A stretch of 39,805 nt of DNA from Muribaculaceae bacterium (GTDB taxonomy: Bacteria > Bacteroidota > Bacteroidia > Bacteroidales > Muribaculaceae), in contig JAIDUH010000215.1 of assembly GCA_029060285.1 (NCBI GenBank), positions 1 through 39,805 on the forward strand, in the 5' to 3' direction. The notes under the pieces were generated by a model that had not been told where the DNA came from, did no database searches, and saw nothing but the letters and a program-made list of their open reading frames with translations. Below are positions 1 through 39,805 of this stretch, piece after piece; positions within the stretch are counted from its first letter, which is position 1, and each line of letters begins with the position of its first letter. The position numbers and the translations under genes are program-made.

Positions 1-17
1 TTGTGTATTGAAAGAAG

Positions 18-863
18 TCAAATTATTTCTGGATGATGTAAAGTGTATACATGATTTCGTATTTCTTCGGCGAGCTGCGGAAAGGATTTGCCGGATTCCT
101 TCAGTTCGGTGATGCTTATGGGCTTACCGATAATAATACGGAATCTTTTACCTCGTGAGGCACACAGTTCGGCAGGAAGGGTAGCCTGCTCAATATTCAC
201 TTTGATGCCGAGTTTCTTTCTCCATTTTGCGAGACGGTAGAATCGCTTACTATTAAGTGCAACGAATCTTACCGGGACGATGTCTCGGTCATTCTCGATT
301 GCCTTCTGCACGAATGCTTTCTGCCATTTGAGGTCGTGTATTTCTCCACTGGGATGAAGTCTCGATACCAGACCTGCAGGGAAAACAACAATCTGACGGT
401 CGGAGGCATAGGCTGAGTTAATCGCCTCCGCTGCTGCCCGGGCTTGACTTCCATATTTGTTGATCGGAAGAAATACGTTGCTTAGCGGCTCAACATTCAT
501 GAGCAAGTCGTTGACAAGAAAACTGATGTTCTCATCTCCATAACGCTGTCCCAATACAGCTATAAGTGCGATGCCGTCCAGTCCTCCTAACGGATGATTT
601 GACGCGAAGACCACATGCCGGTCAGATGTCGGAAGATTTTCGGCTCCTTCTATCTCAACGTCGATGTTCAGATATTTAAGAACCCTTTGAGAAAACTTGC
701 TCCCTTCTTCGGGATATCCTACACGTAGCATCTCGTTTAGTTCATTCTGATGGATGAGGCGGGCAAGTGCTCCATAGAGGAAACGAGGTATGAATTTCTG
801 CTTATGCGAAGGGATTCTCTTTTTGAGAATCCCTTCTATATCTAATTGCAACAATGGTCTCAT
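18..863 (-). CDS. PlsC-like / putative-hemolysin-type acyltransferase
   Basis: A 281-residue protein of the lysophospholipid acyltransferase superfamily, expected to move an acyl chain from acyl-ACP or acyl-CoA to a lipid hydroxyl at the inner membrane. The active-site block ASNHPLGGLDG lies at residues 87-97 and FPAG at 161-164, equivalent to the FPEG acceptor block of PlsC. The spacing is HX5D rather than the HX4D of classic PlsC, which I associate with the 'putative hemolysin' branch found in ornithine- and glycine-lipid synthesis. A GlsA-like O-acyltransferase is therefore an alternative to phosphatidate synthesis; the partner N-acyltransferase would have to lie left of the window. The ATG at 863 is 90 bases after the obg stop on the same strand, with GC-rich palindromes between. 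I saw no promoter of its own, so read-through from obg is likely. Superfamily certain, substrate unknown. Confidence 0.88.
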   Translation of the reverse strand: MRPLLQLDIEGILKKRIPSHKQKFIPRFLYGALARLIHQNELNEMLRVGYPEEGSKFSQRVLKYLNIDVEIEGAENLPTSDRHVVFASNHPLGGLDGIALIAVLGQRYGDENISFLVNDLLMNVEPLSNVFLPINKYGSQARAAAEAINSAYASDRQIVVFPAGLVSRLHPSGEIHDLKWQKAFVQKAIENDRDIVPVRFVALNSKRFYRLAKWRKKLGIKVNIEQATLPAELCASRGKRFRIIIGKPISITELKESGKSFPQLAEEIRNHVYTLHHPEII

Positions 864-870
864 AATCTAT

Positions 871-941
871 GCGTCGCTCCGCTATAGTCGGAGCTTTAGA
901 AAATGTTACCCCACACGCGCGTCGACGCGCACGGAGTGCGC
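871..941. repeat. Cluster of three GC-rich perfect palindromes
   Basis: Three dyads fill the 89-base gap between obg and the acyltransferase gene: GCTCCG/CGGAGC (876-881 with 889-894, 7-base loop), the self-complementary 14-mer GCGCGTCGACGCGC (917-930), and GCGCAC-GGA-GTGCGC (927-941). The last two share 927-930, so only one can form at a time. The GC content contrasts with the AT-rich gaps elsewhere in the window. It may be a REP-like dispersed element or an mRNA processing or attenuation structure. No T-tract follows, so it is not an ordinary intrinsic terminator. Confidence 0.6.
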
Positions 942-952
942 TAACTACTTTA

Positions 953-2164
953 TCATTTGCCGGTGCCTTTCTTGGCTCCTCGCCAAGTGGCGTCTTCGTC
1001 GTTGACTGATTGCTCCTCATCCCAGAACTCCTCTTCCCATTCTTCATCTGTTTCCGGAATCCAGTCTTCTTCCTCATCATCATCTTGATGGAAGATGAAT
1101 TCATCTTCCTCCTCCACTCTATGATGCCGGTCAAGATCTCTGTGAGTGATTGTTGACTTGGCAAGATTATCCTCTGAATTGATCTCGCGCCAAAGTAGGT
1201 CTTTCAATTCGGTCAGGCCAAAACCAGTGACAGCAGAGATGAAGACGGTAGGGATGCCTTCAGGCAGTTCCTTTTTCATTTCTTCCATCATCTCTTCATC
1301 AAGCATGTCGCTCTTGGAGATAGCGAGAACACGGCTCTTATCCATCAGTTCAGGATTAAACTGCTTAAGTTCATTCAGAAGTATTTCATAATCCTTCTTT
1401 ATGTCAGTAGAGTCTGCAGGAATCATGAAGAGGAGGACGGCGTTGCGCTCGATATGGCGAAGGAAACGGAGTCCGAGACCTTTGCCCTCGCTCGCTCCTT
1501 CAATGATGCCGGGGATATCTGCCATCACAAAGCTCTGTCCATTACGATAGCTTACTATGCCAAGGCTGGGTTCCATCGTGGTGAAAGGATAGTCTGCTAT
1601 CTTTGGCTTGGCTGCAGATATGGCAGATAGGAGAGTTGACTTTCCGGCGTTAGGGAAGCCTACAAGACCTACATCGCCAAGCAATTTAAGTTCAAGTACG
1701 ACAGCCTTCTCGATTGCCGGTTGCCCCGGTTGGGCATAGCGTGGAGCACGATTGGTGGAAGTGGCGAAATGCACATTCCCTCGACCGCCCTTGCCACCAC
1801 GGAGAAGCTTTATCTCCTCGCCATCGCGAGTGATCTCGCAGAGGTATTCGCCGGTTTCTGCGTCAAATACGGTAGTGCCTACGGGCACTTCGATGATACG
1901 GTCTTCTCCGTCCTTGCCGGTCGAGCGGTTTTCGCCTCCGCTTTGACCGTCAGTTGCGAAGATATGACGCTGATAGCGCAGGTCGAGAAGTGTCCATTTG
2001 TGGCGGTTGCCACGAAGTATGATATGTCCGCCACGTCCGCCGTCGCCACCGTCAGGTCCACCCTTAGGGATGTATTTTGCACGGTGATAGTGGCGGCTGC
2101 CAGCTCCTCCCTTGCCGGAACGGCAAAGGATTTTTACGTAATCTATGAAATTTGATTCTGCCAT
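953..2164 (-). CDS. obg: GTPase Obg (ribosome assembly)
   Basis: A 403-residue Obg/CgtA GTPase, acting in 50S ribosome maturation and stress signalling. Residues 1-160 are the glycine-rich Obg fold (for example [12 protein letters not shown] at 35-46). The GTPase domain follows, with G1 GFPNAGKST at 169-177, G3 DIPG at 216-219 and SKSD at 283-286 in the place of NKxD. The C-terminus from about 351 to 391 is a very acidic tail with runs of Asp and Glu, a variable feature of the family. The ATG at 2164 gives the conserved [12 protein letters not shown] start. It is the last but one gene of the leftward group; 102 AT-rich bases separate it from the nucleotidyltransferase upstream, and I found no promoter there. 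Confidence 0.97.
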
Positions 2165-2266
2165 AGTCTTTAAATTTTTGAATGTTGAATTTAGAATTTA
2201 GAATTCCTGAAAATCACGAATCTCTGATTCTTAATTCATCATTGGTCATTTATAATTTATCAATGA

Positions 2267-3319
2267 TCAGAAACGGCGGGAAGTGACTTCGTTGGCATAG
2301 CGGAAGTCATCGGGAGAGCCGATGTCGATCCAAGTGCCCTCAATGACAAAGTGTGACACTTTCAGTCCTTTCGCGATCAATGACTCCACAAAGTCGGGAG
2401 CGTCGAGGTATTCACCACGTTTTATGTCTCCCAATACATTGCGGTCTATTATATATACGCCTGCATTGGCAAAATGGTTGAATGTAGGTTTTTCTTCCAG
2501 CCCTGTCACTCTGTCTCCCTCTGTCTTGATGATCGCAAATGGGACAGAAACGGTATATGGAATAGTAGCCATAGTTAATACAGCTCCTGAATCAACATGA
2601 TGTCGCCAGAGTTTCTCAAAATCAATATTGGTGAGAAGGTCGGAATTCATCACAATTACGTAGTCTTGACTAAGGGTGTCGATAAGAGCGATGCTTCCCA
2701 TAGTCCCGAGCCGGCAAGGCTCCTCTATGCAATGTACGCATCCTTCCCATTCCGGGCTGGAGAAATGGTTGATTATCTGATCCTTGAGATAGTTGACGGT
2801 GACATAAATATCCTTCACTCCATAATGCTGGAGCGACTCGATATTGTAATCTATGATCGGTTTACCTCCTACTTTAAGCAGGGGTTTGGGTGTGTCGATA
2901 GTCAGAGGTCGGAGACGTTCACCACGACCACCTGCCATTAACACTGCATCTGCAGGTATGGCTGATTTCAACCTTCTAACGTCAATTATATCAATCAGTA
3001 TCCCATCAGATAAGACAGGAAGCAGATTGATTCTCCGTTGTCTTGCCTTTGCCACTGTCCGGTATCTCTCGTCAGGCGAAGCATCGGCTGGCAGGGAAAT
3101 GAAATTACGGAATGCTATTTCTGCAGCTTTATCTTCCGTGGTGCGACCCGAAATAAGGGCTCTCCTGATATCACCGTCAGTCACACTTCCAATCAACTTT
3201 TTTCCTTCATCTATGGCAAAAAGGGTCATGGAGTCACCGCTCAACTCGTTCAAGGCTGTCAGTGTCTCCCTTATGGTAGCCTTTCCGCTTATAATGTGTC
3301 TGCCGATCTGCCGGTTCAT
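2267..3319 (-). CDS. CBS-domain sugar nucleotidyltransferase
   Basis: A 350-residue fusion. Residues 1-115 look like a pair of CBS modules (for example LIGSVTDGDIRRAL at 42-55), which usually bind adenosyl nucleotides and regulate. Residues 123-345 are a Rossmann nucleotidyltransferase with the signature GGRGERLRPLT at 130-140, PKPLL at 144-148 and NSD at 225-227. This architecture is known from enzymes that activate a sugar-1-phosphate or a nonulosonic acid precursor with NTP (mannose-1-phosphate guanylyltransferase-like, PtmE/LegF-like). The substrate cannot be read from the sequence. Its ATG overlaps the stop of the acyl-CoA synthetase gene by 4 bases (ATGA), so the two are translationally coupled. 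No glycan cluster is nearby to narrow the role. Confidence 0.87.
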   Translation of the reverse strand: MNRQIGRHIISGKATIRETLTALNELSGDSMTLFAIDEGKKLIGSVTDGDIRRALISGRTTEDKAAEIAFRNFISLPADASPDERYRTVAKARQRRINLLPVLSDGILIDIIDVRRLKSAIPADAVLMAGGRGERLRPLTIDTPKPLLKVGGKPIIDYNIESLQHYGVKDIYVTVNYLKDQIINHFSSPEWEGCVHCIEEPCRLGTMGSIALIDTLSQDYVIVMNSDLLTNIDFEKLWRHHVDSGAVLTMATIPYTVSVPFAIIKTEGDRVTGLEEKPTFNHFANAGVYIIDRNVLGDIKRGEYLDAPDFVESLIAKGLKVSHFVIEGTWIDIGSPDDFRYANEVTSRRF

Positions 3320-5181
3320 TTCTCTTCGGTTTCTTCCGGAATCAGGGGTGTATCCCCATCCTGCGGACCGTCATACATAGCCTCAATCTCTTTGGCATAT
3401 CTCTTTGCAACCACCGGTCGGCGCACTTTCATAGTGTTGGTCACTTCTCCATGGGTGATGGAGAAATGATTGGGCAGCAATGTTATCTTTTTGATCTGCT
3501 CATAGGATGCGAGGTCTTTCTGAAGCTCGTTGATCTCACCCATAAGCATATCAATTACAACGGGATTCTTCAACAAGGCTTCCACATTTTCGGTGTCAAG
3601 TTTCTTGGAAGCTGCCCACGCAAGTAGTTGTGAAAGGTTTGGCACGACGAGTGCTGTCACATATTTACGCTCGTCGCCAATCACTGCAACCTCGTCGATA
3701 AATTTGTTTTCTGCCAGACGGCTTTCAAGAAGCTGCGGGGCTATGTATTTCCCATTGGATGTCTTGAACAGGTCTTTTACACGTTCGGTCAGTACCAAAG
3801 CTCCTGTTTCCGTGAAATATCCGGCGTCTCCGGTGCGGAACCATCCGTCGTCGGTAAAAGCCTTGGCGTTTGCATCAGGATTATTGTAGTAGCCTGAAGT
3901 CACTGTAGGTCCCTTCACAAGAATCTCACCCTCTTTGTCGATCTTCACTTTCACCATTGGAAGCGGCTTGCCTACGGTGCCGATTTCAAAATCTTTGAAT
4001 GGGAATGCTGATACTGTTGCTGTGGTTTCACTCAGTCCATATCCGATTATTACATTGATGCCGATCGACTGCATGAATTCTGTGATGCGTGGACTCAACG
4101 GGGCTCCGGCAGTAGGGAACATTTTAGGGTCGGGCAGTCCAATGGCCTTTTTGACTTTTGAAAATACTCTCCTATCCCAGAACTGGTATTCTTTTTCAAG
4201 CCAAGATGGCACCGGCTTTCCTTCACGTCGGAATCCAAGATTGCGTCGATATCCGACTCTGATGGCGCGGCCCACCATCATCTGCTGCACCTTGCTCATC
4301 TTTGAAATCTTCTCCTTAACGCCTGCATAAACCTTCTCCCAAAATCTTGGCACGCAAGTCATAAGGTTTGGCTTAACCTGAGGTAAAGTGTCTTGGATGA
4401 TTCTTGGATCTTCATTTATGGCTATTCTGATACCCTTTGTCAGGCAGAAGAAACACCAAGCTTTTTCCAATATATGGCTCATCGGCAAGAATGCCATGGA
4501 AAGGTCCTTGTCTGTGACATTGATCAGGAATTTAAGGTGAGCTTCCATGGCAGCGTCATAATTGGAATGGCTAAGGCAAACTCCCTTGGGTTCGCCGGTA
4601 GTGCCTGATGTGTAAATCAACGTGGCAATATCTTCTGGAAGACCACGTTCAGATCTTTGTTCCACTAATATACGCGTGTCTTCATCGGCCTCTACTCCAA
4701 GCTTCATGAAGTCTTCCCAAACCATGGAAGCAGTGTCGTCGGCATTAATGTCGAATCCTTCTTTTTTGAATATAATTATCTTGTCGATCTGATCCGGGTG
4801 CCTCTTCCAATAATTATAAGCCAGCGGATACTGATGCTTTTCTCCTACAAATAGAATCCTCGGCTGCCCATCATTTACGATGAAGTCATATTGCCCCTGA
4901 CTGCTGCTTGAATACAAAGGAATTGTAGCTGCGCGATTGCGGAATCCCGCATATTCCGTGATGAGAATCTGTGGCGTATTATTAGAGCAGATTGCGATCG
5001 TGTCTTTCTCTTTCAGTCCAAGACGCACCAAAGCTCTTGCTGCCACGTCTATTTGCACGCGGAATTCTTCCCAGCTTGTGGGCAGCCATTCTCCGGCTTT
5101 GCGCCAACAATAGCGGTAAGCTTCTCTGTCGCCATATTTTTCCGCCTGTCGGCGAATCATTTCTACAAGTTTATTTGCCAT
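3316..5181 (-). CDS. Long-chain acyl-CoA synthetase (AMP-forming)
   Basis: A 621-residue member of the ANL superfamily, close in style to FadD15/long-chain fatty acid-CoA ligases. It would adenylate a fatty acid and transfer it to CoA at the inner membrane. The phosphate-binding loop YTSGTTGEPKG is at 190-200, GYGLSETTA is the A5 block, and GWFRTGDAGYF followed by the hinge KDLFKTSNGKYIAP marks the C-terminal lid. Length fits the family (about 600). The ATG at 5181 begins MANKLVEMI. It is the first gene of a leftward unit that continues into the CBS-nucleotidyltransferase with a 4-base overlap. I found no clear -7 box on the minus strand in the 273-base divergent gap to topA. Chain-length preference is unknown. 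Confidence 0.94.
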   Translation of the reverse strand: MANKLVEMIRRQAEKYGDREAYRYCWRKAGEWLPTSWEEFRVQIDVAARALVRLGLKEKDTIAICSNNTPQILITEYAGFRNRAATIPLYSSSSQGQYDFIVNDGQPRILFVGEKHQYPLAYNYWKRHPDQIDKIIIFKKEGFDINADDTASMVWEDFMKLGVEADEDTRILVEQRSERGLPEDIATLIYTSGTTGEPKGVCLSHSNYDAAMEAHLKFLINVTDKDLSMAFLPMSHILEKAWCFFCLTKGIRIAINEDPRIIQDTLPQVKPNLMTCVPRFWEKVYAGVKEKISKMSKVQQMMVGRAIRVGYRRNLGFRREGKPVPSWLEKEYQFWDRRVFSKVKKAIGLPDPKMFPTAGAPLSPRITEFMQSIGINVIIGYGLSETTATVSAFPFKDFEIGTVGKPLPMVKVKIDKEGEILVKGPTVTSGYYNNPDANAKAFTDDGWFRTGDAGYFTETGALVLTERVKDLFKTSNGKYIAPQLLESRLAENKFIDEVAVIGDERKYVTALVVPNLSQLLAWAASKKLDTENVEALLKNPVVIDMLMGEINELQKDLASYEQIKKITLLPNHFSITHGEVTNTMKVRRPVVAKRYAKEIEAMYDGPQDGDTPLIPEETEEK

Positions 5182-5191
5182 CTTAATTTAG

Positions 5192-5219
5192 TTCATAATG
5201 CATAATTCATAATGCATAA
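5192..5219. repeat. Tandem 14-bp repeat TTCATAATGCATAA x2
   Basis: Two perfect head-to-tail copies of TTCATAATGCATAA lie just upstream of the acyl-CoA synthetase start, within the divergent gap with topA. The exact reverse complement recurs at 7864-7877, and a related form occurs at 9076-9100. Confidence 0.7.
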
Positions 5220-5316
5220 TTATGTTCATGGTGGGATTTCCGCACTGTGCGATATCAACGACGAAGACGCTGACAACGACGGAAACGAAATGACCTTACA
5301 CTTATATAACGATTAA
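5212..5316 (+). other. Possible 34-codon acidic small ORF or gene remnant
   Basis: An ATG inside the repeat opens a frame ending DADNDGNEMTLHLYND and a TAA at 5314. The stretch 5235-5300 is richer in G+C than the AT repeats around it and its predicted tail is strongly acidic, so it looks more like coding sequence or a degraded gene end than random spacer. There is no promoter of its own and no recognisable family. It occupies the middle of the topA/acyl-CoA synthetase gap and is more likely a remnant than a functional gene. Confidence 0.15.
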
Positions 5317-5351
5317 GAAACTGTTTTTTCCTAAAACAATACACCTTAATA

Positions 5352-5382
5352 TTGTGTTTCTGAAATAAAAGTATTAATTTTG
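5352..5382 (+). promoter_or_regulatory. Promoter of topA (TTG-20-TAATTTTG)
   Basis: A -7 box TAATTTTG at 5375-5382 is preceded by TTG at 5352-5354 with a 20-base spacer, the Bacteroidetes housekeeping pattern. Transcription should begin near 5387, giving a leader of about 68 bases to the topA ATG at 5455. Confidence 0.65.
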
Positions 5383-5454
5383 CGCTACATTTAGCCCTAA
5401 GTATCTGCCAATGATATGATTTTGGGTTTTAAAAAGCTTGATTATAAGAATATT

Positions 5455-7803
5455 ATGAATAATCTCGTAATAGTAGAGTCGCCTGCAAAAGCTAAAACCA
5501 TTGAAAAATTCCTTGGTGAAGGGTACACTGTGCTCTCCTCCTACGGACATATTCGCGACCTTAAGAAGAAAGGAATATCCATAGATTTTGAAAATAATTT
5601 CCAACCGGAATATGAAATACCTGCCGACAAGAAAGACACAGTCCGCAAGCTTAAAGAAGCAGCCAAGAAAGCTGATATGGTGTGGCTCGCTTCCGATGAA
5701 GACCGTGAGGGGGAAGCAATCGCATGGCATCTATACGAAGTGCTTGGGCTTAATCCCTCCAATACGAAGCGAATCGTCTTTCACGAGATTACCAAACCGG
5801 CTATCCTAAATGCCATCGCAAATCCCCGCGATATTGATATCGACAGGGTCAATGCCCAGCAGGCACGCAGGGTGCTTGACCGAATAGTGGGTTTTGAACT
5901 AAGTCCTGTGTTATGGAAGAAGATCAAGCCATCCCTTTCAGCGGGGAGAGTCCAAAGCGTGGCTGTTCGTCTTATATGCGAGCGTGAGAAAGAGATTTCA
6001 TCCTTTATTCCTGAGTCTTATTTTCGGATAGCAGGGCATTTTGATATCCCTGGTTCTGAAGCCGGCCTCAAGGCAGACCTCTCTCGCCGCTGTGCCGATG
6101 AGAAAGATGCAATGGATGTATTGAGCGAATGTAGCGACGCTACGTTCAGGATAGCGGAGGTCAATGTGAAGCCAGGTAAGCGTCAGCCGTATCCTCCTTT
6201 CACTACATCGACACTCCAGCAGGAGGCATCAAGACGACTTGGTTTCTCTGTAAATCAGACAATGGTGATAGCTCAGAAGCTTTATGAAGACGGAAAGATC
6301 ACATACATGCGTACTGACTCCACAAACCTTTCTGAGCTTGCCCTTCGCGACATTTCAGATACAATCAGAAATGGCATGGGAGAGCAGTACCTTAAGATCC
6401 GGCACTATCATACCCATTCCAAAGGTGCTCAGGAAGCACATGAAGCGATACGTCCTACATATGTGAGCAACCGTACAATAGACGGTGATGCCAAGGAGCA
6501 GAAGCTTTACGATCTTATCTGGCGTCGTGCTGTAGCATCCCAGATGGCGGACGCTGAAATAGAAAAAACGACTGTTGATATTGCAATCACTCCGGCAGCG
6601 GATAAAAAGTATGAAGATACCTCCCATGGAGTTTTCAAGGCTGAAGGTGAGGTGGTGATTTTCCCGGGTTTCTTGACTGTATATCAGCAAGGTGCTGGCA
6701 AAGATACATCCCTTCCTCCTCTTTCTGTAGGTATGGATCTCGAGCCAAAAGAAATTACAGCCACTGAAGACTTCACCCAAGCTCCTCCAAGATATACAGA
6801 GGCCACACTCGTGAAGAAAATGGAAGAACTCGGTATCGGTCGCCCTTCGACATATGCTCCTACCATCTCGACAATCCAGCAAAGGGAATACGTCAAGAGA
6901 GGAGAGAAAGAAGGAACCCCTCAAGATTTCAAAGAAATCACCCTTAAGAAAGGGAAGATATCTATGAAGACCAAAACGCTTTCCGTAGGTTCGGAAAAAG
7001 GGAAACTGGTCCCAACAGATACCGGTATGGTGGTGAATGATTTCCTTACCGAGTATTTCCCGGATATTCTGGATTATAACTTCACTGCCAAGATCGAGGA
7101 AAAATTTGATGACATTGCCGAAGGCAAACTCCCTTGGCAAAATGAAATGTCGGAGTTTTATGGTGATTTCCATCCGGAGATAGAAAAAATCAATACATTG
7201 AAGATGGAGCATAAGGTAGGGGAGCGGCAGCTTGGTGTCGATCCTAAGACCGGGCGCGCCGTCTACGTCAAGATAGGCCGATTCGGTCCGGTGGTGCAGA
7301 TTGGTGAAGCTACGGATGAAGATAAGCCTCTCTTTGCCTCACTTCAACCAGACCAGAGTGTCCAGACGCTCACTCTTGAAGAGGCTCTCAAACTTTTTGA
7401 ACTTCCTCGCGATGTGGGCTCATTTGAGGGTAAAAAGATTTTGGCGGCTGTGGGTCGGTTCGGTCCATATATTCGCCACGACTCGGTGTTTGTCTCCATA
7501 CCGAAGGATATGTCTCCACTGTCAATCACAGAAGCAGAAGCGATAGCGCTTATAGAGAAAAAGAGGGAAGATGAAGCCAATAAGTTTATCAAATCTTTCC
7601 CTGAGCATCCTGAGATCGAGATACTCAATGGGCGTTACGGTCCATATTTCACGTATCTTCCTGACGGAGCTAAAAAGAAAATCAACTATAAGATTCCCAA
7701 AGGCACTGATCCACATTCATTGACATTGGAAGATGTGATGAAACTCATTGAGCAGCAGGATGCCGCTCCAAAAAAACGGCCTACTGCACGTTCGAAGAAA
7801 TAG
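5455..7803 (+). CDS. topA: DNA topoisomerase I (type IA)
   Basis: A 782-residue type IA topoisomerase that relaxes negative supercoils. Numbering from the ATG at 5455: the Toprim domain starts VIVESPAKAKTIEKFLG with Glu8 and has DED at 81-83; the active-site Tyr is Y284 in ITYMRTDST. The C-terminal part carries three glycine-aromatic repeats of the topoisomerase C-terminal type (GRFGPVVQIG, GRFGPYIRHD, GRYGPYFTYL) and a basic tail; the Cys4 zinc fingers of E. coli TopA are absent. I prefer 5455 to an in-frame ATG at 5416 because it gives the canonical MNNLVIVESPAK start. It has its own promoter and is followed by prfB after a 99-base AT-repeat gap. Confidence 0.97.
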   Translation: MNNLVIVESPAKAKTIEKFLGEGYTVLSSYGHIRDLKKKGISIDFENNFQPEYEIPADKKDTVRKLKEAAKKADMVWLASDEDREGEAIAWHLYEVLGLNPSNTKRIVFHEITKPAILNAIANPRDIDIDRVNAQQARRVLDRIVGFELSPVLWKKIKPSLSAGRVQSVAVRLICEREKEISSFIPESYFRIAGHFDIPGSEAGLKADLSRRCADEKDAMDVLSECSDATFRIAEVNVKPGKRQPYPPFTTSTLQQEASRRLGFSVNQTMVIAQKLYEDGKITYMRTDSTNLSELALRDISDTIRNGMGEQYLKIRHYHTHSKGAQEAHEAIRPTYVSNRTIDGDAKEQKLYDLIWRRAVASQMADAEIEKTTVDIAITPAADKKYEDTSHGVFKAEGEVVIFPGFLTVYQQGAGKDTSLPPLSVGMDLEPKEITATEDFTQAPPRYTEATLVKKMEELGIGRPSTYAPTISTIQQREYVKRGEKEGTPQDFKEITLKKGKISMKTKTLSVGSEKGKLVPTDTGMVVNDFLTEYFPDILDYNFTAKIEEKFDDIAEGKLPWQNEMSEFYGDFHPEIEKINTLKMEHKVGERQLGVDPKTGRAVYVKIGRFGPVVQIGEATDEDKPLFASLQPDQSVQTLTLEEALKLFELPRDVGSFEGKKILAAVGRFGPYIRHDSVFVSIPKDMSPLSITEAEAIALIEKKREDEANKFIKSFPEHPEIEILNGRYGPYFTYLPDGAKKKINYKIPKGTDPHSLTLEDVMKLIEQQDAAPKKRPTARSKK

Positions 7804-7863
7804 AAGGTAATTAATCAATTATAAGCATAATGCATAGTAGCATCATTTTTGAATTACAATTCT

Positions 7864-7893
7864 TTATGCATTATGAATTATTAATTATGCATT
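7864..7893. repeat. AT-rich TTATGCATTATGAATTA repeat
   Basis: Positions 7864-7877 are the exact reverse complement of the 14-mer at 5192-5219. The motif continues as ATTATTAATTATGCATT up to 9 bases before the prfB start, and no other signal is visible in the topA-prfB gap. Confidence 0.6.
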
Positions 7894-7902
7894 GATACGC
7901 AG

Positions 7903-9024
7903 ATGATAACGCAAGAACAACTTAAAGAGGCGGAAGAGCGAACCGCCGCACTAAAAAGATATCTCGATATCGATTCCAAAAAGATAGAAGTGGAAGAAGA
8001 GGAACTCCGTACCCACGTGGCTGATTTTTGGGAAGACCGTAGTAAGGCTGAGGCACAGATGAAGAAGATAAAGGATCTTCATTTCTGGATTGATGCTTAT
8101 GAGGCTCTTGAAAAGCAAGTTGAGGAACTTCGCCTTGCTTTCGATTTCGTAAAAGAAGGACTTGTCACTGAAGAGGAAGTGGATGAGCAATATTCTACAG
8201 TTGCTACAGATATAGAAAATCTTGAGCTTCGCAATATGCTCCGTCGCGAAGAAGATAAACTCGGCGTGGTGCTTAAGATCAATTCGGGGGCAGGTGGCAC
8301 AGAAAGTCAGGACTGGGCCCAGATGCTGATGCGCCTTTACCTGCGCTATGCTGAGCGCCATGGCTACAAGACCTCTATAGCACAACTTCTTGAAGGAGAT
8401 GATGCAGGAATCAAGTCGGTGACTATCAATATTGAGGGTGACTATGCCTACGGTTACCTTAAGAGTGAGAACGGCGTGCATCGTCTTGTGCGTGTCAGCC
8501 CTTATAATGCTCAGGGCAAACGAATGACATCGTTCGCTTCCGTATTTGTAACTCCTTTGGTCGATGATACCATTGAAATCAATGTGGAGCAGGCTCGTAT
8601 ATCATGGGATACTTTCCGCTCGGGTGGTGCCGGTGGTCAGAATGTCAATAAGGTAGAATCCGGTGTCCGTCTGCGCTACCAATACAAAGACCCATATACC
8701 GGTGAAGAAGAAGAGATCCTCATTGAAAATACTGAAACACGCGACCAGCCCAAGAACAAAGAAAACGCCCTGCGCCACCTCCGTTCTATATTGTACGAGA
8801 AGGAAATGAACCATCGTCTTGAAGAGCAGGCAAAGGTAGAGGCGGGAAAGAAGAAAATCGAATGGGGATCACAAATCCGAAGCTATGTCTTCGACGACCG
8901 CCGCGTGAAAGACCATCGTACCAACTACCAGACTTCTGACGTCAACTCTGTGATGGACGGCGAAATTGACGAGTTCATCAAGGCTTACCTTATGGAATTT
9001 GCAGCTTCAGAAGGAAATGCCTAA
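7903..9024 (+). CDS. prfB: Peptide chain release factor 2 (no programmed frameshift)
   Basis: A 373-residue RF2 that ends translation at UGA and UAA. The peptidyl-hydrolase GGQ is at 244-246 inside RSGGAGGQNVNKVESGVRLR. The stop-codon recognition tripeptide appears as SPY at 199-201, where E. coli RF2 has SPF; the surrounding HRLVRVSPYNAQGKRMTSFASV is otherwise RF2-like. The gene is open from its ATG. At the place where many bacteria carry the autoregulatory CTT-TGA slip site, the codons are TAT CTC GAT (7960-7968, residues 20-22), so no +1 frameshift is needed. It follows topA on the same strand with only AT repeats between and converges on the GH3-family gene. Confidence 0.97.
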   Translation: MITQEQLKEAEERTAALKRYLDIDSKKIEVEEEELRTHVADFWEDRSKAEAQMKKIKDLHFWIDAYEALEKQVEELRLAFDFVKEGLVTEEEVDEQYSTVATDIENLELRNMLRREEDKLGVVLKINSGAGGTESQDWAQMLMRLYLRYAERHGYKTSIAQLLEGDDAGIKSVTINIEGDYAYGYLKSENGVHRLVRVSPYNAQGKRMTSFASVFVTPLVDDTIEINVEQARISWDTFRSGGAGGQNVNKVESGVRLRYQYKDPYTGEEEEILIENTETRDQPKNKENALRHLRSILYEKEMNHRLEEQAKVEAGKKKIEWGSQIRSYVFDDRRVKDHRTNYQTSDVNSVMDGEIDEFIKAYLMEFAASEGNA

Positions 9025-9075
9025 TTAACTTTGTTCAAGCTAACGCATGAATGCATGATTCATAGTCTGGATTGA

Positions 9076-9100
9076 TTATGAATTATGCATTTTGCATTAT
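9076..9100. repeat. AT-rich TTATGAATTATGCATT repeat
   Basis: A further copy of the ATTATGAATTATGCAT motif in the convergent prfB/GH3 gap. It is followed at once by a second half-copy (TTTTGCATTAT) that runs into the 3' end of the GH3-family gene. Confidence 0.5.
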
Positions 9101-10611
9101 CCATTTATCCTTAATAGTTCATCCAGTAGGTTACGATTGTTGTTCAGTCGGGGTACTTTGCGCTGGCCTCCGAGCTTGTGGTTGCCGGCATTGGCGAGCC
9201 AGTCGTCGAAAAGTCCCGGTCGGGCAGTGATGATCTCCGGTGGGTCCAGGAAGATTGTGTGGGCTCTCTTCGCCTGATAGTCAGAATTTACCTCCTGTAG
9301 TGTCTTGTCGAGCACTTCCCGGAATTTCTCTATCGAATCGGGCTCTTTATCCCATTCTATCAACCACTGGTGGTGTCCGCGACGATTGTTGTGCGCATAG
9401 AAAGGACCGGCAGTGTAATTTGCGATGCTTGCTCCTGTGGCCTCACATGCCGCTTCAATGGCACGGTTGGCGTTGTCTTCCATCACTTCCTCTCCGAAAG
9501 CATTTATGAAACTCCTTGTGCGCCCTGCTATCCGAATCTTGACAGGATCGGTGGCAGTTACGGTCACAGTATCACCCAAATGATAACGCCAAAGTCCATT
9601 GCTGCTCGTGATCAGCAGTTCATAGGTCTTTCCTGCCTCCACTTCCCATGCAGGTATAGGATTTCCGCCTCCAAGTGGCTCAAATTCATAGAAGACAGAG
9701 CCGTCAAGGATAAGAAGCATCGAATGATCTGAAAAATCATTCTGGAATGCAAAGAACCCTTCACTTGCATTATAAGTCTCCATGAAGTGCATTTTGTCTG
9801 GGTCGGTAAGTGCCTCATATTCCTTTCGATATGGTCTGAAGTCAATGCCTCCATGGAAGAAAACCTCCAGATTGGGCCATACGTCAGATATCTTATCAGC
9901 TCCTTTTATCTTGCAAACTTCCTTGATGACTGTAAGGAACCATGAGGGAACTCCTGAAATGTTGGTGATGTTTGACTTTGAGGCTGCGCCGGCTAGCGCA
10001 GGAAGCTTTTCGCTCCAATCTTCCATCAATGCTATGCGTTTTTCAGGCACTCTCACCATATCCGCAAGTTTTGGCATCCGGTCGATAAGCGTAGCACTCA
10101 AGTCACCTACCTTGACATCGCTTTTCAGATTCAACTCATTCGCAAAACTTCCTCCTAAAATAAGGCTTTTGCCCGAAAACAAGCGGCTTTTGGGATTCAT
10201 CTTGAGATAATGCGCCACTACGTCGGATGTGCCCGGATAATGATTCCTCCGAAGGCAATCGTTGGTAATAGGTACGAATTTTGATTTTCCACCGCTTGTG
10301 CCACTGCTTTGCGCAAATCTCTTGCATACTCCGGGCCACAATATATCTTTTTCACCATCAACCATCCGCATGGCATATGGACGGATATCATCATACGCTA
10401 CAGTCGGTACTGCCGCTTGATAAGCTGCAATAACATCATGGGCATTCAAAATGTCGGTAAATCCATATTTGCGACCGATTTCAGTGTGGGCTGCGCGATT
10501 AAGAAGCCATTCGAGTTGCTTACGTTGCAACTCTTCCACGTGTCCGCTCCATTTCTCGGTTCGCTTTGCTCGTGAAGCAAAAATATGTCTGGCGATGGGT
10601 GTGAAATCCAT
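9097..10611 (-). CDS. GH3-family acyl-adenylate/amide synthetase-like protein
   Basis: A 504-residue protein of the GH3 family, named for plant auxin-responsive genes and common as uncharacterised members in Bacteroidetes. Plant relatives adenylate a carboxylic acid and join it to an amino acid. The ATP-binding motif 1 is visible as SSGTSGGKSKF at 102-112, and TYNASEGFFAF matches the second conserved motif. The C-terminal half has GLWRYHLGDTV and FGEEVMEDNANRA, typical of the family lid. It lies 33 bases after yidD on the same strand and is probably the last gene of the xseA operon. Substrates of bacterial members are not established, so no acid or amine is proposed. Confidence 0.9.
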   Translation of the reverse strand: MDFTPIARHIFASRAKRTEKWSGHVEELQRKQLEWLLNRAAHTEIGRKYGFTDILNAHDVIAAYQAAVPTVAYDDIRPYAMRMVDGEKDILWPGVCKRFAQSSGTSGGKSKFVPITNDCLRRNHYPGTSDVVAHYLKMNPKSRLFSGKSLILGGSFANELNLKSDVKVGDLSATLIDRMPKLADMVRVPEKRIALMEDWSEKLPALAGAASKSNITNISGVPSWFLTVIKEVCKIKGADKISDVWPNLEVFFHGGIDFRPYRKEYEALTDPDKMHFMETYNASEGFFAFQNDFSDHSMLLILDGSVFYEFEPLGGGNPIPAWEVEAGKTYELLITSSNGLWRYHLGDTVTVTATDPVKIRIAGRTRSFINAFGEEVMEDNANRAIEAACEATGASIANYTAGPFYAHNNRRGHHQWLIEWDKEPDSIEKFREVLDKTLQEVNSDYQAKRAHTIFLDPPEIITARPGLFDDWLANAGNHKLGGQRKVPRLNNNRNLLDELLRING

Positions 10612-10644
10612 GTAAAATCAGATATATAGTTTAAGTTATATAGT

Positions 10645-10863
10645 TTATGGCACCGGGTCGTATCCCGAACCTCCCCATGGGTGACAACGGCAGATTCGCT
10701 TCAAAGTCAGCCAACCCCCTTTCAGCGCACCATGCTTCCTGATAGCCTCTATGCCATATTGGCTGCATGTCGGCGTGAACCGGCAACTGGGTGGAGTATG
10801 CGGCGATATGGCATATTGATAGAAGCGAATCACTGATGTCAATAGAATCTGGGCGATGTTCAT
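10645..10863 (-). CDS. yidD: Membrane protein insertion efficiency factor YidD
   Basis: A 72-residue YidD protein, an inner-membrane-associated helper of YidC-mediated insertion. The family core is intact: [20 protein letters not shown] with its paired cysteines, then GALKGGWLT and [14 protein letters not shown] at the C-terminus. The ATG at 10863 is preferred over an in-frame TTG at 10869. It begins 7 bases after the rnpA stop, the usual rnpA-yidD order, although rpmH and yidC, often part of the same cluster, are not here. Confidence 0.95.
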
Positions 10864-10870
10864 ATTCAAT

Positions 10871-11356
10871 TCAACAATTCTCCTCCACTTTAGGTTGAGG
10901 GTATAGTTTTTTTCTTATTTTTGACAAGGCACTCCCGACTGCTGCCGAAATGTCTGACATATTTGAATTTTCAGTATGCATATAGACTATGGCGAGCGAT
11001 AGAGTGCGTATCTCAGGATCTTCCTGTATCATCTTTCTCAGAGGATGCCATTGCAGCCGGAATGCCTCCCGGATTCGTCTGCGCATCAAAACCCTGTCAA
11101 CGGCATGCTTGCGCTTTTTCTTGGGAACTGTAATCATCATTTGTACGGGACCCATCAGATCGGGGACGCGCACACGGAAAGACCCTTCCAGCTCATCTTG
11201 AGTAAGAGCTCTGAAGGTTATCCTGAGAGGACCGGAATATACTGATTTCCCTTTCTGGAAGAGCTCCTGCACAAGAGTGCGGTGGCGCAGTTTCGAACTC
11301 TTCCGTAGAGTCATCCTTATGTGAGGGACAGGTATTATTTCAGGCGTATCAGTCAT
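10871..11356 (-). CDS. rnpA: Ribonuclease P protein component
   Basis: The basic protein subunit of RNase P, which trims tRNA 5' leaders. From the ATG at 11356 it is 161 residues. The RNR-type signature appears as [13 protein letters not shown] at 88-100, after [15 protein letters not shown], and the C-terminus is basic. The start at 11356 overlaps the stop of the upstream HAD gene by 8 bases, which suggests coupling. A start at 11314 ([11 protein letters not shown]) would give the usual RnpA N-terminus and 147 residues and is equally possible. An ATG at 11410 would add 18 residues read entirely within the HAD gene and is unlikely. RnpA sequences diverge strongly, but the motif and the yidD neighbour make this secure. 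Confidence 0.92.
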
Positions 11357-12002
11357 CTTTGAAGGCAAGTTTAAGAATGTCGGATGGTGAGCATACGATA
11401 TGATCTGCATATGCTTTCCTGAGTTCGGTTATAGGACGGAATCCCCATGTCACTCCTACAGAATCAATGCAAGCCCTGCGTGCAGTCTCTATGTCTACAG
11501 CAGAGTCTCCGACATGCATTGTAAGGCTCTTTGGTGTGGGATGGGCAAGAAGCACAGCAAAGTCAATGCTCGGATCGGGCTTTGCCGGCCTGTCTTCAGT
11601 CTGTCCCATCACTGCCACAAAAGGGATATCAGGAAAGAAGTGGTCGATAATCTTTCGTGCTGCTGACTCATATTTGTTAGTGGCTACAGCCACTGCGATT
11701 TTGTTGTCGGTGAGATGTTGGAGTAGTTCAGGAATTCCCGGGTATGGCTTGGTTAGGTCAGTGCAGTGTGCATCGTAATACTCCCTGAATATGGCGAGCA
11801 ACTCATCTATTTCTTCCGGCGTCGCATCAGGCTGGGCCCTTTCCATCAATTTCCTGACTCCATTGCCTACCATGTATGGGTAGGCTGCCAAGGGATGCTT
11901 ATGGTATCCTTTGGTCTCAAGGGCATGGTTGCAAGCTGTGCCCAAGTCAGCTATTGTGTCGAGCAGAGTGCCGTCAAGGTCGAATATGATCAGTTTTTTC
12001 AT
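11349..12002 (-). CDS. HAD phosphatase, phosphoglycolate phosphatase-like
   Basis: A 217-residue haloacid dehalogenase hydrolase of the Gph/PGP type. The nucleophile motif DLDGTLLDT is at 8-16 (Asp8, Asp10), the cap follows, then ATNK as motif II, KPDPS as motif III and HVGDSAVDIETARRA as motif IV. The reaction is probably hydrolysis of 2-phosphoglycolate or another small phosphoester, but family members are promiscuous. It starts 2 bases after the xseA stop and overlaps rnpA by 8 bases, so it is firmly inside the xseA-rnpA-yidD transcript. A pairing with exonuclease VII would fit repair-derived phosphoglycolate, but that is inference. Confidence 0.88.
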   Translation of the reverse strand: MKKLIIFDLDGTLLDTIADLGTACNHALETKGYHKHPLAAYPYMVGNGVRKLMERAQPDATPEEIDELLAIFREYYDAHCTDLTKPYPGIPELLQHLTDNKIAVAVATNKYESAARKIIDHFFPDIPFVAVMGQTEDRPAKPDPSIDFAVLLAHPTPKSLTMHVGDSAVDIETARRACIDSVGVTWGFRPITELRKAYADHIVCSPSDILKLAFKDD

Positions 12003-12004
12003 TT

Positions 12005-13426
12005 TTATTTTTCTAAGTCATTTGCAGGAAGGATAATGTCTACTGTAGAGAGAATGCTTCCTTTGGATGTGACTGTTTCAATTATTTCTCCGGGCCTTGC
12101 CATCTCAACGTCCGTTATAGCCTTACCGCTTATCTTTGTGATTGAATATCCGCGTTTCAGTGTAGAAATCGGATTAAGCACCTCAATCAACTTCTCAAGA
12201 TTTTCGATACGCGTATTTTCTTTCCCGATAATAGAAGTTGCTCCGGTCTTTACCGAGAATGAGAGTGCTTGAAGTTTTGGATATTCAATTTGAATTCTTG
12301 TGTGTGCTGACATACGTATTGTGGTAGTCATCCCTTCAAGTTTTATTCTCGCTTTGGATATCGCATCATTGGCGGCGGCCGGAATCAAAGCTGAGATGCC
12401 GTGTAGCTTAAGCCGGGCAGTTTTCAGTTGGGCTTCAGCAAGCGCAGGCACCATGGTCTCAATGCTTTGAAGTCGTATGTGCTCCCCTTTGAGGCGCTCG
12501 GACGCAAAATTTGCAATTCTCGAGGCGAGATCACAGGCTCGTTGCCATGCCATTCCAGCAGTATCTGCAAGCCAGGCAGCCACTGCAGTGGGAGTCTTGC
12601 ATCGGATGCAAGCAATTTCGTCGAGCACACAACGGTCGCGTTCATGCCCGATCCCTACTACTACCGGCATTGGAAAAGTAGCCACGCGGCGTGCAAGTTG
12701 CAGGTCGTCGAAGCCATTCATATCGGAAGTGGCACCTCCACCTCTGATGATTACCACGCAGTCCCACCTGACGATAGAGGATGTCTGCTCCACAAGGTCA
12801 AGCGCAGCAATTACGCTTTGCGCTGTGCGGTCGCCTTGCATGATAGCCGGGAACAGCATCGTATTGAACTCTACTCCGGCTGAATTATTCTGAAGTTGGT
12901 TAAGGAAATCCCCATAGCCGGCAGCTGTGGCAGACGATATTATGGCTATCTTTCGAGGAGGATCGGGGAAAGTCAGGTTGCGGTTTAGCCCGATGACACC
13001 CTCACTTTGCAGGGCAGCCAGAATCTCACGTCTGATTCTCTCGAGATCCCCCATGGTGTATGAAGGTTCTATGTCGCCTATGTTGAAAGATAGTCCATAG
13101 TTTGAGTGATAACTGGCGCCGCCATAAAACATCACTTTCATACCGTTGGACAATTCCTTTTCTGTGGCACGCAAGAATTTGTTGCGGATGTAAATGAACC
13201 GGTTTGCCCATATGTTAGCTCTCATGCGGGCTATGGTGGTGCCAGCCCGGTCTTTTTCGATCAGGGTCATATAGCAGTGTCCGCCTCTGACCGACATATC
13301 GCTGATCTCAGCCACTACCCAAGCTCCCATGAGCGCAGGCTCCCTGCTTATGGCTGTAGCCACGAAGCGAGAGAACTCTGAAAGTGTGTAGGCTTTTGGC
13401 CCTTCTATATTGGGGAATGCTTCCAT
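12005..13426 (-). CDS. xseA: Exodeoxyribonuclease VII large subunit
   Basis: A 473-residue XseA, the catalytic subunit of the single-strand nuclease Exo VII. Residues 1-120 are the OB-fold. The nuclease core has RGGGATSDMNGFDDLQLARR and VGIGHERDRCVLDEIA, then KTPTAVAAWL, and a long helical region leads to the C-terminal GYSITKISGK segment. The ATG at 13426 gives a normal N-terminus. Only 4 bases separate this ATG from a -7 box on the same strand, implying a leaderless mRNA. No xseB small-subunit gene follows; the next gene is the HAD phosphatase, 2 bases on. Confidence 0.95.
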   Translation of the reverse strand: MEAFPNIEGPKAYTLSEFSRFVATAISREPALMGAWVVAEISDMSVRGGHCYMTLIEKDRAGTTIARMRANIWANRFIYIRNKFLRATEKELSNGMKVMFYGGASYHSNYGLSFNIGDIEPSYTMGDLERIRREILAALQSEGVIGLNRNLTFPDPPRKIAIISSATAAGYGDFLNQLQNNSAGVEFNTMLFPAIMQGDRTAQSVIAALDLVEQTSSIVRWDCVVIIRGGGATSDMNGFDDLQLARRVATFPMPVVVGIGHERDRCVLDEIACIRCKTPTAVAAWLADTAGMAWQRACDLASRIANFASERLKGEHIRLQSIETMVPALAEAQLKTARLKLHGISALIPAAANDAISKARIKLEGMTTTIRMSAHTRIQIEYPKLQALSFSVKTGATSIIGKENTRIENLEKLIEVLNPISTLKRGYSITKISGKAITDVEMARPGEIIETVTSKGSILSTVDIILPANDLEK

Positions 13427-13430
13427 AATG

Positions 13431-13438
13431 CAAATTTA
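13431..13438 (-). promoter_or_regulatory. -7 box of xseA, leaderless geometry
   Basis: Read on the minus strand, TAAATTTG (13438-13431) is followed by CATT and then the xseA ATG. With the start site about 4-5 bases after the box, transcription would begin at or next to the A of the ATG. No good -33 TTTG is visible at the expected distance, so the call rests on the -7 box. Confidence 0.5.
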
Positions 13439-13470
13439 ATGAAAATTCGCGAGAGTTGAATAAAAATAAT

Positions 13471-13516
13471 ATAGGATTTATGAGAATTATAAGATTTATA
13501 AGAACTATAAGATTTG
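13471..13516. repeat. 18-bp tandem repeat, about 2.6 copies
   Basis: Units ATAGGATTTATGAGAATT (13471-13488) and ATAAGATTTATAAGAACT (13489-13506) match at 15 of 18 positions, and a partial third unit runs on from 13507. Each unit is itself built from two similar 9-mers. The third unit contains the -33 TTTG of tamL, so the array covers the spacer between the divergent xseA and tamL promoters. Confidence 0.65.
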
Positions 13517-13542
13517 TAATTCAGAAAAATTCCCTAATTTTG
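13513..13542 (+). promoter_or_regulatory. Promoter of tamL (TTTG-18-TAATTTTG), leaderless geometry
   Basis: TTTG at 13513-13516 and TAATTTTG at 13535-13542 are 18 bases apart. Four bases (CATT) then precede the tamL ATG at 13547, so the predicted start of transcription falls on the start codon. Confidence 0.65.
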
Positions 13543-13546
13543 CATT

Positions 13547-15910
13547 ATGTTTCCACTCAGGCAACGAATATATCAAAGATTGATCCCGGTATTTATATGG
13601 ATGCTGGGCATGATTTGTATTGTCTTGTCCGGGTGTTCGTCGAGCAAGCATGTTCCTGACGGAAGCTATCTGCTCGACAAGGTACATATCCGTCTTGATT
13701 CAGTCGGCCGCGAGGAGCAACTTGATGTTACTGAAATGCAGGCCTACCTTCGGCAGACTCCCAACCACAGGATGCTTTGGAGCATAAAGTTTCGTCTCGG
13801 GTTCTACAATATGGCAGGCAGTGACTCTACAAACTGGTGGAATCGTTGGATGCGCAAGCTTGGAGAGCCACCGGTGATATATGATCCGGATCTGGCAGAG
13901 GCCAGTTCAAGCCAACTTTTTCAATTTCTTGCCAATAAAGGATATTTCAATGCCGATGTCACTGTCGATTCCGTCAAAAACGAGAAAAAAAAGAAAATAG
14001 AGCTTACCTATAATATCGCTCCGGGTCCGCGAAAAGTGATTTCGCAGGTGGAGTATGAATTTCCGGATTCCGCTGTAAAAAATATAGTTATGGCTGACTC
14101 TTCCAAGTTCCTGACTTATCCCGGTCAGCCACTTACGAGAGATGTGCTCGAAAACCAGCGAGCTGTCGTAGCAGATGCCCTTCGGAATAACGGATACTAC
14201 AATTTTGGGAAGGAGTGCATAACGTTTGTGGCAGATACCACGGAAGGGTCTTCGGACGTCGAACTCCTTGTGAAGGTGAACTATCCTTCGGGCCCTCAAA
14301 AGGGGAGACAAGATTTATACTCAAGGTATATAATCCGCAAGGTGACTGTGATAGCAGATGCCGACGCAATTGATTCAGAAAATCCGGCTTTGGCTTTGGC
14401 TAAAGACTCAGTGCAATTCAATGGCATTGAGATTTTATATGGGGAGTCGCGATATTTGCGACCTTCTGTGATAGCGGATAACTGTTATCTGAGTTCAGGC
14501 GAAGTGTTTTCTCAAAAAAATGTAGACCGGACCTACCGGGCATTTTCACGTCTTGGCATCCTGAAATTCATTAATGTTTCATTCGTGCCGGTGGGGCATA
14601 TCGGGGATGACGGTATTCTTGATGCGTATATCATGCTTACTCCCGGCAAGTCGCAAACAGCGAGTGTTGAACTCGAAGGTACCAATTCTGAAGGAGACCT
14701 TGGAGTGGCAGTCGGTCTGACATATTCGCATCGCAATATAGGCAGGGGGTCGGAAACATTTACAGGTAAGCTTCGTGGCAGCTATGAATCAATTTCAGGA
14801 AATCTTGAGGGCCTTCTCAATAACAGATATATGGAATATTCAGTAGATCTCGGACTCTCCATGCCTGAATTCAAAGCTCCAATATCACGGCGAATAAGGA
14901 GGAGGGTACAGGCTTCTACAGAGATGAATTTTTCAATGAATTATCAGGAGCGACCAGAATATACACGTGTAATTTCTACTGCCGGTTGGAGCTACAAATG
15001 GACTGATTTTCGTAAAAATAACCGCCATACATTCACGCCGATTGATATCAACTATGTCTATCTTCCGGCTTCTACCAACGATTTCATAGATTTGATAGCA
15101 CCCGATAATCCTCTGCTTCGCTATAGTTATGAAGATCACTTCATCATGAGAATGGGCTGGCGCTGGTATCATTCCAACAAGCGAGAAGCTACACCTTGGC
15201 AGAAATCCATGCAACGTGATATTTATAATGTGCGTGTAAATGCAGAGATAGCCGGCAACCTATTGTTTGCAATTTCAAGCATATTTGCCCATAGAAGTGA
15301 TTTTCATAAGGATCCATATAAAATATTCGGTATCCATTATTCCCAATATTTTAAGCTTGAAGCAGACTATGCGCTTCTCCATAGGTTTGACGAGAAGAAT
15401 TCTGTGGCCTTCCGCGTAGGAGGAGGGATAGGGGTGCCGTATGGCAACTCAGAGATGCTTCCGTTTGAGAAGCGATTCTATGGTGGCGGTGCCAATGGAG
15501 TGAGAGGGTGGGCTGTGCGTACACTTGGTCCCGGTGCCTATCCAGGGCGCAATTCTGTGAGCGACTTTATCAATCAATGCGGCGACATCCGCCTCATCAC
15601 GAGTGCTGAGTATCGTGCAAAGCTCTTCTGGGTTCTCGAGTTGGGTGCCTTCATCGACATAGGCAATATATGGACTATCCGAGACTACCCATTCCAGCAG
15701 GGAGGAGTATTTAAGTTTGACGAGTTCTACAAGCAGTTTGCCGCAGCTTATGGTCTTGGTCTGCGCATGGACTTCAACTACTTCCTTCTTCGCTTCGACC
15801 TCGGTATGAAAGCACATAATCCCGCGATGGGAGAGAAGCCATGGCCACTTATATCGCCAAAGTGGCATAGAGACTCATCTTTCCACTTCTCCATCGGCTA
15901 CCCGTTCTGA
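13547..15910 (+). CDS. tamL: TamL, lipoprotein BamA/TamA-family outer-membrane assembly factor
   Basis: A 787-residue Omp85 protein. The N-terminus is a lipoprotein signal: basic start, hydrophobic stretch and lipobox LSGC with the acylated Cys30. POTRA-like modules follow (for example KGYFNADVTVDSV and NNGYYNFGKECI). The C-terminal half is a beta-barrel rich in alternating aromatic segments, with FYGGGANGVRGWAVRTLGPG as the VRGF-type motif of strand 6 and a terminal HFSIGYPF ending in Phe. Lipidated TamA relatives of this kind are the TamL group of Bacteroidetes, thought to work with TamB in moving lipid or protein to the outer membrane. TamB is not adjacent. Its promoter sits directly on the start codon. 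An internal Met19 start would lose the basic signal region and is less likely. Confidence 0.9.
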   Translation: MFPLRQRIYQRLIPVFIWMLGMICIVLSGCSSSKHVPDGSYLLDKVHIRLDSVGREEQLDVTEMQAYLRQTPNHRMLWSIKFRLGFYNMAGSDSTNWWNRWMRKLGEPPVIYDPDLAEASSSQLFQFLANKGYFNADVTVDSVKNEKKKKIELTYNIAPGPRKVISQVEYEFPDSAVKNIVMADSSKFLTYPGQPLTRDVLENQRAVVADALRNNGYYNFGKECITFVADTTEGSSDVELLVKVNYPSGPQKGRQDLYSRYIIRKVTVIADADAIDSENPALALAKDSVQFNGIEILYGESRYLRPSVIADNCYLSSGEVFSQKNVDRTYRAFSRLGILKFINVSFVPVGHIGDDGILDAYIMLTPGKSQTASVELEGTNSEGDLGVAVGLTYSHRNIGRGSETFTGKLRGSYESISGNLEGLLNNRYMEYSVDLGLSMPEFKAPISRRIRRRVQASTEMNFSMNYQERPEYTRVISTAGWSYKWTDFRKNNRHTFTPIDINYVYLPASTNDFIDLIAPDNPLLRYSYEDHFIMRMGWRWYHSNKREATPWQKSMQRDIYNVRVNAEIAGNLLFAISSIFAHRSDFHKDPYKIFGIHYSQYFKLEADYALLHRFDEKNSVAFRVGGGIGVPYGNSEMLPFEKRFYGGGANGVRGWAVRTLGPGAYPGRNSVSDFINQCGDIRLITSAEYRAKLFWVLELGAFIDIGNIWTIRDYPFQQGGVFKFDEFYKQFAAAYGLGLRMDFNYFLLRFDLGMKAHNPAMGEKPWPLISPKWHRDSSFHFSIGYPF

Positions 15911-15915
15911 CTAAC

Positions 15916-15979
15916 TCATGATTTTTTATTGTATTATAGTTTAGTCTTATTGATGGCTTATCCTACAAAAAAATCATGA
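15916..15979. repeat. Perfect 12-bp inverted repeat with 40-base loop
   Basis: TCATGATTTTTT (15916-15927) pairs with AAAAAATCATGA (15968-15979). It lies just after the tamL stop and just before the blaI promoter. It could slow tamL transcription or be a binding dyad, but the AT-rich stem and long loop make a classical terminator unlikely. Confidence 0.4.
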
Positions 15980-16058
15980 TTAACTAAAGTTTTAGGTGAA
16001 AAATTTGGAAATATGGATTTAACGTATTAACTTTGCAGTATTAACTAAAACTTAAGTT
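15979..16058. promoter_or_regulatory. Candidate BlaI operators: three ATTAACT copies with dyads
   Basis: ATTAACT occurs three times around the blaI promoter: 15979-15985 (upstream of the -33), 16026-16032 (overlapping the -7 box) and 16040-16046 (at the predicted start site). The outer two are joined to dyads, CTAAAGTTTTAG at 15984-15995 and AACTTAAGTT at 16049-16058. The placement suits self-repression by the BlaI-type protein encoded next. The motif is not the classic TACAnnTGTA operator, so this is inferred from position and symmetry. Confidence 0.4.
16004..16035 (+). promoter_or_regulatory. Promoter of blaI-M56-tlpA unit (TTTG-20-TAACTTTG)
   Basis: TTTG at 16004-16007 and TAACTTTG at 16028-16035 are separated by 20 bases. 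The predicted start is near 16040, giving a 25-base leader to the blaI ATG at 16065. Confidence 0.7.
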
Positions 16059-16064
16059 ATAATT

Positions 16065-16445
16065 ATGAAGAAACAACCAAAGAAACTTACAGAGAAAGAA
16101 GCGGAGGTGATGGAACGTCTTTGGAGCGAAGGACCGCAGACCATAAGGGAATTGCTCGCAACATATCCCGACCCTAAACCACACTTCAATACGGTGTCAA
16201 CTACAGTCAGGATTCTGTGTGACAAGGGATTTGTGGCGCATGTAGGGGAGCGCAACGGTGCTTATACATATGGAGCGCTTGTGAAAAGCAATGAACTTAG
16301 CGGGAGCAGCTTGGCTCGACTTGTGAAGAACTATTTCAACAATAGTTATCGATCTGTCGTTTCAGCCCTTGTAGACGAGGAGAAGATCTCTGTCGATGAG
16401 CTTCGCGAGATCATCGACATGGTGGAAAGGCGCGATAAAAAGTGA
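16065..16445 (+). CDS. BlaI/MecI/CopY-family transcriptional repressor
   Basis: A 126-residue winged-helix repressor of the penicillinase-repressor family. The N-terminus has LTEKEAEVMERLWSEGPQTI, the typical first helices, followed by the recognition helix region FNTVSTTVRILCDKGFV and the wing GERNGAYTYGAL. The C-terminal helix, for dimerisation and proteolytic release, runs from about 85. Family members bind their own promoter as dimers and are inactivated by an M56 membrane protease such as the one encoded immediately downstream, whose ATG is 5 bases after this stop. No beta-lactamase gene is present; the regulated output may be the thioredoxin-like gene at the end of this unit or genes elsewhere. 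Confidence 0.93.
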   Translation: MKKQPKKLTEKEAEVMERLWSEGPQTIRELLATYPDPKPHFNTVSTTVRILCDKGFVAHVGERNGAYTYGALVKSNELSGSSLARLVKNYFNNSYRSVVSALVDEEKISVDELREIIDMVERRDKK

Positions 16446-16450
16446 CTGCT

Positions 16451-18106
16451 ATGGGATCTTTCCTCGCATATACATTGTATTCAGGAGTGTTCCTTCTATT
16501 TCTTTATCTCGTATATAGACTTTTTATCTCTGGAGAAAAGCAGATGGCGCTCAACAGGATCATTTTGCTCGGATGCTATGTGGTGTCGTTCACAGTCTGG
16601 CCGCTAAGCAGGATCGACTGGAGCCCTACAGATTCTCATCTTCCGGTCGATTCGACGATCGTTGCAATAGAGGAATTGTCGCTGCAAACAGTCGGAATTG
16701 TCGAAGAGGATACTTCGGTTATCCCTAAAGCTATATCGTGGATATATTTGATTGGAGTTTTGATGGTAGTGTTGAAAACATTATTTTCAACCGCGAGACT
16801 TTTCTTATATATCCGTAAAGGAACTTTCTTCCGCAAAGAAGGATATACGCTCGTGGTCATGCCTGGCAACGAAACCGCGCCTTTCAGTTTCGGAAACCAT
16901 ATCGTCATGAGTGCAGTCGATTATGAGACCGTGCGTAACCCAGTGACAGATCATGAGCTTGCCCATATCAGATTTCGTCATTATATTGATCTTATTATCG
17001 CGCAGGCTGTATGTGTGCTGCTTTGGTATAATCCTGCCGCGTGGCTCATGCGCGATGAACTGAAGCTCATCCATGAATATCAGGCGGATGCCGCTGTGAT
17101 AGATAGCGGGGCCGATCCTAAGGAATATCAGATGCTTCTGATCAGAAAAACAGTAGGCAACCGTTTCCATACACTTGCCAACAGTCTAAACCATAGTAAA
17201 CTTAAAAACAGAATCGCCATGATGCATAAAGAAAAAAGCATTGGACGCAGCCGTATGCGCCTCCTTTCACTTGCCTTAGCCGTAGATGTGGCTTTGGCTG
17301 TAGTCAATATACCTGCGGTTGCTTCCGGACTAAAAACGCTTGAGTCAGCTAAGTTTAAACTCACAGAGACTCAGAAAGAGATGTCAGACAATGTTCTGTA
17401 TGCTTCTGAGTCAATGCCAATACATGAAGTTGTAGAGGATAATATCGCCGCTGAAACTCCAACTGAACTTACAGTTAATGCCTACAAAGCCGAGAGGAAA
17501 AACAAATCTGCGGAAGAAGTCAAGGAAGAAGAAAAAACTCTTTTTGATCCCGAAATTGCGGCTGAATTCCCTGGAGGAATAGAGAAACTGATGACATACC
17601 TTTCCCATAATATTCGTTATCCATTTTCCGCATTTTCCGATAATAGAACAGGAAAGTCCTTAGTCGGTTTTATCATCCAGTCAGATGGCTCAATATCAGA
17701 TGTCAAGATATTGGAGAGTTCTTGGCCTGATCTGGATGAAGAGGCGATGAGGGTGGTGAAAGCCATGCCGAAATGGACTCCTGCCACGACAGACGGCAAC
17801 CCGGTTGCATCTCAGTTCTCGTTACCGATCAACTTCAGATTGCAAGATTCGACTGAAGCAAAAGCTGCAACTCCTAAAGAAGAATCGCCATTCATCCAAT
17901 TAAGTAAGAACGGTGGCGCTAAGCTCTTGGTAGGTCAGCGTGAAAAGGATTGCGAAGTCGCTGATATACAGACTATCCGAGTGGATGGAAAACTGCTTAC
18001 AGGAGATATGACCATAGATTTGAGTGATATAGAGACATCTGAGACTTTTCCTCCAAGTGAGGAATTCCCTGGTGGATTGTGGGATATTAAACTGAAGAAA
18101 AAATGA
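16451..18106 (+). CDS. M56 (BlaR1-type) membrane metalloprotease with TonB-C domain
   Basis: From the ATG at 16451 this is 551 residues (a GTG at 16442, overlapping the blaI stop, is the alternative). N-terminal hydrophobic segments lie near 5-25, 35-52 and 95-120. The zinc site DHELAH is at 167-172, with HEYQAD at 208-213 supplying the third ligand. A further hydrophobic segment at about 270-292 leads to a periplasmic region. Instead of a penicillin-binding sensor it carries a TonB C-terminal-like domain (EFPGGIEKLMTYLSHNIRYP, then VGFIIQSDGSISDVKILESS and VVKAMPKWTPA). A last segment of about 80 residues contains a second EFPGG. Likely role: sense an envelope signal and cleave the BlaI-type repressor. 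The sensed signal is unknown. Confidence 0.9.
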   Translation: MGSFLAYTLYSGVFLLFLYLVYRLFISGEKQMALNRIILLGCYVVSFTVWPLSRIDWSPTDSHLPVDSTIVAIEELSLQTVGIVEEDTSVIPKAISWIYLIGVLMVVLKTLFSTARLFLYIRKGTFFRKEGYTLVVMPGNETAPFSFGNHIVMSAVDYETVRNPVTDHELAHIRFRHYIDLIIAQAVCVLLWYNPAAWLMRDELKLIHEYQADAAVIDSGADPKEYQMLLIRKTVGNRFHTLANSLNHSKLKNRIAMMHKEKSIGRSRMRLLSLALAVDVALAVVNIPAVASGLKTLESAKFKLTETQKEMSDNVLYASESMPIHEVVEDNIAAETPTELTVNAYKAERKNKSAEEVKEEEKTLFDPEIAAEFPGGIEKLMTYLSHNIRYPFSAFSDNRTGKSLVGFIIQSDGSISDVKILESSWPDLDEEAMRVVKAMPKWTPATTDGNPVASQFSLPINFRLQDSTEAKAATPKEESPFIQLSKNGGAKLLVGQREKDCEVADIQTIRVDGKLLTGDMTIDLSDIETSETFPPSEEFPGGLWDIKLKKK

Positions 18107-19149
18107 AAAAGACATTATGTTATATTTTTTTATTGTTGGGAATCTCATTGAAGGCATATTCCTTTGAGTATAGGATAGTGTCAAAAACTCCTGACAGCTC
18201 CCTAAATGGACTAGAGCTGATTTTATCCAATGAAGCAGATTGGGGTGGTGAAGATTTCGGTGTCATTGAGAATGGAGTCATTGACATAAAGGGCGAGAGT
18301 AAACGTTCGTTCCCGGCTCACCTCATAGTCAAGAATAGCGACCAGAACCCGGGAAACAAACAATATTATTCGATAAGTCTTATAGTAGAGCCGGGAACAA
18401 TTGTCGTGGACGTCAATGAAGATTTCCCATTGCAAGGAGGTGTACTCAATGAGGGATGGAAAAATTGCCACATGCGTTTGAGCGAAGTCGAGTACAGAAC
18501 TGTTCCTTCTAAAGAAATAATAGAGGAAGTGTTTAAGAAGAATGTAGGAAATGGTCTTGGGGAGAGGGCTCTTCTTTATTATGGATTGGATTGTTCTCCG
18601 GATGAATGGCTGGAGATGGTGGCGCTTCTTGATGATGAGTCGAAGAATCTTGCTGCAATAGAGAATATGACTGAACGCAAGGAACGCCTTAAGCCAGTGT
18701 GGGAAGGTCAGCCATTTGCGGAACTCATCGGGCAGACTCTTGAAGGGAATACTACAAGTCTTTCGCAGTATGTAGGGAAAGGTCGGTATGTGGTGGCTGA
18801 TTTGTGGACAAGCTGGTGTGGAGGTTGCATTGCGGATGCAAATCAATATCTGAAACCTTTGTATGAGGAATATAAGGATAATCCGGACGTTCTATTTTTA
18901 GGTATTGCGATGGACGATGTAAATAAAGCAGTGGCTAAGTATGGCTACGAGTGGCCGCAGATGAATGAATGCCGTAGACTTATGGCTACTTATGGTGTAT
19001 ACTCTGTACCCGAGATAATCATCTTTGCTCCCGATGGCACCATCCTCAGACGCTTCCTGCGCGGAGCCGACCTGAAGGATTTACTTAAGGACCTCCTGCC
19101 CGAAAATCCGAAGTCCGGTGACTTCATAGGCGGCCAAAGCCTTCAGTAA
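18103..19149 (+). CDS. TlpA-like periplasmic thioredoxin-fold protein
   Basis: A 348-residue protein whose ATG overlaps the M56 stop by 4 bases. Residues 1-20 form a signal peptide (MKKTLCYIFLLLGISLKAYS). Residues 21-200 are a beta-rich N-terminal region like those placed before AhpC/TSA domains in Bacteroidetes. The thioredoxin fold starts near 205, with LWTSWCGGCIADANQYL holding the active site WCGGC at 238-242 and a cis-Pro segment VYSVPEIIIFAPDG. WCGGC instead of the WCGPC of thioredoxin should change redox potential. Likely role: periplasmic disulfide reduction, perhaps in response to the signal sensed by the M56 protein. It is the last gene of the unit and is followed by a strong terminator. 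Confidence 0.88.
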   Translation: MKKTLCYIFLLLGISLKAYSFEYRIVSKTPDSSLNGLELILSNEADWGGEDFGVIENGVIDIKGESKRSFPAHLIVKNSDQNPGNKQYYSISLIVEPGTIVVDVNEDFPLQGGVLNEGWKNCHMRLSEVEYRTVPSKEIIEEVFKKNVGNGLGERALLYYGLDCSPDEWLEMVALLDDESKNLAAIENMTERKERLKPVWEGQPFAELIGQTLEGNTTSLSQYVGKGRYVVADLWTSWCGGCIADANQYLKPLYEEYKDNPDVLFLGIAMDDVNKAVAKYGYEWPQMNECRRLMATYGVYSVPEIIIFAPDGTILRRFLRGADLKDLLKDLLPENPKSGDFIGGQSLQ

Positions 19150-19180
19150 CATTGCTTTAAATCCTTAATGCTAAATATTT

Positions 19181-19216
19181 ATGCCACGGATATTCTTTCT
19201 ATCCGTGGTATTTTTT
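19181..19216 (+). terminator. Intrinsic terminator after the tlpA-like gene
   Basis: ATGCCACGGAT (19181-19191) pairs with ATCCGTGGTAT (19201-19211) through 10 Watson-Crick pairs and one G-U pair around a 9-base loop, then TTTTTT. Confidence 0.88.
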
Positions 19217-19224
19217 ATATTATT

Positions 19225-19255
19225 TTTGAATTATCGAATTTTATTCGTAAATTTG
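19225..19255 (+). promoter_or_regulatory. Promoter of first POT gene (TTTG-19-TAAATTTG)
   Basis: TTTG at 19225-19228 and TAAATTTG at 19248-19255 have a 19-base spacer, starting 9 bases after the preceding terminator. The predicted leader is about 48 bases. Confidence 0.72.
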
Positions 19256-19307
19256 CATCTTATTAAAATCTTCTAACCTATAAGGTTTACTAAAAACAAT
19301 AACAACT

Positions 19308-21107
19308 ATGTTCAAGAACCAACCGGCAGGACTCTACGTGCTCGCACTTGCAAACACCGGCGAACGCTTCGGTTACTACACGATGCTCGCCATCTTCCTT
19401 TTCTTCCTCCAAGCAAAATTTGGCTTCGACGCAACTTGGACCGGACAAATTTTTTCAATTTTCCTGGCTCTTGTCTATTTCATGCCAGTATTCGGAGGGT
19501 GGATTGCCGACCGCTGGAACTTTAACAAATGTGTCCTCGCCGGAATAGCTATAATGTTTATTGGCTATGCACTGATGTCAGCTCCGACACCGGTGCGTTC
19601 CAATGTTTCATTCATGATCCTTCTCGCAGCTTTGCTGCTCATTGCCGCCGGCACGGGCTTGTTCAAGGGAAACCTGCAGGTGATGGTCGGCGATCTTTAC
19701 AATAGCCCTCAATACGCCGACCGCCGTGACTCAGCCTTCTCCCTCTTCTACATGGCCATCAATCTGGGCTCTATGTTCGCTCCCGGCGTGGCTATTGCCC
19801 TTAAGAACTTGGCTTTGAGAAATGCAGGATTCCTTACAAACAATCCTATGGCCACGACGGTCAGCAATTGGTGTATCGACACCAATGGATTCACTGAAAT
19901 GCCTGCAAAAGCCGATACACTAAAGAATATGACTGATTTCGCCGTGTCCAACGGTATGCAGGAAGGCGATAACCTTGCATCTTGGTTTACAGCATATTTC
20001 CAGAATTTTGCAGATGGATGCTCCGCCCAGTTCGGCAATATTACAGAATTTGCTTATGGATATATCTCCGCGTTCTCTACCGGATGTACGTATGCCTTTG
20101 CGCTGGCGTGTGCATCCCTCATAGTCAGTGTGCTTATATATACACTTGGGCGTAAAACCTATAAGCACATACTTGTTGACACTCCCAAGCCCGTCGCAGA
20201 CGGGAAGCCTCAACCATCGGCTGCCAGCAGTCAGGAGCTCACTCCGGAGCAGACAAAGCAGCGTGTAGTGGCACTATTCCTCGTTTTCGCCGTGGTTATC
20301 TTCTTCTGGATGGTATTTCATCAGAACGGGCAGTCACTTACTGAGTTTGCCAAGAGCTGTACTTCTCCCGAATCTTCTTCCTGGACCCGAATTGGATTTA
20401 ATCTCGGAGCCCTTACAGCGATTGCTGTCGGTGTCTATGCTCTCTTTGGACTCATACAGTCGAAGACCGCAAAAGGAATTGCAGGATGCGGTATCCTATT
20501 GGCAGCATGTGCTGGAATCGTGATCGGACTATATCGTGCAATGCCATCTACTCTTACTAATATTGACCCGGCAGCCTATCAGCAGTTCAATCCCTTCTTT
20601 GTTGTAGCATTGACTCCATTCTCACTCGCCCTTTTTGGGTGGCTGAATAAGAAAGGCAAAGAACCATCCGCTCCGCGTAAGATCGGCTACGGAATGGTGA
20701 TGGCGGGGGTCGCCTATCTCGTGATGGTCTTCGGATCGCTTTCCCTCGTAGGTACCAACGGCGACGTGTCTTCCAACTGGCTTATCTCTACATATCTGCT
20801 GTTGACAGTGGCGGAACTCCTGCTCTCTCCTATGGGAATATCCTTTGTAAGTAAAGTGGCTCCTCCAAAGCTAAAGGGCATCATGATGGGCGGATGGTTT
20901 GCCGCTACAGCAGTTGGTAACTACCTCGTGTCAATTCCGATGCTTCTATGGGGTAAGATTCCTGTATGGGCCCTATGGGTGATTCTCATCGTGCTCTGTC
21001 TCCTCTCAGCGGCATTCATCTTCTCCCAGATGAAAAAGCTTGAGGCCGCCACCGGCGACATGCCTGAACCCGTGCCCGATGCGACTTTGGCAGACCCCGT
21101 AGAATAA
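19308..21107 (+). CDS. POT/PTR2-family peptide:H+ symporter (copy 1)
   Basis: A 599-residue major-facilitator protein of the proton-coupled oligopeptide transporter family, importing di- or tripeptides across the inner membrane. Helix 1 carries GERFGYY at 18-24, and GTGLFKGNLQVMVGDLY is the family signature near helix 4. The first Glu of the usual ExxER proton-coupling motif is Asn16 here (NTGER). It is longer than most POTs (about 500) because of an extra hydrophilic segment after helix 5 (around 180-240) and a Pro/Ser-rich cytoplasmic loop around 292-315. It resembles the gene at 21855 (both begin MFKNQP), from which it is separated only by sufE. It has its own promoter. Confidence 0.93.
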   Translation: MFKNQPAGLYVLALANTGERFGYYTMLAIFLFFLQAKFGFDATWTGQIFSIFLALVYFMPVFGGWIADRWNFNKCVLAGIAIMFIGYALMSAPTPVRSNVSFMILLAALLLIAAGTGLFKGNLQVMVGDLYNSPQYADRRDSAFSLFYMAINLGSMFAPGVAIALKNLALRNAGFLTNNPMATTVSNWCIDTNGFTEMPAKADTLKNMTDFAVSNGMQEGDNLASWFTAYFQNFADGCSAQFGNITEFAYGYISAFSTGCTYAFALACASLIVSVLIYTLGRKTYKHILVDTPKPVADGKPQPSAASSQELTPEQTKQRVVALFLVFAVVIFFWMVFHQNGQSLTEFAKSCTSPESSSWTRIGFNLGALTAIAVGVYALFGLIQSKTAKGIAGCGILLAACAGIVIGLYRAMPSTLTNIDPAAYQQFNPFFVVALTPFSLALFGWLNKKGKEPSAPRKIGYGMVMAGVAYLVMVFGSLSLVGTNGDVSSNWLISTYLLLTVAELLLSPMGISFVSKVAPPKLKGIMMGGWFAATAVGNYLVSIPMLLWGKIPVWALWVILIVLCLLSAAFIFSQMKKLEAATGDMPEPVPDATLADPVE

Positions 21108-21185
21108 ATACGCATAATTTCTATAGCGTTTAGTTGAGACAGTACGTCTTAGTTAAGTAAGTTTATGCAAGTTTAAAGGCTGATA

Positions 21186-21217
21186 TTTGCGGATTTGGAT
21201 TTTTATTGCTAAATTTG
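21186..21217 (+). promoter_or_regulatory. Promoter of sufE (TTTG-20-TAAATTTG)
   Basis: TTTG at 21186-21189 and TAAATTTG at 21210-21217 are 20 bases apart, in the 215-base gap after the first POT gene. The predicted leader to the sufE ATG is about 100 bases. No terminator or conserved leader fold was recognised in the gap. Confidence 0.65.
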
Positions 21218-21322
21218 CAGAATATTGCTGATTCAGCATAGTACGTCAGACTTCATGCGAATTCCGCTTTTCTGCATGCACTTGTGCTGACTGGCAGCCC
21301 ATAAAAAAGAAATGACCCTGAT

Positions 21323-21751
21323 ATGACCATCAACGAAGTACAAGACGAGATAATCGACGAAATGGCCGGTATGGACGACTGGCTCGACCGCTATGCCTAT
21401 ATAATAGACTTAGGCAATACCCTCCCTCCGATTCCGGAAGAAATGAAGACTCCGACCAACCTTATAGAGGGTTGCCAGAGCCGTGTCTGGATTGATGCCA
21501 AAGAGACCGACGACAGAAAGATTCACTTTGAGGCAGACTCTGATGCCATGATCGTGAAGGGTATCGTAGCGCTGTTGATGCGAGTGCTCAACGACCGCAC
21601 ACCCGACGAGATTCTCGATGCTGACCTCTATTTCATCGACCGCATCGGACTTTCCGAGCATCTGTCACCGACACGCAGCAACGGCCTTGTAGCCATGGTG
21701 AAGCAGATAAGAAATTATGCCATGGCTTTCAAATTAATTCACAATTCATAA
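21323..21751 (+). CDS. sufE: SufE-family sulfur acceptor
   Basis: A 142-residue SufE protein, which accepts persulfide sulfur from the cysteine desulfurase SufS for Fe-S cluster assembly. The reactive cysteine is Cys51 in LIEGCQSRVWI; upstream MDDWLDRYAYIIDLG and downstream SDAMIVKGIVALLMRVL match the family. The last codons (Ile-His-Asn-Ser-stop) lie inside an AATTCATAATT repeat half (21743-21753) whose inverted partner is at 21781-21790, so the extreme C-terminus may be repeat-derived. SufS and SufBCD are not nearby. The gene stands between two peptide transporter genes, an arrangement with no obvious functional reason. Confidence 0.94.
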   Translation: MTINEVQDEIIDEMAGMDDWLDRYAYIIDLGNTLPPIPEEMKTPTNLIEGCQSRVWIDAKETDDRKIHFEADSDAMIVKGIVALLMRVLNDRTPDEILDADLYFIDRIGLSEHLSPTRSNGLVAMVKQIRNYAMAFKLIHNS

Positions 21752-21854
21752 TTATTCCGGTCGACACATTCTTGAGCCTTAATTATGAATCATGAATGTA
21801 CGACTGAAAACGATAACCGACAACTTTTTTTCCACAATTACATAACTACCGATC

Positions 21855-23378
21855 ATGTTCAAAAACCAACCCAAAGGCCTTATTCCGGCAGCCCTCAGCA
21901 ATATGGGCGAGCGTTTCGGCTACTACATCATGAATGCGGTGCTGGTGCTTTTCCTTTGTTCGAAGTTCGGACTGAAAGAAGAGACAAGTGCCATCATCTA
22001 TTCCTGCTTCTATTGCGGCATCTACGTGCTAAGTCTTGTCGGCGGTATCATTGCCGACCGTACTCAAAACTACAAAGGCACCATCATCTCCGGACTCTGC
22101 ATCATGACGATAGGCTATATCGTCCTTGCAATCCCAATTTTTGCTACTGCCGAAAACCATGTATGGCTTCTTACGCTCACTTGTGCGGCCCTCTTCCTTA
22201 TCGCTTTTGGCAATGGCCTTTTCAAAGGTAATCTCCAGGCTATTGTGGGTCAGCTTTATGATAATCCCCGCTATGCCTCGCAGCGTGACTCGGGTTTCCA
22301 GATATTCTATGTGTTCATCAATATAGGTGGTCTTATCGCTCCCTTCGTGGCTCCGATGCTCCGTAGCTGGTGGCTTGGAGAGAATGGTCTCATCTACAAT
22401 GCATCCCTTCCTGCTCTTTGTCATGAATACCTCAGTGTGACCGACAGCATGGACACCCAGAACCTCAACAACCTTTACGCCCTCATCACAGAAGTCGGAG
22501 GCAATGCCGCAGGCAATATCTCGGAATTCTGCTCTACGTATCTCAACGTATTCAATACCGGCATCCACTACTCGTTTTTTGCTTCTGTAGCTGCCATGCT
22601 GCTGTCTCTCACGATATTCATATCTACTAAGAAGCAGCTTCCCTCACCTGCGAAGAAAGAAAAGTCTGAAAGCGTGCAGTATTCCGCTGAAGAAAAGGCA
22701 CGTATGGCCAAAGAAATCAAGCAGCGTATGTATGCACTCTTCGCTGTGCTCGGAATAGCTATTTTCTTCTGGTTCTCTTTCCATCAGAATGGAACATCGC
22801 TCTCTCTCTTCGCACGCGACTTCGTGAAGACAAGCTCTATCCAACCTGAAATATGGCAAGCCCTTAATCCCTTCTTCGTGATCGTCCTCACTCCGGTGGT
22901 GATGTGGCTTTTCGGAAGGCTTTCGCGTCGTGGCAAGGAAATATCCACACCCAGAAAGATCGCTATAGGTATGGGGCTTGCCGGCCTCGCCTACATATTC
23001 CTCGCAGTGTTCTCACTTATCGAAGGCTATCCTTCAGCTGAAGAATTCAAAGCTCTTCCCGCAGCTGTGTCAGAAGCTTGGAAGACCGGACCTTGGGTGC
23101 TGTTTGTGCTCTACTTCTTCCTTACAGTCGCCGAGCTGTTCATATCTCCGCTTGGACTGTCGTTCGTGTCAAAAGTGGCTCCTAAGCATCTGCAGGGTCT
23201 GTGTCAGGGCCTATGGTTGGGTGCCACAGCTGTCGGCAACCTGCTTCTTTGGGTTGGCCCGCTTATCTACAATGCATGCCCAATCTGGGTGGCATGGACG
23301 GTCTTCCTCAGTGTATGTCTCGTCTCGATGGGTGTGATGTTCTCGATGGTCAATTGGCTTGAAAGAGTGACAGAATGA
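21855..23378 (+). CDS. POT/PTR2-family peptide:H+ symporter (copy 2)
   Basis: A 507-residue peptide transporter related to the 599-residue one upstream. Helix 1 reads SNMGERFGYYIM at 15-26, again with Asn16 replacing the first Glu of ExxER. GNGLFKGNLQAIVGQLYDNPRYASQRDSGF is represented by its conserved GLFKGNLQ and ends in the Arg-Asp pair typical of the family. A cytoplasmic loop rich in Lys and Glu precedes RMYALFAVLGIAIFFWFSFH. It is of normal family length. No promoter of its own was found in the 103-base gap after sufE, so it may be co-transcribed with it. The NSS gene follows 57 bases later. Confidence 0.93.
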   Translation: MFKNQPKGLIPAALSNMGERFGYYIMNAVLVLFLCSKFGLKEETSAIIYSCFYCGIYVLSLVGGIIADRTQNYKGTIISGLCIMTIGYIVLAIPIFATAENHVWLLTLTCAALFLIAFGNGLFKGNLQAIVGQLYDNPRYASQRDSGFQIFYVFINIGGLIAPFVAPMLRSWWLGENGLIYNASLPALCHEYLSVTDSMDTQNLNNLYALITEVGGNAAGNISEFCSTYLNVFNTGIHYSFFASVAAMLLSLTIFISTKKQLPSPAKKEKSESVQYSAEEKARMAKEIKQRMYALFAVLGIAIFFWFSFHQNGTSLSLFARDFVKTSSIQPEIWQALNPFFVIVLTPVVMWLFGRLSRRGKEISTPRKIAIGMGLAGLAYIFLAVFSLIEGYPSAEEFKALPAAVSEAWKTGPWVLFVLYFFLTVAELFISPLGLSFVSKVAPKHLQGLCQGLWLGATAVGNLLLWVGPLIYNACPIWVAWTVFLSVCLVSMGVMFSMVNWLERVTE

Positions 23379-23435
23379 TATATCCGCTCTTTTCCCTACT
23401 GAGATATGATAAGGAAACTTAATCTGAAATAATCT

Positions 23436-24806
23436 ATGGCAAGCAATAACTCTGAATTCAGCAGTAAGATTGGACTTATTGCAGCTACCGTCGGCAGTGC
23501 GGTCGGCCTGGGAAACGTCTGGCGTTTCCCGGCTGAAACGCAAGCTCATGGCGGCGCAGCTTTCCTGCTCGTCTATGTGATATGCGTGCTTCTCTTCGGC
23601 ATCCCGGTGATGTTGGGAGAGTTCGCTATCGGGCGTGCAGGAAAAAGCGACGCTATAGACAGCTACAAGAAACTGAGTCCCGGCAAACCCTGGTGGATTT
23701 CCGGCTTTCTCGGCATCCTTTGCTCCTACCTTATTCTGACATTTTATATGGTGGTGTCCGGTTGGACTCTTGAGTATCTCTATCAGTCGATAACAGGCGA
23801 ACTCTTCTCTCCGATACCCGGTGTGGCAGAGGGTAGCAATCTTCAGTTTGCCGATCGCATGCAGGAATATGTGGCTGGAGTTTGGCCTCCTATGGTATGG
23901 ACTTGGATCACTATTGCCATATGCGGTGCCGTCTTGTGCATGGGTGTGCAGAAAGGTATAGAAAGGGCAAGCAACATTTTGATGCCTCTGCTGTTCCTTA
24001 TTCTCATTGTCTTATGTGTCAATGCCATGAGTCTTCCAAAGGCTGCCGAGGGACTTGAATATTTCTTCAATCCTGACTTTTCGAAGATAACTCCCAAGGT
24101 ATGCATCAGTGCTCTTGGGCAGGCATTCTTCTCATTGAGCCTTGGTATGGGTACACTCATCACTTATGGCAGCTATTTCAGAAAGGATACCAATCTTACG
24201 CGCACTGCGTTCACTGTGTCAATTCTTGATATGGCGGTTGCGATCCTTGTGGGAATGATCATTTTCCCCGGGGTGATGTCGTTTGGCTTGGAGGGGGAGT
24301 CTTTTGACGGATCTGCATTGGTGTTTGTCACATTCCCCGAGATATTCAACAATATGTGGTGCCCTCAGCTTTGGTCGTCTCTCTTCTTCATCCTTCTGGC
24401 AGTAGCGGCCCTGACAAGCAGTATATCCATAGCAGAAGTGTCAATTGCTTATTTCAGCGGTCACTTCAATGTGAAGCGTGTGCCCGCTACGTGTGCAGTC
24501 CTCATTCCTTTGGTCCTTCTTAGCTCTTTGTCCTCATTAAGCAACGGGGTGCTGTCAGATTGGACCATCTTCGGCTACACCATCTTCGGAGCATGTGATG
24601 CCGTGACAGCCAATATCCTGATGCCTCTCGGAGCATTAATCATGGCGGTATATCTTGGATGGTTTGCTCCTAAGAATCTTATGAAAGATCAGCTCACCAA
24701 CGGGGGAACCATCAGAAATCGTTTTGCGGGCACTGTCATATTTTTGCTTAAATGGGTGACTCCCATTCTTATCCTTGTAATTTTTATTGCCTCTTTGTTC
24801 ATGTAG
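23436..24806 (+). CDS. NSS-family sodium-dependent amino-acid symporter
   Basis: A 456-residue transporter of the neurotransmitter:sodium symporter family (LeuT/MhsT-like). Helix 1 has AATVGSAVGLGNVWRFP at 16-32, the unwound sodium- and substrate-binding segment. ALGQAFFSLSLGMGTLITYGSY is represented by its AFFSLSLG core in helix 6, and the sequence shows about 11 hydrophobic helices. Bacterial members import Trp, Leu or similar amino acids with Na+. It lies after two peptide transporters and 2 bases before murF-alr, so an amino-acid supply theme is plausible (inference). The substrate is not readable. Confidence 0.93.
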   Translation: MASNNSEFSSKIGLIAATVGSAVGLGNVWRFPAETQAHGGAAFLLVYVICVLLFGIPVMLGEFAIGRAGKSDAIDSYKKLSPGKPWWISGFLGILCSYLILTFYMVVSGWTLEYLYQSITGELFSPIPGVAEGSNLQFADRMQEYVAGVWPPMVWTWITIAICGAVLCMGVQKGIERASNILMPLLFLILIVLCVNAMSLPKAAEGLEYFFNPDFSKITPKVCISALGQAFFSLSLGMGTLITYGSYFRKDTNLTRTAFTVSILDMAVAILVGMIIFPGVMSFGLEGESFDGSALVFVTFPEIFNNMWCPQLWSSLFFILLAVAALTSSISIAEVSIAYFSGHFNVKRVPATCAVLIPLVLLSSLSSLSNGVLSDWTIFGYTIFGACDAVTANILMPLGALIMAVYLGWFAPKNLMKDQLTNGGTIRNRFAGTVIFLLKWVTPILILVIFIASLFM

Positions 24807-24808
24807 GA

Positions 24809-27229
24809 ATGAAAACCACTCTCAATGAAATAGCGACGTTACTTGACTCATCGCTGAAAGGCATGAATCGGGATGTCGAACTCCTTCTTACCGACTCGCG
24901 GAGCCTGACTGACCCCGCGAAGTCGCTTTTTTTTGCCCTTCGGGGTAGCAGCAATGATGGTCATCGCTATATCCATGATTTGTATTCGCGCGGTGTCCGT
25001 AGTTTCGTAGTCAATGAAATTCCCGGGTCATCATCCGAAATGCCGGATGCTTCATGGATTGAAGTTGGCGACACCTTGAAGGCCCTTCAAAAAGTAGGCG
25101 CGCTTGGACGTGTAAATGCAACTGCACTTGTAGCCATCACCGGATCGAGGGGAAAGACCACTCTAAAGGAATGGCTGTTTCAGATATTATCCCCTACTCT
25201 CAATGTAAGCAGATCTCCTCGCAGCTATAACTCGCAGATCGGCGTTCCTCTCAGTCTTTGGGGCATCCGCCCGGGCAGCGATGTGGCTCTTATAGAAGCA
25301 GGAATCTCGAAAGCAGGAGAGATGAAATCAATTGCAGATTGCATAGCTCCCGATACTGTGGTGATCACCAATATAGGGGATGCCCATGCACAAGGATTCA
25401 GCTCCAAAGTGGAAAAGATTAAGGAGAAGGTGTCGCTTGCTGCAGGGGATTCAGTCAAAAAGGTGATCTATTGTGCCGATGATCCTGAGGTGGAGGCAGC
25501 TGTGATTGGCCAATGCGATGGAAAGGAACTTATAGGTTGGCATATATCTGATATTCCGGCCGACCTTTTCGGAGAAGATTTTGCAAATGTGGAAATCAAG
25601 GGATGGGAGATCGAGAATGCAGGACATGCCATAGCAGTGGCTAAAAGTCTTGGCTTGCCTGAAGAAGAAATAGGGAAATCGCTCAAAAGGCTCCACCGCA
25701 TTGGTACGCGCCTTAATGTCAGTGAAGGCGTCAATGATTGCCTCGTGATCCACGATTCTTACACATCCGACCAGTCATCGCTTGCTCCGGCTCTCGATTT
25801 TATGAAGCGTCGTATTGCTCCCGGAAGTAAGGAGACACTTATTGTCAGCGATCTTCTTCACGAGGCCGACTCATCTGAAGATGCCATGGCATCCATGGCT
25901 GATATGCTGAAAAATAGTGGTGTGAAGCGCCTTATTGGTGTAGGTCTCAGTATGAAGAAGGGGGCTGACAAGCTTGCGTCTGTCGTGGAAGAATCAGCTT
26001 TCTTTGATACTACTGATGAGTTGCTCGCTTCATTAAGTACATCCGATTTTTGCAACGAGACAATCCTTCTCAAAGGGGCTCCGCAGTTTGAATTCGGCAG
26101 AATAGCACAGCTGCTTGAAGCTCGTACGCATGAGACTGTTCTCGAGGTGAATCTTGATGCAGTAGTCAGAAACTATAATTATTTCCGCTCAAAGCTACCT
26201 GCCGGTACTGGTCTCGTGGCAATGGTGAAAGCATCCGGATATGGAGCCGGAAGTTATGAGATAGCCAAGACTCTACAGGATTGTGGTGCGTCTTATCTTG
26301 CTGTGGCAGTTCTTGACGAGGGTATAGATCTTCGACGCCGCGGGATTACTATGCCGGTGATGGTGATGAACCCGAAGGTGGTCAACTATCGCCAGATGTT
26401 TGCCAACCGCCTTGAGCCTGAGGTCTTCTCCATGCCGATGCTCCTCGACGTGGTGAAGGAGGCGGAGAAATATGGAGTGAAAGACTATCCGGTGCATATC
26501 AAGCTCGACACCGGAATGCATCGCATGGGTTTTGTCGAAGATGAACTTCCCGAAGTCATGAGGATTCTTAACTCCACAGATTCAGTAAGAATTGCTTCCG
26601 CATTCAGCCATCTCGCCACAGCCGATTGTCTGGATATGGACGATTATACTCTTCTCCAGCTTCAGCGATTTGATAGCTTTACCAATTATATGCTTCAGGA
26701 ATCGCCCAGACCCTTCCTTCGCCATGTGCTCAACTCTGCAGGAATACTCCGTTTCCCCGAATATCATTATGATATGGCACGTCTTGGCATAGGTCTTTAT
26801 GGTGTGAATACATTGCCGCCCGAAGTAGAGCAGCCTTTGTCAGTGGTCAGCACCCTCCGTACGGTCATCATCGCCATACGGGACTGGAAGAAAGGGGAGA
26901 GTATCGGCTACGCACGTCGCTCCATCCTAGAGCACGACTCTCGAATAGCGACCATACCGATTGGATATGCCGATGGCATGAACCGTCATTTCGGACGTGG
27001 TAATATCACTGTAAAAGTTAACGGCAAGGATGCCCCTACCGTTGGAAATATCTGCATGGACGCTTGTATGATAGATGTCACAGGAATTGACTGTAAGGAA
27101 GGCGACGTTGTTGAGATCTTCGGCCCCACTGCATCAGTCGATCGCCTCTCCGACCTCCTCGATACTATCCCCTACGAGATCCTTACCTCCGTCTCTCCCC
27201 GCGTCAAGCGTGTCTACTACAGAGAGTGA
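24809..27229 (+). CDS. alr: MurF-like ligase / alanine racemase fusion
   Basis: An 806-residue fusion known in Bacteroidetes. The ATG at 24809, 2 bases after the NSS stop, is chosen over one at 24752 inside the NSS gene. Residues 1-440 are Mur-ligase-like: LLLTDSRSL near 25, P-loop TGSRGKTT at 111-118, [14 protein letters not shown] at 136-149. Residues 444-806 are a full alanine racemase: PLP lysine K474 in AMVKASGYG, Tyr701 in [17 protein letters not shown] at 717-723 and [11 protein letters not shown]. The racemase half should supply D-Ala for peptidoglycan. The ligase half is atypical: SRGK for [12 protein letters not shown] where MurF has YNANP-like residues, and KGAPQFEF for KGSR. It may be weak or inactive as MurF. 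The 3' end overlaps the convergent ATPase gene by 96 bases. Confidence 0.93.
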
Positions 27230-27928
27230 GTCCTGCTCTGTAGCATCCGTCATTTCTATTTCAACTTCTATTGCCGGAGGCAAGACTTTGCCGTCGGCCA
27301 TTTCTATCACTCTGTCGGCTATGGCGGCAAGCGACGAGTCGTGGGTCACCATCACTACCGTCTGTCCCAATCTATCGCGCAGATCTACGAAAATATCCTG
27401 AATCTCTTGCCTGTTGGCTGAATCAAGGCTTCCCGTTGGCTCATCGGCAAAAATTATTTCAGGATCATTAATCAGAGCCCGCGCTATAGCTGTACGCTGT
27501 CGTTCGCCTCCGCTCATCGCCGCAGGCTTATGAAGCATACGTGCTTCTAATCCTAACTGAGTCAATAAGTCGGCAGCCTTCTCCATTGCCTTCTTCTTTG
27601 AAGTCCCTGCTATCAAAGCCGGGAGGGCAACATTCTCTTGTGCCGTAAACTCAGGAAGAAGCTGATGGAACTGGAAGACAAATCCCATATTCTTGTTTCG
27701 GAAAGCTGAAAGCTTCTTGTCTTTCATTCCGATGAGTTCAGTCCCATTAAAAAGCACGCTTCCCGTGTCAGGCTTTTCAAGAGTGCCGGCAATCTGCAAC
27801 AATGTGGTCTTCCCGGCGCCTGAAGGACCGACAATTGCTGCTATTTCTCCTTTCCCTATTGAAAGTGAAATACCTTTAAGCACTTCCAAATTTCCAAAAG
27901 ACTTATAAATATTCCTAATCTCAAGCAT
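27134..27928 (-). CDS. LolD-like ABC transporter ATP-binding protein with C-terminal extension
   Basis: A 264-residue ATPase of the LolD/MacB/FtsE group. Walker A GPSGAGKT is at 34-41, the Q-loop follows VFQ, the signature MSGGERQR is at 138-145, Walker [10 protein letters not shown] at 158-166 and the switch His in VTHD near 196. LolD proteins usually end near residue 220. Here about 48 further residues (217-264, acidic and Asp/Glu-rich) follow, and the last 31 are encoded opposite the 3' end of alr. Likely role: powering lipoprotein release or another MacB-type permease, which is not in this window. It follows the rsmF-like gene by 74 bases on the same strand. FtsE is an alternative reading, but ftsX is 7 kb away on the other strand. 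Confidence 0.9.
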
Positions 27929-28002
27929 ATTCTTTTCATTTTTAAGCTTATTGGATTAATCATGATTCAACTTGACTGATGATGATTCATCCGGACAGCT
28001 TT

Positions 28003-29397
28003 TTAGTTTTTCAAGTTCTTGATCCTATATTCATTCGGATAAAGGTTGTTTGCCCTGTTCCCCAGATTCTTTAAAAACCCAAGTGGATATCCTTCATACG
28101 TCACAGTCACATATCCCTTTGGTGTCTGCTCAGGCAGCAGGACAGCATCTCGCGATAAATACCGCAGTGCATCTTCTTTAGAAAGCTCAACTTCCGGAAA
28201 TGAGTGAGCCTTGACTGTAGACATTGCAAGCGGATGCGAAGGGATCAAATCCTTTCCCTTGATTTCTCCTATCTCAACACCTGCTGAGATTATCCGTACC
28301 CCTTTGGGTATAGACTCAAGAAGATCGGAAGTTTCCGGAGTCATGGCAAGAAGAAATCCATTATGGTTGACAATTTCATAGTCTCCGGAGACCCACGACT
28401 TTGCAGTCTCGATCATCCTCTTGTCTGTCTTTTCAGTGCCTTTCCCATCCTTCTTCCCTTTTTTCCTTGCCTTTGAGGGGGCCTTGTCGGATTGGGAATT
28501 CTTGGGCTTTTTAAATACCGAAATAAACAATCCTTCACCTCGGGTAAATCCTGGCATAAACCTGAGACATGGAATCTGTCCTTTGACTTCTCCTTGAATA
28601 CCATATTTCCCAGCAAGGCCCGTGTCGATTGGTTCAAGCCCATAAGTCTCAGCAATCCAAGCCGCATTATCTTCATCTTCGGAAGTGTTGAAGGTGCAGG
28701 TGGAATAAATGAGAAATCCATCCGGCTTCAACATTTCCACACCATTAGCAATGATTTCTCTTTGAAGTGTGGCGCACTGCTTGATGAGCCCTTCGCTCCA
28801 TTGGCGGCGTGCCGCCTCTTCTTTCCGCATCATGCCTTCGCCGGAGCAAGGTGCATCTATAGCAACGATGTCGAAACATCCCTTCATTTCAGCCAACCTT
28901 GACGTGTCGCAGTTTGTCGCTATGACATCAGGATAGCCGTACTTGCAAAGATTCTCTTTCAGAATGTTGGCTCTGGACGCGACATATTCATTGGCAAGCA
29001 TTACGCTTCCTTCCGGCAATGCATTCAGAATGGCGGTGGTCTTTCCTCCGGGTGCGGCACATAGGTCGCAAACCCTGACCGGATTGTCTCCGATTAACCT
29101 TTTCACGATTGTCTCGTATGCCATTGATGAAGCGTCTTGCACATAGAAAGCCCCTGCATGCAAAAGTGGGTTATGAGTGAAGTTAGGGCGTTCTGCAAGG
29201 TATGACCCGGAAATGCACCATTCCACAGGCATCATGTCGGGATACAGTGGTTTGGATGGCAGTTTTCTTATATTGACACGAAGGGATGTTTCCGGCTCTT
29301 CCCGAAGTGCCGAAAACAGGATTTCTGCTCTTTTTTCTCCGATTTCAGACCTCATTAGGGTCTTAAAACCATCAGGTATAAATTTATCTTCAATCAT
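28003..29397 (-). CDS. RsmF-like rRNA (cytosine-C5) methyltransferase
   Basis: A 464-residue NOL1/NOP2/Sun-family enzyme using SAM to make m5C in 16S rRNA. SAM-binding DLCAAPGGKT is at 111-120. The two catalytic cysteines are Cys184 in DAPCSGEGMMRK (181-192) and Cys234 in STCTFNTSEDE. A Lys/Gly-rich linker near 304-330 separates the catalytic domain from a C-terminal PUA-like RNA-binding region ending GFLKNLGNRANNLYP, characteristic of the RsmF/YebU type rather than RsmB. The ATG at 29397 lies 7 bases after a minus-strand -7 box, so the leader is almost absent. It is divergent from the RsmI-like gene across 48 bases, and the two rRNA methyltransferase genes share that promoter region. Confidence 0.92.
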   Translation of the reverse strand: MIEDKFIPDGFKTLMRSEIGEKRAEILFSALREEPETSLRVNIRKLPSKPLYPDMMPVEWCISGSYLAERPNFTHNPLLHAGAFYVQDASSMAYETIVKRLIGDNPVRVCDLCAAPGGKTTAILNALPEGSVMLANEYVASRANILKENLCKYGYPDVIATNCDTSRLAEMKGCFDIVAIDAPCSGEGMMRKEEAARRQWSEGLIKQCATLQREIIANGVEMLKPDGFLIYSTCTFNTSEDEDNAAWIAETYGLEPIDTGLAGKYGIQGEVKGQIPCLRFMPGFTRGEGLFISVFKKPKNSQSDKAPSKARKKGKKDGKGTEKTDKRMIETAKSWVSGDYEIVNHNGFLLAMTPETSDLLESIPKGVRIISAGVEIGEIKGKDLIPSHPLAMSTVKAHSFPEVELSKEDALRYLSRDAVLLPEQTPKGYVTVTYEGYPLGFLKNLGNRANNLYPNEYRIKNLKN

Positions 29398-29404
29398 TTC
29401 ACCG

Positions 29405-29412
29405 CAAAATTA
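29405..29412 (-). promoter_or_regulatory. -7 box of rsmF-like gene, near-leaderless
   Basis: On the minus strand TAATTTTG (29412-29405) is followed by 7 bases and the ATG at 29397, implying a leader of 0-3 bases. No clear -33 element was found. Confidence 0.5.
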
Positions 29413-29433
29413 GCAAAAAACGCGGAATTTTGT

Positions 29434-29441
29434 TAATTTTG
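29434..29441 (+). promoter_or_regulatory. -7 box of rsmI-like gene, leaderless geometry
   Basis: TAATTTTG at 29434-29441 is followed by TAGT and the ATG at 29446, the same 4-base spacing as at xseA and tamL. The -33 region is weak. Confidence 0.5.
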
Positions 29442-29445
29442 TAGT

Positions 29446-30198
29446 ATGAAAATTCAATCTGCCCTTTATCTTGTCCCCGTTCCTATCAGTGGAGCCCCCG
29501 TTTCCGACGTAATTCCTGCCGGAAATCTGGAGGTAGTGCGCCAACTGCGTCATTTCATTGTAGAGAATCTTCGGACCGCGCGTCGCTATTTGCGTCATAT
29601 TGATCCCGTGTTCCCCATCGCAGACTGCACATTTGATGTCCTCGATCGCCATACAAGCCCCGAGGAAGTGGCAGGCATGTTGGAACCGCTTCGCAATGGC
29701 GAGCCTGTAGGCGTCATGAGTGAGGCGGGATGTCCTGCAGTGGCTGATCCGGGAAGTCATCCGGTTGAAATAGCGCAAAGGGAAGGGCTGAAAGTCATTC
29801 CTCTTGTAGGCCCAAGCTCCATTCTGATGTCGTTGATGGCTTCAGGCTTCAATGGTCAAGGATTTGCTTTCCATGGATATCTGCCAATAGATGGGACCGA
29901 ACGCCGAAAGGCTTTGAAACGCCTTGAATCGGAATCCGCATCGAGAGACATGACACAGATTTTCATAGAAACACCATATCGCAACAACCGTATGGTGGCA
30001 TTTCTTTCAGAGTCCCTGGATCCCTCCACTATGCTATGTGTGGCTTGTGATATCACTGATCCCGATAGGGAAGAGGTGGTGACAGCCAAGTCTCAGGCAT
30101 GGCGTAAAAGAAAATATGACTTTGACAAACGTCCGGCTATTTTCCTCCTCTATGCTGGTGCTAAAGGCGGCGACCGTCGTAGGTATGAGAAAAAATGA
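29446..30198 (+). CDS. RsmI-like SAM-dependent methyltransferase
   Basis: A 250-residue member of the tetrapyrrole methylase (corrin/porphyrin) fold, in the RsmI branch whose E. coli member makes 2'-O-methyl-cytidine 1402 in 16S rRNA. It begins ALYLVPVPIS, has SEAGCPAVADPG at 92-103 (SAM pocket) and GPSSILMSLMASGF from 122, both RsmI hallmarks, and IETPYRNNRM near 178. It is about 35 residues shorter than E. coli RsmI and is more divergent at the C-terminus, so it may be a sister family common in Bacteroidetes with a different target. Its stop overlaps the next start by 4 bases (ATGA). Confidence 0.85.
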   Translation: MKIQSALYLVPVPISGAPVSDVIPAGNLEVVRQLRHFIVENLRTARRYLRHIDPVFPIADCTFDVLDRHTSPEEVAGMLEPLRNGEPVGVMSEAGCPAVADPGSHPVEIAQREGLKVIPLVGPSSILMSLMASGFNGQGFAFHGYLPIDGTERRKALKRLESESASRDMTQIFIETPYRNNRMVAFLSESLDPSTMLCVACDITDPDREEVVTAKSQAWRKRKYDFDKRPAIFLLYAGAKGGDRRRYEKK

Positions 30199-31139
30199 GT
30201 AAGAAGATATATTTTGAAGATCAACCGGAACTCCCTTTCGAGGAATGGAGCAATCCTTATGCTGGAGATTCTGCAAATAAAAAACTGACTGCAGCTCCTA
30301 AGCCTTTATATTTCTGTTCCTTTGGAAGCGGGTCAAGCGGCAATTCCTCTTATGTCGGTTCAAGAGAGGGGGGACTGATAATTGATGTGGGAATCAGGGG
30401 GGAGGAGATAGAACGAGGGCTTGCGGCCAACGGCGTTTCCATGAATCATGTAAAGGGAATCCTTCTGACACATGATCATTCCGATCATGTGAAATATGTA
30501 TATGCGTTGCTGCGAAATCACCGCCACCTAAAGCTCTTCTGCACCAACCGTGTGCTCAATGGCATGTTGCGCAGGCATTCCATCTCGAAGCGCATAAAGG
30601 AATACCATGTGCCAATTTTTAAAGAAATTCCCTTCAAAGTGCTTGATTTTGAAGTCACGGCTTTCGATGTGCCTCACGATGGGACAGACAACATGGGATT
30701 TTCTATCGAATTCGATTCCCGGCGTTTTGTGATTGCTACTGACCTTGGCGAAGTGTCAGACCGCGCCCGCTTCTATATGAGTAAAGCCACTTATCTGATG
30801 ATAGAAGCCAACTATGACGCCCATATGCTTCGTATGGGAAGGTATCCAGAATATCTTAAGGCTCGTATAGCAAGCGGCTCCGGGCATCTTGACAATCGCC
30901 AGACTGCGGCATTTCTCAGTGAGATTATTAATCCCGGTCTCAATCATATCTTCCTTTGCCACCTGTCGCAAGACAACAATACTCCTCAGATAGCTCTCCA
31001 CACAGTAAGGGATGCCTTGGAACGTAAAGGAATTAAAGTAGGCAATGCTCTGGAAACTCTGGAAGATCAAAAGGCTGATGTGCAGCTGGCGGCGCTGCCT
31101 CGTTTTGATATGACTCGATGGTTCGTTTTTAGAAAATGA
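30195..31139 (+). CDS. WalJ/YycJ-like metallo-beta-lactamase-fold hydrolase
   Basis: A 314-residue MBL-fold protein. The fold begins with FCSFGSGSSGNSSYVG near 40-54, the zinc motif THDHSDH is at 92-98, and VPHDGTDNMGFSIEF and a late FLCHLSQDNN provide further metal ligands. This is the YycJ/WalJ branch, whose members act as nucleases or in cell-wall coordination; the substrate here is not known. About 36 residues precede the fold, containing DQPELPFEEW, an extension I do not recognise. It overlaps the RsmI-like gene by 4 bases and precedes mtaB by 4 bases, placing it in an RNA-modification operon. Confidence 0.87.
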   Translation: MSKKIYFEDQPELPFEEWSNPYAGDSANKKLTAAPKPLYFCSFGSGSSGNSSYVGSREGGLIIDVGIRGEEIERGLAANGVSMNHVKGILLTHDHSDHVKYVYALLRNHRHLKLFCTNRVLNGMLRRHSISKRIKEYHVPIFKEIPFKVLDFEVTAFDVPHDGTDNMGFSIEFDSRRFVIATDLGEVSDRARFYMSKATYLMIEANYDAHMLRMGRYPEYLKARIASGSGHLDNRQTAAFLSEIINPGLNHIFLCHLSQDNNTPQIALHTVRDALERKGIKVGNALETLEDQKADVQLAALPRFDMTRWFVFRK

Positions 31140-31143
31140 TTTT

Positions 31144-32502
31144 ATGACAGACGACACTAACATATTACGTGCTTCTTTCCATACTCTTGGATGTAAACTG
31201 AATTTTTCGGAAACATCAGCCATTGGTATGCAACTTGCAGAAATGGGAATCATAAGGGCACTTCCGGAAGAAATCCCCGATATTGTTGTGGTCAATACGT
31301 GCTCGGTGACCGAAATGGCTGATAAGAAAGGACGTTCCCTCATACGGCGTCTTCGTAACCGATGGCCTGAGGCCACCCTCGTTGTGACCGGGTGCTATGC
31401 CCAATTAAAACCGCAGGAAGTGGCAGCTATCGAAGGTGTGGATATTGTCCTTGGCAATGATGAAAAACTCAGGATTGCTGATTTCCTTAAGCAATGGGAG
31501 ACGGAGCGTCGTAGCCGGGTGGCAGTCCATGACTATCTTGACATCAGGGAATTCAGAGGAGCATGCGAACGTGGCGACCGTACGCGCTATTGGCTGAAAG
31601 TGCAAGATGGGTGTGACTATTTCTGTACGTATTGCACTATACCGTTTGCACGCGGACGCAGCCGTTCAGGACAGATATCAGATCTCGTAGCAGAAGCTGA
31701 AAAGGCAGCAGCTGCCGGCGGCAAAGAAATTGTACTTACGGGTGTGAATGTCGGTTGCTTTGGCAAGGATACAGGAGAAGAATTCATCGAGCTCCTTAAG
31801 CGTCTGGATGCCGTGGAAGACATTGAAAGATACCGCATTTCAAGCATCGAACCCAATCTGCTGACAGAAGGGATCGTGCGTTGGATTGCTGAGGAAAGCC
31901 GTGCTTTCATGCCGAGTTTCCACATCCCTCTTCAATCAGGATCAGACGAGGTGCTTCGGCTGATGAACCGACGTTATCGCACAGATCTTTTTACTGACAG
32001 GATATCTCTGATCAGAAGCCTCATGCCGGATGCCTTCATTGGTGTTGACATTATTGCAGGAGCACGCGGAGAGACTGAGAAGGAATGGGAAAGGAGTTTT
32101 AGCTACGCTGAGTCTCTTCCCGTTAGCCGTTATCATGTGTTCCCTTATTCTGAACGTCCCGGTACTAAGGCCCTTGGAATCGATCATCAGGTCAGTCAGG
32201 AAGAGAAGCATAGAAGGGTAGCTGCGCTCACCAGGCTGAGCGACGAAAAACTCCGTGACTTCTCGCGTCGTTTTATCGGTAGCTCACGGCCCGTGCTTTG
32301 GGAGCATCCAGATGCTGGCGATGATGGCATAATGTATGGTCATACGGATAATTATCTAAGAGTCTGTGCAAGGGCATCCTCATCACATTACAACACGATA
32401 ACCCCGACTCTCATTACATGCTTTAAGGATGTTGAGACTCTTATGGGCTTCGTTGACTCAGAGTTGCATAACATAGAAGGAGAAAACTACAAAAACTTTT
32501 GA
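31144..32502 (+). CDS. mtaB: tRNA t6A37 methylthiotransferase MtaB
   Basis: A 452-residue radical-SAM methylthiotransferase that converts t6A37 to ms2t6A in tRNAs reading ANN codons. The N-terminal UPF0004 domain has the three cluster cysteines Cys17 (TLGCKLN), Cys53 (NTCSVTEMADKK) and Cys84 (TGCYAQ). The radical-SAM CxxxCxxC is at 157-164 in DGCDYFCTYCTIP. VTEMADKK and the overall length favour MtaB over MiaB or RimO. A short C-terminal TRAM-like region follows. Its TGA is 2 bases before the ATG of the glycosyltransferase gene. Confidence 0.94.
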   Translation: MTDDTNILRASFHTLGCKLNFSETSAIGMQLAEMGIIRALPEEIPDIVVVNTCSVTEMADKKGRSLIRRLRNRWPEATLVVTGCYAQLKPQEVAAIEGVDIVLGNDEKLRIADFLKQWETERRSRVAVHDYLDIREFRGACERGDRTRYWLKVQDGCDYFCTYCTIPFARGRSRSGQISDLVAEAEKAAAAGGKEIVLTGVNVGCFGKDTGEEFIELLKRLDAVEDIERYRISSIEPNLLTEGIVRWIAEESRAFMPSFHIPLQSGSDEVLRLMNRRYRTDLFTDRISLIRSLMPDAFIGVDIIAGARGETEKEWERSFSYAESLPVSRYHVFPYSERPGTKALGIDHQVSQEEKHRRVAALTRLSDEKLRDFSRRFIGSSRPVLWEHPDAGDDGIMYGHTDNYLRVCARASSSHYNTITPTLITCFKDVETLMGFVDSELHNIEGENYKNF

Positions 32503-32504
32503 TC

Positions 32505-33506
32505 ATGGCTTTAGGTGCAATTCTATCTGTGATGATCCTTAACTGGAATGGTGAGAAGCTTCTTCGCGAGTTTCTCCCTTCGGTCATTGCTAATACTCAA
32601 GGACCGGAAGTGGAAGTCATAGTCATAGACAACGGTTCGACCGATGACTCCATGAAAGTGCTGTGTGAAGAATTCCCGAATGTCAAAATCTTAGCTTTCG
32701 ATGAAAACTTAGGTTTTTCAGGAGGCTACAATCGAGCAATAAAAGAAGTGGATTCCGAATTCGTAGTGCTTTTGAATTCTGACGTTGAGACACCTCCCGG
32801 ATGGTGGCAGCCATTGCTCTCTTTTATGCACTCTCATCCCGAAGTGGGAGCCTGCCAACCCAAAATCCTTTCCTATCGGAATAAGGATAAGTTTGAATAT
32901 GCCGGAGCAGCGGGCGGCCTTCTTGATAAATATGGATATCCATATTGTCGCGGACGCCTCTTCGACAAAATTGAATATGATCTTTGCCAATATGACACAG
33001 GACCGGAAGATATAGCCTGGGCTTCGGGAGCCGCTTTGATGGTAAGGCGTGAAGTGTATTTAGATGCCGGAGGACTTGACGAACTCTTTTTCGCCCATAT
33101 GGAGGAAATCGACCTTTGCTGCAGAATCCATAATCTCGGTTATCGTGTCTGTATAGTGCCGGAGTCTTGCGTTTATCATCTTGGGGGTGCATCTCTCGCG
33201 CAAGGGAATCCCAGGAAAACGTATCTTAATTTTCGCAATAATCTTTTGCTGCTGCACAAGAATCTTCCTGAGAAACCGGGAAGGAAATTGCTTTTTAAAC
33301 GGCGACTGATGGATACGCTTGCCTTCTTTATGTATGTAGCCAAACTGGACTTTCCAAATGCAAAGGCTATTTTGCAAGCTCATTCTGACTTCAAAAAAAT
33401 GCGGAAAAATTATGTCTCCTTTCCTGACACAAATATTCTTGCGACACTTCCCGGAGCCGGCCGCTGTATCGTCATAGACCGGTATATCAAAGGCCGGAGC
33501 TCATAA
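32505..33506 (+). CDS. Family 2 glycosyltransferase (WcaA/rhamnosyltransferase-like)
   Basis: A 333-residue GT2 enzyme, predicted cytosolic and membrane-associated, moving a sugar from a nucleotide donor onto an envelope glycan. From the ATG at 32505 (a TTG at 32499 overlaps mtaB and is less likely), the GT-A motifs are VIVIDNGSTDDS near 38-49, ENLGFSGGYNRAI at 67-79, NSDVETPP at 91-98 as the metal-binding DXD equivalent, and FFAHMEEIDLCCR as the catalytic ED block. The C-terminal segment with a short hydrophobic patch (DTLAFFMYVAKL) may contact the membrane. It sits between mtaB and surE with no glycan cluster, so donor and acceptor are unknown. Confidence 0.9.
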   Translation: MALGAILSVMILNWNGEKLLREFLPSVIANTQGPEVEVIVIDNGSTDDSMKVLCEEFPNVKILAFDENLGFSGGYNRAIKEVDSEFVVLLNSDVETPPGWWQPLLSFMHSHPEVGACQPKILSYRNKDKFEYAGAAGGLLDKYGYPYCRGRLFDKIEYDLCQYDTGPEDIAWASGAALMVRREVYLDAGGLDELFFAHMEEIDLCCRIHNLGYRVCIVPESCVYHLGGASLAQGNPRKTYLNFRNNLLLLHKNLPEKPGRKLLFKRRLMDTLAFFMYVAKLDFPNAKAILQAHSDFKKMRKNYVSFPDTNILATLPGAGRCIVIDRYIKGRSS

Positions 33507-33543
33507 AGATGAATTATTTTAACTCTCAATTCAATATTATGAT

Positions 33544-34311
33544 ATGAAAAAATTAATTTTAGTCAGTAATGACGATGGTTATATGGCCAAAGGAGTAAGG
33601 GAGCTGATGAAGATGCTTGCTCCTTATGGCGAGGTGATAGCGGTTTGCCCCAATCAGGGTAGAAGCGGACAATCAATGGCTCTTACATTTGATGCTCCAC
33701 TCCGAATTTCTGAGGAGATCAGCCCTGTCGAAGGAACCAAATTATATAGTTGCAATGGAACACCGGTAGATTGCGTGAAAATATCGTGTTATACTGTGCT
33801 TGAGGGCAGAAAACCTGACCTTGTGGTAGCAGGTATCAATCATGGCAGCAATGCGTCGGTCAATGTGCTCTACAGTGGCACTATGGGAGCAGTCCAGGAG
33901 GGGTGTTCTTGGGGGGTGCCTTCTATAGGTTTTTCACTGACCACTCATGACCCCGATGCTGATTTCTCGTCAGTCGGGAAAATAGTGGATGCCTTGGTGC
34001 CGTCAATACTTGAGAACGGATTGCCGTCGGGGACGTTTATCAATGTAAATGTTCCGGCAGGCTATGCCGATGCTCCTGCTTCATTGTGTCGCGAATGCAA
34101 AGCTCATTGGAGCGAGGAATACAAGGAGTATCAAGATCCTATGGGACGTAAATTTTATATGTTGGCAGGACATATGGTCAATGACGAACCTGACAACGTT
34201 GATACAGATCTTTATGCACTGGAACATGGACGGACATCTGTCGTTGTCGAGATGCTCGACCGTACTGCTTCCTCACCTCTTATTCCTGATTGGATCAATG
34301 CTTGTTTTTGA
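33544..34311 (+). CDS. surE: 5'/3'-nucleotidase SurE
   Basis: A 255-residue SurE phosphatase, removing phosphate from nucleoside monophosphates in stationary phase. Metal ligands are visible as SNDDGYMAKGV (Asp10, Asp11), the GRSGQSM segment near 39-45 and GINHGSNAS (Asn99). YSGTMGAVQEG at 110-120 completes the active site. Length matches the family. It starts 37 bases after the glycosyltransferase and is the last gene before the 415-base non-coding interval ahead of ftsX. Confidence 0.95.
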   Translation: MKKLILVSNDDGYMAKGVRELMKMLAPYGEVIAVCPNQGRSGQSMALTFDAPLRISEEISPVEGTKLYSCNGTPVDCVKISCYTVLEGRKPDLVVAGINHGSNASVNVLYSGTMGAVQEGCSWGVPSIGFSLTTHDPDADFSSVGKIVDALVPSILENGLPSGTFINVNVPAGYADAPASLCRECKAHWSEEYKEYQDPMGRKFYMLAGHMVNDEPDNVDTDLYALEHGRTSVVVEMLDRTASSPLIPDWINACF

Positions 34312-34330
34312 TTCATTGAAATTGGTCAAA

Positions 34331-34380
34331 AGGTGTTAAATGTATAATAAATTAACACCTATATTTATAAATAGGTGTTA
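34331..34380. repeat. Three-arm palindrome with mutually exclusive hairpins
   Basis: Arm A AGGTGTTAA (34331-34339) and arm C ATAGGTGTTA (34371-34380) can each pair perfectly with the middle arm B TTAACACCTAT (34352-34362), giving a 9-bp stem (A-B) or a 10-bp stem (B-C). Arm C covers the place where the -33 element of the next promoter should be. No T-tract follows. It may be an operator array or a switch; it is in the interval after surE. Confidence 0.65.
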
Positions 34381-34398
34381 TAAGTCAAAAAAAAATAT

Positions 34399-34406
34399 TA
34401 ATTTTG
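34399..34406 (+). promoter_or_regulatory. -7 box upstream of candidate non-coding RNA
   Basis: TAATTTTG at 34399-34406, with the next base C, matches the -7 consensus. The -33 position (about 34376-34379) holds palindrome arm C rather than TTTG, so activity may depend on a regulator. Predicted start about 34411. Confidence 0.45.
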
Positions 34407-34410
34407 CATT

Positions 34411-34586
34411 TGTTAAAAAGACATTCATACAGTAAAGACCAATTAATCGTTTCATTGACAATTATTGTTGCATTAGTAAAGTTATGGATTAATAGTTAAA
34501 TTAGGATTAGGACATTCGGTGTCTTGCGAAGGATTTCGAGGGACTCCGGAAAAAAGGGATTCGTAGCGATACGAGTCCCTTTTTTA
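34411..34586 (+). ncRNA. Candidate non-coding RNA of about 175 nt, family not assigned
   Basis: A -7 box, 140 bases without a useful ORF and a strong intrinsic terminator define a stand-alone transcript between surE and ftsX; ftsX has a separate promoter after it. Possible folds are ATTAATC (34442-34448) with GATTAAT (34487-34493), GACA-TTCGG-TGTC near 34510-34523, and CGAA-GGAT-TTCG near 34527-34538. GGGACTC at 34540-34546 could compete with the terminator arm GAGTCCC at 34574-34580. Length would suit a 6S-type RNA or the Bacteroidales-1 motif, but I could not match either by eye. A leader with attenuation upstream of ftsX is the other possibility. Confidence 0.4.
34550..34586 (+). terminator. 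Intrinsic terminator with GCGA tetraloop
   Basis: AAAAAAGGGATTCGTA (34550-34565) pairs with TACGAGTCCCTTTTTT (34570-34585) over 16 pairs, including one G-U, around the GNRA-type loop GCGA. The T-tract is the 3' arm itself. Confidence 0.88.
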
Positions 34587-34648
34587 TTAAGTCGTCATAA
34601 AAATATTGATATTGCTGTATCAATTAAGAATCTTTTCGCCTATTTTAC

Positions 34649-34679
34649 TTGACATTAGCGTAAAAATGTATTATCTTTG
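34649..34679 (+). promoter_or_regulatory. Promoter of ftsX (TTGACA-type, TATCTTTG)
   Basis: TTG of ACTTGACA at 34649-34651 and TATCTTTG at 34672-34679 are 20 bases apart. The layout is nearly identical to the small-RNA promoter at 38835-38865. Predicted start about 34684, leader about 43 bases. Confidence 0.72.
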
Positions 34680-34726
34680 CATCCGTTTCAAGTCTGCGGG
34701 TCAGACAATACAGATAAATCTGAAAA

Positions 34727-35605
34727 ATGAAGCCACAAAAAGAGGTAAAGATATCAAGTTGGGCAGCTCATACCACTACAGGTGTGAGTGTCACTCTCGC
34801 TTTGCTTACTTTGGGCATTATCGCCATGATTTGGGTGGCTGCGACAACTGAATCTCGCCGAATGATGGAGAAAATGGAGATCAGCGTGATTCTTGCCGAT
34901 AAAGTAAAGGATGATCGTGCAATGTCCATATGCAATGCCATTGCAAAGACGAAATTCGCTCAAAATGTCAAGTTCATTTCTCGTCAAGAGGCTCTTGAAA
35001 ACTGGAAAGAGGCTACGGGAGAAGACCTTGAGCACGTGTTTGGCGTAAATCCGCTATCTCCGGAAATCTCATTTACCGTAGCAGCAGGATATTCTACAGT
35101 CGGTGGAATAGCCGGTATCAAGAAAAGTGTATCTGCCATTGACGGGGTTGCTGAGGTAGGCACTCCTGACAGCCATCTTGTTGAGACAATGAACGCTAAT
35201 ATCAAAAAGCTTACTTGGGGCTTTACTGTTATCGCTGCGATCATGCTCATCATCTCTTTTGTCCTCATCAACAATACAGTTAGACTCTCTATTTATTCCA
35301 AAAGATTTACTATTCATACGATGCAGCTCGTCGGTGCTACCAACGGGTTCATTCGCCGTCCGTTTATATTTGCCAATACGGCTGTAGGTGCCATTTCAGG
35401 ACTTTTGTCTGGAGCATTGCTCTCCGGAGCGCTTGCCGCAAGCGGAAAGATGGGTTTTGATGAGCTGACTTCACTGATAGATTGGAAGTGGATGGGTTTG
35501 ATAGATTTGGGCCTGATATTTGGAGGAACCTTGATATGTGCATTGGCAGCCCTTCTTGCCACGACTCGCCATCTCCGTCAAGACTATGAAGATCTTTTCA
35601 AATAA
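34727..35605 (+). CDS. ftsX: Cell-division ABC permease FtsX
   Basis: A 292-residue FtsX: cytoplasmic N-terminus, one helix at about 17-42 (LALLTLGIIAMIWVAA), a periplasmic domain of about 110 residues, then three helices near 163-190, 210-240 and 260-285. VLINNTVRLSIYSKRFTIHT is represented by its NNTVRLSIYSKR core, which together with MQLVGATNGFIRRPF forms the coupling segment typical of FtsX. With FtsE it would couple ATP hydrolysis to activation of peptidoglycan hydrolases at the septum. No ftsE is adjacent. It leads a rightward group of DUF3098, uppP, truB and queA. Confidence 0.94.
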   Translation: MKPQKEVKISSWAAHTTTGVSVTLALLTLGIIAMIWVAATTESRRMMEKMEISVILADKVKDDRAMSICNAIAKTKFAQNVKFISRQEALENWKEATGEDLEHVFGVNPLSPEISFTVAAGYSTVGGIAGIKKSVSAIDGVAEVGTPDSHLVETMNANIKKLTWGFTVIAAIMLIISFVLINNTVRLSIYSKRFTIHTMQLVGATNGFIRRPFIFANTAVGAISGLLSGALLSGALAASGKMGFDELTSLIDWKWMGLIDLGLIFGGTLICALAALLATTRHLRQDYEDLFK

Positions 35606-35700
35606 AAAATATGGTATAAATTCATTAATATCTAAGATAAATATAAATGAAGATATGGATTGAGTGATACTCAACTCTAAATTCTAAAATTAAGAAAAAG

Positions 35701-35973
35701 ATGAAAATACATCTCCCTAAGCCTCAACCTGGCGACATAAAGAAGGTAGAAGAATCTGAACGTCCGTTCGGAAAGAAGAACTATATAGCCATGGCCGTTT
35801 GCCTTGTGCTGATTGTGCTTGGATTCATACTTATGGCAGGACCCGGAAGTTCAGTAGAAGGTGGTTTCAATCCGGATATATTCTCTACGCGCCGTATAGT
35901 CATAGGTCCCGCTGTGACCTTTCTTGGCTTCCTTTTAATGGCATTTGCCATACTTTTCAAGCCCTCCAAGTGA
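35701..35973 (+). CDS. DUF3098 small membrane protein
   Basis: A 90-residue protein with a basic N-terminal segment, then two hydrophobic helices at about 30-48 (AMAVCLVLIVLGFILMAG) and 68-86 (IGPAVTFLGFLLMAFAIL) joined by a short loop with FNPDIFSTRRI. This is the DUF3098 pattern, a family of unknown function that in Bacteroidetes sits between ftsX and uppP, as here. The position suggests an accessory role in envelope growth or division, by inference only. It starts 95 bases after ftsX. Confidence 0.88.
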   Translation: MKIHLPKPQPGDIKKVEESERPFGKKNYIAMAVCLVLIVLGFILMAGPGSSVEGGFNPDIFSTRRIVIGPAVTFLGFLLMAFAILFKPSK

Positions 35974-36036
35974 GGACTAAAGATCAACTATCAATGATTA
36001 ACGATCAATTCTTAATCCTCAATTATCAACTTTAAA

Positions 36037-36861
36037 ATGGATTGGTTAGACGCTCTTATTCTCGGCATAGTTCAGGGACTTGCCGAATATCTTCCGATTT
36101 CCTCAAGCGGTCATCTCGTAATTTTCCGTGAGATTCTCGGCCTTAAGCTTCAAGGAGATGATGCATTGCAGTTTGATGTCATCCTTCATGCCGCTACAGT
36201 TTTAAGCACGGTGGTGATCCTTTGGCCGCTATTCCGAGATCTCTGCAAAAGCTTTTTCACTTTCAAAAAAGATGAAAATTTCTGGTATGTTGTAAAGATT
36301 CTTGTAAGCTGCATTCCTATTGCCATTGTAGGATTCTGTTTCAAAGATCTTGTAGAGAGTGTCTTTACAGGCAACCTCACCATAGTGGGAATCTGTCTGT
36401 TGGCTACGGCCTGTCTATTGACTTTTGCCCATTACAGCGACCGGCTGATGAACGGACGTATGGTAAGTGCCAACCGTGGACGTGACATTACTTTTGCCGA
36501 TGCCCTGACTATTGGAGTGGCGCAAGCTGTAGCAGTCCTCCCCGGCCTCAGCAGAAGCGGCACTACTATTGCCACAGGCATCCTTATAGGTGACAAGCGC
36601 GACAAAGTTGCTTCTTTTTCCTTCCTTATGGTCATTATACCAATAGTGGGAGAGGCTCTTCTGAGCATTAAGGATATTTTGCAGGGAGAGGCTGAAGGTC
36701 AGACCCCTGTCTCAGGCACTTGCCTTCTTATAGGTTTTGTCTCTGCCTTTATAGTGGGATGCATCGCTTGCAAATGGATGCTTAACCTTGTCAAAAAAGG
36801 CAAATTGATTTGGTTTGCAGTGTATTGCGTAATTGTTGCTATTCTCTGTCTCGTTTGGTAA
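36037..36861 (+). CDS. uppP: Undecaprenyl-diphosphate phosphatase
   Basis: A 274-residue integral membrane enzyme of the BacA/UppP family that recycles undecaprenyl diphosphate to the monophosphate lipid carrier. The two signature blocks are QGLAEYLPISSSGH at 13-26 (with Glu17) and PGLSRSGTTIATG from 169 (with Arg173). About eight hydrophobic helices are visible. It starts 63 bases after the DUF3098 gene, and truB begins 13 bases after its stop. Loss of function in relatives gives bacitracin sensitivity (established for the family). Confidence 0.95.
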   Translation: MDWLDALILGIVQGLAEYLPISSSGHLVIFREILGLKLQGDDALQFDVILHAATVLSTVVILWPLFRDLCKSFFTFKKDENFWYVVKILVSCIPIAIVGFCFKDLVESVFTGNLTIVGICLLATACLLTFAHYSDRLMNGRMVSANRGRDITFADALTIGVAQAVAVLPGLSRSGTTIATGILIGDKRDKVASFSFLMVIIPIVGEALLSIKDILQGEAEGQTPVSGTCLLIGFVSAFIVGCIACKWMLNLVKKGKLIWFAVYCVIVAILCLVW

Positions 36862-36874
36862 TTTTTTAGGTAAG

Positions 36875-37600
36875 ATGGATTTTATTTCAGGAGAGATAAT
36901 TGGAATAGATAAGCCTCTCGGATGGACTTCCTTTGATGCCGTGAAGCGTATACGTGGTGCTATTCAAAGAAGGCTCAATGTAAAGAAATTCAAGGTAGGT
37001 CACGCCGGTACGCTCGATCCCCTTGCTACCGGGGTCTTGATAATATGCACAGGACGTTCCACCCGGGATATAGAGCGCCTTCAGAACGGGACAAAAGAAT
37101 ATGTAGCAACGATCCGACTTGGTGCTACCACCCCCAGCTTTGACCTTGAGACCGACATTGATGCGGAATATCCTTTTGATCATATCACTGAGGATATGGT
37201 CAGGGATGTACTTCCTCGCTTTACCGGGCATATCATGCAGGTGCCTCCTGTCTATAGTGCTGTGAAAATCGATGGTAAGCGGGCTTATAAATATGCCAGG
37301 AAAGGAGCTGAAGTGGAATTGAAAGCAAAGCCCTTGGTGATAGAAAAATTGGAGATGCTTCCCTCCCAGCTTCCTGAGCTAAGGTTGAGGATCGTGTGTT
37401 CAAAAGGAACGTATATACGTGCCTTGACAAGAGATATCGGTAAAGCTCTTGGGTCAGGAGCTCATCTGACCGCTCTTTGTAGGACGCGGGTTGGTGATAT
37501 TATGCTTGATGATTGTCTGACAGTGGATCAAGCAGTTGAAAAAATATCTGCTTGCGAGATCTCTTATCCCGACGACTTCAAACTTAATGCTAAAGAATAA
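36875..37600 (+). CDS. truB: tRNA pseudouridine-55 synthase TruB
   Basis: A 241-residue TruB making pseudouridine 55 in the T-loop of tRNAs. From the ATG at 36875: GIDKPLGWTSFDAVKRIR at 10-27, and the catalytic Asp48 in HAGTLDPLATGVLI. The C-terminal part, KGTYIRALTRDIGKALG and LCRTRVGDIMLDDC, matches the family. An in-frame TTG at 36833 inside uppP is less likely. The enzyme lacks the extra PUA domain of some relatives. It is coupled to uppP (13-base gap) and precedes queA by 89 bases. Confidence 0.95.
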   Translation: MDFISGEIIGIDKPLGWTSFDAVKRIRGAIQRRLNVKKFKVGHAGTLDPLATGVLIICTGRSTRDIERLQNGTKEYVATIRLGATTPSFDLETDIDAEYPFDHITEDMVRDVLPRFTGHIMQVPPVYSAVKIDGKRAYKYARKGAEVELKAKPLVIEKLEMLPSQLPELRLRIVCSKGTYIRALTRDIGKALGSGAHLTALCRTRVGDIMLDDCLTVDQAVEKISACEISYPDDFKLNAKE

Positions 37601-37689
37601 AAACCGTAGATAAAAAATTAAAACCTTACAGCTTATAACGTACACCAAAAGCTGAAAACTCATAACTACAAACAGACCACTCTTTTAGA

Positions 37690-38742
37690 ATGAAACTCTC
37701 ACAATTTAAATTCAAGCTCCCCGATGCGCAGATCGCTATGCATCCTTCAGAAAACAGAGACGAATGCCGCCTTATGGTGGTGGATGTACGCGACGGCAGC
37801 ATAAAGCATCACATATTTAAAGAAATAATCAATTTTTTTGAAGACCAGGATGTATTGGTTTTTAATGATACTCGCGTGTTCCCCGCTCGACTTTTTGGAA
37901 ATAAAGAAAAAACTAATGCAAAGATTGAAGTTTTCCTGCTCCGCGAGCTGAATGAAGCAAATAAATATTGGGATGTTCTTGTCGAACCTGCCCGCAAGAT
38001 ACGCATCGGTAATAAACTTTATTTCGGTGAAGACGACTCAATGGTGGCTGAAGTCATCGATAACACTACTTCACGTGGACGCACGCTTCGTTTCCTGTAT
38101 GATGGCCCTCACGATGAGTTCAAGGCAGCCCTATATGCACTTGGTGATACACCTCTGCCTGATTATATCACTCGCGATGCGGAGCCTGAAGATGTAGATC
38201 GTTACCAGAATATTTTTGCCACAAAAGAGGGTGCTGTCATGGCTCCGGCTGCAGGTCTTCACTTTAGCCGAGAACTGATGAAACGTCTTGAGATCAAAGG
38301 AGTGGAACGTGGTTTCATCACCTTGCATTGTGGTCGTGGTAATTTCCGCGATATAGATGTTGAAGATCTCACGAAGCATCGTATGGATTCAGAGGAGATG
38401 TTTGTAGAGGAAGATATTGTGGAGATGGTCAACGCTGCCAAGGATCGGGGATCACGTGTCTGCGCGGTTGGCACTTCCACGATGCGTGCGTTGGTCACCG
38501 CTGAATGCATGAACGGTCATCTTATGCCATTTGAAGGCTGGACTAATAAGTTTGTATTCCCTCCCTACGATTTCACAGTGTGTGACTCAATGGTATCAAA
38601 TTTCCATCTTCCTTACAGCACATTGCTTATGATGGTAGCTGCATTTGGAGGATATGATCTTATAATGAAAGCATACGATATCGCAGTCAAAGAGGGATAT
38701 AGGTTTGGTGCATATGGGGATGCAATGCTCATCCTTCGCTGA
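37690..38742 (+). CDS. queA: S-adenosylmethionine:tRNA ribosyltransferase-isomerase
   Basis: A 350-residue QueA, the step that adds epoxycyclopentane from SAM to 7-aminomethyl-deazaguanine in tRNA on the way to queuosine. Typical segments: [23 protein letters not shown] is represented by its start [10 protein letters not shown], then [45 protein letters not shown] and the C-terminal [19 protein letters not shown]. Length is normal. It closes the rightward ftsX group. A weak terminator-like hairpin follows at 38794. Other queuosine genes are not in this window. Confidence 0.95.
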
Positions 38743-38793
38743 ACAAATATTCCTAAATATGTTAGTACTTGTTAACTAATGGACTAAGACAAA

Positions 38794-38824
38794 GTTAATT
38801 AAGCTTAACATTCAATTTTTTTTG
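38794..38824 (+). terminator. Weak possible terminator after queA
   Basis: GTTAA (38794-38798) and TTAAC (38805-38809) form only 5 AT-rich pairs, with an 8-9 base T-run at 38816-38824. The stem is poor, and read-through into the next promoter region is possible. Confidence 0.3.
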
Positions 38825-38834
38825 GTCAAAACAC

Positions 38835-38865
38835 TTGACAAATGCCTAAAGATATATTATCTTTG
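38835..38865 (+). promoter_or_regulatory. Promoter of left small-RNA cassette (TTGACA-TATCTTTG)
   Basis: TTGACA at 38835-38840 and TATCTTTG at 38858-38865 give a 20-base spacer counted from TTG. This is the closest match to the Bacteroidetes consensus in the window, and CATCG follows, putting the start at about 38870. The sequence from ACTTGACA to TTTGCATC closely resembles the ftsX promoter. Confidence 0.8.
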
Positions 38866-38869
38866 CATC

Positions 38870-38937
38870 GTGTTTTTCATGGTATTAGATTTAAGGTTAA
38901 AGGATAGTTGTCGTGATGACAATTATTCCTTTTTTTT
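38870..38937 (+). ncRNA. Small RNA cassette, copy 1 (about 68 nt)
   Basis: A strong promoter, a short leader beginning GTGTTTTTCATGGTATTA, the block TTAAGGTT and an intrinsic terminator make a complete transcription unit with no room for a normal gene. The leader matches the minus-strand element at the right edge of the window: GTGTTTTTCAT identical, then GTATTA, then TTAAGGTT with a 5-base length difference, then GG and a terminator whose loop contains GTGA in both. A tiny ORF from the ATG at 38879 is not preserved in the second copy (ATA there), so it is unlikely to be a leader peptide. The RNA ends over the recO stop codon, convergent with recO. Confidence 0.7.
38899..38937 (+). terminator. 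Terminator of small-RNA copy 1, overlapping recO stop
   Basis: AGGATAGTTGTC (38901-38912) pairs with GACAATTATTCCT (38918-38930) with G-U pairs and a bulge, then eight T (38930-38937). The T-tract covers the recO stop codon read on the other strand (38936-38938). Confidence 0.85.
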
Positions 38938-39676
38938 ATTTAAATATCTCTTTCAGGATGTCAAGTGATTTCAGATTGTCACTTCCCGGGAAATGAAGGC
39001 CATAATATTTTAAGATGCCGTCGATTATTTCTGATCTTTCCTTTCCTGAAAAATGGAAATGTCTTGCATTGGCATAATTTATCCGTGTTAGCATCGGCAG
39101 AAATCTTGCGCGTTGAGAATCGATCCTGAGGCTATTGGGAGAGATAATGTTGAAAGGGTAGACCATGATGCCGGATTTCATATCAAACTCCATTCCCTCC
39201 CGGTAATCGCTCAAATCTGGCTGTATGCCCATCATATAACTCATGCTTATCAAAAAAGTGATATGAAAATTTGCTGCTGCTGTACGATTTTCAGTGGCAT
39301 CAAGTACTCTGATAGATTTAAATATAAAGTCCCATAGCCTTGCTTCAGCCGGGGCTTCGCGGAGCAGACGCGATAAAAATTCTGAAATAAACAAAGCTAC
39401 TGTAGATTTGAGCGGATCATAGTAAATTGTTCGCCAGATACTCTTGGGCACAATAGAAGTAAGATTATGAATATCTCGCGTAGGGGAAATATTGGCTTGG
39501 GCTTCGATAATGCTCATGGGTTGCAGTCGCGCGATGGTCTGCCGGCTGCTTCTTGAGGCTCCTGCAGGTGTGAGAAAAGCCATGCGTCCACGTTCACGCG
39601 TATAGATGCTTGTGACATTATGCTTGTCGCTATGCTTTATCGTCCCCAATACAATCCCGGTTATATTTTCTTTCAT
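38936..39676 (-). CDS. recO: DNA repair protein RecO
   Basis: A 246-residue RecO, which with RecR loads RecA onto SSB-coated single-stranded DNA. The N-terminal OB-fold (about 1-80) starts ENITGIVLGTIKHSDKHNV and includes IYTRERGRMAFLTPAGAS, followed by an all-helical domain (TVALFISEFLSRLLREAP). No Cys4 zinc motif is present. The ATG at 39676 gives the usual start. No -7 box was found in the 52 bases directly upstream before the neighbouring terminator, so its promoter is unclear. Small-RNA cassettes of similar sequence point toward it from both ends. Confidence 0.92.
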   Translation of the reverse strand: MKENITGIVLGTIKHSDKHNVTSIYTRERGRMAFLTPAGASRSSRQTIARLQPMSIIEAQANISPTRDIHNLTSIVPKSIWRTIYYDPLKSTVALFISEFLSRLLREAPAEARLWDFIFKSIRVLDATENRTAAANFHITFLISMSYMMGIQPDLSDYREGMEFDMKSGIMVYPFNIISPNSLRIDSQRARFLPMLTRINYANARHFHFSGKERSEIIDGILKYYGLHFPGSDNLKSLDILKEIFK

Positions 39677-39728
39677 AATCTTTTTCCAGCTAATTTGATT
39701 ACGATTTACGGATTTTTACCTCATATAC

Positions 39729-39805
39729 AAAAAAAGATCTAACTCTTTTCACAAAGAATTAGACCGAAACCTTAATCTTAATTTAATACTATGAAAAACA
39801 CACTT
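39729..39805 (-). ncRNA. Small RNA cassette, copy 2 (cut by window edge)
   Basis: Read on the minus strand from the right edge: GTGTTTTTCATAGTATTA (from 39801), AAATTAAGA, TTAAGGTTTCGG, then hairpin TCTAATTCTTT-GTGA-AAAGAGTTAGA (39763-39738) and TTTTTTT (39735-39729). The order of parts and the leading 11 bases equal copy 1. The hairpin has a G-U pair on the minus strand but a C-A mismatch on the plus strand, and the T-run is only on the minus side, so the minus strand is the sense strand. The promoter would lie just outside the window. It transcribes toward recO's 5' end and stops before it. Confidence 0.55.

Follow-up and report, generated by a model that had tools for sequence, protein, structure and literature searches.

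FopS small RNAs have been described in Bacteroides thetaiotaomicron, which encodes 14 of them (PMC11697453). In that work the FopS seed R1' pairs with the start region of the susC gene BT_3983, FopS halts BT_3983 translation in vitro, and FopS-10 was shown to pair around the start codon of susC and to keep the ribosome from entering. FopS levels rise with bile salts, and the RRM protein RbpB antagonises FopS in this organism; the same paper ties FopS to RbpB and expects the two to act jointly across Bacteroidaceae (PMC11697453). Its discussion also names the multicopy small RNAs OmrA/B, Qrr and LhrC, which are likewise small paralogous RNAs with a common seed, the likeness being one of mode.

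We analysed a window of 39,805 bases, the entire contig C130 of a Muribaculaceae genome, in which a first-pass annotation had noticed two small-RNA cassettes inverted around recO. Our reading, which we hold with a probability of roughly 0.8, is that copy 1 belongs to the FopS small RNAs and has a diverged sister in copy 2, each being an RNA with a promoter of its own that would block start regions with its seed. Very probably a sigma-ABfr-type promoter belonging to each copy drives an RNA of about 70-76 nt, predicted to stop at that copy's terminator hairpin. The 5' end, which is invariant and unpaired (complement TAATACnATGAAAAAC), would then most likely pair with mRNAs around the start codon and block the entry of the ribosome. 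Copy 1 retains the FopS seed; that of copy 2 is different, fixed and nearer to the seed of GibS. The family match, the conservation, the covariation in class B, the promoter boxes and the lack of RRM_1 and Hfq matches are direct results of the sequence analysis, while transcription, targets and repression are inferred.

Copies 1 and 2 and their family

Both copies lie where the first-pass annotation had placed them. Copy 1 (positions 38870-38938, plus strand) follows queA (37690-38742, plus strand; PF02547, 4.6e-125) and matches the Rfam FopS model RF04319 with 66.1 bits, above the gathering cut-off of 56. Copy 2 (39726-39801, minus strand) matches the same model below the cut-off, with 41.6 bits (E 1.8e-4 for the stretch searched), and judged by its sequence it is to be described as a FopS-like relative, not filed as a FopS member. 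Between them, recO (38936-39676, minus strand; PF02565, 1.4e-11; PF11967, 2.2e-9) converges on copy 1, with copy 2 upstream of it. The window ends 4 bases beyond the start of copy 2, so that the promoter of this copy is off the contig. Contigs also end at or near class B copies elsewhere, 0 bases from the copy in L042 and 54 bases before it in L041; perhaps the repeats disrupt assembly.

The sequence elements that the first-pass annotation had listed are all there. The 5' string GTGTTTTTCAT is exact at 38870-38880 (plus) and 39791-39801 (minus), the two exact sites in the window, and is followed by GTATTA, TTAAGGTT, GG, a hairpin with GTGA in its loop and runs of eight and seven T. With at most one mismatch GTGTTTTTCAT has 6 sites, against 0.9 expected, and 6 sites were reached in none of 100 shuffles. 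The predicted folds of copy 1 (-13.6 kcal/mol, z -2.24) and copy 2 (-15.4 kcal/mol, z -3.16) agree in leaving the 5' part unpaired and in closing with a terminal hairpin. In copy 1 the unpaired part, corresponding to R1' of FopS, covers 38870-38899, and its alignment columns are nearly invariant among 24 orthologues; the terminator hairpin (38899-38932) overlaps the T tract at 38930-38937. The terminator hairpin of copy 2 (39736-39765, minus strand), for which both the fold and the covariation described below speak, is followed by the T tract at 39729-39735.

A search with the Rfam model of the genome assembly to which the window belongs (3.29 Mb, 224 contigs, 81% complete) revealed a third copy on contig C203, with 77.8 bits. 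The genome thus holds several paralogues, as is usual for FopS. Two weaker matches were rejected as further copies, one on C53 (28.7 bits), which is a gene start, and one on C67 (25.4 bits), which is without the 5' end. Membership of GibS (RF04182) was rejected for both copies of the window, whose scores of 35.1 and 30.7 bits fall short of the 115-bit cut-off. GibS shares the 5' end common to both copies, and AAGATTAA with the seed of copy 2, but has a long internal part that is missing here. When the first 32 bases of the class of copy 2 (class B, see below) were aligned to other RNAs, the scores were 30 for a Barnesiella-labelled RNA (L193), 24 for GibS, 21 for FopS of B. faecis, 19 for the class of copy 1 and 17 for that of the third copy.

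As far as sequence can tell, the RNAs of the window are therefore those of a known small-RNA family and belong to FopS or closely resemble it. The suspicion that they are part of a dispersed family was well founded, since this family is in Rfam and has a third copy in the genome; for the window itself this is an ordinary outcome. The likeness to FopS of B. thetaiotaomicron extends to the GTGTTTTTCAT 5' end, the unpaired seed, the terminator hairpin, the TAnnTTTG promoter and the presence of multiple copies. The differences are that 14 copies there stand against the 3 found here in a genome 81% complete, that copy 2 falls below the cut-off and has another seed, and that a protein with the RRM_1 domain was not found in Muribaculaceae. 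In three Bacteroides genomes (G063, G061 and G062) the FopS model gave 16, 13 and 12 matches, the GibS gene counted in.

Orthologous classes and promoters

Copies in the loci that we fetched sort into three classes: A (copy 1), B (copy 2) and C (the third copy, beginning GAGTTTTTCATGG). In a Muribaculum sp. genome (L064, G065) each class is represented once, and some 38 kb separate A from B. Since A, B and C each have their own orthologues across the genus, copy 1 and copy 2 represent separate lines of descent. A fresh local duplication was rejected on account of the third genomic copy and these separate orthologues; together with the Rfam entry, the same evidence bears out the earlier preference for a pair from a dispersed family.

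The 5' parts are strongly conserved within classes. All but a few columns are invariant in the class A alignment of 24 sequences, and the first 33 columns of the class B alignment (20 sequences) are uniform except for a deletion of 2 bases (3 rows) and the loss of 1-2 bases at their end (2 rows). The classes differ in what their hairpins can say about the earlier proposal that selection acts on RNA structure. In class B, 98.8% of the cells are paired and both sides have changed in 7 of 13 pairs; covariation as high was seen in none of 500 shuffles, and the signal was lost when the partners were slid against each other. Structural selection is thereby shown for the class of copy 2. The class A hairpin is nearly unchanging in its 24 sequences, and because it hardly varies it neither supports nor opposes the proposal for copy 1.

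Copy 1 has the canonical sigma-ABfr promoter of FopS: the -7 box TATCTTTG (consensus TAnnTTTG) lies on the plus strand at 38858-38865, four bases before the copy, and a weak candidate -33 element, CTTG, at 38834-38837 on the same strand, 20 bases before the box. A scan of 38700-39805 for sites of the sigma-70 type gave 3, with 3.4 expected. TAnnTTTG precedes the 5' end by 3-6 bases in 25 of 26 distinct copies of class A, in 24 of 26 of class C and in 19 of the 24 class B orthologues with upstream sequence, the remaining 5 being near misses. A minus-strand box near the start of copy 2, anticipated by the first-pass annotation, is thus seen in most orthologues of this copy, while the window itself ends before it. 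In seven near relatives (L041, L043, L060-L063 and L065) TAACTTTGCAAGT or TAATTTTGCAAGT stands directly before copy 2, and the window closes with the AAGT that they share.

The promoters of class C have a further feature, the palindrome ATGTTnTATAACAT, which was found in 26 of 29 at -46 to -43 (e.g. L016, L017 and L035), compared with 1 of 27 in class A, 0 of 22 in class B and 0.7-1.7% of shuffled sequences. The test allowed at most 2 mismatches in the 75 bases before each copy; as the palindrome had been derived from these very sequences, the count is inflated, though not to this extent. Other FopS copies, those of Bacteroides included, have the palindrome in 14 of 31 cases, mostly at -35 or -67. 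A regulator of FopS, itself unknown, is postulated in the accessible part of PMC11697453, where no palindrome, inverted repeat or operator is mentioned. The class C palindrome is a candidate site for this regulator.

The recO neighbourhood and other readings of the locus

A QueA search was used to fetch 80 loci, the closest of which are labelled Muribaculaceae, while some carry other labels such as uncultured Porphyromonadaceae, Bacteroidales or Bacteroides sp. Class A or B was present in 13 of them and both in 8, and in all 8 recO lies between the two. In an enlarged set, consisting of these loci, the window and stretches chosen for showing close pairs, A or B was found in 33 loci and both in 25; two contigs had been fetched twice, which leaves 23 distinct loci with both. 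Among these, recO lies between the copies in 18 and next to the pair in 3, and was not located in 2. The strands of A and B are opposite in 13 of the loci and identical in 10. About 21 kb separate A from B in genome G032. Because the position of recO, the strand and the spacing differ among loci, the neighbourhood of A, recO and B is old but loose, and the inverted arrangement seen in the window is not fixed.

This looseness bears on two readings in which recO is central. Copy 2 might be a leader or attenuator of recO, its terminator setting the read-through into the gene. In the window the two are on the same strand and 50 bases apart, and the order is repeated in the seven near relatives named above, but class B is unchanged in loci where recO is on the opposite strand (e.g. 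L037, L040, L044, L045, L047, L049, L050, L052 and L077) or was not found beside it (L038 and L039), and we consider a recO leader unlikely. The pair could instead form the ends of a mobile element or repeat cassette around recO and have no regulatory role. The inversion in the window would suit such an element, as would the occurrence of FopS-like copies on 18 viral stretches, in 4 phage records and in 20 records of a plasmid collection. Against it, orientation is not kept in the 23 distinct loci, as the 13 to 10 split of strands indicates, and each copy comes with its own promoter box and terminator, features that make this account very improbable.

A third reading turns the conserved block around and sees in it the start codon, with its leader, of an opposite-strand protein gene that runs off the contig. 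The complement of the block does read TAATACTATGAAAAAC, much like a gene start, the frame of ATGAAAAACACACTT is open to the end of the window, and the weak RF04319 match on C53 is just such a gene start. In the orthologues, however, wherever the contig is long enough, the antisense ATG frame closes after 5-65 codons, mostly after 7, as is also the rule in class A, so this ATG is not the start of a conserved gene. Hairpin, T tract and promoter box moreover all run in the direction of the small RNA, and a protein start is scarcely credible.

The viral stretches deserve a brief description. By eye, the TAnnTTTG box is present in 11 of the 18. On one viral contig (L232, 3818-3922) the FopS-like 5' end comes 2 bases behind a tRNA-Arg gene of its own strand and lacks TAnnTTTG. 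TRNA-like ends before the FopS 5' end were also seen by eye in L233 and L246, where ARAGORN calls no tRNA.

Distribution in Muribaculaceae and predicted targets

FopS matched in 47 of 61 relatives: besides the genome of the window, these were 35 of 36 from its genus and 11 of the 24 that belong to other families. A draw of 147 family genomes, representing 26 genera, gave a FopS match in all 147, with 140 of them above the cut-off. With the same draw settings, neither RRM_1, the domain of RbpB, nor Hfq had a match in any of the 147 genomes; the controls were positive as expected, among others RRM_1 in Bacteroides ihuae and Hfq in E. coli. RRM_1 was likewise without a match in the genome of the window and in 23 genomes of the genus. 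A sensitive RRM profile built from 4 Bacteroidales proteins gave weak matches in 14 of the 147 genomes at E up to 10, and fast-changing RRM proteins could escape it. Its sole match below 0.001 (G179, 1.2e-4) overlaps a frame of 457 residues, to which it probably lies antisense on the minus strand, and was taken as spurious. RRM_1 was found in 8 of 14 genomes from other families, of which 4 had both it and FopS, 1 FopS only, 4 RRM_1 only and 5 neither, several of the FopS matches being weak.

What is new here is the presence of FopS throughout a family without matches to its known protein partner, together with a split of seed and promoter between classes. Since FopS occurs throughout the family and RRM_1 matches are absent, FopS seems to persist without need for an RRM_1 protein. 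In the literature listings searched we found no published statement to this effect, and the word Muribaculaceae is absent from the accessible part of PMC11697453. The RNAs of this family would accordingly have to function with neither an RbpB-like RRM protein nor Hfq. This also sets them apart from the multicopy small RNAs of Pseudomonadota, among OmrA/B, Qrr and LhrC, which are Hfq-dependent. Our tentative view of the family, which we would put at slightly under even odds, is that FopS is universal in it and that the RbpB-type RRM protein and Hfq were lost or never present, the RNAs being bare or bound by another RNA-binding protein. Class C would share the operator ATGTTnTATAACAT, class A would be a steady FopS type, and class B would have a GibS-like seed with targets of its own. 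A gut family with FopS in every sampled genome and RRM_1 unmatched offers a natural test of what RbpB contributes, and is a place to seek another chaperone for FopS.

The complements of the seeds of copy 1 and copy 2 both read as a leader followed by a start codon. Duplex predictions against the genome of the window, made with a simple start-codon rule that ignores mRNA structure, showed start regions to pair better with seeds A and C than with their shuffles, of which 0 of 200 did as well. In a first such test, under the same rule, SusC had seemed to be preferred (shuffled seeds did as well in 1 of 300 cases for A, in 0 of 300 for C and in 165 of 300 for B), but the preference vanished with other genes as a control: for seeds A and C the 19 SusC starts paired no more strongly than 43 exported-like or 56 other starts (Mann-Whitney p 0.16-0.34). 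Because A and C pair equally with all starts, blocking of start regions by these seeds is plausible, while SusC is not specifically supported as their predicted target. Seed B paired with SusC starts no better than chance would have it (124 of 200 shuffles equalled or beat it); for other genes it had a weak excess (6 of 200). Copy 2 probably has a different target set, because its fixed seed differs and is nearer to GibS, and its targets are probably other than SusC.

A search of the same genome for the complement of the seed with at most 3 mismatches gave 15 matches, against 3 for a reversed control; 3 of the 15 are the small-RNA copies themselves. The predicted partners, named by eye, are mixed and include a TolC-like frame (L202), a small membrane protein (L212) and an RNase R-like frame (L213) besides unnamed ones, and no SusC stood out among the matches. 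At about 1160-1200 of L210, on contig C165 of this genome, seed A pairs at -28.3 kcal/mol with a leader region that lies some 60 bases upstream of an ATG; this region may be a target, or else a decayed copy on the opposite strand.
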